A stretch of 64,000 bases of DNA from Acidobacteriota bacterium (GTDB lineage: Bacteria > Acidobacteriota > Vicinamibacteria > Vicinamibacterales > 2-12-FULL-66-21). The stretch covers positions 1 to 64,000 of the forward strand of contig JACPDI010000018.1 of assembly GCA_016184105.1 (NCBI GenBank), given 5' to 3'. A program made the position numbers and the translations under genes. The notes below the pieces were generated by a model. That model made no database searches. It had not been told where the DNA came from and was given only the letters and a program-made list of their open reading frames with translations. This document shows, one piece after another, positions 1 to 64,000 of this stretch (its first letter is position 1; the number at the start of each line of letters is the position of its first letter).

Positions 1-196
1 CCGAGCCAACCCTCGCCACCATGGAGACCTGCGCGCCGCAGAGACGCGCCGCGACCGCCTGGTTGGCGCCCTTCCCGCCGAAGCCGAGATCGAAGTCCTG
101 GCCGAAGATCGTCTGGCCGGGAACGGGAAACGCGTCGGCAAACGTGACGAGATCGATGTTGGCGCTGCCGACGACGGCGATGCGGGGAGGAGTCAT
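1..196 (-). CDS. rbsK: Ribokinase, PfkB family (N-terminal part, cut by left edge)
   Basis: Only the first 65 or so residues are present. They begin MTPPRIAVVGSANIDLV and continue through a G-G-K-G-A-N-Q-A motif, the N-terminal signature of ribokinases and other PfkB sugar kinases. Ribokinase phosphorylates ribose with ATP to ribose 5-phosphate in the cytoplasm. The ATG overlaps the stop of the preceding nucleoside hydrolase as ATGA, so the two genes are probably translationally coupled. Being last in a receptor and nucleoside-hydrolase operon fits a role in using the ribose that hydrolysis releases. Another PfkB sugar kinase cannot be excluded because the substrate-specific C-terminal part lies outside the window. 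Confidence 0.85.
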   Translation of the reverse strand, partial: MTPPRIAVVGSANIDLVTFADAFPVPGQTIFGQDFDLGFGGKGANQAVAARLCGAQVSMVARVGS

Positions 197-1248
197 TCCT
201 GTCCTCTCTTCATGGCCGGAGCCGGCCGTGTGATGCGCTCCACGTACAACCGGATGAACGTGTCGAAATCGAGATCGGTCTGCACCTGCATCTTCCGGGC
301 GCGTTCGCCGCCAGGCCAGGGCTGCGTCGCGCCGACCGAGACGCCGTAGTTGGGGCCGTGGTTCGCGTCCACGTCGACATACAGGTCAACCGTCTTCATC
401 AGCGTGGGATCGATCAGGGTGACGGCGGCGATCTGGTCGTACATGAAGGAGGACCTGTCGGGCCGCTGCTGGAAGCCGGGCCCCAGACGATCCTTGACCA
501 GGCGCGTGATGGGAGTGTCGACGGCGACCACCTTATCGTACCACTCCTTCGTGAACCTGGCCTTGCGCGAGATATTCAACGGCGAGAGCACGATAGGCAT
601 GCCCGACCGGAGCACGATCTGCGCCGCTTCGGGATCGACGTAGAAGTTGAACTCGGCGTTGGGTGTATGGTTGCCGGCGCCGTCCGGCAGCGACGCGATG
701 GCGCCGCCCATGATGACCAGCTGCCTGACGGTGCGGACCAACTCCGGCTCCTGACGGATCGCCATCGCGATGTTCGTCAGCGGGCCGATCGCCAGGACGG
801 TGACCTGTCCCGGGTTCTGCATGACGGTGCGGACGAGGAAGTCCACCGCGGTTCTGGACTCCGCCTTCTTCGTCGCGAAGCCTCCGGGGGGCTCCGGCGC
901 AGCCGGATTCGAATACCACCCGCCGTGCCGCCGCGTGTCCCACTCCGTCCCCTCGTGCACGAGCGGGCTGGCGGCGCCCTCGAAGACCGGGATCTCCGTG
1001 CGGCCGGTCACCTCCAGCACTTTCAGCACGTCCGCCGTAGCGACGTTCCGGCTCTTGTTGCCGGCCACCGTCGTGATGCCGAGGATGTCCAGCTCGGGAG
1101 AGTTGAGCACGAAGAACAGCGCCATCGCGTCGTCCTGGGGCGGATAGGCGAAGTCGGTGTCGAAGACGATCTTCAGCGGCTGCTGCGACAGCGCCGGAGC
1201 GGCGGCGAACAGCACGAGGAGGACGGCGCAGGTACACATGCGTTTCAT
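193..1248 (-). CDS. Exported inosine-uridine preferring nucleoside hydrolase (canonical copy)
   Basis: The 351-residue product starts with a Sec signal peptide (MKRMCTCAVLLVLFAAAPA, cleavage near residue 20). It carries the family's metal-binding motif D30-T-D32 followed by D39-D40. Such enzymes split the N-glycosidic bond of nucleosides into free base and ribose, using a calcium ion held by these aspartates. A later M-Y-D-Q-I-A segment supplies the C-terminal ligand Asp. An upstream extension of the reading frame is antisense-like noise; the chosen ATG follows a GAGGG element and precedes the signal peptide. The gene lies 23 bases after its paralogue and overlaps the ribokinase start by 4 bases. 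Export implies that nucleosides are cut in the periplasm. Substrate preference cannot be read from sequence. Confidence 0.9.
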   Translation of the reverse strand: MKRMCTCAVLLVLFAAAPALSQQPLKIVFDTDFAYPPQDDAMALFFVLNSPELDILGITTVAGNKSRNVATADVLKVLEVTGRTEIPVFEGAASPLVHEGTEWDTRRHGGWYSNPAAPEPPGGFATKKAESRTAVDFLVRTVMQNPGQVTVLAIGPLTNIAMAIRQEPELVRTVRQLVIMGGAIASLPDGAGNHTPNAEFNFYVDPEAAQIVLRSGMPIVLSPLNISRKARFTKEWYDKVVAVDTPITRLVKDRLGPGFQQRPDRSSFMYDQIAAVTLIDPTLMKTVDLYVDVDANHGPNYGVSVGATQPWPGGERARKMQVQTDLDFDTFIRLYVERITRPAPAMKRGQE

Positions 1249-1271
1249 GGATTGTTGCCCTCGACGGCTCG

Positions 1272-2363
1272 TCAGCGCGTCTTCGACGGCCGAGACATGA
1301 GATCGATGTACAGCTTGTAGAACCTGTCCTTGTCGAGATCGACCTGCACGGTCGACACCTTCCACAGCCAGTCGGGCGCCTTCACGGTGTCTTCGATGAA
1401 GATCGTCTGCCCGTAGCCGGCGCCGTGATCGATGTCGATATTGACCTTGAGCTGCCTCGTCTCGGTGATGATCGACGGGTCGATCACGGCGGCCGCGGCA
1501 ATCTCGTCCCACATGTATCCGCCGCCGCCAGGCCCGCCCGGCCGCGAGTACGCGGTGAGATACTGCGCGGTCGCAGAGTCCGATTTGGCGATTGCCGCCT
1601 TGATGTCCTCCGAGAGACTGGTCTTCACGGAGATGTCGACCGGCGTGATCGTGATCTTCTTCCACGGCGCGCTCATCACCATGCGGGCGGCTTCGGGATC
1701 CCACCACCAGTTGAACTCGCGCCGGCCGTTGACGCGGTGATTCCCCCCCTTGTCCACGTTGAACCCGGCGCCCATGAGCACCAGCTCCTTGACCAGCTGC
1801 GGGAGTTCGGGATCGAGCGCGAGCGCGATGGCGACGTTGGTCAACGGCCCGCCGCACCAGAGGATCACGTCCCCGGGGTGCTTGCGAACCGTCTCTATCA
1901 GGAAGAGCGCGGCATGCGTGTCGATCGGCTTGATCGACGGGCTGCCGATCGGCAGCGCCGGCACTTCGTCCGGGCTGTGATAGCGGGCGGGGTTCCAGGC
2001 GCCCTTGTACCCGAACGTGCCGTACATCGCTTCCCAGAGCGCGGTTTCCTCGCGCGAATTGATCAGCGGAAACTTCGCCCCCTGCGCCACCGGGATGTGC
2101 CCGTGCCCCGTCAGCTCCAGCATCCGGAGCGTCCACTGCGTGCTGGCCTTCACCTGGCCGTCGCCGGACACGATGCCGATGCCGAGCACCTCGATGTCCG
2201 GCGCCTGCAGGAGCATCAGCATCGACTGATTGTCGGTCCCCGTCGCGCCGCCGAGGTCCTGGTCGATGAACACCTTCTTCTGGGCGTGGACGCCGGGCGG
2301 CGCCGCGAGGACGAGCATCGCGGCAACCGCCATGGTCCACTTCCTGTGATCGCGCCTGGCCAT
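1272..2363 (-). CDS. Exported nucleoside hydrolase-like protein (divergent metal site)
   Basis: The 363-residue product has a signal peptide ending near A27 (VHA-QK), then the nucleoside-hydrolase fold. The N-terminal metal motif is D34-Q-D36 with a longer loop and T43-D44-N45 where the family normally has D-D, so one conserved aspartate appears to be asparagine. The C-terminal W-D-E-I-A-A motif keeps its Asp. The ATG at 2363 is chosen over an upstream GTG because GGAGG lies 11 bases before it. It is the first enzyme gene after the TonB receptor and is paralogous to the next gene. It may have altered activity or a different substrate; the loss of one ligand makes full activity uncertain. Confidence 0.87.
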   Translation of the reverse strand: MARRDHRKWTMAVAAMLVLAAPPGVHAQKKVFIDQDLGGATGTDNQSMLMLLQAPDIEVLGIGIVSGDGQVKASTQWTLRMLELTGHGHIPVAQGAKFPLINSREETALWEAMYGTFGYKGAWNPARYHSPDEVPALPIGSPSIKPIDTHAALFLIETVRKHPGDVILWCGGPLTNVAIALALDPELPQLVKELVLMGAGFNVDKGGNHRVNGRREFNWWWDPEAARMVMSAPWKKITITPVDISVKTSLSEDIKAAIAKSDSATAQYLTAYSRPGGPGGGGYMWDEIAAAAVIDPSIITETRQLKVNIDIDHGAGYGQTIFIEDTVKAPDWLWKVSTVQVDLDKDRFYKLYIDLMSRPSKTR

Positions 2364-2428
2364 CGTGAATGGGTCCTCCACAAGGACGGGACGAATGCGG
2401 GCGATGGGTGAGTCGCAGAAGGGCCCTG

Positions 2429-2460
2429 GCGCGCGGAGGGCCCCGTGGCCCCCCGCGCGC
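2429..2460. terminator. Strong GC hairpin between receptor and hydrolase genes
   Basis: Two 14-base arms (2429-2442 and 2447-2460) pair at 13 of 14 positions around a 4-base loop. The hairpin starts 6 bases after the stop codon of the TonB receptor on the minus strand. No U-run follows, so it may be an mRNA-stabilising or partial-termination stem that lowers expression of the downstream enzymes relative to the receptor, rather than a full terminator. Confidence 0.5.
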
Positions 2461-2466
2461 GAGGCG

Positions 2467-5400
2467 CTAGAAGACGTACTTCAGCGCAAACTGGATCTGT
2501 CGCGGAGACTTCACCGTGGACTGGATCACGCCGAAGTTGGGCGCGCCGACGACGGTTCCGGGGGCCGAGAACTGCGCCTTGTTGAAGACGTTGAAGATCT
2601 CCGCGCGGAACTGGAACCGGTCGAACCTCTTGGAGAGCGCCACGTCGGCGTTCCAGCGGCCGGGCCCGAAGAGGCTGGTGCGCGGGGCGTTGCCCAGGGT
2701 GCCGGGCGCGGGCGCCGCGAAACAGCTCGTGTCGAACCAGCGTGCCACGGTCGGGTTGTCCAGCTTCCCATCACAAACCCGATCGGGCCGGTTGCCGAAC
2801 GCCGTGCCCGACTGGTTGCTCGACATGCTCATGCCGAGCGGATACCCGCTGTGCGCGACGAGGATGGTGTTGATGCTCCAGCCTCCGAGAATCACCTGAG
2901 GCAGGCCTGAGAGATCGCCGAGGAAGCGTTCCCCCCGGCCGAACGGCAGCTGGTACAGCGCGCTCAGCGAAAGGTTGTGGCGCAGGTCGGTGTTCGCCGA
3001 TCCGACGTCGATGTCCTCATCGGTGACCACCGGGAAATAGACGATGCCCGGGTCGCCGCCGAAACCGGACACGCCGTTGGTCGTCGCCTTGGCGTAGGTG
3101 TAGGAGCCGAGCAGGTAGAATCCGCCCGCCGAACGGCGCTCGAGTTTCAGCTGCAGCGAGTTGTACTTCATCCAGCCACGGCTGAGGGCGGCGGTCACCG
3201 CCTGCAGCTGCGGATACGGGCGGCGGGCGGCGGGATTGAAGCCGGGCCCCGGCGTCGCCGTGTTCAGGTTGCGGCTCTTGTCGAACAGCCGATCGGCATA
3301 CGTGCCGGCGTAGGCGATGCTCGCCACGGAACTGAACGGCAGCTTCCGTTCGAGGTTGACGCTCCACTGCTGGACGCGCCCCTGCTTGAAGTCCACGTCG
3401 ATGGTCGTCCAGTCGCCGCGGTAGTTGGCGGGATCCACCGGCTGGCTGTTGTCGGGGAAGCCGGTCCTCAGCGTGCGGACCGGCGTGATGTTGTCGCTCG
3501 TGAACGAATACGCGTTCGCGAACGGCGGGTTCTGATACGGGCCGGTGGAACCGCCCATCGCGGAGACGTCGTGGTAGATGCCGTAGCCGCCGCGGACGAC
3601 GGTGTCGGTGCTTTCCTTCGGGCTCCACGCGAATCCGATGCGGGGCTGGACGTTGCTCCAGTCGGTCTTCACGCCGACCGTCCCGCCCACAAAGACCTCG
3701 CCGGTGTCGAAATCGAAGTTGCTGAAGCGATCGTGCGCCTCGGACTGGGGCGTCGTGACCATGTACGCCAGACCCAGCGTCATGGTCAGGCTGTTGTTCA
3801 CCCGCCACGTGTCGTCGATGAAGCCGCGGAATTCCTTCCAGCGGCGCCCCTTCACGGAGCCCTGGAGCTGATCGTTGCGCCCGCCCGACGCCGGCAGGCC
3901 GAGCAGGAGGCTGGCGACGGCGTTGCCGGTCCTGGCGTCGAGCGCGCCGGTGGGGGTGAAGCCGGCCGTGAAGAACCGTGTGAACGAGAACTGCCCGGCG
4001 AGCGCGGTGTCCCCCAGCAGGTTCAACTGCATCATGCGCGCCGACCCGCCGAAGTTCAGGGCGTGGGATCCCTTCACCAGCGTCAGGACGTTGCTGTAGT
4101 GGAACACGTTCGTGCCGCCCTGGAACGGCGAGAACCCGCGGTCTCCGATCCCGACGAAGTTCTGGATGGTCATCCGGGTCAGCGACGAGGTCTCGGGGGT
4201 GCCGAGGTTCGCGCCGGGGATGCCCAGCTCCGCCGACTTGTTCGACCCGAATCCGAAAGACGTGATGTAGTTGAACACCCGGTTGTAACCGGCGGTGAAC
4301 TGGTTGATCAGGTTGTTCCTGAAGACGTGCGTCTGCGAGACCGCCACGTTGCGCGCGTTGGTTTCGAACGACTGGTTGCTCGAGAACGCTCCAGGCGCGC
4401 CGAACCCCGGCAGACCCGTCGGCAGGAACTGCTCCGCCTCTTCGAAACTGAAGCGGCCGAACAGCCGATCGTCGTTGCTGATGTTGTGATCGATGCGGAT
4501 GTCCCCCTGGTAATCGTCCAGCGTCTTGACCGGGTTCGCGAGATAGTTCCCCGCGAGCCTGTCGGTGAAGGTCGGCAGCGGCAGCAGATCCAGGAGCGCC
4601 TTGCCGATCGGATCGATGCGGCCGGCGGGAATCGTGTTGTTCGGGAACGGATCGCGAATCAGCCGGCCGGTCGCCGGGTCGATCCGGGTCGTCGCCGGGT
4701 CGTAGAGCGTCGCGGCAGGGGCGCCCGGGAACGATTCGGTGAAGATGCCCTGGTGCAGCAACGCCGTCGGGACGGTCAGCAGCGTCGTCAGGCCCTCGCG
4801 TATGTTGTTGCCCTGGAAGCCGCCGAAGAAGAACGTCCTGTCCCGCACGATCGGCCCCCCCTGCGAGAAGCCGTAGGTGTTCTGCCTCCACTTGCGCTTC
4901 TTGGGGCCGTCGAAGAAGTTCCGCGCGTCGAGCGCGTCGTTGCGGAAGAATTCGAAGGCGGTTCCGTGGAACGCGTTCTCGCCCGACTTGCTGCTCACCA
5001 GCACGGTCGTGCCGCCCCGGCTGCCGTACTGCGCCAGATAGTTGTGCGTCATGACCTTGAACTCGCGGATGGAATCGACGTTGGGCAGGATGCCGACGCC
5101 GCCCGCCGTGAGCTCGTTGTCGTCCACGCCGTCGTACAGCCAGTCGTTTGCGTTTTCCCGCATGCCCTGCGCCGACACCGACATGCTGCCGCGGTACGAG
5201 ACCTCGCTGCTGGGGCCCTGGGCCAGGAAGCTGCCGGCGCGCCCCGTCACGGTGCCCGGTCCGAGCAGCGCGAGCTGCACGAAGTTGCGGCCGTTCAGGG
5301 GCAGCTCGGCGACCTGCTGGGCGTTGATCAGCTGGCCGAGCGAGGCGTCGCTGCGCTGCAGCTCGACGTTGGTGACCTGGCTCGTGACGGTCACTTCCGT

Positions 5401-5748
5401 GGCCAGCGAGGACAGCGCCAGGACGAAATCGAGCGTGAGGCTCTGCTGGACCTCCAGGATCACCTTGCTCCGCTCCTGGGTCTGGAAGCCGCTCATCGAC
5501 GCGCCGATGGTGTAGCTGCCGATCGGCAGCAGCGGCATGGCATAGCGGCCGGCGGCGTCCGTCACGACCTCGCGCACGGCACTCGTGCCCTCGTTGCGGG
5601 CCGTCACGACCGCGCCCGGGATTCCCGCCTTCGATTCATCCATCACCGTGCCGGAGATCGCGCCGACCGACTGGGCGAACGCCGGGGCTGCCGGCAGCAG
5701 CGCCAGCGCCACGATGCACGTCGTTTCTCGCAGGGACGGTCTCTTCAT
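2467..5748 (-). CDS. Oar-like TonB-dependent outer-membrane receptor
   Basis: The 1093-residue product has a signal peptide (cleavage AFA-QS near residue 25). A carboxypeptidase-regulatory beta-sandwich follows (about 27-110, I-S-G-T-V-M-D-E), then a plug domain with LPLNGRNFVQL. The rest is a long beta-barrel ending in an aromatic residue (F-A-L-K-Y-V-F). This is the CarboxypepD_reg plus TonB receptor layout abundant in Acidobacteriota. It would import a substrate across the outer membrane using TonB energy. The ATG at 5748 is preferred over an upstream GTG because AGGTGG lies just before it. It heads an operon with two nucleoside hydrolases and ribokinase, so nucleosides or oligonucleotides are the inferred cargo. 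A LacI-type operator overlaps its likely promoter. Confidence 0.92.
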   Translation of the reverse strand: MKRPSLRETTCIVALALLPAAPAFAQSVGAISGTVMDESKAGIPGAVVTARNEGTSAVREVVTDAAGRYAMPLLPIGSYTIGASMSGFQTQERSKVILEVQQSLTLDFVLALSSLATEVTVTSQVTNVELQRSDASLGQLINAQQVAELPLNGRNFVQLALLGPGTVTGRAGSFLAQGPSSEVSYRGSMSVSAQGMRENANDWLYDGVDDNELTAGGVGILPNVDSIREFKVMTHNYLAQYGSRGGTTVLVSSKSGENAFHGTAFEFFRNDALDARNFFDGPKKRKWRQNTYGFSQGGPIVRDRTFFFGGFQGNNIREGLTTLLTVPTALLHQGIFTESFPGAPAATLYDPATTRIDPATGRLIRDPFPNNTIPAGRIDPIGKALLDLLPLPTFTDRLAGNYLANPVKTLDDYQGDIRIDHNISNDDRLFGRFSFEEAEQFLPTGLPGFGAPGAFSSNQSFETNARNVAVSQTHVFRNNLINQFTAGYNRVFNYITSFGFGSNKSAELGIPGANLGTPETSSLTRMTIQNFVGIGDRGFSPFQGGTNVFHYSNVLTLVKGSHALNFGGSARMMQLNLLGDTALAGQFSFTRFFTAGFTPTGALDARTGNAVASLLLGLPASGGRNDQLQGSVKGRRWKEFRGFIDDTWRVNNSLTMTLGLAYMVTTPQSEAHDRFSNFDFDTGEVFVGGTVGVKTDWSNVQPRIGFAWSPKESTDTVVRGGYGIYHDVSAMGGSTGPYQNPPFANAYSFTSDNITPVRTLRTGFPDNSQPVDPANYRGDWTTIDVDFKQGRVQQWSVNLERKLPFSSVASIAYAGTYADRLFDKSRNLNTATPGPGFNPAARRPYPQLQAVTAALSRGWMKYNSLQLKLERRSAGGFYLLGSYTYAKATTNGVSGFGGDPGIVYFPVVTDEDIDVGSANTDLRHNLSLSALYQLPFGRGERFLGDLSGLPQVILGGWSINTILVAHSGYPLGMSMSSNQSGTAFGNRPDRVCDGKLDNPTVARWFDTSCFAAPAPGTLGNAPRTSLFGPGRWNADVALSKRFDRFQFRAEIFNVFNKAQFSAPGTVVGAPNFGVIQSTVKSPRQIQFALKYVF

Positions 5749-5800
5749 GGTGCCCACCTATCGGCAGTGGCCGTCGCATGCCACGCCAGGCCAAACTGGA

Positions 5801-5829
5801 TTGATAACGTTTACAAGAAATTTCGGCAA
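5801..5829 (-). promoter_or_regulatory. Predicted promoter with overlapping LacI-type operator
   Basis: On the minus strand, TTGCCG (5824-5829) and TATCAA (5801-5806) are separated by 17 bases, a good sigma-70 arrangement for the TonB-receptor operon. TTGTAAACGTTATCAA (minus strand, 5801-5816) is an imperfect palindrome centred on CG, the form bound by LacI/GalR-family regulators, and it covers the -10 element. A regulator bound there would block the promoter. The adjacent divergent gene encodes a LacI-family protein. Confidence 0.55.
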
Positions 5830-5876
5830 ATTAGCTGTTGATTCCACGTGTTTGTCCGCTATAGTGCCGATTTGGA

Positions 5877-5890
5877 TGTAAACGATTCGC
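5877..5890 (+). promoter_or_regulatory. Second, weaker LacI-type operator candidate
   Basis: TGTAAACGATTCGC has one perfect LacI-type half-site (TGTAAACG) and a degenerate second half. It lies about 60 bases from the stronger site, between the divergent lacI-like gene and the receptor. It could give autoregulation or DNA looping. The match is weak on one side. Confidence 0.3.
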
Positions 5891-5970
5891 GCATTACAGC
5901 GCGCGCGCCGCCGTCTGTCAAGGCTTTCCTGGCGTGGAGACCGGGCACGGCGGCAGGGAAAGGCTGATCC

Positions 5971-7071
5971 TTGGCGAAAACACGCGCACGGACCGGGTCG
6001 CGCCGCCGCCCGGGCGGCCAGCCGTCGGCCGCCGGCCTCAGGCGGACCGCGACGATTCAGCGCGTCGCCGACCGCGCAGGCGTCTCGATTGCCACGGTGT
6101 CGCGCGCCTTCGCCGATCCGGAATCGGTCAGCGCGGAGCTGCGGGTGCGCGTGCACGAGGCCGCCCGCGCCCTCAACTACCGCCCGAGCCGCGCCGCTCG
6201 GACCCTGCGCGTGGGCACGAGCCAGACGGTCGGCGTCGTCATCCCCGACCTCGAGAATCCGTTCTTCACGGGCGTGGTGCGCGGCATCGACAGCGTGCTG
6301 CAGGCGGCCGGCTACACGCTGCTGCTGTCGAACGCCGACGAGGACCCGGTGCGGGAGCGAACCATCCTCGAGACCCTGCGCGCCGAGGGGGTGGCGGGCA
6401 TCATCTTCGTGCCGATCAACGCCGCCCGCGACACGTACCGCCAGCTGCTCGCGCCACCGGTGCACACCGTCGCCGTCGACCGGCTGCCGTCGAATCTCCG
6501 CGCGGATCTCGTCACGGTCGACAACGTGAACGGCACCCGCATCGGCGTCGCGCACCTGGCGGCGATGGGCCACCGCGACGTAGCGCTGCTCGGCGGCCCG
6601 TCGAGGCACAGCACCGCCATGGAACGCGAGCAGGGGTACCGGGAAGCCCTCCGGACGGCCGCCCTGCCGCTGCGATCCGAGCTGGTCTATCGCGGCGATT
6701 TCCGCGAGGGCACCGGGTATGACGGCATGAAGGCGCTGATGGCGCTCGCGCGTCGCCCGACGGCGGTGTTCGTGGCGAACAACCTGATGACGCTCGGCGC
6801 GCTCCGGGCGCTCCACGAGGCCGGCATCCGCATTCCGGACGAAGTCGCGCTCGTGGGCTTCGACGACATGCCGTGGGCGACCTCACTCAACCCGCCGCTC
6901 ACTGCGGTGAGCCAGCCGTCGCAGGAAATCGGAACGGCCGCGGCGGACCTTCTACTCGACCGGATCGCACGGCCCGACCGGGCGGTGCGGCATGTGATTC
7001 TGGAAACGAAGCTGATCGTCAGGGCGTCGTGCGGCGCGTCGCGCGCGGGCACTCACGCGAGCCAGAAATAG
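5971..7071 (+). CDS. LacI/GalR-family transcriptional regulator
   Basis: The 366-residue product has a basic N-terminal extension of about 25 residues, a LacI helix-turn-helix (residues 28-50, TIQRVADRAGVSIATVSRAF) and a periplasmic-binding-protein-like effector domain (GVVIPDLENPFF; VALVGFDD). The start is TTG; no in-frame ATG lies before the helix-turn-helix. It is divergent from the receptor and nucleoside operon, with LacI-type palindromes in the shared intergenic region, so it is the likely local repressor. The effector is inferred to be a nucleoside, base or pentose. Its 3' end overlaps the convergent purine-permease gene by 19 bases. Confidence 0.92.
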   Translation: MAKTRARTGSRRRPGGQPSAAGLRRTATIQRVADRAGVSIATVSRAFADPESVSAELRVRVHEAARALNYRPSRAARTLRVGTSQTVGVVIPDLENPFFTGVVRGIDSVLQAAGYTLLLSNADEDPVRERTILETLRAEGVAGIIFVPINAARDTYRQLLAPPVHTVAVDRLPSNLRADLVTVDNVNGTRIGVAHLAAMGHRDVALLGGPSRHSTAMEREQGYREALRTAALPLRSELVYRGDFREGTGYDGMKALMALARRPTAVFVANNLMTLGALRALHEAGIRIPDEVALVGFDDMPWATSLNPPLTAVSQPSQEIGTAAADLLLDRIARPDRAVRHVILETKLIVRASCGASRAGTHASQK

Positions 7072-8372
7072 GCGGCGAAAAGCGCCGCGGCCGCATACAT
7101 CATCGGTTGCACGTCGCGCCCGCGCCCGCCGAGCAACTTGATCGCCACGTAGGCCATGAAGCCGTAGCCAATGCCATGAGAGATGGAGAACGTCACCGGC
7201 GTCAGCAGCAGGATGAGGAACGCGGGGAGCGCCGTGTCCACGGCGCTGAAGTCCATCCTCGCGATCTGCTGGCACATCAGGAACCCGACGACGATCAGCG
7301 CCGCGGCGCTGGCCGCCGCGGGCACGACGGCCACCAGCGGCGCCGCGAACATACAGGCGGCGAAGAGGCTCGCGACAACCACGTTGTGCAGGCCGGTGCG
7401 CGCCCCCTCGGCCACGCCCGAGGCCGACTCGACGTAGGAGGTCACCGAACTCACGCCGAAGGCGCCGCCAACGACCGCGCTGATCGAGTCGATGGCCAGG
7501 ATCGAACGGAGCCGCGGAATGCGTCCCTCCCGATCGTGCAGATCTCCGGTTTCGGCAATCGCGGTGACGGTGCCGAGCGTGTCGAAGAAGTCCACCATGA
7601 TGATCGAGAGCAGCAGCGGCGCCAAGCGGATGTCGAACGCGCTCCTCAGGTCCGCCTGGAGCACCGTGTCGAAGCGGGGCATCCGCAACCAGGCACCCGA
7701 CGGCCAGTGCGACACGCCGATCAGGAGTCCGGCGGAGGTGGCGGCCACGATCCCGATGACGATCGCGCCGGGCACTTTCTTCGAGAGCAGGAACGCGATG
7801 ATCAGCAGCCCGCCCAGCGCGAGGAGCGGCTCGGCGGCTTGCAGCGACCCGTGCGTGACGGGAGGAACGGTGGTGAGCGGATCGGCGTTGATCGCCGCGA
7901 GCGAACCCGCCGGGATGACGACCAGCCGCGCGTTCACCGCTCCGATGAAGGCGATGAACAGCCCGATACCCACGCTGATCGCGCGGCGCAGGTCGAGCGG
8001 AATGGCCCTCATCACCGCTTCACGCACGCCGGCCAGCACGAGCGCGAGCACGATCAGCCCGTTCAGCGCGACCAGTCCCATCGCCGCCTGCCACGAGCCG
8101 GTCTGTCCCACGACCTGAAACGCGACGACGGCGTTCAGGCCCATGCCGGGCGCCAGCGCGATGGGAAAGTTCGCGCCGAGTCCCATGAGCAGCGTGCAGA
8201 TGGCGGCGGCAGCCGCCGTCGCCGCCGCGGCCGCCTCGAACGGGATTCCCGCCGACGCAAGGATCGACGGATTGGCGAACAGGATGTACGCCATCGTCAG
8301 AAACGTGGTGAGGCCGCCGCGGACCTCGCGCGCGGTCGTCGTGCCGCGCGCGTGCAGATCGAAATTCATCAT
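7053..8372 (-). CDS. NCS2/AzgA-type purine nucleobase permease
   Basis: The 439-residue integral membrane protein has about 12-14 hydrophobic segments and the AzgA hallmark A-L-A-P-G-M-G-L-N-A near residues 80-90. It also has the long conserved segment around M-V-D-F-F-D-T-L-G-T. AzgA proteins import adenine, guanine or hypoxanthine by proton symport. An upstream ATG at 8429 would overlap the divergent deaminase gene; the paired ATGs at 8372 and 8369, just before N-F-D-L-H-A-R-G-T, fit the family length. It is divergent from adenine deaminase with about 60 bases between. Uptake of the deaminated base is the inferred job. Confidence 0.9.
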   Translation of the reverse strand: MMNFDLHARGTTTAREVRGGLTTFLTMAYILFANPSILASAGIPFEAAAAATAAAAAICTLLMGLGANFPIALAPGMGLNAVVAFQVVGQTGSWQAAMGLVALNGLIVLALVLAGVREAVMRAIPLDLRRAISVGIGLFIAFIGAVNARLVVIPAGSLAAINADPLTTVPPVTHGSLQAAEPLLALGGLLIIAFLLSKKVPGAIVIGIVAATSAGLLIGVSHWPSGAWLRMPRFDTVLQADLRSAFDIRLAPLLLSIIMVDFFDTLGTVTAIAETGDLHDREGRIPRLRSILAIDSISAVVGGAFGVSSVTSYVESASGVAEGARTGLHNVVVASLFAACMFAAPLVAVVPAAASAAALIVVGFLMCQQIARMDFSAVDTALPAFLILLLTPVTFSISHGIGYGFMAYVAIKLLGGRGRDVQPMMYAAAALFAAYFWLA

Positions 8373-8431
8373 GGGGGACTGGCCGCGCAGTCTATCCGAA
8401 GTGGCGCACGACTCCAATGGAGCCAGCAATC

Positions 8432-10363
8432 ATGACGCAAGACGACTCGAACGGGTGGACGCGCCGCCGTTTTCTCGCCGGGACGGTGGGGACGTCGGCA
8501 TGGGCGGCGATGTCGCGCGACGTGAGTGCGGCGCAGACAACGCCGCGCCCGGGCGACGGGTCCACGTCGCAGCCGCTGCCTGCCGACGCGCAGGAGCGGA
8601 TGCGCGGCCGGCTCCGCCTGATGCGTGTGGGGCTGGCACAGGAGCCCGCCGACGTCGTGATCGAAGGCGGCACCCTGCTCGACACCATCACGGGGGAGTT
8701 GCTGCCAGGCTGGGGGGTGGCGATCGCCGGCGATCGGATCGCCGCCATCGGCGATGTCGGACGGCACGTCGGCCCCCGGACCGTCCGGGTGACCGCGACG
8801 GGCATGACGCTGGTGCCGGGCTTCGTCGATGCGCACTACCACGGCGAGAGCAGCCGCCTGAGCGCACGCCGGCACGCGGAGGTCACTCTTCCCCAGGGGC
8901 TGACGGCGTACTTCGAGGGCACGCACGAAATTACCAATGCCGCGCGGGGACTGCCGGGCGTGGAGTACTTCGTCGAGGCCGGCCGCCGGCTGCCGCAGAA
9001 GATCTATCCCTGTGTGTCGTCGGCCACCCCTCCAAGTCCCGTCGAGACGACGAGCGGCTACATCGGATACTCGGAAACGGCGCTTGCCTTCGAGCGGTGG
9101 CCGGAGGAGGCGCGTGGCATCGACGAGGTGATGGATCTGCCGCGCGTGCTCGACGGCTCGGCACGGCTCCACGGCGTCATCCAGGCCACGCTCGACGATC
9201 GCCGCGTCGTGGCGGGCCACGGCAGCCCGCCGCTGGACGTACTCGACGGGTGGATCGCGGCGGGCATCATGTCGAGCCACTCGTCCCGCATCGCCGAGTC
9301 GCTCACGATGCTGCGCAAGGGGGTGCACCTGCAGCTGAAGACCGAGCGGACGGCCGACATCATCCGGCAGCTCGTCGATCTCCCGCTGCGCGACTGGCGG
9401 AATGTCGGCCTTGCCGTGGACGATCGGACGGTCGCCGATCTCCTCGACCGCGGCGGGATCGACCACGAGGTACGCACGGCGATCGCGCTGGGCGTGCCGC
9501 CGATCACCGCGTACCAGATGGCCACGATCAACAACGCGGCCCACTGGCAGGTCTCGCATCTCCACGGCGTGCTCGCGCCGGGTCGCTATGCCGACGTCCT
9601 GATCGTCTCGGACTTCGAGAAGGTCGCGATCGATCGCGTGTTCGCGAACGGCCGCCTCGTCGCGGAACAGGGGCGGCTGGCCGGCCCCCTGGACGCCGGC
9701 CCAATCGATCCCGCGCTGCGTAACACGGTGCGCTTGTCGCGGGAGCTGCGCGCGTCGGATTTCGAGATCCTCGCGCCGCCCAATCGCCGCGACGTGCGGG
9801 CGTACGTGCTGCCGCCCAGGTACTTCTCGCGCGAGCTGGGGCCGATCACGAAGACCCTGCCCGCCAGCGGCGGCCGGGTGCAGCGCGACCTGCCGCGAGG
9901 CATCACCAAGTTCGCGATCGTCGAGCGGTACGGCAAGGGCATGAGCATCGGCGTCTCGTTCTGGGAGCTGGGCTTCGACCAGGGGGCGATCGCGTGGACG
10001 GTCAACCACGACCATCACAATCTGGGCGTCTTCGGCGCGAGCGACGAGGACATGGCGGTCGCCGCGAACCGGTGCGCCGCCATCGGTGGCGGGTACGTCA
10101 TCGTCAAGGACGGGACCGTGCTCGCCGAGCTGCCGCTGCCGGTTGCGGGGCTCATGAGCGATGACGACCCGCTGGCGGTGGCGGAGGCCATCCGCAAACT
10201 GGACAAGGTGGCCGCGGGGCTGCACCCGGCGCCCGCGCTCGCGGAGCACCCCACCGACCGCATTACGTTCATGAACCTGACGTGCGATCCGTGGAAGTAT
10301 TCGCTGACCGACCTCGGCCTCTTCAATCTCGAGACACAGCAGCGGATGCCCGTGGTGTTCTGA
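8432..10363 (+). CDS. Adenine deaminase-like amidohydrolase with Tat signal
   Basis: The 643-residue product starts with a twin-arginine motif (T-R11-R-R-F-L-A-G) and a short hydrophobic stretch, then an amidohydrolase domain. H135-Y-H137-G-E-S-S matches the adenine-deaminase metal site. T-H-E-I-T-N and D-D-R-T-V-A-D with I-D-H-E-V-R also match, and the C-terminal domain is typical of AdeC. The enzyme converts adenine to hypoxanthine and ammonia. The ATG at 8432 is chosen over 8417 because GGAG lies 9 bases before it. Bacterial adenine deaminases are usually cytoplasmic, so the Tat signal is unusual. It fits the exported nucleoside hydrolases nearby. A related amidohydrolase specificity is possible. 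Confidence 0.85.
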   Translation: MTQDDSNGWTRRRFLAGTVGTSAWAAMSRDVSAAQTTPRPGDGSTSQPLPADAQERMRGRLRLMRVGLAQEPADVVIEGGTLLDTITGELLPGWGVAIAGDRIAAIGDVGRHVGPRTVRVTATGMTLVPGFVDAHYHGESSRLSARRHAEVTLPQGLTAYFEGTHEITNAARGLPGVEYFVEAGRRLPQKIYPCVSSATPPSPVETTSGYIGYSETALAFERWPEEARGIDEVMDLPRVLDGSARLHGVIQATLDDRRVVAGHGSPPLDVLDGWIAAGIMSSHSSRIAESLTMLRKGVHLQLKTERTADIIRQLVDLPLRDWRNVGLAVDDRTVADLLDRGGIDHEVRTAIALGVPPITAYQMATINNAAHWQVSHLHGVLAPGRYADVLIVSDFEKVAIDRVFANGRLVAEQGRLAGPLDAGPIDPALRNTVRLSRELRASDFEILAPPNRRDVRAYVLPPRYFSRELGPITKTLPASGGRVQRDLPRGITKFAIVERYGKGMSIGVSFWELGFDQGAIAWTVNHDHHNLGVFGASDEDMAVAANRCAAIGGGYVIVKDGTVLAELPLPVAGLMSDDDPLAVAEAIRKLDKVAAGLHPAPALAEHPTDRITFMNLTCDPWKYSLTDLGLFNLETQQRMPVVF

Positions 10364-10373
10364 CGCGGGAGGG

Positions 10374-10431
10374 AAGGGGGACAGTCACACTTTCCGAAGC
10401 AGCGGTCCCGGAAAGTGTGACTGTCCCCCTT
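10374..10431. repeat. REP palindrome R1, perfect 23-base arms
   Basis: The arms at 10374-10396 and 10409-10431 are perfect reverse complements around a 12-base loop. Each contains GGGGGACAGTCACACTTTCC. The element sits between two convergent genes, and its end overlaps the stop codon of the metallo-hydrolase gene. Its predicted stem would act in both directions. It is the best-preserved member of the repeat family shared with 36951, 44007, 47065, 52231 and 53024. Confidence 0.9.
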
Positions 10432-11338
10432 ATTTCGACAGCGCGCGCGCGAGTCCCGTCCACGAATAGTCGATTCGTCCCGACCGCTCGTATCCCTCCG
10501 CGTCCTCCGCCGACATCCGCCTTCGGAGATCGCGCCGCACATCTTCCACGAATCGACCGCAGCGTTGCGCATCGCTCAACTCGGTACGACCGAGCAGGGC
10601 GCTCGCGAGTCCGGCCCACTCCTCGAGACGCGCGACGAGCTCGTCAGCGTGCGACGATGGATGATCGAACGGACCGAAGTGCGTGAGAAACACGCTCGAC
10701 GGCTTCCACGCGAGGATCCGCCGCACGCTCTCGAACCAGGCGTCGAGGTCGATGTCCGGCGGGGGCGCGGGCGGCATGACGTACGTCCCCGGCGCGCGAC
10801 GGATGCCAAGCGTGTCACCGACGAAGGCGAGGCCGCTCGCCTCGTCCAGGTAGCTGACGTGGTGCTTGGCGTGCCCAGGCGTGTACGCCACCCGCAGCGC
10901 GCGCCCCGCGGCCGTGATGCGTTCCCCGCCCTGCAACGCCCTCACGTTCGCCGCGGGGATGGGCAGGATCTCTCCCCACAGCCGCTGCATGTCTGCGCCG
11001 TACAGCTTCGAGGCGCTGGCCAGGAGCCGCGACGGATCGATCAGGTGCGGCGCCCCGATGGCGTGCACGTACACCGTGATCGCGGGGTTCTCACGCACGA
11101 GGTGTCCCGCGGCGCCAGAGTGATCCAGGTGGATATGCGTGACGACCAGCTCGGTGACGTCGCGCGTGGACATGCCACGCTCGCGCAGTTCAGCTGTCAG
11201 CGTGGCGAGCGAGGTCTGCGGGCCGGGGTCGACCAGCGCGAGGCCGGCGCGGCCGTGCAGGATGCCGGTGGCGATGATGCCGGGATAGCCCCGGAAACGG
11301 ACGTCCGCGTAGTCCAGTCCTGTCGCAATGATGGCCAT
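10430..11338 (-). CDS. Metallo-beta-lactamase-fold hydrolase
   Basis: The 302-residue product carries the zinc-binding motif T-H68-I-H70-L-D72-H73 of the metallo-beta-lactamase superfamily. Later conserved histidines follow (T-P-G-H-A-K-H-H, about residue 160) with F-V-G-D-T-L-G after them. This layout is shared by glyoxalase II-like and quorum-lactonase-like enzymes. No signal peptide is seen, so it should act in the cytoplasm. The TAA stop is the last base group of a REP palindrome. The gene is divergent from clpS with a gap of about 50 bases. The substrate cannot be named. Confidence 0.85.
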   Translation of the reverse strand: MAIIATGLDYADVRFRGYPGIIATGILHGRAGLALVDPGPQTSLATLTAELRERGMSTRDVTELVVTHIHLDHSGAAGHLVRENPAITVYVHAIGAPHLIDPSRLLASASKLYGADMQRLWGEILPIPAANVRALQGGERITAAGRALRVAYTPGHAKHHVSYLDEASGLAFVGDTLGIRRAPGTYVMPPAPPPDIDLDAWFESVRRILAWKPSSVFLTHFGPFDHPSSHADELVARLEEWAGLASALLGRTELSDAQRCGRFVEDVRRDLRRRMSAEDAEGYERSGRIDYSWTGLARALSK

Positions 11339-11391
11339 GGGTGTTCAGAATTGTACCCCGCAACGCTGCTATCATTGAAGGTTCGGGGGAC

Positions 11392-11706
11392 ATGACGGAC
11401 ACTCAGCGGCAGACCGGCGATCAGGTCCTCGAACGCACGCGGCAGGAGACGAAGGAGCCCGAGCTCTATAAGGTCGTCCTGCTCAACGACGATTACACGA
11501 CGATGGACTTCGTCGTGGAGATCCTGGAGTCGGTGTTCAACAAGGCGCCGGCCGAGGCGTTCCGGATCATGATGCAGGTCCACACGCAGGGGCGTGGCAT
11601 GTGCGGCGTGTACCCGTTTGAAATCGCGGAAACGAAGGTCGCGGCGGTCGAAGCGCGCGCGAGAGAGAGCGGGTTTCCGCTGAAGGCGATACTGGAACAA
11701 GAATGA
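11392..11706 (+). CDS. clpS: ATP-dependent Clp protease adaptor ClpS
   Basis: The 104-residue product has the ClpS core: Y-K-V-V-L-L-N-D-D-Y-T-T-M-D-F (residues 26-40) and V-H64-x-x-G-x-G motifs that form the N-degron pocket. ClpS hands N-end-rule substrates to ClpA. An upstream frame extension is dropped because GGGGGA lies directly before this ATG and because the length matches the family. It is followed after 72 bases by clpA, its partner. Confidence 0.95.
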   Translation: MTDTQRQTGDQVLERTRQETKEPELYKVVLLNDDYTTMDFVVEILESVFNKAPAEAFRIMMQVHTQGRGMCGVYPFEIAETKVAAVEARARESGFPLKAILEQE

Positions 11707-11717
11707 GCCGCAGAACG

Positions 11718-11737
11718 CGCAGGATCCGCAGAATCAC
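11718..11737. repeat. CCGCAGAAT-type intergenic repeat, copy 1
   Basis: The segment CGCAGGATCCGCAGAATCAC lies between clpS and clpA. An inverted copy (14 of 16 core bases) occurs at 14711-14730 just after grpE, so the two copies bracket clpA-grpE. The function is unknown. Confidence 0.4.
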
Positions 11738-11778
11738 TTCTCCCCCTGCGGTTTCCGAGCCGCCCGCGGCGGGATGGT

Positions 11779-14101
<2,323 letters not shown>

Positions 14102-14109
<8 letters not shown>

Positions 14110-14692
14110 CATCAAAGTGATCGATCGCCGCTGGTGGGCGCGCGAGGAAGGCACCGCCGCCGCCGGGTCGCAGGAGCCGTCGCTGAAGCCCAGTTACGTC
14201 GAGGAGCTGGAAAAGCGGCTGGCGGAGAAGGACAAGGAGATCCAGGAGTACCTGTCGAGATATCGCGAGGCCTCGACCGGATTCGACGAGTCGCGCGCGC
14301 GACTGCGCAAGGAAACCTCGAAGGAGATCGAGCGCGGCCGGCGGGCCATGCTCGTCGAGCTGCTGGACGTGCTGGATAACCTCGATCGCGCGATCGACGC
14401 CGCCGCCGAGGCGGTCGATCTGGGCGAAACCTCGCAGAACTTCCAGGCGCTGCTGCAGGGCATCCTGATGGTGCAGCAGCAGTTCCTGGCGAAGCTCGAA
14501 GGGTTCGGCATCCGCCGCATCGATCTCGAGGGGCAGAGGTTCGATCCCGCGCGGCACGAAGCCGTCACCACCGTGCCGGTCCCCACCCCCGAACACGACG
14601 GCCGCATCGTCGGCATCGTCGCGCACGGGTATGCCGTCGACGAGGAAGTGCTGCGCCCCGCGATGGTGGCGGTCGGCAAGTACGGCGCGTAA
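14102..14692 (+). CDS. grpE: Nucleotide exchange factor GrpE
   Basis: The 196-residue product has a long charged coiled coil (about 30-90, E-E-L-E-K-R-L-A-E-K-D-K-E-I) and the C-terminal GrpE beta domain (F-D-P-A-R-H-E-A-V; G-I-V-A-H-G-Y). GrpE releases ADP from DnaK. The start overlaps the end of clpA (ATGACTGA). A grpE gene coupled to clpA rather than to dnaK is an uncommon arrangement; a second grpE may exist elsewhere in the genome. Confidence 0.93.
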
Positions 14693-14710
14693 GGGCCCTC
14701 ACAAGAGAAG

Positions 14711-14730
14711 GTTCTGCGGATTTTGCGGTG
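14711..14730. repeat. CCGCAGAAT-type intergenic repeat, inverted copy 2
   Basis: The reverse complement of this segment reads CACCGCAAAATCCGCAGAAC and matches the copy at 11718-11737 in 14 of 16 core bases. It lies in the 39-base gap between the convergent grpE and DUF1634 genes, where it could also help form a terminator. Confidence 0.35.
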
Positions 14731-14731
14731 A

Positions 14732-15025
14732 CTACCGCGCCAGCGCGAGGCCGACGCTGGTCAGCAGCACGGCCAGGACCGCCGCGGTCGTCAGCGCAAA
14801 AAACCAGTCACGCATGCGGACGTATTCGACGAGGGACACGCCGACGCGGAGAATCGGCGTGGCCATCAGGACGATCAGCCCCGATTGAAGCCAGGCATGC
14901 GCGTTCCGGCCCAGGAGTTCGAGAATCAGGCCGGCGGCGAGCACCGACGCGCTCACAATCAGCCCGATGACCAGCACGCGGCCGAGGAGATTCTCGAGGC
15001 GGAGGAGCGGTTCGGTGTCAGCCAT
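14732..15025 (-). CDS. DUF1634 small membrane protein
   Basis: The 97-residue product has three hydrophobic segments (about 17-40, 45-65 and 75-95) and matches the DUF1634 pattern around L-I-V-L-M-A-T-P-I-L-R-V. This family is commonly encoded next to TauE/SafE permeases and may be an accessory subunit. Its ATG overlaps the upstream TauE stop as ATGA, supporting joint translation. Confidence 0.8.
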   Translation of the reverse strand: MADTEPLLRLENLLGRVLVIGLIVSASVLAAGLILELLGRNAHAWLQSGLIVLMATPILRVGVSLVEYVRMRDWFFALTTAAVLAVLLTSVGLALAR

Positions 15026-15846
15026 CACTTGAGCAGGTACGACAGCGACACACCGGCGAGCACCGCGACCATCAGCGCCTTCAGCCATTTCGCGCGCGCG
15101 CGGGCCGAGATCGCGAAGCCGGCGCGCGAGCCCGCCAGCACGCCCAGCACGGTGGCGGCCGCCACGCTCTCGATGATGTAGCCGTGCGAGTAGTAGACGG
15201 GCACCGCGGCCACGGCGGTCACGCCAATCATCAGCGCGCTGGTGGCCGCGGCCGGCCGCATCGGCACGCCACACCACGCGTTCAGGGCAGGCACTTTCAG
15301 GATGCCGCCGCCGAGCCCGAGGAAGCTGGAGACGTTCCCGGCTGCGAACGACACCGCCAGGGCCACGGGCAATCGCTTCACGCGATAGGTCACCATCTGG
15401 CCGCTTTCCGCATCGTAGTATTGGCCGCCGAGCCGCCCCGGATCCGCCCCGGAATCGAGGATCACGTTGCGCGCGTCGAGGCGGCGGAGCATCACCACCG
15501 CGATGAGCGCGGTGACCACCGCGAAGATCACCTGCAGCGTCCGATCGCTCATCATCACCACGACGAGCCCGCCCGCGAGCCCGCCGGCGGCGGTGGCCAC
15601 CTCGAGCAGCATGCCGAGCTTCAGGTTGATCAACTGCTTTCCTGCGGTACGCGCGGACACGGCGCTCGACGTGGCGATGACGGTCACGAGGCTCGTGGCC
15701 ACCGCCTCCTTGAACGAGTAGCCGAGCCCCAGGTTGAGGAAGGGCACGAGAAACACGCCGCCGCCAATTCCGAGCAGGGCGCCGAAGCAGCCGGCGAGCG
15801 CGCCGGCAGCCATGACCAGGAGCAGTGCAACGAGCGGTGAGATCAT
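15025..15846 (-). CDS. TauE/SafE-family sulfite/organosulfur exporter
   Basis: The 273-residue membrane protein has about 8 hydrophobic segments and the duplicated glycine-rich motifs of the family. These are L-G-I-G-G-G-V-F-L-V-P-F in the first half and L-G-L-G-G-G-I-L-K-V-P in the second. The family exports sulfite, sulfoacetate or related anions; the true substrate is not known here. The C-terminal DUF1634 gene is coupled to it. The next gene in the same direction upstream is panE, 48 bases away. Confidence 0.87.
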   Translation of the reverse strand: MISPLVALLLVMAAGALAGCFGALLGIGGGVFLVPFLNLGLGYSFKEAVATSLVTVIATSSAVSARTAGKQLINLKLGMLLEVATAAGGLAGGLVVVMMSDRTLQVIFAVVTALIAVVMLRRLDARNVILDSGADPGRLGGQYYDAESGQMVTYRVKRLPVALAVSFAAGNVSSFLGLGGGILKVPALNAWCGVPMRPAAATSALMIGVTAVAAVPVYYSHGYIIESVAAATVLGVLAGSRAGFAISARARAKWLKALMVAVLAGVSLSYLLK

Positions 15847-15894
15847 CGCGAAGGGGCAGCCGTCATTGTCAGAGAGGCGTCGCGCAGGCCGGGC

Positions 15895-16827
15895 TCACGC
15901 CGGCGGTGCGCCGGCGGCGTGGGGCTTCAGCACCGCATACAGGGTCGACATGATCGGCGTCGGCACGCCGGCGCGCGCCCCCCGCCGAACCACGCTTCCC
16001 TGGAGCGCCTCCACCTCGATGCGCTTCCCCTGCGACAGATCGATCAGCAGCGATGCCCGCATCGTGCCGGGAAGCGCATCGGCGTACGCCTTGATTCGTT
16101 CCTCCATGTCGGCCGGGATGTCGACGCCTTCGGCGCGGCCGACCTCCACGACCTCCCCGACCGCCGCCTGGAACTGGCGGCGCGTGAAGTCGTCGCGCCA
16201 GATCGGGCCGAGCGGCAGCCGCGAGGCCCCGCTGAAACCGGCAAACGGGGCGAGGTAGCTGAACTTCTCCCACATCGCGACCCGCGCGTCCGCCACCGCC
16301 TCCGCCTGAATGTCCGCCTCCGCCATCACGTCGCAAAGCGCCAGCACGCGATCGGAGAGGCGCGGCGGATTGCCGAAGATCTCGCCGAACACGATACGCC
16401 GGTGTGTGCCGGTCTGCTCGATCAGCCCCGGCGCGGCAAGCGCGGTCGCAATGTAGGTCGGGCCGGCGATCACCTTGTCCCCGCCAACTCTCGCGGCAAT
16501 CTCGTCCGGGCTGTCCACCCCGTTTTGCAGGGTAAGCACCACGGTCTCGCCGCCCACGAGCGCGTCGAGCAACGGCAGTGCGGACGCGTTGTCGTACGTC
16601 TTCACCGCGTACATGACGACGTCCACCGGCCCGACCCGCGCCGCGCTGTCGTCCGCCTCGGCGTGAACCGTGAAGTCCCCGAGCGGGCTGCGTACTTCCA
16701 GGCCACGCTCGCGGATGGCCTTCAGGTGCGCTCCGCGGGCGATGAACGACACGCGCTGCCCGGCGCGCGCCAGCCTGGCGCCGTAATACCCTCCAACCGC
16801 GCCGGATCCAATGATGGCAAAGTGCAC
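15895..16827 (-). CDS. panE: 2-dehydropantoate 2-reductase (ketopantoate reductase)
   Basis: The 310-residue product has the N-terminal NADP-binding motif G-S-G-A-V-G-G-Y-Y-G (about residues 7-16). It also has the ApbA/PanE C-terminal helical domain, with W-E-K-F-S-Y holding the catalytic-region lysine. It reduces ketopantoate to pantoate in coenzyme A synthesis. The start codon is GTG, 3 bases after the stop of the amino-acid permease gene, so the pair is cotranscribed. PanE-like paralogues of other function exist, so the pathway assignment is likely but not certain. Confidence 0.85.
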   Translation of the reverse strand: MHFAIIGSGAVGGYYGARLARAGQRVSFIARGAHLKAIRERGLEVRSPLGDFTVHAEADDSAARVGPVDVVMYAVKTYDNASALPLLDALVGGETVVLTLQNGVDSPDEIAARVGGDKVIAGPTYIATALAAPGLIEQTGTHRRIVFGEIFGNPPRLSDRVLALCDVMAEADIQAEAVADARVAMWEKFSYLAPFAGFSGASRLPLGPIWRDDFTRRQFQAAVGEVVEVGRAEGVDIPADMEERIKAYADALPGTMRASLLIDLSQGKRIEVEALQGSVVRRGARAGVPTPIMSTLYAVLKPHAAGAPPA

Positions 16828-16830
16828 GTT

Positions 16831-18237
16831 TCAATCCTCGAGGTCAGGCACCGGCGTGCGCCGCCAGTGCCAGTAGACGGGCAGCCCCAGCGCGAGCAGT
16901 CCAAGGCCGGCGAGCGACTGGAACGGCCGCTCGAGCAGCGTGTTGGTCACGAAGACGACCGAGCCCGCGACGAACACTGCGGGGACCCACGGATAGCCCA
17001 GCGTACGATACGGACGGGAGTGATCCGGCCTGAGCCGGCGGAGCCGGAACAGAGCGACACCGCCGAAGACGCTGAACAGCACCGACGAGAACATGACGTA
17101 CGTGAACAATTGCTCGTACGTCCCGGACAGGGTCAGCAGCGTGGACCAGAGCGTCAGCCCGATGATGGCCACGTGCGGCGTGTGGTACCGGGGATGGACC
17201 TGCGCTGCGACCGGGAGGAACACGCCGTCGCGCGACATCGCGAACAGCAGCCGCGACCCGGCCAGCACCGCTGCCGCGTTGCAGCCGAACGTGGAGAGGA
17301 CCACGGTGGCGGCGACAACGTCGGCGCCGCGCGCTCCGACGAGCGCGACGGCGGCCTTCTCGGCGATGCGCGTCACGCCGCGAATCTCGCCGAGCGGCAG
17401 GGCGAAGAAGTACGCGACGTTCACCGACAGGTACACGAGGGTGAGGAGCAGCACGCCGATCGAGAGCGCCAGCGGCACGTTGCGCCTGGGGTTCTCGATC
17501 TCGCCGGCCGCGTACGTGATGAAGTACCACGCTTCGTAGGTCCACAGCACGGCGATCATCGCGATGCCAAACGACGCGAGCGGCCGCGGAAAGGCGTCCG
17601 GCACGATCGGCGTGAGCTGCGGCGTGTGCGTGAAGGCGACGAGCGCGAGCAGCGGAAGCGCCGCGAGGCCGGCGATCTTCGCGGCGGTCAGCACCGCGTT
17701 GGTCATGTTCCCGCTGCGGACGCCCACGTAGTTGACGGCGCCGAGCGCCAGCACGGATGCGCCGGCGACGAGCTGCCCGGCCGACACCTCGATCGCCACT
17801 CCCCAGGGCGCGGCCGCAAACAGCGTGTGCCGTGGCGAGAGCGCCGGCACGAAATAACTGAGGTACTCGGCAAAGCCGACCGCAACCGCCGCGATGCCGC
17901 CGCTGATCACCACGAGAAGCGCCGTCCATCCGTACAGGAACGCGAGCAAGGGTCCGTATGCTTCGCGAAGGAACACGTAGACGCCGCCGGACCGCGGAAA
18001 CATCGCGCCCATCTCGGCGTAGGTGAGACCACCCGTCAGCGCGAAGACGCCGCCGAGAACCCACGCGAGCAGCAGCAACGAGGTCGAGGGCAGGATCTCG
18101 GCCATCACCCCGGTGGTCAGGAAAATGCCGGACCCGACCACGCTGCCGACGACCAGGAGGATGGCGCTCGGCAGGCCAATGGCGCGGACGAGGCCCGAAT
18201 CCGCCCGGCTGGTCATGGACGCCGCACTGTACCACAT
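16831..18237 (-). CDS. APC-family amino-acid permease
   Basis: The 468-residue protein has about 12 transmembrane segments and the APC signature near its start (G-S-V-V-G-S-G-I-F-L-T-T-G). The E-M-G-A-M-F-P-R-S-G-G-V-Y segment is typical of the LAT (L-amino-acid transporter) branch. It would import or exchange amino acids across the inner membrane. GGGAG lies 10 bases before the ATG at 18237; a second ATG at 18216 has no such element. It precedes panE by 3 bases. Confidence 0.88.
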   Translation of the reverse strand: MWYSAASMTSRADSGLVRAIGLPSAILLVVGSVVGSGIFLTTGVMAEILPSTSLLLLAWVLGGVFALTGGLTYAEMGAMFPRSGGVYVFLREAYGPLLAFLYGWTALLVVISGGIAAVAVGFAEYLSYFVPALSPRHTLFAAAPWGVAIEVSAGQLVAGASVLALGAVNYVGVRSGNMTNAVLTAAKIAGLAALPLLALVAFTHTPQLTPIVPDAFPRPLASFGIAMIAVLWTYEAWYFITYAAGEIENPRRNVPLALSIGVLLLTLVYLSVNVAYFFALPLGEIRGVTRIAEKAAVALVGARGADVVAATVVLSTFGCNAAAVLAGSRLLFAMSRDGVFLPVAAQVHPRYHTPHVAIIGLTLWSTLLTLSGTYEQLFTYVMFSSVLFSVFGGVALFRLRRLRPDHSRPYRTLGYPWVPAVFVAGSVVFVTNTLLERPFQSLAGLGLLALGLPVYWHWRRTPVPDLED

Positions 18238-18363
18238 CAGCGAAAGGCTCCCTGGGCGGCGACTTCCTGGCGCGTGCGGATTTCACTTGTCCCACCGGGC
18301 CCGAGTCTTCATAATTCGCCGCTCAGCCGCGTACGTCCCGCAGCCGCAAGAGGAGCTCCCCCC

Positions 18364-21300
18364 ATGCGCGCGATCTGTTTGTCCGTCGTCGCGTTGTGCG
18401 TCGCGGTGCCCGCCGCCCCCCAGGCTCCCGTCCCGAGCCGTAACGTGAACATGGTCAGCGTGGACCCGTACCTGCAGAAGCAGAACGAGCCCTCGATTGC
18501 CGTCTCCACACGCAATCCCTGCCACCTGCTCGCCGGCGCCAACGACTACCGGACCGTCAATCTCCCCGGCCTTCCCGACGACAGGGAAATCGGTGATGCC
18601 TGGGTGGGGCTCTACAAGTCGATCGACTGCGGGCAGACCTGGCTCGCGGAGTTGATGCCGGGGTATCCGCAGGATCAGACGGAGGCCGGCCTCGACGCGC
18701 CGGTGCACGGCTTCACCACCGCCGCGGATCCGTACGTGCGCGCGGGCGCTGCGGGGACCTTCTACTACTCGTTCATCGTGTTCAACCGCGGGACGAACAA
18801 CGGCAAGCTGGCCGTCGCCCGATTCATCGACCGCAACAACCGCGAGGCGGGCGACACCTTCGCGTATCTCGGGCAGACGATCGTCGATCACGGCAGCTCG
18901 GGCCAGTTCATCGACAAGCCCGCGCTCGCCGTCGGCCTCGGCACGGGTACGTGCACGATTGACGGGCAGACCGTGCCGGCCACGAACGTGTACTCCGCGT
19001 GGTCGGTGTTCGTCGGCAACGACAACAACGTCCGCTCGAAGCTGTATTTCGCGCGCAGCAGCACCTGCGCGATCTCGCTCGACGGGCCCGCGGTCAAAAT
19101 CAGCGAGGGCTTCGCGATCAACCAGGGCTCGGTCATCGGCGTGGACGAATCGAGCGGCGGCAGCCACATCTACGTGGCCTGGCGGCAGTTCTCGCCCGAC
19201 AACGTGCTGCTGGCGAGGTCCACCGACGGCGGCCGCTCGTTCAGCAAGGGTGAGGTCGTCTCGTCGCTGGCCGACGTCCCGCTCTTCGAGCAGACCACAT
19301 CGCCCGATACGTTCCGCACGCGCGCGTATCCCAGCGTCGTGGTGGACCAGGCCGGCACGCTGCACCTGTTCGTCGCGGCGCGCGTGGGCCCCCTCGGCCC
19401 CGGTTCCGCCCGCGACGCGCGCATCGTCCACACCAGCCTCGCCCGCGGTGCGACGACGTGGAGCCCGCTGCGGCAGGTCGAGCCGACCACGCATCGGGGC
19501 CATCAGATCATGCCGGCCGCGGCCCTCGCCGGCGGCAGGCTGAACGTGATCTGGTACGACCTGCGGGACGATGTGTCGGGCGTCCACAACGCGCAGATCA
19601 ACGAGCTGGAGGCGATTCCGCTCCGCCACACGCTCGACGTGCGCGGCGCGCAGGCGACGCTGGTGCCAGGCCTGCCGCCGGTGTTTGCCACCTACGGGGT
19701 GCTGCAGCTCAGCGGATCGGACCGGCTGTCCCAGTACCCGCTCGGGAACTACCACGACACGCTCGGCAACCCCCGCAGCGGGCAGTTGCAGTTCAACAGG
19801 CCGAACATGCGGTTGTACGCCGGGGGCACGTGGCCGTTCATCGGGGACTACATCGATATCGGCGGGCTGCAATACCTGCAGGACCCCGGCGATCCGCTGC
19901 GCTGGTTCACGAACGCGTCGGATCCGCTCGCCGCCTTTCACGCGGTCTGGACCGACAACCGCGACGCGCGCGACGTGCCGGGGAACCCGGCGATCGTGCC
20001 CTACAGCGCGCCGGGCACGATTCCCGTCGAGAACTGCACGCCCGCGCTGAACGCCCAGGGGGTGTCGCGCAACGCGAACGTCTACACGTCGCGGATCGCA
20101 CCGGGCATCGAGTTGATCCTGCCGGGCAACAGCAAGGCGGCGACCGGCATCCAGCGCGCCTTTTCGCTGCGCATCGCGAATCACACGACCGACTCGAGGC
20201 TCGTGCAGCTCACGCTGACGGCGCTGCAGGGCGCCTCGGCCTCGTTCCGCCAGCTCGATCCGTCGGTCCAGACCATCGAGGTGAACATCGGGCCGCGATC
20301 GTCGGCGGCGCGCACGGTGTACGTCGCATCCGCCACCGATCCGTACCCGCGCGTGATCGTGACCGCGGTGTCGCCGGGCCTCCCCGAGCTGCACGCGTCG
20401 GCGGTCATCAATCGCGACCGCGCGAATCCCGCGATCCAGAATCCGCTCGCGTCCCGCGCATCCACGTCCCCCATCGCAACCACGGAAGTGCACAACCCGG
20501 ACATCCAGAACCCGGATATCCAGAGCCCCGATATTCAGAACCCGGATATCCAGAACCCCGAGATCAAGAACCCGGACATCCAGAACCCCGACATCCAGAA
20601 TCCTGACATCCAGAACCCTGACATCCAGAACCCGGACGTCCAGAATCCGGATATTCAGAACCCGGATGTGCAGAACCCTGACATCCAGAACCCCGACATC
20701 CAGAACCCGGACATTCAGAACCCGGACATTCAGAACCCGGACATTCAGAACCCCGATATCCAGAACGGCAGCCTCACCGACGCGACCGTCGCGGTCACGA
20801 ACACCGGCAACACGACATCGTCGTACCAGGTGGGCAGCAGCGTCAGCGGCGACACCGGGTCGTTCGTGTTTCAATTGATCGGCAGCCGGATCGTGCGGCG
20901 CCCCTCGAGCGAGGATTGCCGGCTCACGTTCGTGCGCGAGAACCAGATCCTCTTCAACGAACCGCTGCCCGACCTCAACGTCGCGTTTCCCGATCCGAAT
21001 GACAGCAGCCGGAAGAATACGACGGTGCAGATCGCGCCCGGCGACACGGTGTATGTCACGTTGCGCGTGTACGATCCGGATCCCACCGACACGATCGCGT
21101 TCTGCCCGCCGGGGTCCGGCAACCCGACGTGCGCCGGACAGCCGCCGACGCACGGCGTGCAGTTCAAGGCGAGGGCGGCGGCCATCAACGTTGACACGAA
21201 CGGGCTGACCGACGACGAACCGGCATCCGACGAGTCCGCGGTGCTCGCACCCGACCTGGTGATCGACGGGCCGCTGGCCGTGTCGCCCGCGACCATCGTC

Positions 21301-22719
21301 GCCGGCGACACGATCGCGATCGCGGGCGTGTCCGCCCGGAATGCGGGACAGGTGGTGGCGTCTGCCGACGGGGGCTTCGAACACACCTACTACGCGTCGC
21401 CGGATGCCACCGTCACTCCGGCGGACCGTTCCCTGCTGACGACGGACGGTGTCGGCCCCCTGGCGCCGGGCGCGACCGATCCCCTGGCGCGGTCGCTGAT
21501 CACGCCCTCCGACCTCGCGAGCGGCACGTTCCATCTCGGGATCATCACCGACAGCGGCAACGATGTCGGAGAGAGCGACGAAGGGAACAATTCGATTGCC
21601 TCTGCCCCGATCACCGTCGTCGACAGGCCGGCAATCCTGACGGAGGCGCTGCCCGCGGGGCAGATCGGATCCCCGTACTCGCAGGCGCTGGCCGCCGGCG
21701 GCGGCGTGGGGGCGCTGACGTGGTCCTGGTCGGCGTCGCTGTGCAGGATCGAGTGCGGCTTCATTCCCGCGACCCCGCCGGGGTTGACGCTCGGCCCCGG
21801 GGGCGCGATCAGCGGCACGCCGACGGCGCCGGGCGCCTACGGATTCTTCGTCGGCGTCGCCGACTCCACGCCTGGCGCCGAGACGAACGAGCGCCATTCG
21901 GCCGTGGCCTTCTTCATCCTGGAGGTCCTGCCGACGCCGGCGGTCATCTTCGTTCAGCAACCGCCGGATCCCGTTTCTCCGGGCCAGACCTTCGCCGTCG
22001 CGGTCCGCGTGCAGGACTCGACGGGCGCTCCCATCCCCGGCGCGCAGGTCACGCTTCGCCTCGATGACAACGACCAGGGCGCCTCGATGATCCCGCCGAG
22101 CGCGTCCGCGATTGCCAACGTGGACGGGCAGGCGATGTTCTCGGGCATCGCGGTGGACTCGGCGGGCACGTTCCGCCTGCGCGCGACGGTGGAGTCGGTC
22201 GGGTACGCGACCGGCCTCGGTTTTTCCAGCGTCTTCCACCTGGTGAGTCTCACGTTCGTCGGCCCGGCGGGCGGTCCGGGCGGCACTCCGTTCGGGCCTT
22301 TCCTGTGTGAGGGCGGGTCGGTCGGGACGGCGCTGCGCGGGCGCGCCGGCGATGACATCGATCGCACCGAGCTGTGGTGCAGCACGCTCGACGGCACCTC
22401 GCTGGGCACTCCGGTGTTTGCCGGCGGCATTGGCGGAGACACCGGCGCCGTCTACGACATGACGTGCGATGCGGGCTTCGTCCTCAGCGGTGTGCACGGC
22501 GCCGCCGGCATCGTGACGTGGGGCGGCAACGTCGTCGACACGCTCGGCGTCACGTGCACCGGCCTCGCCTCCCCCGAGAGCTACAGGACACCGGCGGTCG
22601 GAACGGCGGCGCCGGGAACCGAGCCGTTCTCGCTCGATTGCCCGTCGGGCAGCCGGCTGGTGGGCGTCAGGGGGCGACAGGGCGCGCTGCTCGATCAGAT
22701 CACGATCGCGTGCCGGTAA
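18364..22719 (+). CDS. Large exported propeller/Ig protein with 18 NPDIQ repeats
   Basis: The 1451-residue product starts with a signal peptide (MRAICLSVVALCVAVPAAPQ) after a good AGAGGAG site. Residues about 30-590 look like a BNR/sialidase-type beta-propeller (S-T-D-G-G-R-S-F and related blades). Residues 711-800 are 18 tandem five-residue repeats, NPDIQ. A CARDB-like adhesion domain follows (about 960-1080), then a putative Ig domain with G-L-T-L-G-P-G-G-A-I-S-G-T-P and an invasin-like Ig domain (P-I-P-G-A-Q-V-T-L). A Cys-containing C-terminal domain ends the protein. It is likely a cell-surface or secreted protein. No catalytic residues could be assigned. Long antisense frames over it are shadows. 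Confidence 0.85.
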   Translation: MRAICLSVVALCVAVPAAPQAPVPSRNVNMVSVDPYLQKQNEPSIAVSTRNPCHLLAGANDYRTVNLPGLPDDREIGDAWVGLYKSIDCGQTWLAELMPGYPQDQTEAGLDAPVHGFTTAADPYVRAGAAGTFYYSFIVFNRGTNNGKLAVARFIDRNNREAGDTFAYLGQTIVDHGSSGQFIDKPALAVGLGTGTCTIDGQTVPATNVYSAWSVFVGNDNNVRSKLYFARSSTCAISLDGPAVKISEGFAINQGSVIGVDESSGGSHIYVAWRQFSPDNVLLARSTDGGRSFSKGEVVSSLADVPLFEQTTSPDTFRTRAYPSVVVDQAGTLHLFVAARVGPLGPGSARDARIVHTSLARGATTWSPLRQVEPTTHRGHQIMPAAALAGGRLNVIWYDLRDDVSGVHNAQINELEAIPLRHTLDVRGAQATLVPGLPPVFATYGVLQLSGSDRLSQYPLGNYHDTLGNPRSGQLQFNRPNMRLYAGGTWPFIGDYIDIGGLQYLQDPGDPLRWFTNASDPLAAFHAVWTDNRDARDVPGNPAIVPYSAPGTIPVENCTPALNAQGVSRNANVYTSRIAPGIELILPGNSKAATGIQRAFSLRIANHTTDSRLVQLTLTALQGASASFRQLDPSVQTIEVNIGPRSSAARTVYVASATDPYPRVIVTAVSPGLPELHASAVINRDRANPAIQNPLASRASTSPIATTEVHNPDIQNPDIQSPDIQNPDIQNPEIKNPDIQNPDIQNPDIQNPDIQNPDVQNPDIQNPDVQNPDIQNPDIQNPDIQNPDIQNPDIQNPDIQNGSLTDATVAVTNTGNTTSSYQVGSSVSGDTGSFVFQLIGSRIVRRPSSEDCRLTFVRENQILFNEPLPDLNVAFPDPNDSSRKNTTVQIAPGDTVYVTLRVYDPDPTDTIAFCPPGSGNPTCAGQPPTHGVQFKARAAAINVDTNGLTDDEPASDESAVLAPDLVIDGPLAVSPATIVAGDTIAIAGVSARNAGQVVASADGGFEHTYYASPDATVTPADRSLLTTDGVGPLAPGATDPLARSLITPSDLASGTFHLGIITDSGNDVGESDEGNNSIASAPITVVDRPAILTEALPAGQIGSPYSQALAAGGGVGALTWSWSASLCRIECGFIPATPPGLTLGPGGAISGTPTAPGAYGFFVGVADSTPGAETNERHSAVAFFILEVLPTPAVIFVQQPPDPVSPGQTFAVAVRVQDSTGAPIPGAQVTLRLDDNDQGASMIPPSASAIANVDGQAMFSGIAVDSAGTFRLRATVESVGYATGLGFSSVFHLVSLTFVGPAGGPGGTPFGPFLCEGGSVGTALRGRAGDDIDRTELWCSTLDGTSLGTPVFAGGIGGDTGAVYDMTCDAGFVLSGVHGAAGIVTWGGNVVDTLGVTCTGLASPESYRTPAVGTAAPGTEPFSLDCPSGSRLVGVRGRQGALLDQITIACR
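20494..20763 (+). repeat. In-frame 15-base tandem array, 18 copies (NPDIQ)
   Basis: Eighteen contiguous 15-base units encode NPDIQ, with four variant copies (SPDIQ, NPEIK and NPDVQ twice). Copies differ mainly at silent positions (GAC/GAT, ATC/ATT, AAC/AAT). This suggests the peptide, not the DNA, is conserved. A degenerate unit (A-I-Q-N-P) lies just before the array. Confidence 0.95.
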
Positions 22720-22722
22720 GGC

Positions 22723-25674
<2,952 letters not shown>

Positions 25675-25708
25675 GACTGCGATGCGGCTTGAGAGGCGCC
25701 ATTATGCC

Positions 25709-27103
25709 CTAATCGCCGCGGACGATCCGCAAAATCCGGTATTTGCCGGGGATACGTCCGGTGGGTTCGAGCAGCAGCAGGGCCGCCGGCTGCCCGACAC
25801 CCAGCGGTCGCGCCACGTGCAGCTCATCGGGCAGGCGTACTTCCTGGCCCTCGGCCAGGTTCGGCGCAAAGATCGGCGCCACGACCTTCCCGCTCGCATC
25901 GATCTCCTCCAGGCCGGCGAACACTCGCAGGTCGCCGAGGTCCTCGATGCCCATGACGAGCGCCACGCGACGGCGCCCATCGACCATTCGAACACGACGT
26001 GTGGCGGTGATGCCGATGTCACCGGTGAAGGGCGCCACGCCGCTGCCGGTCACGATCGACGCGCGGCGAATGAGGGTGTGAAAGAGTCGCGAGTCGTTCT
26101 CGGGCAGCGACTCGTATCGCTGCGGGTCGGCCAGGTGCACACGCCCGGTTGCCAGGGCATCGAGCGCGGTCAGGATCGCGACGAAGTTCATGCGCACGAG
26201 CGCCGGATCGGGCTCCCGCGCGGAAAAGGGGCCGGTCTCGATCAGCACCACCGGCGTTCCCCAGAGCGTGATGTTGTCTCCGAACGCCCTGACCTCGAAC
26301 TCATCGTCGTAACGGCCGATCTGCCCGGGCGCGAGAGGCTCGATCGCGTCGCGGATGATCGCGCAGGTCTTCTTGGTGAGCAGGCGCCCTTCGTTCTGCG
26401 TTCGCGCGGCATCGAACGCGACCGAGAGCAGGGAGATCGACGCCGGCTTCACGGGCGCGCGACCCACCGACGTGCGCCAGTTCTGGTTGTGCAGGTTGAA
26501 TCCGATGCTCGGCTCGTACTCGTCGCGCACGTTCTTCAGCGCCCGCCCTTCGGGCGTCTGGAGCAGGAGCGCGTCGCGGTTGATGTCGATGCCCTGCGCG
26601 TTGCGGCGCTGGAAGCGCTCGGCGCCGTCGGGGTTGAGCATCGGGATCACGTGGAGGGTGAGGGTGTCGAGAATCCGCGCGGCGACCGGTTCGGTGCGGT
26701 GGCGGCGGAGGTACTCAAGGACGTCGAAGAGCGCGGCGGTCGCGGTCGGCTCGTCGCCGTGCATCTGCGACCAGAGCAGCACGCGGAACGCGCCGTCACC
26801 CGCCGTCACCAGGTTGATGGACCGTCCCTCGACGGATCTTCCGGCCTCGCGGACCGTGAAAAGGCCCGGCGCGTCCCGGCGAAGGGCCGCGAGACGGCTG
26901 ACCACCTCGCGGTGATCGACAAGGGGCGTGAGCGGCGAGGATACGTGCTCGCGATCCCATACCGCGGCCAGCTCCTGCGGCGGGGGAGGAGCGGTCGCGG
27001 GCCGGTCCTGGGCGCGTGCGGGAGCTGGCGCGGCGGTCAGGGCAACGGCCAGCGCGGCCAGCCTCAGGTCTGCAGCGAACGCTGAATGAAGACTCATGGA
27101 CAT
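25709..27103 (-). CDS. Exported M14-family zinc carboxypeptidase
   Basis: The 464-residue product has a signal peptide (cleavage near A-R-A-Q, residue 32) and the M14 zinc motif H-x-x-E in S-Q-M-H-G-D-E-P-T (about residues 113-121). A third ligand histidine lies in F-N-L-H-N-Q-N, and a later I-E-T-G segment fits the catalytic glutamate region. A C-terminal beta-sandwich region follows. It would trim peptides outside the cytoplasm. AGGAGA lies 11 bases before the first ATG. The next gene in the same direction upstream is a damaged amino-acid permease. Confidence 0.87.
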   Translation of the reverse strand: MSMSLHSAFAADLRLAALAVALTAAPAPARAQDRPATAPPPPQELAAVWDREHVSSPLTPLVDHREVVSRLAALRRDAPGLFTVREAGRSVEGRSINLVTAGDGAFRVLLWSQMHGDEPTATAALFDVLEYLRRHRTEPVAARILDTLTLHVIPMLNPDGAERFQRRNAQGIDINRDALLLQTPEGRALKNVRDEYEPSIGFNLHNQNWRTSVGRAPVKPASISLLSVAFDAARTQNEGRLLTKKTCAIIRDAIEPLAPGQIGRYDDEFEVRAFGDNITLWGTPVVLIETGPFSAREPDPALVRMNFVAILTALDALATGRVHLADPQRYESLPENDSRLFHTLIRRASIVTGSGVAPFTGDIGITATRRVRMVDGRRRVALVMGIEDLGDLRVFAGLEEIDASGKVVAPIFAPNLAEGQEVRLPDELHVARPLGVGQPAALLLLEPTGRIPGKYRILRIVRGD

Positions 27104-27121
27104 TGAAAGAACCGTCTCCTG

Positions 27122-28475
27122 TCATCCCTCCTCGAGATACCCTTCGTCCACCCGCCTGGCGCTCGCGCCCGCGAGCCGCGTGACGACATAGAGCGCGGCG
27201 CCCGCCGCGAGCGCGGCGACGCCGACCGATATCTGCCTGGGCGTCGCGAACGCGACGATACCAACTGACAGCAACGCGCCTGCCGCCGGGATGAGCGGCC
27301 CTCCCGGCGCGACGAACGCCGGCCGATTCACCACCCCCGCAAAGCGCGGCCGCCGCAAGGCGAGCGTGGCGGCACAGCTGACCGCATAGACGAACAACCG
27401 CGTGATCGCGCTGCCGATCGCCAGCGTGGTGAACGTCCCGCTCAGAGCGAGGGCGAGCGCCACCGCACCGGTGACGAGAATGGCGGTCGCCGGCGTGCGA
27501 TAGCGGGGGTGCACCCAGGCGAACACCCCGGGGATGTCGCCGTGCTCGCCGAGCGCGAACAGGTTCCTCGATCCTGAAAGCGACTGGCCGAAGTTGTTGC
27601 CCGTCATCGCGAACACCGCGGCGGTGGTGATGAGCAGCGCGCCGCCGGCGCCGAGGAACGTGACCGCGGAATCCGCGAGCGCGGTCTTCGATCGCGCGAG
27701 ATCGGGCAGCGTCGCGAGCGCGACCACCTGCGCGGCCGTCATGAGCAGCGTCACGAAGACGATCGTCATCATCATCGCGAACGGGATCGCGCGCCGCGGA
27801 TCGCGCGTCTCGCCGCCGGTGACCGGCACCACCTCGTAGCCGCCGAAGGCAAAAATCAGCAGCACCGTCGCAGACGTGACACTGGCAAAGGCCGGCGGGC
27901 CCGACGGGATCAACCGCGACGCATCGATGAAAAAGAGCCCGATCGCGGCAAACAGCACGAGCGGGACGATCTTGCCGACGGTCAGCGCGTTGATGACCCG
28001 CGAGCTGAGCTTGATGCCGCGCAGGTTGACCCACGTGATGAGCGTGACCGTCGCGGTCATCAGCGCGGGACGTCCCGCCCCGGCCGCGAGCGCCGGCCAG
28101 TAAAAGGACAGCGAGTCCATCAGACCGTTGATGACCGAGGCCCAGCTCGCCGCGCGCGTGATCCACAGCATCCAGCCCACTTCGAACGACACGAACCGGC
28201 CAAACGCCGCGCGCGCATACAGGTACGGACCGCCGGTGCCCGTGAATCGGCTCCCGACCTCCGCGAACGAGAGCGCGATGAGCATGGACAGCCCGCCCAC
28301 CCGCGGCCAGGAGCCATGGGCTCCAGGCGCCCACGGCCGCCGCGACCGCCGCGGGCATCAGGAACACGGCGCCGCCAATCACCTGGTTGACGCCGATCGC
28401 CGTCAGATCCCAGCGGCCGAGCTCCCGGCGGAGTTCCGCGTGGTCGGAAGCCTGAGGTTCTCGCTGATGCGACAC
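27122..28475 (-). pseudogene. APC-family amino-acid permease, frameshifted after residue ~57
   Basis: The first part (GTG at 28475) encodes the APC start: L-T-A-I-G-V-N-Q-V-I-G-G-A-V-F followed by W-S-P-W-L-L-A-A. The rest of the permease continues in a different frame from 28300 as G-G-L-S-M-L-I-A-L-S-F. Removing one base from the CCC run at 28300-28302 restores one open frame of 450 residues with A-A-V-G-G-L-S, a normal length for the family. This is either a one-base insertion in the genome or a sequence error in a homopolymer. Without correction, the downstream frame could only start at a GTG inside the gene and would lack the first two helices. Confidence 0.85.
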
Positions 28476-28519
28476 GGCAGCGAGGGTTGTATCATGCGCA
28501 GTCGCAGGATGAAACCCTC

Positions 28520-29221
28520 ATGAGCTCGGATGCCTCCATCCAGGTGAAGCCGCGCGACGTGCTGCCGCGCCACGCCCGCACGCTGCCCGCCGGGTATTAC
28601 ACCGACCAGGCCGTGCTCGCGCGGGAGATGCGACGCTTCTTTTTCCAGATGTGGATCTGCGCGGGGCGCGCCGCCGAGATCCCCGAACCCGGCGACTTCT
28701 TCGTGCGCGACGCGATGGGCGAAAGCATCGTGATCGCCCGCCGCGACGACGGCCGGGTGCGCGCCTTCTACAACACCTGCCGCCATCGCGGCACGAAGTA
28801 CTGCGAGGAGCCGCACGGCCGCTTCACAGGACGGATCCAGTGCCCGTACCACCTGTGGACCTACCGGCTTGACGGCACGCTCGCCAACGCGCCGCACATG
28901 AGCGACGCGCCCGGCTTCAGAAAAGAGGACCACTCCCTCGGCCAGGTCGCGTGCGACACGTGGGACGGCCACGTGTTTCTGAACTTCAGCGCGGAGCCGC
29001 CGCCGCTCGCCTCGCAGCTCGCCACGCTCCCGGCGAAGTTCGCCCCCTGGCGGATGCAGGAGCTGCGGGTGGGCGCGCGCATGGACCTGCGCCCGGGACC
29101 GTACTCGAACCGGGAGGACCTGCTCTACGCGTTCGACCGGTGGATCGTTGAGGCGTTGGGCGATGAAATGAACGTGTCGATCATCGCGTCCATTGCGCGC
29201 TGGAGGTCCTTGCCGGAGTAG
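28520..29221 (+). CDS. Rieske [2Fe-2S] oxygenase alpha subunit, truncated
   Basis: The first 190 or so residues are a clear Rieske oxygenase N-terminal half. The cluster ligands are C-R-H-R-G and, 20 residues on, C-P-Y-H-L-W-T-Y. The homology ends at about 29085 after E-L-R-V-G-A-R-M. The last 45 residues are unlike the family and run antisense into the tetR gene. Alpha subunits normally have about 350-450 residues, with a mononuclear-iron domain that is missing here. The gene looks like the 5' remnant of a ring-hydroxylating or amine-demethylating oxygenase. It is divergent from the frameshifted permease. It is probably not functional as an oxygenase. Confidence 0.75.
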   Translation: MSSDASIQVKPRDVLPRHARTLPAGYYTDQAVLAREMRRFFFQMWICAGRAAEIPEPGDFFVRDAMGESIVIARRDDGRVRAFYNTCRHRGTKYCEEPHGRFTGRIQCPYHLWTYRLDGTLANAPHMSDAPGFRKEDHSLGQVACDTWDGHVFLNFSAEPPPLASQLATLPAKFAPWRMQELRVGARMDLRPGPYSNREDLLYAFDRWIVEALGDEMNVSIIASIARWRSLPE

Positions 29222-29778
29222 GACGCGGGATATCCGCTGTCCTTGGCGAGCACGCGATCGCGTGCGAGGCCCTCGAACGCGCCGATGAGGGAGGACCGGA
29301 CGACCGCCACGGGCAGCGCCTGGCGCAGCTCGCCACGCCGGCGAGCCTGTCGGAGGAGCGAATCCAGCCGATCGACGAACTGGCGGAATCCGGCGCTGAC
29401 GCCCAACCCGTGCGCGCGCACGCGCCTGCCCTCGAAAAGCATCAGCCGCTTCAAGTCGGGCTGCTCGTCGAACCGCGCCAGCACGAACCGCATGAGGGTG
29501 CGGACGGCCTGCACCGGGGATTCGGCCGCGAGGACGAGCGTCCCGATCTCGACGTTGAGGCGCCGCCAGGTCTCTTCGAAAATCGCGTCGAGCAGCCCCT
29601 CCTTGCTCCCGAAGTGCTTGATGAGCTGTGACTCCGACGTCCCGGCCTCGCGGGCGACCTGCGCGGTGGAGGTATGCGAGAACCCGTGCGTCGCGAACAG
29701 GTGCGTCGCCGCGCGCAGGATGCGCTCGTGGCTGGACCGGCTGGAGAACGGAGGAGGATGGGGGGAGGGCTGTGTCAT
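29125..29778 (-). CDS. TetR-family transcriptional regulator
   Basis: The 217-residue product has the TetR DNA-binding domain at about 17-62 (ILRAATHLFATHGFSHTSTA, then Q-L-I-K-H-F-G-S-K-E-G-L-L). A helical ligand domain follows. Longer upstream frames are not coding; the ATG at 29778 gives the normal TetR length. Its 3' end overlaps the truncated Rieske gene on the other strand by 97 bases, which suggests that a deletion joined the two. A perfect palindrome about 70 bases upstream is the likely operator. The target genes are probably itself and the divergent small gene. Confidence 0.88.
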   Translation of the reverse strand: MTQPSPHPPPFSSRSSHERILRAATHLFATHGFSHTSTAQVAREAGTSESQLIKHFGSKEGLLDAIFEETWRRLNVEIGTLVLAAESPVQAVRTLMRFVLARFDEQPDLKRLMLFEGRRVRAHGLGVSAGFRQFVDRLDSLLRQARRRGELRQALPVAVVRSSLIGAFEGLARDRVLAKDSGYPASYSGKDLQRAMDAMIDTFISSPNASTIHRSNA

Positions 29779-29845
29779 GAAAAATCGACGGGCGCGTACT
29801 GTTCGCCGACACCCGCCGCCCCGGACGGCGGCCTGACAACCGCTT

Positions 29846-29875
29846 AGTAGTAATACTACTGTTCTCAGTAGTATT
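29846..29875. promoter_or_regulatory. Palindromic operator for TetR regulator
   Basis: AGTAGTA-A-TACTACT (29846-29860) is a perfect 7-1-7 palindrome. Its right part also pairs with AGTAGTATT at 29867-29875, giving 9-base arms around GTTCTC. Three alternating copies of the same half-site lie between the tetR gene and the divergent small gene at 29944. This AT-rich dyad is unlike the GC-rich surroundings and has the form expected for a TetR-type operator. Confidence 0.6.
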
Positions 29876-29943
29876 GCCAGTTCTATCGCGAGGCCGCGGC
29901 TGCGCCGGGCGGGCACGGACATTGAAGGGCGGGGCCGTCGCGC

Positions 29944-30428
29944 ATGCGGCACCAGGCCCCACTGCCGGCCGTCCTCGGCATCCTCCTTCTCGCGGCCACC
30001 CCGCCGGCGGACGGCGCCTCCCCTGCTCGTCCTGAAGTCTTCACGCCCGCGACGTGCGATGCGGCGGAAACGGCCGCGCTTCGCCAGCCGGACGGCTCCG
30101 GGCCGTCGGTCTATCGCACGGACAAGGCGTTCGGCATCGTGCTGAACTACTACCGGTTCAAGCGCAAGCAGGCCGTGGCCGTGTCGCGCGAGGACGTCGG
30201 CGCGCCGCGCGACTCTCCGGCCGCGTGCAGCTGGTGGGCGAGGGGGAGCGCGTGACGCTCTACCGGCCGTACCTCTCGCAACGCACGTTCGACCTGATCG
30301 ACGCAACCGTCTTCATCATTCGTGAGCCTGGAGGATCCTGCGATGAGAAGCTCGATGCGCACGTGCGGGCTGGCACTGGCCTGCCTCGCGGCCCTGGTCA
30401 CCACGACGCCCGCACAGTCCGGCACTGA
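29944..30428 (+). pseudogene. Small exported protein, apparently frameshifted
   Basis: The frame from 29944 encodes a signal peptide (AVLGILLLAATPPADGA) and about 60 plausible residues (V-L-N-Y-Y-R-F-K-R-K-Q). It then turns into unlikely sequence and stops at 30255. The other frame continues plausibly from about 30215 (V-Q-L-V-G-E-G-E-R-V-T-L-Y-R-P-Y-L, then D-A-T-V-F-I-I-R-E-P). It stops only at 30428, inside the next gene. A one-base lesion near 30210 would explain this. The family is not recognised. It is the second of three apparent frameshifts within 4 kb. Confidence 0.4.
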
Positions 30429-32399
30429 CGGGCGCCTGGCCACGCCGGAAGGAGGTGGCCGCGCGAGCGCGACCTGGACGCGCGGGCCGTACGCCGCGGC
30501 GGCCAACCCCACGCCGCAGGTTGGCGGTGTCCTCGCCAGCTGCGTCGAGGGCGTCACGTGCGCCACGATCCCCTTCAGCATCGACCTGCCCGCCGACTAC
30601 TGGACGCGTCATCAAGGCACGCTGTCGGTCACGGTGACCTGGCCCGATCACCAGATCGTCGCGGGACAGGACGCCGTGTACAACGACTTCGACGTCTATC
30701 TGTACGACGCCGACGGGCGCGAGGTCACGCACGCGGCGACGGGAGACCAGCCGGAACTGCTCACCGTGGAGAACCCTGCACCCGGGGCCTACACGCTGGT
30801 GGTGTATCTCTTCTCCATCGTCGACGAAGGCTTCACGGCTGCGGCGGCGCTGCAGTCGACCGCGGGGACCGTTCCACAGCCGGCGGACGATGAGAGCGCG
30901 ATCCGATTCAGCCCGGCCGTGACGTTGCGCGCGCCCGCGTCGGGGCGTGACGGCGAGCCCAGTACCGCGATCGATCAGGACGGCCGATGGTACGTCAGCG
31001 CGATTCGCGGCGTGCCGGCGGGCTCCGACATGTGGATCATCACGGATCCCGCGGGCCAGGGCTTCAAGTGGCTTGGCCGTCCCGACACGTTCCGCGTCCA
31101 GGATCCGCAGACCGGAGAGTTCCGTGAGCCGACGGCATCCGACGGCGGCGGCGACAGCGACATCGCGCTCACCCAGCCCGCGCCCGGCGCCATCCCGCGC
31201 GTCTACATGAGCAGCCTCGCGGCGGCCACCGTGAGTTCGGCCGTCTCGGAGGACACGGGCAAGACCTGGCTGCTGAATCCATCCGCCACGCTGGCCACGA
31301 CCGAAGATCGGCAGTGGAACATCGCGTCGGGCGAAGACTACGCGGCGATCTGGGTGCGCGAGCCGATCACCGGTCCGGGCTTCTACCTGTATCAGTCGAT
31401 CGACGGTGGAAAGACGTATCCGTTTGTCGCGCTCGCACACCCGAACAACGGGACCGGTGGGCAGCCGGTGATGAATCACACCACGGGGACGGTGTACGGC
31501 GTGATTTCATCGGGCAGCAACCTGATCTTCGTGAAAGGGCGGCGCGGGCTGGGCGGCGTGGTGCAGACCTTTACGAGCAAGACGATCAGCACGGGCTTCT
31601 CTCACGGCAACCTGTTTCCTCTGATCAAGGTGGATCGCGCCGGCAATCTGTACGTCGCGTGGAGCGACACGAAGGCGGTCTATTACCGCTGCTCCACGGA
31701 CGACGGGGACACATGGAGCGCGCCGGTTCGCGTCAGCCGCGCGGGAGGAACCGCAGTGATGCCGGCAATGGCCGTCGGCGACCCGGGGCGCCTCGCGTTT
31801 GCCTGGTACGGGTCGACAGCCGCGACCGCCACCGACAGCCAGGCGGACTGGTATCTCTGGTTCGCGCAGACGCCGGACGGGTGGGTCGCCATCGCATTCA
31901 CGGACGACCACAACGACTTCGACGGGCACACCTACATCACGCGTCAGATCGGCGGCCCGTCCTTGTATGGCGACGCCCGGCCCAGGAAGATCAGGATCCC
32001 GAAGAGCGGCAAGACCGCGCAGCCCGGGCCGGAGGTGATCGACTTCGCCGGTGACGCTGAGACGCCTCCATCCACCTCCGTGCCTGCTCCGGCCCACGAC
32101 ATCTTGTTGCCACGACGGATCTCGACGTGGACGGGGGCAACCCCGCATTCCTGTACGGCACGGCCGGGCGCCTGAACAGCGGGGCAATCAGCGACAGCCG
32201 GAAAGGGGCCGCCGACAGCGGAACGATGACGACGGGAGAAGCTGGCGTGATCCAGATCCGCATCGATCTCGCGAAGCTGGGAAATCCTGCGGCAGGCACC
32301 CGGCTGCACGGGACGATGGGCCGCGCGCGCGCCGCGGTGGACAACTCGCGCTTCATTCTCGACCGCACGCGGGGCGGGACGGGGTTTCTGTTGAAATAG
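30343..32399 (+). CDS. Exported BNR/sialidase-like beta-propeller protein (C-terminal frameshift)
   Basis: The ATG at 30343 follows GGAGG and opens a signal peptide (C-G-L-A-L-A-C-L-A-A-L-V). An N-terminal beta-sandwich like a pre-peptidase C-terminal domain follows (F-D-V-Y-L-Y-D-A-D-G-R). Propeller blades come next (Y-Q-S-I-D-G-G-K-T-Y; C-S-T-D-D-G-D-T-W). The open frame ends at 32175 with 25 or so unlikely residues. At about 32103 the true frame appears to switch: D-I-L then V-A-T-T-D-L-D-V-D-G-G-N-P-A-F-L-Y-G, running to 32399. One missing base there restores a protein of about 685 residues. No catalytic residues can be assigned. Confidence 0.75.
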
Positions 32400-32403
32400 A
32401 ACC

Positions 32404-33606
32404 CTAGTGGCCCGGCGGCGTGCGGGTCTTCCGCGGCGGGTTGTAGAACGGCGTCTTCACAATGCGCGCGCCGACGAGGTGTCGCACCGCTTCCACGGTC
32501 ACCTCGACCTCGGCGCGCGCTCCTTCGCGCGCGTGCGCCGCGTCGATCGTCGCCAGCGCGATCATCTTCTTCAGCACGGGCGACCAGGTCGTCGACGTCG
32601 CCTTGCCGACCTGACGGCCGCCGGCCATCACCGGCACCGCGACACGCGAGGCGATCGACGAAACGGCGGGCGGGAGGCCCACCTTCTCGTGGATCGCCTC
32701 GACCTCGGACCAGTTCAGTTCCAGCCCGACGATCCGGCGCGCCGTGCCGCTCGCCTGTTCGGCGGCAATCGCCGCCTGTCCGACGAACGGCGCCTTGTCG
32801 AGCGCCACGAGCCGCTCGAAACCCATCTCGAAAGGCGTGTACATCTGGGCGGGGATCATCGCCTTTCGGCAGCTGAAGAAGTCCACCTCGATCAGCAGCA
32901 GCCCCGCTTCGATGCGGGCGACATCGAGCGCCAGCATGCCCGCCGGGCGGATCTCGAAGGCGCGCCCCGCGCGCATGAGGGCGTCCCACACCTTCAGCGC
33001 GTCGGCCCACGCGACCCAGATCTCGTAGCCGAGGTCTCCCGTGTAGCCGGTCCGCGAGATGTCCACCGGCACGCCGGCAATGCGCCCCCTGGTCACGCGG
33101 AAGTACTTGAGGGACTCGATGTCGGCCTCGGCCACCGCGCGCAGCACGCCCGCCGACGTCGGGCCCTGGAGCGCGAGCGCGGCGACTTCCTCGGAGATGT
33201 CTTCGATCTGCACGTCGAGGCCGACGGCGTTCCGGGAAAACCAGCGGAGGCTCGGGTCCGCTGCCGTCCAGCGATAGCGCTGCTCCTCCAGCCTCGACAC
33301 CGTCCCGTCGTCGATGACCTTGCCGCGCTCGTCGCACCACGGCGTGTAGTACACCTGGCCGACGGCCATCTTGCGCGCGTCGCGCGTGATCACGCGGTCC
33401 ACCAGGCGCGTGGCGTCGCGGCCGGTGACGATGTACTTGTAGAGCGGCGTGATATCGATCAGCGCCGCCGCGTTGCGGATTGCGTTGTATTCGTGCTCGT
33501 GGTGCGATTCGTACGCGCTGACCGCGTAATACCCGGACCACTCCCGATAGTTGAGGCTCTCGCAGAGCGGCAGCGTGCGTTCGTGGAAGGCGGTGCCGAC
33601 GGGCAT
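32404..33606 (-). CDS. GcvT-like aminomethyltransferase-family protein
   Basis: The 400-residue product matches the folate-binding GcvT fold. It shows the N-terminal R-N-A-A-A-L-I-D-I-T-P segment, the central R-T-G-Y-T-G-D-L-G-Y-E-I-W motif and a C-terminal beta-barrel (V-G-K-A-T-S-T-T-W-S-P). Family members move one-carbon units from glycine, dimethylglycine or methoxy compounds to tetrahydrofolate. The nearby Rieske remnant and FAD oxidoreductases suggest a dedicated demethylation role rather than the glycine-cleavage T protein, since gcvH and gcvP are absent. That role is inference. No clear ribosome-binding site precedes the ATG. Confidence 0.82.
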   Translation of the reverse strand: MPVGTAFHERTLPLCESLNYREWSGYYAVSAYESHHEHEYNAIRNAAALIDITPLYKYIVTGRDATRLVDRVITRDARKMAVGQVYYTPWCDERGKVIDDGTVSRLEEQRYRWTAADPSLRWFSRNAVGLDVQIEDISEEVAALALQGPTSAGVLRAVAEADIESLKYFRVTRGRIAGVPVDISRTGYTGDLGYEIWVAWADALKVWDALMRAGRAFEIRPAGMLALDVARIEAGLLLIEVDFFSCRKAMIPAQMYTPFEMGFERLVALDKAPFVGQAAIAAEQASGTARRIVGLELNWSEVEAIHEKVGLPPAVSSIASRVAVPVMAGGRQVGKATSTTWSPVLKKMIALATIDAAHAREGARAEVEVTVEAVRHLVGARIVKTPFYNPPRKTRTPPGH

Positions 33607-33644
33607 GGGGCGGAATTATAGCCGCGCCGGCCGCGTTCGGATAG

Positions 33645-33731
33645 AATGGCCCCCGCCGCCATGCGCTCCGTGCCCCATCTGCTCGTCCACGCCCGCCTCC
33701 TCGGCACCGCCACGCTCGCGGCCGGACTCTG
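33645..33731 (+). other. Short ORF of 28 codons, probably not a gene
   Basis: An ATG-started frame (MAPAAMRSVPHLLVHARLLG and 8 more residues) lies in the 198-base gap before the FAD oxidoreductase. It has no ribosome-binding site or recognisable motif. It may be a remnant of a lost 5' end or chance. Confidence 0.15.
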
Positions 33732-33753
33732 ATCCGCCGGCTTCGAACCCGCT

Positions 33754-33804
33754 CGGCAGAACCATTCGGCAGAACCACCCGGGCAGAACCATTCGGCAGA
33801 ACCT
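33754..33804 (+). repeat. Four-copy 13-14 base tandem repeat touching a start codon
   Basis: Units CGGCAGAACCATT, CGGCAGAACCACCC, GGGCAGAACCATT and a partial CGGCAGAACCT follow one another and end at the base before the ATG of the next gene. The repeat occupies the ribosome-binding region, and no Shine-Dalgarno sequence is visible. Changes in copy number could alter initiation. Confidence 0.85.
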
Positions 33805-35376
33805 ATGAAGTACGACGCGATCGTCATCGGCGGCGGCCACAACGGTCTCATCACGGCGGCGTACCTCGCGCGTGCCGGACGGAAGGTCGTCGTGCTCGAA
33901 CGGCGTCACGTGCTCGGCGGTGCGGCCGTCACGGAAGAAGTCTTCCCCGGCTTCAAATTCTCCGTCTGCTCGTACGTCGTCTCGTTGCTGCGGCCTGAGA
34001 TCATCAGGGAGCTGGATCTGCCGCGCCACGGCTTCGAGCTGTTGCCGCTGGACGGGACGTTCACCCCCATGCCGAACGGCGACTACCTGTGGCGCATGAA
34101 CGATCACGCGCGGACGCGCCGCGAGATCGCCCGCCACTCGCGTCTCGATGCCGAAGCCTACGAGGAATACGGCAAGGCGATGATCGAGCAGGGGCGGTTC
34201 GTCAAGCCGGTCCTCGGCATGACGCCGCCCGATCCGACATCTCCCGGCTTTCGAGGCGCCCGCGCGCTGGCCGGACTGCTGAACCGCTTTCGCGGGCTGT
34301 CGTACGAGGACCGGTACAACCAGGTCCAGCTGATGACGATGAGCGCCGTCGATTTCCTCGACCAGTGGTTCGAGACCGACGTGCTGAAGGCCACGATGTC
34401 GGCGTCGGGCATCATCGGGACGTTTCTCGGCGTGCGCTCGCCGGGCACGGCGTACGTGCTGCTGCACCACTACATGGGGGAGATCGACGGCGCCTTCCGT
34501 GCGTGGGGGCTGTCGCGCGGCGGAACCGGCGCCGTGTCGCTGGCGATTGCCGCCGCGGCGCGTGAGGCCGGCGCCGAAATCCGCACCGAGGCCCCCGTGT
34601 CGACGATCATCGTCCGCAACCGTCGCGCCACCGGCGTCGCGCTCGAGAACGGAGACGAGCTTCACGCGGGCATGGTCGCGTCCAGCGTGGATCCGAGGCG
34701 CACCTTCTTCGGGCTGGTCGGCGAGCGCGAGCTGCCGGCCGAATTCGCCGATGACGTGCGGCGTTACAAGTACCGCGGATCATCGGGCAAGGTGAACCTC
34801 GCGCTCGACGCGCTTCCGAGCTTCACCGCGATGCCCGGCGAAGGACCGCACCTGCGCGGAGCTGTGTCGATCTCGCCAAGCGTCGACTACATGGAACGCG
34901 CGTACGACGACGCGAAGTACGGGCGCTATTCGCGCAAGCCGTACGTGGACATCGTCATTCCGAGCCTGACGGATCCCTCCGTGGCGCCCCCAGGAAAGCA
35001 CGTGATGTCCTGCTTCGTGCAGTACGCGCCGTACCACCTGAAGGAAGGCACTTGGGACGAGAAGCGCGAGGAGTTCGGCGACGCGGTGGTCAACGCGATC
35101 GCCGAGCACGCGCCGAATTTCAAGGACATCATCCTGCACCGCCAGGTGCTCACGCCGCTCGACATGGAACGCGAGTTCGGCCTGACCGAAGGCAACATCT
35201 TCCAGGGGGAGCTCTCGCTCGAACAGCTGTTCTTCCTGCGCCCGGCCCCCGGCTGGGCGCACTACACGACGCCCATCAGGAACTTGTACATTTGCGGCTC
35301 CGGTGCCCACCCCGGCGGAGGCATCATGGGCGCGCCGGGACGCAACGCGGCGATGGCGATGCTGGGTAGGAGGTGA
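33805..35376 (+). CDS. FAD/NAD(P)-dependent oxidoreductase, phytoene-dehydrogenase/CrtO-like (first copy)
   Basis: The 523-residue product opens with the dinucleotide-binding fold I-V-I-G-G-G-H-N-G-L-I-T-A-A-Y-L-A (residues 6-22) and V-V-L-E-R-R. It ends with the FAD-closing motif N-L-Y-I-C-G-S-G-A-H-P-G-G-G. This is the amine-oxidase/phytoene-desaturase superfamily; related proteins include carotenoid ketolases and PYROXD2-like oxidoreductases. No carotenoid genes are nearby, so a carotenoid role is not supported. Its stop overlaps the start of a paralogue (TGATG), so the two are coupled and may form a heterodimer. The substrate is unknown. Confidence 0.88.
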   Translation: MKYDAIVIGGGHNGLITAAYLARAGRKVVVLERRHVLGGAAVTEEVFPGFKFSVCSYVVSLLRPEIIRELDLPRHGFELLPLDGTFTPMPNGDYLWRMNDHARTRREIARHSRLDAEAYEEYGKAMIEQGRFVKPVLGMTPPDPTSPGFRGARALAGLLNRFRGLSYEDRYNQVQLMTMSAVDFLDQWFETDVLKATMSASGIIGTFLGVRSPGTAYVLLHHYMGEIDGAFRAWGLSRGGTGAVSLAIAAAAREAGAEIRTEAPVSTIIVRNRRATGVALENGDELHAGMVASSVDPRRTFFGLVGERELPAEFADDVRRYKYRGSSGKVNLALDALPSFTAMPGEGPHLRGAVSISPSVDYMERAYDDAKYGRYSRKPYVDIVIPSLTDPSVAPPGKHVMSCFVQYAPYHLKEGTWDEKREEFGDAVVNAIAEHAPNFKDIILHRQVLTPLDMEREFGLTEGNIFQGELSLEQLFFLRPAPGWAHYTTPIRNLYICGSGAHPGGGIMGAPGRNAAMAMLGRR

Positions 35377-36950
35377 TGACCAAACGCATCGTCATCATCG
35401 GCGCCGGGCACAACGGGCTGGTCACCGCCTTCTATCTGGCGAAAGCGGGTCTGCGTCCCCTGGTGCTTGAGCGGAGGGCCGTCGTCGGAGGCGCGGCCAC
35501 CACGGAGGAAATCGCCGGCGGGGTGCCGGGACCAGGATTGGCGCACACGCTCGGCCCGCTGCGGCGATCGATCGTGCGGGATATGAAGCTGGCCGAGCGC
35601 GGCGTGCGCTTCATCGACCCGGATCCCGCGACGGTGGCGCTCGCGCCCGACGGGCGGCGCGTGTCGTTCTATCGGGATCCCGCCAGAACACGGACATCGA
35701 TCGAACCGCTGTCGGCGCGCGATGGGGAACGGTATCCGGCATTTGCGGCGACGCTCGACCGGATTGGAGGTGTGCTGCGCGGGTTGCTCGAGATGGCGCC
35801 TCCCGATGTGGACGAACCCGGCACGCGCGATTTGTGGAAGCTCGTCTCGGCGGGGCGCCGATTCAGGGCGCTGCCAAAGCAGGACGCCTTCCGGCTCTTG
35901 CGCTGGATGCCGATGGCGGTGGCGGACCTCGTAGCCGAGTTCTTCGAGCACGATCTCGTGCAGGCCGCGATCGCCGCACGGGCGCTCCAGGGAACGAACC
36001 TCGGCCCGTGGTCCGCGGCAACCGGCGCGCTGCTGCTCCTGCACGCCGCCTCCGATCCGCTGCCGGCCGGGTCGAGCGTGACCGCGGAGGGCGGACCCGG
36101 CGCGGTGACGCAGGCGATGGCGAAGGCCGCGGCCGAGGCGGGCGCGGAAATCCGGGTGGGCGCCCCTGTGGCGCGCATCGAGGCGGACCGCAACGGCGTC
36201 GCGGCCGTGCGCCTCGAGTCCGGCGAGGTCATCTCCGCGAGCGCCATCATCTCCAACGCCGATCCGAAGCAGACGTTCCTGCGGCTGGTCGATCCCACCG
36301 TGCTCGATCCCGGGTTCGTCGCGCGCATTGGCAATTACCGCTCGCGCGGCACGACCGCGAAGATGAACCTCGTGCTGAATGCTCCGCCCGTGTTCACCGC
36401 GCTCGGCGGCGAGGCGTCGCTGCTGGCGGCGCGGCTGCACATCGGTCCGGGAATCGATTACATCGAGCGCGCGTTCGATGCGTCGAAGTACGGGCGATGG
36501 TCGGAGCGGCCGTGGCTGGACGTCCGCGTGCCGACCGCCGGGGACCCGGCGCTCGCCAGCCATGGCATGCACGTCGTCTCGGTGGTGGCGCACTTCGCGC
36601 CGTACGCGCTGCGCGAGGGAGACTGGACGGTTTCGGCGGAGCCGTTCGGCGCCGCCGTGCTGCGTACGCTGGACGAATATGCGCCGGGTCTCTCGTCCAC
36701 CGTCGTCGCGCGGCAGCTGTTCACGCCGAGCGATCTCGAGGAGCGCTGGGCCCTGACGGGCGGGCACATCCACCACGGGGAGCCTGGACTTGATCAACTA
36801 TTCTTCATGCGCCCCGTCATGGGCTGGGCGCGCTACCGCACGCCCGTGAGGGGCCTGTACCTGTGCGGCGCCGGCACGCATCCCGGCCTGGGCTTGACCG
36901 GCGGCTCCGGCCAGAACGCCGCGCGCGAAATCCTCATAGACCTGAAATAA
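35376..36950 (+). CDS. FAD/NAD(P)-dependent oxidoreductase, phytoene-dehydrogenase/CrtO-like (second copy)
   Basis: The 524-residue product repeats the architecture of the preceding gene: I-V-I-I-G-A-G-H-N-G-L-V-T-A at the N-terminus and L-Y-L-C-G-A-G-T-H-P-G-L-G-L-T-G-G at the C-terminus. The ATG overlaps the previous stop by one base (TGATG), with TAGGAGG directly before it. A GTG one codon earlier is also possible. Tandem coupling of two diverged copies suggests that they act together. The stop codon is followed at once by a REP element that forms the start of the M28 peptidase gene. Confidence 0.88.
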   Translation: MTKRIVIIGAGHNGLVTAFYLAKAGLRPLVLERRAVVGGAATTEEIAGGVPGPGLAHTLGPLRRSIVRDMKLAERGVRFIDPDPATVALAPDGRRVSFYRDPARTRTSIEPLSARDGERYPAFAATLDRIGGVLRGLLEMAPPDVDEPGTRDLWKLVSAGRRFRALPKQDAFRLLRWMPMAVADLVAEFFEHDLVQAAIAARALQGTNLGPWSAATGALLLLHAASDPLPAGSSVTAEGGPGAVTQAMAKAAAEAGAEIRVGAPVARIEADRNGVAAVRLESGEVISASAIISNADPKQTFLRLVDPTVLDPGFVARIGNYRSRGTTAKMNLVLNAPPVFTALGGEASLLAARLHIGPGIDYIERAFDASKYGRWSERPWLDVRVPTAGDPALASHGMHVVSVVAHFAPYALREGDWTVSAEPFGAAVLRTLDEYAPGLSSTVVARQLFTPSDLEERWALTGGHIHHGEPGLDQLFFMRPVMGWARYRTPVRGLYLCGAGTHPGLGLTGGSGQNAAREILIDLK

Positions 36951-37028
36951 GTGGGACAGTCACACTTCCGAAGCTCAGCCGTGGCGATAAGTGTGACAGT
37001 CACACTTTTAAGTGTGACTGTCACACTT
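36951..37028. repeat. REP cluster R2 (units a-b-c) forming the 5' end of a gene
   Basis: Unit a is GTGGGACAGTCACACTT (36951-36967). Unit b is AAGTGTGACAGTCACACTT (36989-37007) and unit c AAGTGTGACTGTCACACTT (37010-37028). Units b and c are perfect 9-1-9 palindromes. The spacers are 21 and 2 bases. The cluster starts at the first base after the stop codon of the FAD oxidoreductase and lies wholly inside the reading frame of the M28 peptidase. Confidence 0.95.
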
Positions 37029-39041
37029 ACGGGGCCGCAGGACGCCGGGCGGGCGTTCCAGCAGTCGGTCTCGCCCGAACGCATCCGCGAGTTCCACCAG
37101 TTCCTCTCCGCAGAGCCTCACGTCGCCGGCTCGCTACGCGATCGGCTGCTCGCCGAATGGACGCGCGATCGCTTCAAGGAATTCGGGTTGGACGAGGTCC
37201 GCATCACGGAGCACGAGGTGCTCCTGCCGTACCCGCTGGAGGTGAGCGTCGAAATGACGGCGCCACGCGCCTGGCGGGCAACGATGCGGGAGGAGCCCAT
37301 CGCGGGCGACGAGTACACAGCCAGGAACGATCTCGGCATCCCCCACCATGCGTACTCCGCGTCAGGCGACGTCACCGCGCCTGTCGTGTACGCCGGCAGC
37401 GGCAATCCTGCGGATTACGACTGGCTCGCGGCGCAGGGGATCGACGTTCGCGGCAAGATCGCCATCGTCCGCTACTCCGTTCCCTACAGCTATCGCGGCT
37501 TCAAGGCGCTGACGGCGCAGGAACGCGGCCTCGCAGGCATCCTCATCTACTCCGATCCCGCCGATGATGGCGCGGGCAGAGGCGCCGTGTATCCGAAAGG
37601 GCCGTGGGGCCCCGAGTCGCACATCCAGCGCGGTGGCACGGTGTACGACTTCCTGGTACCGGGCGATCCGCTCACGCCCGGGTGGGCGTCGGTCCCGGGT
37701 GCCAAGCGGATCCAGCGAACGGAAGCGGTGTCGCTGCCCAAGATCATCAGCGCGCCGCTTTCCGCGCGAGACGCACGCGAGATTCTCCGCGTCCTCGACG
37801 GGCCGCAGGTGCCAGCCGCGTGGCAAGGGGGCCTCGGCTTCACGTACCGCGCCGGCAGCGGGCCGGCGACCGTGCGGCTTCGCGTCAGGATGGACGAGGC
37901 GGTGCGGCCGATATGGACGGTGACCGGTGCGATCAAGGGAGGCCTCGATCCAGACTCGCTGGTGATCGTCGGCAATCATCGCGACGCGTGGATCTTCGGA
38001 GGTGTTGACCCGTCGAGCGGATCCGCCGCGCTGATGGAACTGGCGCGGACGCTGGGTGCGCTCGCGCGCAGCGGGCAGCGGCCGCGGCGCACGATCCTCT
38101 TCGCCAGCTGGGATGCCGAAGAGTTCACGCTGACCTCGTCTACCGAGTGGGGCGAGCAGCACGCCGCGACGCTGGCACGACATGCGGTCGCCTACCTGAA
38201 CGTCGACAGCGCGGCGTCAGGCCCGAATTTCGCCGCCTCGGCGGTGCCCTCGTTGAACCGGGTCATCACCGAGGCCGCGCAGCAGGTCATCGACCCGCGG
38301 CGCAAGATCCCGGTGGCCGCCGCCTGGCGCGAGCAGGCGGCGCGCGAGCGCGGCGTGCTTCCGACGGCAGACGGCTCGAACTTGATCAACAACCGGCTGG
38401 GCAGCGGGTCGGACTACACCGTCTTCCTGAATCACCTCGGCATCCCTATCGCCGACCTCTCGTTCGACGGACCGTACGGCGTGTATCACTCCGCGTATGA
38501 CAACCACAATTGGGTGTCGCGCATCGGTGATCCTGGTTTCCTCCACCATGCGGCGCTCGTGAAGATCTGGGGGCTCGCCGCGTTGAAGCTGGCGAATGCT
38601 GACGTGCTGCCGCTCGACGTCGCGAGCTACGCCGATCGGATCGCGGAGTTCGTCAAGGAGGCGGAGCGAAACGCGGCCGTCACGCCGGAGCTAAAGGCGG
38701 CCGTCACGCGCCTGCAGGCCGCCGCGCGCGCGACGATGGCCGAGGTGACGCGGGCGCGGGTGGCGGGCGACGCGGAGGCGCAGGCCCGGCTGAACCGCCG
38801 GCTCATGGCGTTCGAACGGGCGTTCATCGATCCCGCCGGCCTTCCCGGGCGCCCCTGGTACCGGCATCAACTCTACGCGCCCAGGTTCACCTATGCCGCG
38901 GAGGTCCTGCCGGCGCTGACCGAAGCGGCCGAGCTGCCCCAGGCCGCGCGCGACGCGTCACGCGTGGCCGCCGCGCTGGTACAGATCACGGCTTCCCTCG
39001 CACGTGCCACAGAGATCCTGACCGGCGCCGCGATAAGATAG
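36951..39041 (+). CDS. M28-family zinc peptidase, glutamate carboxypeptidase II-like, with REP-encoded N-terminus
   Basis: The product (up to 696 residues) has a protease-associated domain and an M28 catalytic domain. It shows G-N-H-R-D-A-W (about 341), S-W-D-A-E-E-F (about 390), a conserved Asp in L-N-V-D-S-A and G-V-Y-H-S-A-Y-D (about 511). A C-terminal helical dimerisation domain follows. The family removes residues from peptides, usually outside the cytoplasm. Conserved sequence begins near Q-D-A-G-R-A-F (residue 30). All possible starts before it (GTG at 36951, 36981, 36993 and 37014) lie in the REP cluster. The repeats encode A-I-S-V-T-V-T-L-L-S-V-T-V-T-L, the only hydrophobic stretch that could serve as a signal. 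A typical A-x-A cleavage site is not obvious. Confidence 0.88.
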   Translation: MGQSHFRSSAVAISVTVTLLSVTVTLTGPQDAGRAFQQSVSPERIREFHQFLSAEPHVAGSLRDRLLAEWTRDRFKEFGLDEVRITEHEVLLPYPLEVSVEMTAPRAWRATMREEPIAGDEYTARNDLGIPHHAYSASGDVTAPVVYAGSGNPADYDWLAAQGIDVRGKIAIVRYSVPYSYRGFKALTAQERGLAGILIYSDPADDGAGRGAVYPKGPWGPESHIQRGGTVYDFLVPGDPLTPGWASVPGAKRIQRTEAVSLPKIISAPLSARDAREILRVLDGPQVPAAWQGGLGFTYRAGSGPATVRLRVRMDEAVRPIWTVTGAIKGGLDPDSLVIVGNHRDAWIFGGVDPSSGSAALMELARTLGALARSGQRPRRTILFASWDAEEFTLTSSTEWGEQHAATLARHAVAYLNVDSAASGPNFAASAVPSLNRVITEAAQQVIDPRRKIPVAAAWREQAARERGVLPTADGSNLINNRLGSGSDYTVFLNHLGIPIADLSFDGPYGVYHSAYDNHNWVSRIGDPGFLHHAALVKIWGLAALKLANADVLPLDVASYADRIAEFVKEAERNAAVTPELKAAVTRLQAAARATMAEVTRARVAGDAEAQARLNRRLMAFERAFIDPAGLPGRPWYRHQLYAPRFTYAAEVLPALTEAAELPQAARDASRVAAALVQITASLARATEILTGAAIR

Positions 39042-39064
39042 CGGGATCATCGAGAGGCGCACAC

Positions 39065-40771
<1,707 letters not shown>

Positions 40772-40773
40772 GA

Positions 40774-41736
40774 TTAGAACGCGTCGCCGTGCCAGTAGTG
40801 CACGTCTACTGGCGCGAGCGGCGGGTCGATGCGGCCCACCGCCGGGAGCGGCCGGATCATCATCACCTGCTCCGCCGCAGCGCGCGACACGATCGTGAGC
40901 TGCGGCGGCAGCCATCCTTCGGGCAGCCACCCCATCATCAGCGGCGGCGCGGCCGCCGGTTCGCGCGCGATCAGCGCCTGCAAGAGCGCGCCCGCGCGCG
41001 CGCCTGACGGGTCGCGGTCGCCGCACTCCTCGAGCGTCCACCCGTGTGACGTGGCCACGACAATCACGTACGCGACCGCACGCCCCCCTTCTTCGACGAC
41101 GAAAAAGAGCGTGTCACGCGCCCCCGCGGGGCCGAGCCCGGAAAACAGGCGCTTCTTGGCCACGCCGTACTCGATCCACTCGGGCGAGCGGCGGAGGTGC
41201 AGGCGGTACCGCGCGGCAAGCTCGGCATCCATCGCCGCCATTAGCGGCAGGTCGCGCGTCTCGCCGGTCCGCATGACCACGCCCGGCGCGCCCGGCTTCC
41301 GAGCGACAGCCAGCCTCAGGGTGTCGCGCGGCACGACGGAGAATCCGGCTCGCGCGTAGTACGCCGCGCCAATTTCGGAGAACAACAGCGCGACGTCGTC
41401 TCCCTGCCGCGCCGCGTCATCAATCAGGCGATCGAGCAGCTGGCGCGCGAAGCCGTGCCCGCGAAGATCGGGCGGCGTGAACACCGCCCCGATGCCAAGC
41501 GCTCTTGCTGCCCGCCCATCGATCGAGAGTTCCAGCGTGTAGCGCTTCGCGCTCGAGAGCACGCGCCCCTTCTCCACCAGCGCAACGCGATCGAGGTGCG
41601 AACGCCCCCAGCGCGTCGCCAGCTGCGAGACGTTGAACTGCGCGTACGCCTTGCGCGAAAGGCCTTCGCCCCAGAGAGCGTGCGAGCTGTCGAGGATGTG
41701 ATCGAGGATCGGGCCGGTGGCAGAAACCACGTGCAT
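40774..41736 (-). CDS. GNAT-family N-acetyltransferase
   Basis: The 320-residue product carries the acetyl-CoA-binding segment P-P-D-L-R-G-H-G-F-A-R-Q-L-L (about residues 88-101) and A-R-A-G-F after it. The C-terminal half is of uncertain fold and recalls two-domain GNAT proteins. The ATG at 41736 is chosen because upstream frame extensions overlap the promoter region and lack family sequence. The substrate is unknown. It is convergent with pruA, with only 2 bases between. Confidence 0.78.
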   Translation of the reverse strand: MHVVSATGPILDHILDSSHALWGEGLSRKAYAQFNVSQLATRWGRSHLDRVALVEKGRVLSSAKRYTLELSIDGRAARALGIGAVFTPPDLRGHGFARQLLDRLIDDAARQGDDVALLFSEIGAAYYARAGFSVVPRDTLRLAVARKPGAPGVVMRTGETRDLPLMAAMDAELAARYRLHLRRSPEWIEYGVAKKRLFSGLGPAGARDTLFFVVEEGGRAVAYVIVVATSHGWTLEECGDRDPSGARAGALLQALIAREPAAAPPLMMGWLPEGWLPPQLTIVSRAAAEQVMMIRPLPAVGRIDPPLAPVDVHYWHGDAF

Positions 41737-41780
41737 GTGTCCCGATCCTATCCGGATCGGGACGCATGCGAGCGGAGGAG

Positions 41781-42698
41781 TTATTGCAGGACGAGCACGT
41801 TGGTGTAGCTGTCGCCCGTGGCGTTCCACGAGCCGGGCGACGGCGTCGTACCGCACATTCCGATCCAGTACCCGCCCGGATCGAGCCCGGAGACGATACC
41901 GGACAGGCCGACAGCCGTGGGCGAGTTGGCAGAAACGGAGATGTTGCGCAGCCTGATAGCCGTCCCCTGCGGGAAGAACCCGATCTTGAGCTTCGCGCAC
42001 AACTGCAGGTTCAAGGTTGCCGCGCTATTCGCGTTCACGACGGCCTGGGCGTTGACGTAGACCCTCTGAGTTGTGCCCGAGATCGACACGTCCACGGGCG
42101 CGCTGATGAAATCCAGTGAGCCCGATGGTTGCGTGCCGGGCCAGGAGACCTGCGCGCTCGAGAGAATTCCCGACGGCCCTTGAGGGCCCGTGGGACCCGC
42201 CGGTCCCGTCGGCCCGGCTGGTCCCATCGGCCCGATTGGGCCCATGGGTCCCTGCGCACCGGTTTCGCCCTGCGGTCCGGCAGGCCCGGCAGGCCCGGCA
42301 GGTCCGACCTCCCCCTGCGGGCCTTGTGGCCCGACAGGACCCGGTTCTCCCTGCGGCCCCTGCGGGCCGACGGCGCCGAGCGTCACGACAAACTTGTCCG
42401 CTTCGGTCGTGGATCGTCCGCCCCTGACGGTCAGGAGATAGCTGCCCGGAGGCAGTGAGGGCAGGACGGCGGCGATGGATTCATTCGTGAAGCCAAGCAC
42501 CTGCAACACATGACCGTTCAACTGCACGGACGGCGTGGCGTCCCCGAAGTTGTATCCCTCGATCATCAGGGTCGCTGCTGCCTGGTCCGCATAGGCTTTC
42601 GTGACGACCAGCTGCGCCTTCTGCTCGGCGCTGGCAAGGGCCACGGGCGGCAGGACCAACGCGACGATCAAGAGCGCCCGAAGACGGTGGCTCCGCAT
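41781..42698 (-). CDS. Exported collagen-like protein with IPT/TIG-like domain
   Basis: The 305-residue product has a signal peptide ([17 protein letters not shown]). An IPT/TIG-like beta domain follows (about 28-107, L-M-I-E-G-Y-N-F-G). Residues 111-176 are 22 uninterrupted Gly-X-Y triplets, mostly G-P-Q, G-P-A, G-P-M and G-P-T. A C-terminal beta domain of about 125 residues has two cysteines. The ATG follows GGAGG at 5 bases. Such proteins form collagen-like triple helices on bacterial surfaces, trimerised by an end domain. Its partner is unknown. Confidence 0.88.
42171..42368 (-). repeat. Gly-X-Y coding repeat (22 triplets)
   Basis: This segment codes for 22 consecutive collagen triplets and consists of imperfect 9-base units rich in GGNCCN. 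Such units can expand or contract by slippage in steps of three codons. Confidence 0.9.
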
Positions 42699-42902
42699 AA
42701 CATCCTCCGCGAGATGTGCACCCCCAGGTGGAGCAAATGCGCGTCCGTGCGCGCTCATGGCGTGCCAACGCCTTCAATTGCACGCGGCTGCACGGTTTGA
42801 CCTGCGGACATTCGTGTTGTGCGGAGCGCACATTGGGGGCCGCCTGTTACAGGATTGAGCGGGGAATTGCAGGGTTGGGTCGGCTACACTCGGTCCGTGA
42901 GC

Positions 42903-44000
42903 ATGAAATTGACCTCGCTGGCGACGCCCCGGGTCCTCGTTGATCGCGGGCGGATCCTCTCCAACATCGGGCGGATGCAGCAGGCTGCGACGGCCCGCGG
43001 TCTGGCCCTGCGGCCCCACGCCAAGACGCACAAGATTCCGCAGATCGCGCAGCTGCAGGTTCAGCGCGGCGCGAAGGGAATCTGCTGCGCGAAGCCGGGC
43101 GAAGCGGAGGTGTTCGCCGCGGCCGGCGTGACCGATATCCGGCTGGCGTATCCCGTCCACCCGGTCAACGCGCCTCGCGTCGTGTCGCTCATGTCGCGTA
43201 CGCGCGTGTCGATTGTCGTCGACGATCTCGACGTGGCCCGCGGATGGTCGGAGGCGATGCGCGCCGCCGGACGGGAACTCGAGGTGCTCGTGAAGGTCGA
43301 TGTCGGCTTCCACCGGTGCGGCATCGATCCGGGCGCGCGCGGGGCCGCGGACGTCGTGCGCGCTGTGGCTGATCTGCCGGCGCTGCGACTGCTCGGCCTG
43401 TTGAGTCACGCGGGGCAGTCGTATCACGCGCGATCGGACAAAGAACTCCGGGAGATCGCGACACGCGAGCGCGACTGGCTTGTGAGGCTTGCGAGCGACG
43501 CCGGGCTCGACGCGCCGGAGATCAGCGTGGGCGCGACACCAACAGCCCGATTCAGCCTGGAGCTCGACGGCCTCACGGAGCTGAGGCCCGGCAACTACGT
43601 GTATTTCGACCGCACGCAGGTGGGTCTCGGGGCCGCGCGGCTCGAGGACTGCGCCCTCACCGTCCTCGCCCGCGTCGTCAGCCGGCCGGCGCCCGACCGC
43701 GTGATCCTCGATTGCGGCAGCAAGACGCTGACCTCCGACGGAGCACGCGGCTTCGGCGCACCGCAGGGATTCGGCGCAGTCTTCACGGATCTGGAGTCGG
43801 ACGTCCTGGACGAAGGTCTGCTCATCGAGCGCCTGTCTGAAGAGCACGCCACCGTGAAGGCCTCGCGCGAGTGCCGCCTGCGACCGGGAGATCTCGTGCG
43901 CGTGCTGCCCAACCACGCGTGCACGGTGTCGAACCTCGTGGACGACGTGCAGCTCGTGGAAGGACTCGAGGTGCTTGAGGCTCTGCGGGTCGAGGCGTGA
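42903..44000 (+). CDS. D-threonine aldolase / D-serine dehydratase-like PLP enzyme
   Basis: The 365-residue product has the fold-III PLP motif R-P-H-A-K41-T-H-K, with K41 as the expected Schiff-base lysine. The C-terminal P-N-H-A-C-T-V-S-N pair (His, Cys, about residue 340) forms the metal site of the DSD1 and D-threonine aldolase group. Such enzymes cleave D-threonine-type beta-hydroxy D-amino acids or dehydrate D-serine. The ATG at 42903 is chosen; a GTG two codons earlier is possible and no clear ribosome-binding site is visible. Nearby amino-acid genes (pruA, GcvT-like) fit amino-acid catabolism. Confidence 0.85.
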   Translation: MKLTSLATPRVLVDRGRILSNIGRMQQAATARGLALRPHAKTHKIPQIAQLQVQRGAKGICCAKPGEAEVFAAAGVTDIRLAYPVHPVNAPRVVSLMSRTRVSIVVDDLDVARGWSEAMRAAGRELEVLVKVDVGFHRCGIDPGARGAADVVRAVADLPALRLLGLLSHAGQSYHARSDKELREIATRERDWLVRLASDAGLDAPEISVGATPTARFSLELDGLTELRPGNYVYFDRTQVGLGAARLEDCALTVLARVVSRPAPDRVILDCGSKTLTSDGARGFGAPQGFGAVFTDLESDVLDEGLLIERLSEEHATVKASRECRLRPGDLVRVLPNHACTVSNLVDDVQLVEGLEVLEALRVEA

Positions 44001-44006
44001 GGAATA

Positions 44007-44062
44007 AGGGGGACAGTCACACTTTCCGAAGCCGCAGCCTGGGAAAGGGCGACTGTCCCCCT
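44007..44062. repeat. REP palindrome R3 (degenerate right arm)
   Basis: The left arm 44007-44027 contains GGGGGACAGTCACACTTTCC. The right arm 44042-44062 pairs with it except at two positions (GGGCGAC instead of GTGTGAC). The loop (14 bases) resembles that of the copy at 10374. It lies between the PLP enzyme stop and the BMC gene start, and its last base begins a TATAAT sequence. Confidence 0.9.
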
Positions 44063-44067
44063 ATAAT
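44062..44067 (+). promoter_or_regulatory. Consensus -10 box abutting REP R3
   Basis: TATAAT is a perfect sigma-70 -10 element created where the REP arm ends. The expected start of transcription falls at or next to the ATG at 44074, so the transcript would be nearly leaderless. The matching -35 (CTGGGA at 44039-44044, 17-base spacing) is poor and lies in the hairpin. Confidence 0.4.
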
Positions 44068-44073
44068 GAGGAC

Positions 44074-44355
44074 ATGCCCGACTACGGTGAAGCGCTCGGC
44101 CTGGTGGAAACCCGCGGGCTGGTGGGAATGATCGAGGCGGCGGACGCGATGGTGAAGACGGCCAACGTGACGTTCGTGGGCTGGCAGAAGGTCGACGCTG
44201 GTCTCGTGACCGCCATCGTGCGGGGAGATGTCGCCTCGGTGAAGGCGGCGACCGACGCCGGGGCGGCCGCGGCGCGCCGCGTGGGCGAACTGGTCGGCGT
44301 GCACGTGATCCCGCGGCCCGCCGATGGCCTCGACAAGGTGTTCCCTATCGGCTGA
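44074..44355 (+). CDS. Bacterial microcompartment shell protein, single BMC domain
   Basis: The 93-residue product matches hexameric BMC shell proteins: [20 protein letters not shown] (residues 7-26), then a [13 protein letters not shown] segment and V-H-V-I-P-R-P. Six copies form a tile of a protein shell around metabolic enzymes. No other shell gene (pentamer, tandem BMC) or signature enzyme lies nearby, so it is an orphan or satellite shell gene. The nearest aldehyde dehydrogenase, pruA, is 3 kb away and lacks an obvious encapsulation peptide. Its end overlaps the convergent merR gene by 11 bases. Confidence 0.9.
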
Positions 44356-44812
44356 TCTTCTCCCGCTTCTTCTTCCGCGCCCGCGCGGTCAGCTCGCGGA
44401 GCTTCCGCTCGGTTCCCACGACCAGCAGCGGCTGATCCGGCGCCTTCAGCAGATTGAAGACCTCTCCGTGCGACGTGCGCCCGTACACGTCGCGCCCGTC
44501 GGTGAGGAGCGTCAACTTGCCCCCGTCACCGATCGTTTCAAACAGCCGGACGCCGAAGCGATCCCGCAGCGTCGCCAGAAGCAGGCGGATCTTACCGACG
44601 GTGAGCCCGTGCCGCCGCAGGTCGGCAAGCACCATCAGCTCGATCAGATCGAGCGGTGAATACCGGCGTTCCGTGTAGCCGCCGGCCTCCGTGCGCCGCG
44701 GCGACACGGTGGGCGCGACGAGGTGGCTCTCATCCCACCATTGAAGCTGGCGGGCGGTCAGCCCGGTCAGTGCGGCCACTTCCCGCGCGCTGTAGCTCTT
44801 TTTCAGTTCCAT
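44345..44812 (-). CDS. MerR-family transcriptional regulator
   Basis: The 155-residue product has the MerR winged helix at the N-terminus ([21 protein letters not shown]). R-R-Y-S-P-L-D-L and a short dimerisation helix follow. No cysteine cluster for metal sensing is seen in the C-terminal part. The ATG overlaps the stop of the pterin dehydratase gene (ATGA), so the two are coupled. What it senses is unknown. Confidence 0.85.
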
Positions 44813-45096
44813 CAGACCCAGGAAATGCGATCCGCAGCCGCGGCTCCTGCGAAGTCCCTCTCGGTGAGGCCGCCCGCGGCGTGCGTGGAATAGACCAGCG
44901 TCACCCGCTTATAGCTGATGGCGATCTCGGGATGATGGTCTGCCTCTTCGGCCTCGAAAGCAAGACGGACCGTGAACGACACGGCCTCCCGGAACGATCC
45001 GAAGACGTACTGCTTGCGGATGGCATCCCCCTCCAGGGTCCAGTTCTTGAGCGACCCAAGCCGCGCCTGCGCCTCGTCCGTCGTGAGTTTCCTCAT
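44812..45096 (-). CDS. 4a-hydroxytetrahydrobiopterin dehydratase
   Basis: The 94-residue product has the pterin-carbinolamine dehydratase signature: H-H-P-E-I-A-I-S-Y-K-R-V and S-T-H-A-A-G-G-L-T-E-R-D-F (about residues 53-82). The enzyme regenerates pterin cofactor after aromatic amino-acid hydroxylation; small PCD proteins in bacteria also serve other pterin roles. The ATG at 45096 gives the usual family length, while the longer frame overlaps the promoter region. No aromatic hydroxylase gene is in the window. It is followed by a coupled merR gene. Confidence 0.9.
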   Translation of the reverse strand: MRKLTTDEAQARLGSLKNWTLEGDAIRKQYVFGSFREAVSFTVRLAFEAEEADHHPEIAISYKRVTLVYSTHAAGGLTERDFAGAAAADRISWV

Positions 45097-45180
45097 GTGA
45101 CGCTCCCAGTCGAATGGTAGTGCGGGTCGCGCGTCTGCCACGAAGTTTTCCGATGCGTGGGATAAATTGGTGGCAGCCAC

Positions 45181-47055
45181 ATGTTGCGACGGGGGCTCGT
45201 TGCGCTCGCAGTCCTGCTTGCCGCGGCCGTGGCGTGGCTGGCGGTGTCGCGCCCGCGAACGTCACCCGCGCCGCGCGCGGCTGCGCCTCCCGCAGCGAGC
45301 GTTCTTCTCATCACGATTGACACGCTGCGCGCAGACGCGGTGGGCGCGTACGGCGCCGTCGCCGCGCGCACGCCCGCCCTCGACAGCCTCGCGCGCCAGG
45401 GGGTGCTCTACGAGCGCGCCTTCGCGGCGGCGCCCATCACCCTCACGTCCCACGCCACGCTGCTGACCGGGCTGTACCCGCCCGGGCACGGGGCGCGGCA
45501 CAACGGTATCGCGATGCGGGCCGGGGCGGCGTCCCTCGCCGGGGCGTTCACCGCAGCGGGCGCTCGCACGGCCGCATTCGTGTCGGCATTTCCGCTCGAT
45601 CGCAGCTTTGGGCTGTCCCGCGGCTTCGAGCTGTACTCGGACCGCATGCCGCGGGGCCCGGACGGACGGCTCGCCAACGAGCGGCCGGGGCGGGAGACGG
45701 TCGGCGAGGCGATCGCATGGATCCGGGCGCACCCACGCGAGCGATTCTTCGCGTGGGTGCATCTCTTCGAGCCGCACGCGCCGTACGGCGATGCCGGCGA
45801 CGGGCGACCATCGCGCGACCGGTATGCGGACGAAGTCGCCGAGGCGGACCGGCAGGTCGCGCGACTACTGGATGCGCTCGGCCCGCGACGTGCCGGAACG
45901 GCGATCGTCGCGGCGGGCGATCATGGTGAAGCGTTCGGCGAGCACGGCGAGATCGCCCACAGCGTCTTCGTGTACGACACGACGCTGCGCGTGCCGCTCG
46001 TCATCGCCGGGCCCGGTGTCGTGGCGCGCCGGGAATCGGCACCGGTGTCGCTCGCCGACGTGGCCCCCACGCTGGCCTCGCTCGCCGGACTGAAGAGGTG
46101 GGACGCGGACGGCATCGATCTGCGTGTGGCCGAACCACGCGTTGGTGAGGCCAGGCGCGCGGGGTGGTTCTACTCGGAGTCATTCGCTCCGCTCGTCGAC
46201 TTCGGCTGGAGCAGCCTCCGCTCCTTGCGTTCCCGCCAGTGGAAATACATCGCCGCGCCGCGGCCGGAGCTCTACGACGTCGAGACGGATCCCGCGGAAC
46301 TGAGCAACGTGATCGATCGGGAGCCGGCGGTCGCGGCGGACCTCGCGGCCCGCGTGGAGAGGATCTCGGGCGCTGAGCTTGCGACGGCCCCCGCGAGCGT
46401 CGATCCAGGCGCCCGTCGCCGTCTCCAGGCACTCGGGTACGCATCGGGAACGCGAGCGGGCACGGCGGCCGCCGCGCGTCGCGATCCCAAAGACGCGCGC
46501 GAGCTGGCGGCGGCGATCGCCGCAGTGTTGTCCGGCGAGTTGCGCGGCGGCGCGCTCGAGCGGGCGCTGCAATCGATCCTCGCAGCGGATCCGGACAACC
46601 CGCAGGCGAACGTGCGGCTCGCGTACCTGCGCCTCGAGGCCGGACGGTGCGACGAGGCGGAGCCCCTCTTCGTTCGCGCGATCGCGGGCGGGCTGGCGGG
46701 CGCCGACGCGCATCTCGGACGGGCGACGTGCCTCGGCCGGCGCCGCGCCGCCGCCGACGCGCTCGAGACGCTCGAAGAGGCGAGGGCGCGCGAGCCGCAG
46801 AATCCGGTCGTCCTCGCGAACATCGGGATCGCACGCACCGCGCTTGGCGATCAGGCGGGCGCCGCCGCGGCGCTTCGCGAGGCGCTGGCGATCGATCCAG
46901 GTCTGCACGAGGCGCGGTTCCATCTCGCGTTGGCGTACGCACGCAGCGGGGACCGCCGTGCCGCCCGGCGCGAGGCGCAGGCGCTCCTGGAGCGCCTCCC
47001 GCCCAGTGCGCCGCAGCGGGCGGAAGTGGAGCGGCTCGTCCGCACGCTTCAGTAG
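45181..47055 (+). CDS. Sulfatase/AlkP-fold hydrolase with C-terminal TPRs (first copy)
   Basis: The 624-residue product has an N-terminal membrane or export segment (V-A-L-A-V-L-L-A-A-A-V-A-W-L). An alkaline-phosphatase-superfamily domain follows: metal ligands in T-I-D47-T-L-R-A-D52 and A-G-D-H-G-E-A-F-G-E-H-G-E. TPR repeats occupy the last 180 or so residues. The formylglycine motif C/S-x-P-x-R of true sulfatases is replaced by T87-L-T-S-H91, so Thr is the likely nucleophile. Phosphoester or phosphonate chemistry is therefore as likely as sulfate hydrolysis. A paralogue lies at 50245 on the other strand, with a TonB receptor between them. Confidence 0.87.
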   Translation: MLRRGLVALAVLLAAAVAWLAVSRPRTSPAPRAAAPPAASVLLITIDTLRADAVGAYGAVAARTPALDSLARQGVLYERAFAAAPITLTSHATLLTGLYPPGHGARHNGIAMRAGAASLAGAFTAAGARTAAFVSAFPLDRSFGLSRGFELYSDRMPRGPDGRLANERPGRETVGEAIAWIRAHPRERFFAWVHLFEPHAPYGDAGDGRPSRDRYADEVAEADRQVARLLDALGPRRAGTAIVAAGDHGEAFGEHGEIAHSVFVYDTTLRVPLVIAGPGVVARRESAPVSLADVAPTLASLAGLKRWDADGIDLRVAEPRVGEARRAGWFYSESFAPLVDFGWSSLRSLRSRQWKYIAAPRPELYDVETDPAELSNVIDREPAVAADLAARVERISGAELATAPASVDPGARRRLQALGYASGTRAGTAAAARRDPKDARELAAAIAAVLSGELRGGALERALQSILAADPDNPQANVRLAYLRLEAGRCDEAEPLFVRAIAGGLAGADAHLGRATCLGRRRAAADALETLEEARAREPQNPVVLANIGIARTALGDQAGAAAALREALAIDPGLHEARFHLALAYARSGDRRAARREAQALLERLPPSAPQRAEVERLVRTLQ

Positions 47056-47064
47056 GGGCAGGAA

Positions 47065-47087
47065 AAGGGGGACAGTCCCACTTTCCG
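47065..47087 (+). repeat. REP single arm R4
   Basis: A 23-base segment containing GGGGGACAGTCCCACTTTCC matches one arm of the REP family. It has one base change from the copy at 10374 (CCCAC for CACAC), and no partner arm follows. It lies 9 bases after the stop of the first sulfatase-fold gene. Confidence 0.85.
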
Positions 47088-47094
47088 TCGCCGG

Positions 47095-47137
47095 CCATCC
47101 AACGGGTTGGATGGGCCGCGTGTGAGCCGTCTCACAC
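47095..47137. promoter_or_regulatory. Two adjacent dyads upstream of the second TonB receptor
   Basis: CCATCCAAC-GG-GTTGGATGG (47095-47114) is a perfect 9-base inverted repeat. GTGTGAG-CCGT-CTCACAC (47120-47137) is a perfect 7-base inverted repeat. Both lie in the 209-base gap before the receptor gene. They could be a terminator for the upstream gene and an operator for the receptor; no promoter boxes stand out. Confidence 0.4.
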
Positions 47138-47264
47138 CGCTGCCGGAGTGCTCACCTAAGTACCTGCCGGGTAACCACTTGTGCCAGGGCCAACAGCGGC
47201 CTTCGCACTGGCGCGTCCGTTGCTCCTCCCACCGCCCGATCCACTCAAGAGGAGGAGGGAACGA

Positions 47265-50204
47265 ATGCGCGATTTCACGAAGTGCGCAACGTTCGTGACC
47301 GCGCTGCTTTTGGCGGCGGGCATGGCGTCGGCGCAGCAGACGAGCGGCAACATCTCTGGCCGCGTCGTTGACGAACAGCAGGCCGCCCTGCCGGGCGCCA
47401 CCGTGACCGCGAAGAACGTCGACACCGGGTTCTCGCGCTCGGCGACGACCGACGGCGAAGGCATCTATCGCCTCACGGCGCTGCCGGTCGGCAACTACGA
47501 CCTGGTGACCGAGATCGCGGGCTTCGGCAGGAACGAGCGGAAGGGCATCGTGCTGAACGTCGGCCAGACGCTGACGATCGACGTCGCGATGCGGCTTGCG
47601 GGCGTCCAGGAGAACGTGACGGTCACCGGCGAGTCGCCGCTGATCGAAGCGACGGCCTCCTCGGTGGGCGGCGTCGTCGACGTGAGGCGGATCGAGAACC
47701 TGCCGCTCAACGGACGCCAGTTCGCGAACCTGGCGGCGACGATTCCCGGCGTCGGACTGGGGTTCCACTCGGATCCGACCAAGAGCACGCAGTATTCGCC
47801 GCAGATCAACGGCGGCAACGGCCGCAATCTGAACTACCAGATTGACGGCGGCGACAACAACGACGACACGGTCGGCGGGCTGCTGCAGTTGTTTCCGCTC
47901 GAGGCCATCCAGGAGTTCAACTTCGTCACCTCGCGCGCGAAGGCGGAGGCCGGCCGCAGCAACGGCGGCGTGATGAACATCGTCACCAAGAGCGGCACGA
48001 ACGACCCGCACGGCAGCTGGTTCACGCTCTTCCGCGATGATGCGATGAACGCGAAGACCGAGACGGAGCGGCTCGCCAAGACCGACAAGCAGGATTACCG
48101 CCGGTACCAGTACGACGGCAGCTTCGGCGGACCGATCGTGCGAGACAAGGCGCACTACTTCGGCGCGTTCGAGCGCACCCAGCAGGACACGTTCCAGGTC
48201 GTCAACACGCTCGGGCTCTTCCCCGACCAGGACGGCGTGTTCGGCACGCCTTACCGCGAGACGCTGCTGACCGGCAAGATGACCTCGCAGCTCAACGCGC
48301 AGCACTACCTCTCGGTGCGCTACGGCCGCAACACGAACTCGCAGCCGTACGGGGCGGGCACGCGGTCGGTGCCGAGCAACTGGGGGACGAGCGAAAACTC
48401 CTTCAACTCGGTGAACCTGAACCACAACTGGGTGCTGGGCGGATCGCGGCTGAACGAGTTCATCTTCCAGTACGCGGACTTCCGCAACCACATCGGCGCC
48501 AACAGCGGCGACCCGACGCAGAACTTCCCGAACGGCGTGTCGATCGGGCAGAACGGCAATACGCCCCAGACCACCGAACAGAAGAAGTGGCAGTTCCGCG
48601 ATGACTTCTCGTGGCACATGGAGGGTATGGGCGGTTTGGGCCACGACTTCAAGACGGGCGTGAACTTCATCAACGAACCGCGCCTGTTCATCACGTTCAA
48701 CACCGGCACGAACGACTTCACGTACAACCACCTGACGAACGACCTCAACGGGCCGCTCTCGACCGTCACCCGGAACGGTGGCGCGGCCGAGGCGAACATC
48801 CCGCTGAAGCAGTACGCGTGGTACATCCAGGACGACTTCCGGGCGACGTCGCGACTGACCTTCAATCTGGGGCTGCGATACGACTACATCGACGGCTACC
48901 AGATCGATCAGGCGAAGAACCCGAACTTCGTCGCGATCCAGAACGCCGGACGCGCGGGCCTGCTGGCCGGTATCAAAGGCCTCGAGAACGCCGGCAAGGA
49001 TCCGAAGGAAGACTCGAACAACTGGCAGCCGCGCGTCGGGATGGCCTGGGACGTCAGGGGCGACGGCAAGGACGTCGTCCGCGCCGGCTGGGGCATCTAC
49101 ATGGACATGGGCTACACGAACTCGAACGTGCTGTTCCCGGCGATCGACGCGACGGGCATCGGCTCGGGTTCCGTCTTCAACGTGGACAACCCGAATGGCA
49201 TTCGGAATCCGAACGGGTCGTTCTACCAGGTGGGTCAGCCCATTTCGAACATCACGAGCCAGAACCAGGCGGATCCGAACTCGCTGCCGCTCATCGGCCA
49301 GTGGCTCGACCCGCGGCTGCAGATGCCCTACACGCGCCAGACGGCGGTGGGCTGGTCGCACGAGCTGATGGCGAGCACGGTGTTCACGTTCGATTTCGTC
49401 CGGGCGGACGGCCGCGATCTGAACACGCGGCCGCGCATCAACACGCGGCCGGTGGGGCAGCCCACCGCGCCCCGGCGGCTGGCGTTCGTGGGCCTGAACC
49501 CGAACGCGGCTGGCACGCGCGGAGCGATCAGCCGCGCGGAAAGCAAGTACACCGCGGCGATGTTCGGTCTCAAGCGTCGCATGATGGACGGCATCGACCT
49601 GACGCTGACCTACACGCTCGCGGAGGCGAAGAGCCAGATCGGCACGGCGGCCGACGAGCTCAACTCCAACAACCTGCAGGAGGCGGAGCTGCTCTTCGAC
49701 GACCCGCGGACGTACGGGCCCACCTCACGCACCGACGCGCGGCATTCGGGCACCATCGCCGGCGTGTTCTTGGTGAAGGGCTTCACGATTTCGCCGTTCT
49801 TCATCTACCGATCGCGGCTGCCCGTGTCGCTCACCGAGGGCGTGGATCGGAACCGCAACGGTGAGAACAACGACCTGCCGGACAAGGCGTATCAGTTCGA
49901 CGGGGTCGGTAACCCGCCGAAGGAGATCGGCAACTGCGAGACGTGGAACTGCGGCCGCGGGGCGTGGCGCACGCAGATGAACCTGCGCGTGTCGCGTGCG
50001 TTCCGCATCTACGGGAACGCGCGGATCGAGGCGATTGGCGAGATCTTCAACCTGTTCAACGCCAAGAACCCGACCGGGTTCCGTGCCGGCCGCCTGCTGG
50101 CCGGGAACCCGAATCCGCTGTTCATGCAGCCGACCACCTACGCGGGCGACTTCCAGGCGGGAGAGCAGCGCGTCGGCCAGGTCGGGTTCCGGTTCTCGTT
50201 CTGA
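47265..50204 (+). CDS. Oar-like TonB-dependent outer-membrane receptor (second)
   Basis: The 979-residue product follows a strong GGAGGAGG site. It has a signal peptide (cleavage near A-S-A-Q-Q, residue 23) and a carboxypeptidase-regulatory domain (about 28-105, I-S-G-R-V-V-D-E). A plug with L-P-L-N-G-R-Q-F-A-N-L and a beta-barrel ending V-G-F-R-F-S-F follow. It lies between two TPR sulfatase-fold genes, which suggests that it imports products of, or substrates for, those exported hydrolases. It is only distantly similar to the receptor at 2467. No TonB box could be identified. Confidence 0.92.
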   Translation: MRDFTKCATFVTALLLAAGMASAQQTSGNISGRVVDEQQAALPGATVTAKNVDTGFSRSATTDGEGIYRLTALPVGNYDLVTEIAGFGRNERKGIVLNVGQTLTIDVAMRLAGVQENVTVTGESPLIEATASSVGGVVDVRRIENLPLNGRQFANLAATIPGVGLGFHSDPTKSTQYSPQINGGNGRNLNYQIDGGDNNDDTVGGLLQLFPLEAIQEFNFVTSRAKAEAGRSNGGVMNIVTKSGTNDPHGSWFTLFRDDAMNAKTETERLAKTDKQDYRRYQYDGSFGGPIVRDKAHYFGAFERTQQDTFQVVNTLGLFPDQDGVFGTPYRETLLTGKMTSQLNAQHYLSVRYGRNTNSQPYGAGTRSVPSNWGTSENSFNSVNLNHNWVLGGSRLNEFIFQYADFRNHIGANSGDPTQNFPNGVSIGQNGNTPQTTEQKKWQFRDDFSWHMEGMGGLGHDFKTGVNFINEPRLFITFNTGTNDFTYNHLTNDLNGPLSTVTRNGGAAEANIPLKQYAWYIQDDFRATSRLTFNLGLRYDYIDGYQIDQAKNPNFVAIQNAGRAGLLAGIKGLENAGKDPKEDSNNWQPRVGMAWDVRGDGKDVVRAGWGIYMDMGYTNSNVLFPAIDATGIGSGSVFNVDNPNGIRNPNGSFYQVGQPISNITSQNQADPNSLPLIGQWLDPRLQMPYTRQTAVGWSHELMASTVFTFDFVRADGRDLNTRPRINTRPVGQPTAPRRLAFVGLNPNAAGTRGAISRAESKYTAAMFGLKRRMMDGIDLTLTYTLAEAKSQIGTAADELNSNNLQEAELLFDDPRTYGPTSRTDARHSGTIAGVFLVKGFTISPFFIYRSRLPVSLTEGVDRNRNGENNDLPDKAYQFDGVGNPPKEIGNCETWNCGRGAWRTQMNLRVSRAFRIYGNARIEAIGEIFNLFNAKNPTGFRAGRLLAGNPNPLFMQPTTYAGDFQAGEQRVGQVGFRFSF

Positions 50205-50210
50205 TCCTGG

Positions 50211-50243
50211 TCAAGGGTCAGGGCTGAGGGTTCAGGGTTCAGG
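50211..50243 (+). repeat. GGGTTCAGG-type short tandem repeat
   Basis: Imperfect tandem copies of AGGGTTC and its variants fill the 40-base gap between the convergent receptor and sulfatase-fold genes. No hairpin is evident. Function is unknown. Confidence 0.55.
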
Positions 50244-50244
50244 T

Positions 50245-52302
50245 CTATCGGAGGGCGGCGAGCAACTCGCTCGCCGCCCGTTTTTCGCGCGAGCCCGCCG
50301 GTGCGGCACCGACCACCTTGCGATACTGCTCGGCAGCTCGTGCCGTTTCTCCGCTCTCCTGCAGGGCAATCCCCAGGTTCAACCGCGCCTCGTGGAACGC
50401 GGGGTCGTACGCGATCGCGCGTTCGAAAAACGGAATGGCGTCCATGGGACGCTGTTGCTGGACGAGGATCACGCCCATCCCGTTCGACGCGTCCGCGTAG
50501 CGGGGATCGAGATCGATCGCGCGCTGATACGCCGTCGATGCGGCTGCCAGCTCACCTGTCTCGCGGCGCGCGTTGCCCAGATTCGTCCAGAAGGAGGCGT
50601 TGTTCGAATCGAGCCGGGTGGCCTGCTCGAAGGCCGCCGCCGCGTCAGCGGCTCGGCCGGCGTCGGCGTGTAGCAGCCCCAGGCCGTTGTGCGCGTTCGG
50701 GTCGTCGGGCGCCAGCGCGAGAGCCGCCTGCTCCGCCTTCATGGCCTCCACCCGTTCGCCGGCCGCTCGAGCCGCGAGGGCGAGACCGTGGAACAGCGTG
50801 GCGTCATCGGGCCAGCGTGAAACAAGACGGCGATAGAACTGCAGCGCCTGCGGCGTTCGGCCCGTATCCTTGAGCGCCTGCGCGTACGATGCCTGGAACA
50901 CCCGCGCCGATGGAAAGCTTGCCGCGAGCGTTCTGAGATCGGCCAGTGCCTCCGCGCTGCGTCCCGAGGCGGTCAGGGATAACGCCTGCTCGAATCGGTT
51001 CCACGCTGAAATGAAATCGCGCGGGTTCGGCGCGCCCGCGGGCGTGCGGCCCGACGGCGCGGCCGCCACGTAGCCGAGCGCGCGCAGGCGGTCCGCGGCA
51101 TCGGGCGTCGCGGATGGCGAAGTCCTGGCGCTTTCGAAAATCCGATCCAGGCGCGTTCGCATCGCCGCCGCGACCGACGCGTTCTGTGCGACGACGTTCT
51201 CTTTCTCACCGGCATCGCGGGAAAGGTCGAAGAGCTCCGGGCCGGATGACGAGAGCAGCTTCCAGCGATCGTCCACGAGAGCCCGCACGGGGCTCCATCC
51301 CGCCGCGCGTGGGTAGGTCGTTTCCGCGTAGATGTCCGTCGACGCTCCGGCGATCACATCGACGCCGGTCATCGTCGCGGGCGCCTGCAGGCCGGCGCGC
51401 GCCAGCAGCGTCGGCGCAAGGTCGCGCAGGCTGGCGGGCGCGTCGTTGCGCGTGCCGCCCTGGACACCGGGCCCGGCGACGATGAACGGCACGCGCAGCG
51501 TCGAGTCGTACAACAGCATCCCGTGCGTCGCCTCGCCGTGCTCGCCGAGGCCCTCGCCATGATCGCCTGCGAGCGCCACGACGAGATCAGGGCCGACCTT
51601 TCTGCGAACGTCGCGGATGAGCGAGCCGACCTGCGAGTCGGCGAACGCCACTTCGCCCTCGTACGCACGATGACCGGCGGTCTTCAGGAACTCGGCCGGC
51701 GGCGCGTGGGGCGCGTGGGGATCGTAGAGATGCACCCAGACAAACAGCGGCTTCGATGCGTCCGCACCTGCCAGCCACTTGAGCGCGGCGACGACGACCT
51801 GGTCCGCGCGGCGCTCGGATTCGAGGCGCGCGGGGGCCCGGGGGTCGCGCGGGATACGGTCGTCGTACATCTCGAAGCCGTCTGACAGCCCGAACCGCCG
51901 GTCGAGCACGTACGCGCCCACGAATGCGGCAGTCGTGTAACCTGCGTCGCGGAACAGGCGCGCGAGCGTCGGGCGCGAGCCGTCGAAACGGTGGACGCCG
52001 TTTTCCCGCACGCCGTGTTCGGGCGGGAGCGTCCCCGTCATGATGGAGACGTGCGACGGGAGCGTGAGCGGCACCGTCGCGCGCGTGTTGGTGAAGCTGA
52101 CGCCTTCCTGCGCGAGCGCATCGATCGCGGGCGTCAGTCCGCGCCCCACGCGGTCCGCGCGCAGCGTGTCGATCGTGACGAGCAGCACCGAAGGGGTGCC
52201 CTTCGACGCCGGTGGCGCGCCGCACGCCATAAGTGTGACAGTCACACTTATCAGAAGTGTGACAGTCACACTTATCGGCCGGAGAAAGTGTGACTGTCCC
52301 AC
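50245..52302 (-). CDS. Sulfatase/AlkP-fold lipoprotein with TPRs and REP-encoded signal peptide (second copy)
   Basis: From the GTG at 52302 the product has 685 residues. Residues 1-27 form a lipoprotein signal: MGQSHFLRP, then ISVTVTLLISVTVTL, then lipobox L24-M-A-C27. Residues 3-24 are encoded almost wholly by three REP units. The AlkP-superfamily domain follows (T-I-D45-T-L-R-A-D50; A-G-D-H-G-E-G-L-G-E-H-G-E). T80-L-P-S-H84 stands in place of the sulfatase formylglycine motif. TPR repeats fill the last 250 residues. The reading frame stays open upstream to 52689 but is antisense to the transposase gene. An alternative ATG at 52230 would give M-A-C-G-A-P-P and no export signal. Confidence 0.87.
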   Translation of the reverse strand: MGQSHFLRPISVTVTLLISVTVTLMACGAPPASKGTPSVLLVTIDTLRADRVGRGLTPAIDALAQEGVSFTNTRATVPLTLPSHVSIMTGTLPPEHGVRENGVHRFDGSRPTLARLFRDAGYTTAAFVGAYVLDRRFGLSDGFEMYDDRIPRDPRAPARLESERRADQVVVAALKWLAGADASKPLFVWVHLYDPHAPHAPPAEFLKTAGHRAYEGEVAFADSQVGSLIRDVRRKVGPDLVVALAGDHGEGLGEHGEATHGMLLYDSTLRVPFIVAGPGVQGGTRNDAPASLRDLAPTLLARAGLQAPATMTGVDVIAGASTDIYAETTYPRAAGWSPVRALVDDRWKLLSSSGPELFDLSRDAGEKENVVAQNASVAAAMRTRLDRIFESARTSPSATPDAADRLRALGYVAAAPSGRTPAGAPNPRDFISAWNRFEQALSLTASGRSAEALADLRTLAASFPSARVFQASYAQALKDTGRTPQALQFYRRLVSRWPDDATLFHGLALAARAAGERVEAMKAEQAALALAPDDPNAHNGLGLLHADAGRAADAAAAFEQATRLDSNNASFWTNLGNARRETGELAAASTAYQRAIDLDPRYADASNGMGVILVQQQRPMDAIPFFERAIAYDPAFHEARLNLGIALQESGETARAAEQYRKVVGAAPAGSREKRAASELLAALR

Positions 52303-52304
52303 TT
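52231..52304. repeat. REP cluster R5 (units a-b-c) at gene 5' end beside the RAYT gene
   Basis: Two perfect 9-1-9 palindromes, AAGTGTGACAGTCACACTT, lie at 52231-52249 and 52255-52273. A third unit with CCCAC lies at 52285-52304. Read on the minus strand the order is a-b-c with spacers of 12 and 5 bases, inside the sulfatase-fold reading frame. The cluster ends 40 bases before the RAYT start codon. Confidence 0.95.
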
Positions 52305-52344
52305 CGGGCGGATCGGTTTTTGAAAAGGGTGATGCGAATCCGTT

Positions 52345-53031
52345 ATGTCGAGACACCGACGCGTCACTCCTGCAGCGTACCCTCAGCACGTGCTCAACCG
52401 TGGGAACGAGAAGGCGACGATCTTTCACAAACCCGCTGATTATGAAGCATTCCTCTCGATCCTGGCAGACGGAATGACGCGGGTGGCCATCCGCATCCTG
52501 GCCTTCTGCTTGATGCGGAATCACTTTCATCTGGTCCTGCTGCCAAGCACGGCGTACGCAATCCCTGCGTACATGCGATGGACCATGAATGTGCACGTTC
52601 GGCGTTATCGCCAGCATTATCGGTCGAACGGTACCGGGCACGTTTATCAGGACCGATACAAGAACTACGTAATCCAGGACGAGACGCACCTGCTCACGGT
52701 GCTGCGCTATGTCGAAGGAAATGCCGCGCGGGCCAACCTGGTCGAGCGGGCTGAGGACTGGCCGTGGTCGAGCCTGAACCGAACAGCGACCGGCGATGGC
52801 CGCACAATAGTGTCGGCGTGGCCCTGCCCACGCCCATCAAATTGGGCGGACATTGTCAACGAGCCGTTCTCTATCGAGGCTCTCCAGCGGCTGCGTCAAT
52901 CGGCCGAGCGCGGAGTACCGTATGGATCAGAGGAGTGGGTCGAAGAGACGGTTCGGCGGTACGGGCTCGAATCGACGGTACGACCCCCTCATCGCCCGGC
53001 GGGCGGCCCGCAGAAGCTACCAGAAGTGTGA
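52345..53031 (+). CDS. REP-associated tyrosine transposase (RAYT, Y1/HUH family)
   Basis: The 228-residue product has the Y1 transposase fold. The metal-binding H60-F-H62 lies in L-M-R-N-H-F-H-L-V. The candidate catalytic tyrosine is Y122 in L-R-Y-V-E-G-N-A-A-R-A, and W-P-W-S-S after it is typical of RAYTs. Such proteins bind and cut REP hairpins as single strands and are held to spread REP elements. Direct copies of AAGTGTGACTGTCCCACTT flank the gene at 52286 and 53024. Its TGA stop and last codons (L-P-E-V) lie in the downstream copy. The enzyme appears intact. Confidence 0.92.
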   Translation: MSRHRRVTPAAYPQHVLNRGNEKATIFHKPADYEAFLSILADGMTRVAIRILAFCLMRNHFHLVLLPSTAYAIPAYMRWTMNVHVRRYRQHYRSNGTGHVYQDRYKNYVIQDETHLLTVLRYVEGNAARANLVERAEDWPWSSLNRTATGDGRTIVSAWPCPRPSNWADIVNEPFSIEALQRLRQSAERGVPYGSEEWVEETVRRYGLESTVRPPHRPAGGPQKLPEV

Positions 53032-53042
53032 CTGTCCCACTT
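53024..53042 (+). repeat. REP unit R6 at the 3' end of the RAYT gene
   Basis: AAGTGTGACTGTCCCACTT repeats the unit at 52286-52304 in direct orientation. It contains the RAYT stop codon and touches the stop codon (TAA) of the convergent antiporter gene. The two direct copies bracket the transposase gene as a possible mobile unit. Confidence 0.9.
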
Positions 53043-54993
53043 ATCCGCGGGTGAGGCGGCGCCGCGCCAGTAGGATGTCGCTGGGATCGCCCATCAGGTA
53101 CAGGACATCGCCGGCGTTCAGCGTGGCAGCCGCCGCGGGCGACGTCGTGCGGTGCCCCTGCGACTCGAGCGCGACCACCAGTGCGCCCGTTTCGGCCCGC
53201 AGGTTCACGTCCGCAATCGTCCGGCCCACCGCCCAGTCCCCCGCCGACAGCACGTGCGTCGCGACAGGCGACTGGCTGATGGCGCTGACGGCGTCCATCG
53301 GCCGCGACGGCGCACGAACCGGGCGCAGGCTCTCGGTCTCATGTCGGATCATGTCGAGCGTCGTCTCGATGAGATTTCCCGGGATGTTGACACGCGCGAG
53401 GAGCTGCGCGAGCACCTCGAGGGATGTTTCAATCTCTTCAGCGACCGCCACAGTGGCTCCAGCCTCCTCCATGCGACGGGCCTCGCCGCGATACCGCGTC
53501 CGCACGATCACCGGGATGGCCGGCGCCACGTCACGTGCCACTTTGACGACGCGCAGCGATGCATCGGCATCGCTCAGTACGAGGGCGAGGGCACGCGCGC
53601 GCCCGATGCCCGCGGCGCGGAGGCTGTGCGGATTGGCGGCGTCGGCGTACATGATCGATTCCCCAGCGGTGCGCGCCTCGCGCACGGCGGCACCGTTCAA
53701 ATCGAGAACGAGGTACGGCACGCCAAATTTCTTCAGCGTCTTCGTGATCAGCCGGCCGCCGGCGCCGTATCCCATCACGATGACGTGGTCGGCCAGCGTG
53801 CTCGACAGTCCCTCCCGGGGAGCCGGCCGACGACGGCCGGTCAGCCGGGCCGCGATCCCGGGCGCGAAGGCCAGCAGCGCCGGCGTCAGCATCATGGTCC
53901 CGATGCTCGCGGCAAGCAGCGTCTGCCACACGTCCGGCGGCAGCAACCCGGCCTGAAGGCCGGCGCGGCCCAACACGAAGGAGAATTCCCCCACCTGTGC
54001 GAGGGCGATGCCGGCGGCAATCGCCACTCGCGCGCTCGGCGCAAACGGCATGAGCACGGCGGCGGCCGCAAGGGCCTTGACGACCACGATCGTGAGAAGC
54101 GCCGCCGCTATCCACGGAAACGCGCGCAGCACGAACGCGGGGTGCAGCAGCATTCCGAGCGAGATGAAGAAGAGGCTGGACAGGATGTCACGCAGCGGCC
54201 GGATTTCCGCATGGGCCTGGTGGCTGAACTCGCTCTCTGCCAGCACCAGCCCGCCAAGAAAAGCGCCGAGCGCCATCGAGACGCCCAACAGCGAGCTGGC
54301 CCACGCGGTTCCGACGCTCGCGAGCAGGATCGCCAGCGGAAAGGCTTCGCGACGCCCGCTCCGCAGGACCCAACGCACGAAGAGCGGCAGCACCAGCCGG
54401 CCCACGCCGGCAACGATCGCGAGCGCGACAGCCGCGCGCAGCAGCGCTTCTCCCGCCCTGCCGGCCGGCGCCTGCCCGGCGAGGATCGGCACCATCAGCA
54501 GCAGCACGACGATCGAAAGATCCTGGAACAGCAGCACGCCCGTCGTCAGGCGCCCTGCAGGGGAACCAAGTTCGTTGCGCGAACCCATTTCCTTCAGGAC
54601 GATTGCCGTGCTGGACAAGGACACAAACAGGCCGGCGAACACCGCCACGCGCGGCGCAACGGTGGAAAACGCGACAAGCAGCGCCGCCACCAGGCCTGCC
54701 GTGACCGTCACCTGGAGGAGCCCTCCCGCCAGCGTCGCGCGCCACAGGCGGCGCATCTCGGCGAGCGAGAAGTCAAGCCCGACGGTGAACAACAGGAGCA
54801 CGATGCCGATCTCGGCCATGAGATCGACCTCGGACTGCGTTGCGACGAACGCCAACCCGTGCGGCCCGGCGGCGATCCCGGCGAGAATCATGGCGACGAT
54901 GGCGGGAATCCGCAGCCGCGCGAAGAGAACGATCAGGACGAGCGCGACGGCGTAGGCCGGGATCAGGCCGGCAAGAAGGGCGTGTTCCGACAT
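53041..54993 (-). CDS. CPA2-type cation/proton antiporter with RCK domains (Kef-like)
   Basis: The 650-residue product has an N-terminal sodium/hydrogen-exchanger domain of about 12 helices (1-390; F-T-V-G-L-D-F and L-L-F-Q-D-L-S-I). An RCK_N/TrkA-N nucleotide-binding domain follows (about 405-525, V-I-V-M-G-Y-G-A-G-G-R). A C-terminal TrkA-C domain ends it (about 565-648). It would exchange K+ or Na+ for protons at the inner membrane under nucleotide control. Whether it is glutathione-gated like KefB/KefC is not known. The stop abuts REP unit R6. Confidence 0.9.
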   Translation of the reverse strand: MSEHALLAGLIPAYAVALVLIVLFARLRIPAIVAMILAGIAAGPHGLAFVATQSEVDLMAEIGIVLLLFTVGLDFSLAEMRRLWRATLAGGLLQVTVTAGLVAALLVAFSTVAPRVAVFAGLFVSLSSTAIVLKEMGSRNELGSPAGRLTTGVLLFQDLSIVVLLLMVPILAGQAPAGRAGEALLRAAVALAIVAGVGRLVLPLFVRWVLRSGRREAFPLAILLASVGTAWASSLLGVSMALGAFLGGLVLAESEFSHQAHAEIRPLRDILSSLFFISLGMLLHPAFVLRAFPWIAAALLTIVVVKALAAAAVLMPFAPSARVAIAAGIALAQVGEFSFVLGRAGLQAGLLPPDVWQTLLAASIGTMMLTPALLAFAPGIAARLTGRRRPAPREGLSSTLADHVIVMGYGAGGRLITKTLKKFGVPYLVLDLNGAAVREARTAGESIMYADAANPHSLRAAGIGRARALALVLSDADASLRVVKVARDVAPAIPVIVRTRYRGEARRMEEAGATVAVAEEIETSLEVLAQLLARVNIPGNLIETTLDMIRHETESLRPVRAPSRPMDAVSAISQSPVATHVLSAGDWAVGRTIADVNLRAETGALVVALESQGHRTTSPAAAATLNAGDVLYLMGDPSDILLARRRLTRG

Positions 54994-55013
54994 GGGATCT
55001 CACTCCCACGATC

Positions 55014-55062
55014 GCAGATCCCACGAATGACTGATTGCGGGATCCGGGATCGTGGGATCTGC
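55014..55062. repeat. 13-base inverted repeat between peptidase and antiporter genes
   Basis: GCAGATCCCACGA (55014-55026) and TCGTGGGATCTGC (55050-55062) are perfect reverse complements around a 23-base loop that contains more GGGATC. It fills most of the 75-base gap between two genes on the minus strand. It may be a terminator after the peptidase or a member of another palindromic family. Confidence 0.7.
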
Positions 55063-55068
55063 AATGAC

Positions 55069-57975
55069 CTACCGGGATGTCGTCTGTCGCTCGGCAGTCT
55101 TGCCGGCGTCGAGGTCGTTCCAGTTCAGGATCGCGTTGAAACCCAGGAAGAAACTGCCTTGGGTCTCCCAGCGCCAGAACGGGCGGTTGGCGAACATGAC
55201 GACATGTCCCTTGCCGACCGGCGCGTCCAGCACGAGCGCCCGGCCGGCGAGCGACTGGCCACCCACCAGCACGCCGGACAGCAACATGTCGGCGGGATCG
55301 GCCGGAAAGCGCAGGACCACGCGCGGCACGCGGTCATCGATGTTGAAGCCGAACGCGCGCGCCATCTGGCGAAGTTCGGCGGCTTCATCGGCCATCGGCC
55401 GCTGCGGCCGCGGCTCGCTGTCGAGTTCCGCAAGCGGCGGCATGACGGCGTTCGGTGTGAGGTTCTGGCCCACGCCCGGAATCTGCGCACCCCCGCCGCC
55501 GAATCCGGCGATGCCCCCACCGGCGACCCGGATGACCGGCGCCTGGTTGAAGTAGATCGCCAGCGCGTTCGAGTCGTACCCGTAGGCGATCGGGCTCTTG
55601 CGGTCCGCAAAGATCCCCTTCAGCACCGACCCTCGCACGAACAGATTCTGGGGCGTTTCGACCGTGATGCCCGCCGTCAGACCGTACTCCGGGAAAATGG
55701 TGCTGGTCGAACCCTCGACGATGAGCGTGCCTCCCTCCTGCACGAACGCCGCGAGATTCACCAGCCCCGGCAGGCCCATGCCCCCGCGAATGTCGTCGCT
55801 CGAATCCTGCACGCCGAGATGCGGCGTCAGCTCCGACTTCTTATAGGGGATCGGATCGCCGATCATCGGCAACCCGTTCACCTGCGCCTGCGCATCGCCG
55901 CCGATGTGCGGGAGCACGATGACGTCGTACTTCGCACGCAGATTCCCTTCGCGCAGTTTCTGGTCGGCGAAATAGGTGTACGGCACCTTGAAGCGATCGA
56001 AGGCGAGCCTCACCCATCCTTCATCCTGCGTGCGCGCCCACGAGTGGACGTACCCGATGCGTGGCAGGTCGAGCTCGTGCGCCTTCACCGCCGGCATGCC
56101 GGGCACGGCGTGCCCCACGAGACCAAGCGCCTTCAGCGACGCTCCGAGCGTCGCGCGATCCGCATTCGGGACGATGAACGAGCCGGCGGCGAACCGTCGT
56201 CCCGCCGCCTCGAACGCCTCCTCGGCCGCGAGCATCTTCACGTCCTTGTTCGCGAACCGGAACGTCACGAGGGTGTTGTCCGTCGTGTGCTCGACGATGA
56301 GCGTGTCGCCGGTGCCGACCATCTCGCCCGCCACCGTGATGTCCTGCGTGACGAGCCTCATCGGCGCGTCGAGTATGGACCGGTCGGTCGCGCGGGCCGC
56401 CTTGACGTTCCGCAGCAGGGGGAAGCTCCAGCCGGTGTCGTCGTACGGGCGCGGGTTCGCCGCCGGGTAGTTCTGCACGTCGAGCAGCATGTCCACGACC
56501 GTGCGGTAGGGCTGGTCCATCCGGACGATCAAGTCGCCGGACTCCACCGTCACGCCGCCGCCGGAGTATTCGCCGGTGGCCACGTGAACCTCGACTCCCT
56601 GCAGCCGCAGAAGGTTGCCGAGCTCGGCCGCTTCCACCCGGCGGCGCTGCGCCGGGATGACCCACGCGTACGGCGCGGTGCTCCTGCCCTTCTCCACCGC
56701 CCGCTTGTTCTTCAGGTAATAGTTCTCGAGGAACAGCTCGCGGTTGCGCGCCACGTAGTTCATCGCGATGAGCAGCGCGCTCTGCTGCATGTTGACATTG
56801 TTGCGGGGGCCCCACTTGATCGACGGCAGCGGCGGGTTCGCCCGGTACCACTCGCGCGAGGTGGTCGTCGGCGGCAGCGTCAGATCGTAGTTCTCGCCGC
56901 GATACGACTGGGTCTCGTAGAAGCGCCCGATCGAGTTGTGCATGTTCGCGATGAAGAACAGGTAGTTGGGCACCCAGCCGTCATAGAACGCATAGGTCCA
57001 GACGCCCGGTACGCCGCGCTTGGCCATCTCGCTCGTCTCGGTCTTGGCGAGCAGCCACCATTCGTCGATCTGGATCGGGTCGAGCGAGGCGTTGTACGGG
57101 CCGCTGCCGGTCGACGTGTACAGGTACGAAACCGACTCGTGGAGGTCGTGCCAGATGGTCGGATGCCACGCGAGGAACGTGCCGAGCATGTTCCGCGTGA
57201 GGTTCAGCGCCGCGCCCATCGCGTCGCGGTTGTTGTCGTGGGCGACGTAGTGGCCCCAGTAGACGAGCGGCGGCGGCGTCCTGCCCGTCGTCTTCTGGTA
57301 GTAGAAGTTGTCCACCTGCTTGTCGCGGCCATCCACTTCGGTCGCCGGCGTGATCATGACGATCGAGTTGTTCCGGATCGTCTGGATGAACGGCGTCTCC
57401 TCCACCGCGAGGCGGTAGGTCAGCTCCATCAGCATTTCCGGGCTGCCCGTCTCGGGCGAATGGATGCTGCCGGTCGCGTAGTAGATCGGCTTGCCCGCCG
57501 AGATCAGCTGCCGCGCCCTCGCCTCCGTCAGCGTGCGCGGGTCGGTGAGCTGCGCCGTGATGTGCTTGTACTTGTCGAGCGACCTGATCGTCGCTTCGTC
57601 CGCGATCGCCAGCGCCACCATGTCGCGCCCTTCGTCGCTCTTGCCGATCGTCCACATCGTGACGCGATCCGAGGCCTTGTCGATCGCCTCGAGGTACCGC
57701 AGGATGTCCTTGTAGTACGTCAGGTGGCCCGGCTCGCCGATCACGCGATTGAAGAACTTCAAGGGGGACGGCACCGTGCTCGATGCCGGCAGGTGATCCA
57801 CCAGCTCGGTGATGACGCGCGGATCCGCGGTAATCTCGCGGATGCGCTTCGAGTACGCCTCATCCTGTTTCTGGGCGCGCGCGGCCGTTTCCGTCTGCCG
57901 GGCCGCCGAAACGGCAGAGCCGTGCGCCAGCATCAACACCAGGGCGAGCGCGATGGTGCGGGAATCCGAGATCAT
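55069..57975 (-). CDS. Large exported M14-family zinc peptidase
   Basis: The 968-residue product has a signal peptide (I-A-L-A-L-V-L-M-L-A-H-G-S-A-V-S-A) and an M14 catalytic domain with the zinc motif H-S-P-E in G-S-I-H-S-P-E-T-G (about residue 170). Further conserved D-L-H-E-S residues follow. A C-terminal region of about 400 residues resembles a glutamine-amidotransferase-like fold (V-L-P-H-I-G-G-D; G-G-T-L-I-V-E-G-S). GGAGG lies 5 bases before the ATG. The much longer frame upstream is not coding. It probably degrades peptides in the periplasm. Confidence 0.88.
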   Translation of the reverse strand: MISDSRTIALALVLMLAHGSAVSAARQTETAARAQKQDEAYSKRIREITADPRVITELVDHLPASSTVPSPLKFFNRVIGEPGHLTYYKDILRYLEAIDKASDRVTMWTIGKSDEGRDMVALAIADEATIRSLDKYKHITAQLTDPRTLTEARARQLISAGKPIYYATGSIHSPETGSPEMLMELTYRLAVEETPFIQTIRNNSIVMITPATEVDGRDKQVDNFYYQKTTGRTPPPLVYWGHYVAHDNNRDAMGAALNLTRNMLGTFLAWHPTIWHDLHESVSYLYTSTGSGPYNASLDPIQIDEWWLLAKTETSEMAKRGVPGVWTYAFYDGWVPNYLFFIANMHNSIGRFYETQSYRGENYDLTLPPTTTSREWYRANPPLPSIKWGPRNNVNMQQSALLIAMNYVARNRELFLENYYLKNKRAVEKGRSTAPYAWVIPAQRRRVEAAELGNLLRLQGVEVHVATGEYSGGGVTVESGDLIVRMDQPYRTVVDMLLDVQNYPAANPRPYDDTGWSFPLLRNVKAARATDRSILDAPMRLVTQDITVAGEMVGTGDTLIVEHTTDNTLVTFRFANKDVKMLAAEEAFEAAGRRFAAGSFIVPNADRATLGASLKALGLVGHAVPGMPAVKAHELDLPRIGYVHSWARTQDEGWVRLAFDRFKVPYTYFADQKLREGNLRAKYDVIVLPHIGGDAQAQVNGLPMIGDPIPYKKSELTPHLGVQDSSDDIRGGMGLPGLVNLAAFVQEGGTLIVEGSTSTIFPEYGLTAGITVETPQNLFVRGSVLKGIFADRKSPIAYGYDSNALAIYFNQAPVIRVAGGGIAGFGGGGAQIPGVGQNLTPNAVMPPLAELDSEPRPQRPMADEAAELRQMARAFGFNIDDRVPRVVLRFPADPADMLLSGVLVGGQSLAGRALVLDAPVGKGHVVMFANRPFWRWETQGSFFLGFNAILNWNDLDAGKTAERQTTSR

Positions 57976-58042
57976 GACTGCCTCCTCAGGAGTGGCCCGC
58001 TTATAACACAGATGGCAATCTGCTTGCACCGCGCGGACGCGT

Positions 58043-59079
58043 ATGCTGGCGCACTTGCAGATCCCCATCGGCTGGCGCGAGATCTTCAAGCGGACCCTGA
58101 ACGAGGCGGTGTTCAAGGACGACGTCCTCGGAATGGCGGCGCAGCTTTCCCGGTGGCCAACCTGATGGACGAGGTGATGAGAACGATCGGCCGCGTGGCG
58201 CCCCCCGACGTGCTGCAGTTTCTCCTCGATCAGATGAAGAAGATCTCGAACCAGGAGAACGGCGGCATCCTCACCTTCGCGTTCCTCTTCACGATCTGGA
58301 GCAGCTCGGGCGCGATGGTCTCGATCATCAGCACGCTCAACTCCGCCTACGACATCGAGGAGTCGCGCCCGTGGTGGAAGACGCGGCTGACGGCCGTCAC
58401 CCTGACCGTCGGCGTGGCGCTCTTCATCCTCGTCTCCGCCACCCTCGTCATTGCCGGCCCGCAGCTCGCCGAACGCGCCGCCGTGTGGTTCCATCTCGGG
58501 CCGGTCTTCGAATGGACCTGGAAGGTCCTGCAGTGGCCCATCGTCTTCGCGCTTGTCGTCACGGCGCTCGCGCTCGTGTACTGCTTTGCCCCCGACGCTG
58601 AGCAGGAGTTCGTGCTGATCACGCCCGGCGCAGTACTCGCCACCATACTGTGGCTGATCGCCACGCTCGGACTGCGCTTTTACGTGGTGAACTTCGGCAG
58701 CTACAACGAGACGTACGGCGCGCTGGCCGGCGTGATCCTCCTCCTGTTGTGGTTCTACGTCTCGGGCATCTGCATCCTGATCGGCGCGGAAATGAACGCG
58801 GAAATCGAACACGCGTCTCCGTACGGAAAGGCGCCGGGCGAAAAGGTGCCCGGCCGGCGCAGGAAGATCGGCGTGCTCGCGATGCGCGAGTACGAGGCGC
58901 GCGTAGAGGCGGGCGAGACGCCTGACCGAGCCGCGGCCGCGGCGCTGCCCAACTGCACGCTTGAACAGACGGAGTCCACCGCCCACGCTGCCCGCGGCGC
59001 TCGGCCGAGCGATGTGCTCGTCGGCGCACTGGCGCTGATCCCGGCCGCCTTGGCGCTTGGAACGCGGCGGCGGACCTGA
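58043..59079 (+). pseudogene. YihY/BrkB-family membrane protein with internal deletion and frameshift
   Basis: From the ATG at 58043 the frame reads L-Q-I-P-I-G-W-R-E-I-F-K-R-T, then V-L-G-M-A-A-Q-L, and stops at about 58165. The rest of the protein continues in another frame from A-F-P-V-A-N-L-M-D-E-V (about 58150) to 59079. Family members have about 25 more residues at this junction, the first transmembrane helix (A-Y-Y-F-type). The likely cause is a deletion between short repeats that also broke the frame. An ATG at 58165 could start a 304-residue fragment with five helices. Function of the family is unsettled. Confidence 0.8.
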
Positions 59080-59273
59080 AGGGTCCGCCCCACCGGAACG
59101 CACACCGCGCTCTCCACCCTCGGCCCTTTCTGTCCCCGATTTGGGCCGTCGTCCTCCGGTGGCCGCACTCCAGCCCGGCGAGAATAGGACGAAGCCGAGA
59201 AATCCCGAGCAAATACGACATGATTCGCGGGGCACACCTCTTGCTGACAGCAGAGGCGTCAGGAGCAAAACCC

Positions 59274-60224
59274 ATGTGGTCCCGACCCATTGCGTTCGCG
59301 GTGCTCGCGGCCGGTTCTATGACAGCGGCCGCCGGCGGCGCGTACGTCGCGATGCGTCATAACGTGCCAGACCCCACTGCGCAACCACCTGTTTTTGAGA
59401 ACGGCGGACAAACCGGCGCTGCCGCGGTCCCCGTGGCCACTGATGGCGCGGCGCAGCCCGCCCAGGCGATCGAGCCGGCGCCGATCGTGATCGAGGCGCC
59501 GGTTGTCGGACCCAGGCCAGCGCCCGTTCAGCGGCGCCGGACGGCTTCTCGGGCGCCGGTCGCGCGGACACCAGCATCGCCCCTCCCGGCCGAACCCGTC
59601 CCGGTTTCCGCGCCGATCTCGCCACCGGATGCGCTGGCCGAGCCGGCGCCGGCCGCGGCGTCGCCGGACGAACCGGCGCCGGCGCCACAGGCCGCGCGCT
59701 TCGAGGAGATCGTCGTTCCGTCCGACACGGTTATCGGCGTGCAGGTCGAGACGGCGGTCACGAGCGAGCGCGCCCGCGTGGAAGACCGCGTCGACGGACA
59801 CGTGACGCGCGACGTCTCGGTCGGCGGGCGCGTCGCCATCCCTGCCGGCACCAGGCTGCTCGGCTCGGTCACGCTCGTTGAGCGCGGCGGCAAGTTCAAG
59901 GAACGCGCGCGCATCGCCGTCCGGTTTCACACCGCGCAGCTCCCCGACGGCACGCGCGTCGCGCTCCAGACGACGGCCGTCATGCGTGAAGGGGATTCGC
60001 CGTCGCGCGAAACCGCCGCGAAGGTGGGCGGCAGCGCGGTCGGCGGCGCGATCCTCGGTGCGATTCTCGGCGGCGCGAAAGGGGCCGTCATCGGCGGCAC
60101 GGCCGGCGCCGCCGGCGGCACCGCCGTCCTCGTCGCGGGCGACCGAAACGCCGCGACCCTGCCCGCTGGAACAACCGTGAGCGTGCGGCTGATGGCGGAC
60201 ACGGCGGTGGCCGTCGACAGATAG
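59274..60224 (+). CDS. Membrane-anchored protein with TrbI-like beta domain and glycine zipper
   Basis: The 316-residue product starts after AGGAG with an N-terminal hydrophobic segment (I-A-F-A-V-L-A-A-G). A long Pro/Ala-rich linker follows (about 40-155). A beta domain with I-P-A-G-T-R-L-L-G-S-V-T-L-V-E-R recalls the VirB10/TrbI C-terminal fold. A glycine-zipper segment with repeated G-G-x-x-G-A is at about 255-285. It looks like an envelope protein with the domain held outside the cytoplasm. There are no conjugation genes nearby, so a type IV secretion role is not supported. Confidence 0.7.
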   Translation: MWSRPIAFAVLAAGSMTAAAGGAYVAMRHNVPDPTAQPPVFENGGQTGAAAVPVATDGAAQPAQAIEPAPIVIEAPVVGPRPAPVQRRRTASRAPVARTPASPLPAEPVPVSAPISPPDALAEPAPAAASPDEPAPAPQAARFEEIVVPSDTVIGVQVETAVTSERARVEDRVDGHVTRDVSVGGRVAIPAGTRLLGSVTLVERGGKFKERARIAVRFHTAQLPDGTRVALQTTAVMREGDSPSRETAAKVGGSAVGGAILGAILGGAKGAVIGGTAGAAGGTAVLVAGDRNAATLPAGTTVSVRLMADTAVAVDR

Positions 60225-60227
60225 ATC

Positions 60228-60299
60228 AGGCACGAGGCACAGGGCAAGGCACGACGCCCGGAGATTTGTTATCTTCCTCGTGGCTAGTGCCTCGTGCCT
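60228..60299. repeat. AGGCACGAGGCAC inverted repeat
   Basis: AGGCACGAGGCAC (60228-60240) and its exact reverse complement (60287-60299) enclose 46 bases with a further partial copy (AAGGCACGACG). It fills the gap before the decarboxylase gene. This is a different palindromic family from the GTGTGAC elements. Confidence 0.8.
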
Positions 60300-60310
60300 T
60301 GAGCCCCACC

Positions 60311-61747
60311 ATGACACCACCTCCTCCCCTGGGCGACATGCCGCCGGACGAATTCCGGCGACATGCTCACCGCCTGGTCGACTGGATCGCCGATTACCTG
60401 CAGGACAGCGACCGTTACCCGGTCCTCTCTCGCGTTGCGCCGGGCGAGATTGCCGGCGCGCTGCCGGCTCACCCGCCCGAGCGCGGCGAGCCGTTCGATC
60501 GCGTGCTCGACGACTTCGAGCGGACCATCGTCCCGGGCCTCACTCACTGGAACCACCCGGCCTTCTTCGCGTACTTCGCCATCACCGGCAGCGCCCCCGG
60601 CGTGCTGGGTGAATTCCTGTCTGCCGCGCTCAACGTGCAGGCGATGTTGTGGCGCACGTCGCCGGCCGCGACCGAGCTGGAAGAGGTGGCGCTCGGATGG
60701 CTGCGGCAACTGATCGGCCTGCCGGACGTGTTCGAAGGGGTGATCTACGACACGGCGTCCATCGCGTCGATGCACGCCCTCGCCGCGGCGCGCGAGCAGG
60801 CGGTTCCCGGCGTGCGCGCGTCCGGGCTGCCGGGCCGCGACCTGCCGCGGTACCGTGTCTATTGCTCGGAGCACGCCCACTCATCGATCGACAAGGCCGT
60901 GATGACATTGGGGCTCGGACATGACGCGCTCCGGAAGATTCCTGCCGATCAGGAGTTCCGGATGCCCGTGGACGCCCTGCGCGCCGCAATCGACGAGGAC
61001 CGTCTCGCGGGCGTGGAACCGATGGCGGCGGTCGCCACCGTGGGCACCACCTCGACGACGAGCGTCGATCCGGTCGGCGCGATCGCCGAGGTCTGCGCCC
61101 GCGAGAACATCTGGCTCCACGTCGATGCCGCGTACGCCGGCGTCGCGGCGATGGTTCCCGGCTACGGGCACGTGCTGCGGGGCGCGGACCGCGCCGACTC
61201 GGTCGTCGTGAATCCGCACAAATGGTTGTTCACGCCGTTCGATCTCAGCGCCTTTTACTGCCGCCGCATGGAGACGCTTCGACGCGCGTTCTCGCTGACG
61301 CCGGAGTACCTCAAGACGGCTGAGGCCGGTCGGGTCACGAACCTGATGGACACCGGCGTGCAGCTCGGCCGCCGGTTCCGCGCGCTGAAGCTCTGGATGA
61401 TCCTGCGTCATTTTGGCGCCGAGGGTCTGCGGGCGCGCCTCGCGGAGCACATGCGCCTCGCGCGAACCTTCGCGGATTGGGTCAGCCGCGATCCGGAGTT
61501 CGAGCTGCTCGCCCCCGTACCCTTCAGCGTCGTCTGTTTCCGTGCGAAGCCGCGGGGTGTTCCGGTTGACGAGCTGGACGCCTTCAACGAAGACCTGCTG
61601 AACCGCCTGAATGCTGGCGGCCAGGTGTTCCTCTCGCACACGCGGCTGCAAGGGCGGTTTACGCTCCGGCTGGCGATCGGGCACATCCGCACTGAAGAGC
61701 GCCACGTCCGTCTCGCGTGGGACCTCATGAAGCAAATGCTCAGGTGA
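60311..61747 (+). CDS. PLP-dependent aromatic-L-amino-acid-type decarboxylase
   Basis: The 478-residue product is a group II decarboxylase. It shows the substrate-loop region F-A-Y-F-A-I-T-G-S-A-P-G, the cofactor-binding H-V-D-A-A-Y-A-G and the PLP lysine in V-N-P-H-K-W (about residue 303). Relatives decarboxylate tryptophan, DOPA, tyrosine or phenylalanine to the amine. The typical exact substrate cannot be assigned. The ATG at 60311 matches family N-termini (D-E-F-R-R-H-A-H-R-L-V-D-W-I). A palindromic repeat lies just upstream. Confidence 0.9.
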   Translation: MTPPPPLGDMPPDEFRRHAHRLVDWIADYLQDSDRYPVLSRVAPGEIAGALPAHPPERGEPFDRVLDDFERTIVPGLTHWNHPAFFAYFAITGSAPGVLGEFLSAALNVQAMLWRTSPAATELEEVALGWLRQLIGLPDVFEGVIYDTASIASMHALAAAREQAVPGVRASGLPGRDLPRYRVYCSEHAHSSIDKAVMTLGLGHDALRKIPADQEFRMPVDALRAAIDEDRLAGVEPMAAVATVGTTSTTSVDPVGAIAEVCARENIWLHVDAAYAGVAAMVPGYGHVLRGADRADSVVVNPHKWLFTPFDLSAFYCRRMETLRRAFSLTPEYLKTAEAGRVTNLMDTGVQLGRRFRALKLWMILRHFGAEGLRARLAEHMRLARTFADWVSRDPEFELLAPVPFSVVCFRAKPRGVPVDELDAFNEDLLNRLNAGGQVFLSHTRLQGRFTLRLAIGHIRTEERHVRLAWDLMKQMLR

Positions 61748-61807
61748 ACGTTCGCATGGGTACCTGCCTTGCAGCCGTTCCGCGGGAGACAGGAGGAACG
61801 ACTCGCA

Positions 61808-62389
61808 ATGCGTATCGGTACTTTTGCAGAAGCAGCACTTGTGACGGCGCTCGTTGCCGTCGGGCCGTCGACGGCTTCGGCCGACATCATGTTCACGCCG
61901 TTTGTCGGCATCGCCACGGGCGGCAGCACGGCCGACTCGACCACGAGCTTCGGCGGCGGTCTCACCTGGATGGGTGCCGGCGCCGTGGGGCTCGACCTCG
62001 ACTTCGGTTACACGCCGGATTTCTTCGGTCCGTCCGGCGACGATTTCGGGGACAACAACGTGACCACCTTCATGGTCAGCGCGATCGTCGGCGCGCCGGT
62101 CGGCGGCCAGTCCGGGCCGGGTCTCCGCCCGTACGCCGTCGGCGGTCTCGGCATTCTGAAGGAGAAGATCGACGAGGCGGGAGACCTGTTCGACGTCGAC
62201 GACAACTCGTGGGGGTTCAATCTCGGCGGCGGCATCGCCGGCTTCTTCACGGACAATGTCGGAATCCGCGGCGACGTGCGCTACTTCCGCTCGCTGAACC
62301 GCGGCGACGACGATGGCCTGGATTTCGACCTGGGCGAGCTGGATTTCTGGCGCGTGACGGCCGGCGTGACGTTCAGGTTTGGCGGCTAG
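61808..62389 (+). CDS. Small outer-membrane beta-barrel protein
   Basis: The 193-residue product has a signal peptide (A-L-V-T-A-L-V-A-V-G-P-S-T-A-S-A) and then alternating hydrophobic strands rich in Gly and Asp, ending [11 protein letters not shown]. This fits an eight-stranded OmpA/OmpX-type barrel. AGGAGGAA lies about 10 bases before the ATG. Its 3' end overlaps argH on the other strand by 17 bases. Function is unknown. Confidence 0.83.
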   Translation: MRIGTFAEAALVTALVAVGPSTASADIMFTPFVGIATGGSTADSTTSFGGGLTWMGAGAVGLDLDFGYTPDFFGPSGDDFGDNNVTTFMVSAIVGAPVGGQSGPGLRPYAVGGLGILKEKIDEAGDLFDVDDNSWGFNLGGGIAGFFTDNVGIRGDVRYFRSLNRGDDDGLDFDLGELDFWRVTAGVTFRFGG

Positions 62390-63752
62390 CGAGCCAGGCG
62401 CGCGCCTGCTGGATCGCCGCAGCCACGGCCGCGGGAGCCGTGGACTGCGGCGTTTTTTTCGACGCCGCGGCTCGTGCGCCGGTCAGGCGCGCGGCAATGT
62501 CCGCATCGAACCGCGGATCGTACGCGCGCCATTCCTCGAGCGTCAGGGCGCGAAAGTCGCGGCCTGACGCGACCAGCGCGCGAACGATCCCTCCCACCGT
62601 TTCATGCGCCGTGCGGAACGGCACGCCCTTCTCGACCAGGTAATCCGCCACTTCGGTCGCGGCCAGCAGGCCTTCGGCGGCGGCGTTCGTGCGAGTGGCG
62701 TCGAGCTTCAACGTCGCGACGACCCGCGTGCAGGCGCGGATGGACGGGAGCACGGTGTCCTCCGCGTCAAATGCCGCCTCCTTGTCTTCCTGAAGATCCT
62801 TGTTATAGCCCGAGGGCAGCCCTTTCATCGTGGACAGCCATCCTGCGAGCCGGCCGATCACGCGTCCCGCCTTCCCGCGGACAAGCTCGAGCGGGTCTGG
62901 ATTCTTCTTCTGAGGCATCAGGCTGCTGCCGGTCGACACTTCATCGGCGAGCTCGAAATAGCCGAACTCCTCGCCGGAAAACAGGATCAGATCCTCGGCA
63001 ATCCGCGACAGGTGGACGGCGAGCAGCGCGCAGGCGTGGAGGAACGACGAGACGAAGTCGCGGTCCGATGTCGCGTCGAGGCTGTTCGACACGACGCGCG
63101 AGAACCCGAGCTCCCTGGCGAGCGCGGCGGTATCCACGTCGTAGTTGGTGCCGGCGACGGCCCCCGACCCGAGCGGCATAGCGTCGGCGTCGGCGCGCGC
63201 CTGCGCGAGCCGCCCGTCGTCGCGCTGCAACGCCGCCACGTGTGCCAGGAAGTAGTGCGCGACGAGCACCGGCTGCGCCCGCCGCAGGTGGGTATAGGCG
63301 GGCATGACCGTGCCGGCGGCCCGCTCGGCCTGTTCGACCAGCGCGGCGACGAGGCCGCGCAGCTCCGCCTGGACGACCGGGATCCTCCGACGGAGGTAGA
63401 GGCGGAAATCCAGCGCCACCTGCTCGTTGCGCGACCGCCCGGTGTGCAGGCGCCGCCCCAGGTCGCCGAGCCGGCCGACCAGCTCGTGCTCGACGAAGGA
63501 GTGGACGTCTTCGTGCGGGCCGTCCAGGAGCGCGGGATTGGCGCGGACCGCGTCCCGCAGCTCGCGCAGGGCCTGTTGGAGGGTGGAGGCGTCCTCGCGC
63601 GGGATCACGCCCGCTGCCGCGAGCGCGCCGGCCCACGCGAGGCTGCCGGTCATGTCGTCGTCGAAGAGGCGCCGATCGAACCCGAACGACGCGCCGAACG
63701 CGAGCAGATCCGCGTCCGGCGCGGATTCAAATCTTCCCGACCAGAGCGGCAT
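62373..63752 (-). CDS. argH: Argininosuccinate lyase
   Basis: The 459-residue product shows the fumarase/lyase-superfamily signature [12 protein letters not shown] (about residues 275-286) and H-T-G-R-S-R-N-E-Q near 103. The length is normal. The enzyme splits argininosuccinate into arginine and fumarate, the last step of arginine synthesis. The start overlaps the end of argG by 26 bases. The C-terminal 40 residues are an Ala-rich extension. Confidence 0.95.
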
Positions 63753-64000
63753 GCTCCGTCCCGACCTTCTTGCGCGCGGCCGTCTCCACGGGCAGCCCCC
63801 AGATCTTGATGAAGCCCTCGGCGGCGCTGTGGTCGAACAGGTCGCCGGCGTCGTAGGTCGCCAGCGCGTGCTCGTAGAGCGCGAACGGCGACTTGCGGCC
63901 GACCACCGTGCAGTTCCCCTTGAACAGCTTCACGCGGATGACGCCGGTGACGCGCTCCTGGACCTTCGCGGTGAAGGCGTCGATCGCTTCGCGCGTCGGC
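63727..64000 (-). CDS. argG: Argininosuccinate synthase, C-terminal part (cut by right edge)
   Basis: About 90 C-terminal residues are present: [10 protein letters not shown], then the conserved [11 protein letters not shown], then [10 protein letters not shown]. This is the end of ArgG, which joins citrulline and aspartate with ATP. It overlaps the downstream argH by 26 bases, a common argGH arrangement. The rest of the gene lies outside the window. Confidence 0.88.

Follow-up and report, generated by a model that had tools for sequence, protein, structure and literature searches.

REP palindromes at the 5′ end of a sulfatase-TPR gene

On the minus strand of the window (the whole 64-kb stretch of DNA analyzed here), a sulfatase-fold protein with TPR families is encoded by a gene whose 5′ end passes through a REP array adjoining a RAYT (REP-associated tyrosine transposase) gene. 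The features of this locus are as follows.

50245 to 52302, minus strand: sulfatase-fold and TPR protein (PF00884 plus TPR families; 685 aa from GTG 52302)
52222 to 52233, minus strand: candidate chimeric lipobox L-M-A-C (Leu from REP, Met partly from the REP flank (AT), Ala-Cys native)
52231 to 52249, minus strand: perfect-palindrome (TT) REP unit 2, core AAGTGTGACAGTCACACTT, encoding S-V-T-V-T-L; its last codon, CTT (Leu), is lipobox position -3
52255 to 52273, minus strand: TT REP unit 1, core AAGTGTGACAGTCACACTT, encoding S-V-T-V-T-L
52286 to 52304, minus strand: imperfect (GT) REP unit AAGTGTGACTGTCCCACTT, in gene sense AAGTGGGACAGTCACACTT, with the GTG start at 52300-52302 and residues M-G-Q-S-H-F
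52345 to 53031, plus strand: RAYT, 228 aa (PF01797, E 1.1e-12)
53024 to 53042, no strand assigned: fourth REP unit, on the far side of the RAYT
53041 to 54993, minus strand: KefB/KefC-like gene, its TAA stop overlapped by the fourth REP unit

In gene sense, the array consists of one imperfect unit (AAGTGGGACAGTCACACTT) and two perfect palindromes (AAGTGTGACTGTCACACTT), followed by ATG GCG TGC. The frame is open from GTG 52302 to the stop at 50245, and its N-terminus reads MGQSHFLRPISVTVTLLISVTVTLMACGAPP, or, divided by units, MGQSHFLRP-ISVTVTLL-ISVTVTL-MAC-GAPP. A preliminary description of this DNA had reported three REP palindromes running in frame into the gene on the minus strand, as is indeed seen in the sequence, each giving S-V-T-V-T-L. 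The latter is correct for two of the three units, whereas the imperfect unit lies in another phase and reads (V/M)GQSHF. ATG 52230, which had been named as the only other start, is the sole ATG there, but GTG 52269 and GTG 52245 are also in frame. From ATG 52230, the protein would have 661 aa. Because the frame is also open upstream, into the RAYT antisense, the start is not pinned by a stop codon. By eye, no Shine-Dalgarno sequence was seen ahead of either GTG 52302 or ATG 52230.

The palindromes form a high-copy family associated with a RAYT

The host genome, from an acidobacterium, is a 4.24-Mb draft (69 contigs, 96% complete). It contains 97 exact copies of the palindrome AAGTGKGACWGTCMCACTT (20 of the perfect form, 74 of the imperfect form and 3 of a third), and about 58 further sites match with two mismatches or fewer. 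A reversed control had no copy in the same genome, and a sample of 395 other genomes of the phylum lacked the palindrome, which shows that it is not a chance sequence. Outside those 395, one genome among a sample of 80 relatives has it; this genome, of the same family (G009; L087-L089), has three perfect copies next to degenerate AAGTGTGACAGTCACAGTT repeats, which may be an old remnant of the palindrome family or its ancestor. A variant palindrome, AAGGGGGACAGTCACACTT, present with one or two mismatches at window positions 10374, 10413, 44006 and 47065, perhaps represents a second subfamily.

Most REP clusters in the genome are inverted (> <) pairs 36-46 bp apart. As in known REPIN/RAYT systems, the pairs are numerous and confined in their spread to a single genome, and the RAYT is flanked by REPs. 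Di Nocera et al. 2013 (PMC3733652) describe two REP superfamilies, tagged GTAG or CGTC at one end. Neither tetranucleotide is found in the core AAGTGKGACWGTCMCACTT, and the flanks beyond "at" vary. Despite the missing tag, the paired, high-copy arrangement of the repeat is REPIN behavior. Unlike ordinary REPINs, each of the arrays at the two genes considered here has three units (GT, TT, TT), the two TT units lying close together.

The RAYT also matches NF047646, the NCBIfam model for REP-associated transposases (E 3.8e-16), with a score of 59 bits that lies below the curated cut-off of 80. It is flanked by REPs of one family, at 52286 and 53024, and the second Y1_Tnp gene of the genome has no such REP nearby. 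The TGA stop of the RAYT (53029-53031) comes from the flanking REP at 53024. Neighboring genes often owe the last letter of their stop codon to a REP end (TA plus A from the REP), as at L047, L049, L052, L055, L060, L069, L078 and L084 and, in the window, at 36948-36950 and 53041-53043; such stops are comparable to the stop codons formed by GTAG REPs in PMC3733652. Truncation of the KefB/KefC-like gene by the insertion was ruled out, as it is full length relative to that of genome G024.

A second array at the 5′ end of an M28 peptidase gene

Within the same window, 15 kb from the sulfatase array, we identified a second, independent case that the preliminary description had not mentioned.

36949 to 36967, plus strand: GT REP unit, completing the TAA stop of the upstream CrtO-like gene and containing the GTG start 36951; M-G-Q-S-H-F
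36989 to 37007, plus strand: TT REP unit 1; S-V-T-V-T-L
37010 to 37028, plus strand: TT REP unit 2; S-V-T-V-T-L
36951 to 39041, plus strand: M28/PA-domain/TFR-dimer peptidase (Pfam; 696 aa from GTG 36951)

The N-terminus reads MGQSHFRSSAVA-ISVTVTLL-SVTVTL-TGPQDAG. The order of the units (imperfect, perfect, perfect) and their phases are identical to those of the sulfatase array, and the spacers differ. A scan of the frame found no ATG, GTG or TTG from the array up to a TTG at codon 80, and similarity to orthologues starts at about residue 34. Expression of the gene therefore requires initiation inside the REP DNA; judging from the frame, this would take place at the GTG directly after the upstream TAA, barring an unusual start codon or a defunct gene. 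The M28 array is stronger evidence than the sulfatase array originally noted.

Short repeats can be mis-joined in a fragmented assembly, and the genome is a draft of this kind. For the two arrays, such an artefact is hardly credible: the units are only 19 nt long, their flanks are unique, and both genes form one open frame across the junction.

Phase and spacing of REP units inside genes

Only three tight TT-TT arrays occur in the 4.24 Mb of the genome; two are the N-termini described above, and the third is intergenic. The TT-TT spacing is 24 in the sulfatase array and 21 in the M28 array, both multiples of three, versus 22, not a multiple of three, in the intergenic array. In both genes, the unit phases are 0,1,1, arrived at through different spacings (31+24 versus 40+21) and through spacers of little similarity (12 and 5 nt in the sulfatase gene versus 21 and 2 nt in the M28 gene). 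If phases were random, both arrays would have their two perfect units in the hydrophobic phase with a probability of 1/81, a post-hoc figure; across just two arrays, the phase match is modest evidence.

A broader comparison was provided by eight in-frame REPIN pairs inside conserved genes, encoding POR alpha, ferrochelatase, a PALP enzyme, an ABC transporter, 3HCDH, thiolase, and Obg-like and EngB-like GTPases (L054, L057, L063, L068, L075 (two), L079 and L086). Spacing was divisible by three in all eight, but in only 10 of 34 extragenic pairs (Fisher p = 0.0004). This difference in spacing makes it very probable that REPs in this genome get translated and that frame matters.

These observations bear on the possibility that the arrays are RNA-level elements (hairpins, terminators or mRNA stabilizers, as REPs often are) with incidental coding. 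The array RNAs are predicted to fold into very stable hairpins (z -6.2, -5.5 and -4.2), which may hinder translation, and many REP copies in the genome stand at gene 3′ ends. We nevertheless consider this explanation improbable, since the M28 gene must be translated through its array and the in-gene REPIN pairs keep a spacing divisible by three.

Neither a peptide search nor a tandem-pattern search of the genome found a third in-frame, signal-like array. Ten other REP clusters at gene 5′ ends (L044, L045, L053, L056, L066, L069, L071, L072, L082 and L083) were rejected as N-terminal replacements because the ATG mostly lies downstream of the REP.

Resemblance of the REP-encoded segments to export signals

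The perfect palindrome encodes Ser-Val-Thr-Val-Thr-Leu in one phase, so that two in-phase tandem units form a hydrophobic segment. The best 14-residue Kyte-Doolittle window scored 2.27 in the sulfatase and 2.23 in the M28 peptidase. The corresponding value for 56 homologue N-termini was 2.45 ± 0.36 (mean, sd), which places the REP cores within the range and slightly below the mean. Internal segments reached the hydrophobicity of the REP cores in 4-5% of cases, and random 26-codon windows of the genome had an open frame with such a core in 0.7%. The sulfatase form starting at ATG 52230 scored 0.97. Both REP cores have a Ser/Val/Thr composition that is beta-prone.

In the sulfatase, L-M-A-C, with Cys 27 at a plausible distance from the start, matches the regular expression [LVI]-x-[AGS]-C, a lipobox pattern. 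The hydrophobic core and lipobox claimed for this segment in the preliminary description are thus both present. In the classic lipoprotein pattern, a positive charge is expected within the first seven residues; the n-region of the sulfatase has one Arg, at position 8, and none in the first seven, and orthologue L009 is likewise. In the M28 peptidase, the n-region has Arg 7, and by eye we saw only weak cleavage sites (e.g. G-R-A|F) and no clean SPI site. Bacterial and yeast export tolerates a wide range of hydrophobic sequences, making it plausible that REPs could replace a signal.

Orthologues carry unrelated signals at the position of the arrays

Sulfatase orthologues with 51-59% identity have ordinary N-terminal signals or anchors at the REP position, e.g. 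LSAAACLLLTAC and MKSGSRLIAGPSRSLLLLTLLLSAAC. At the M28 array position, too, orthologues with up to 66% identity have signal peptides of the standard kind. No REP-like peptide occurs at the N-termini of the orthologues compared for either gene. When the window sulfatase is aligned with six orthologues, all of them share the lipobox Cys, which places the end of the array within the lipobox, with Leu from the REP and native Ala-Cys. The unrelated orthologue signals and the aligned Cys in all six agree with the earlier proposal that the native signal was replaced by REP DNA; the replacement probably reaches up to the lipobox. The relatives compared include no genome of the same genus, and the pre-insertion site is therefore not among them. 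In a synteny check, the short flanks of relatives showed no KefB-like gene beside the sulfatase gene. TAAGAT/GATAAT-like boxes stand 5-15 nt before the start codon in orthologues L005, L006, L008 and L009, which suggests leaderless or very short-leader transcripts in the lineage.

The insertion might instead just have deleted the export signal, leaving a sulfatase that starts at ATG 52230 and is cytoplasmic or dying, with the upstream open frame arising by chance. ATG 52230 directly abuts the REP, as does the ATG of a PolX-like gene (L082) whose Pfam match begins at that Met, and in the other 5′-flank loci examined the ATG is mostly downstream of the REP. PMC3733652 cautions that translation is improbable for many of the REPs located at ORF N-termini. 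We regard this explanation as unlikely: close sulfatase orthologues have a signal or anchor, a strong RNA hairpin would precede ATG 52230 and include it in its pairing, which makes it less attractive as a start, and the explanation fails for the M28 gene, with no start after its array, and for the parallel phases of the two arrays.

A different outcome, itself a sub-case of the REP-derived export signal and overlapping with it in confidence, is that the REP segment is translated and stays on the protein as an N-terminal membrane anchor that is not cleaved. No good cleavage site was seen in the M28 version, and plain transmembrane anchors lacking a lipobox Cys are found in four sulfatase orthologues (L002, L006, L007 and L008). 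On the other side, the sulfatase keeps L-M-A-C, with its Cys aligned to orthologous lipoboxes. We give the anchor a rather low probability.

Comparison with known translated repeats

The preliminary description had held the use of such repeats as an export signal to be undescribed, which is too strong, as there is a precedent in Yersinia. The RU-2/YPAL MITE forms residues 1-30 of the predicted signal peptide in YPO1552, and in homologues from other genera the signal peptides are unrelated (Delihas 2007, PMC2759123). In both cases, a palindromic mobile repeat supplies a predicted signal and the signals of homologues are unrelated. RU-2 is, however, a 168-bp MITE in a 144-aa putative exported protein, whereas here the repeats are 19-nt RAYT-linked REPs, they contribute to two large conserved enzymes encoded by a single genome and, unlike in the RU-2 case, two REP units make up the whole hydrophobic core.

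In Di Nocera et al. 2013 (PMC3733652), REPs occur in frame within ORFs, some of them N-terminally, and REP ends form the stops of flanking ORFs; the section examined ascribes no export role to intragenic REPs and regards many N-terminal cases as untranslated. In-frame insertion and stop formation are thus common to those REPs and ours, and the core here is without GTAG or CGTC. The Rickettsia RPEs (Ogata et al., cited in PMC2229807) are selfish palindromes translated inside protein genes; at 105-146 bp and with long terminal inverted repeats, they differ from the 19-nt units here. Neither a RAYT link nor an export role for RPEs was found in the open-access literature examined. In the open-access literature, we likewise found neither RAYT-linked REPs that form an entire signal core nor a genome with two instances of this.

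REP-derived segments as putative export signals

Taken together, we think it reasonably probable, from the sequence, that the REP palindromes at the 5′ ends of these two genes for exported enzymes are REP-derived, Sec-type export signals. The signal interpretation originally given for the sulfatase gene is accordingly supported in part and, overall, probable. We infer that a RAYT/REP array was inserted at the 5′ end of each gene, presumably by RAYT activity, with loss of the native signal peptide. The imperfect unit would contribute the GTG start codon, followed by a short n-region containing a single Arg (MGQSHFLRP or MGQSHFRSS), and the two in-phase tandem perfect palindromes would form a hydrophobic segment of about 16 residues. 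In the sulfatase, the last REP Leu and the surviving native Ala-Cys would rebuild the lipobox LMAC, giving a putative Sec/SPII lipoprotein signal and lipidation of the protein. In the M28 peptidase, the REP segment would act as a signal peptide or as an uncleaved N-terminal anchor. Selection may have acted both on phase and on the perfect form of the palindrome.

More tentatively, the palindrome family may be a portable export-signal cassette, whose 5′ insertions are kept only if phase and unit form rebuild a signal, as would have happened at least twice in this genome; we see this extension as possible, though somewhat less likely than not.

If the proposed role is true, this is a clear case in which selfish DNA, by replacing the native sequence, has taken on a function that proteins require, namely export, for two conserved enzymes encoded in a single genome. 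It would also make testable how loosely signal peptides are specified and how secreted genes survive 5′ insertions. Gene callers would need caution as well: by placing the start downstream of the repeat, they would wrongly present an exported enzyme as cytoplasmic and, for the M28 gene, cut off the N-terminal part.
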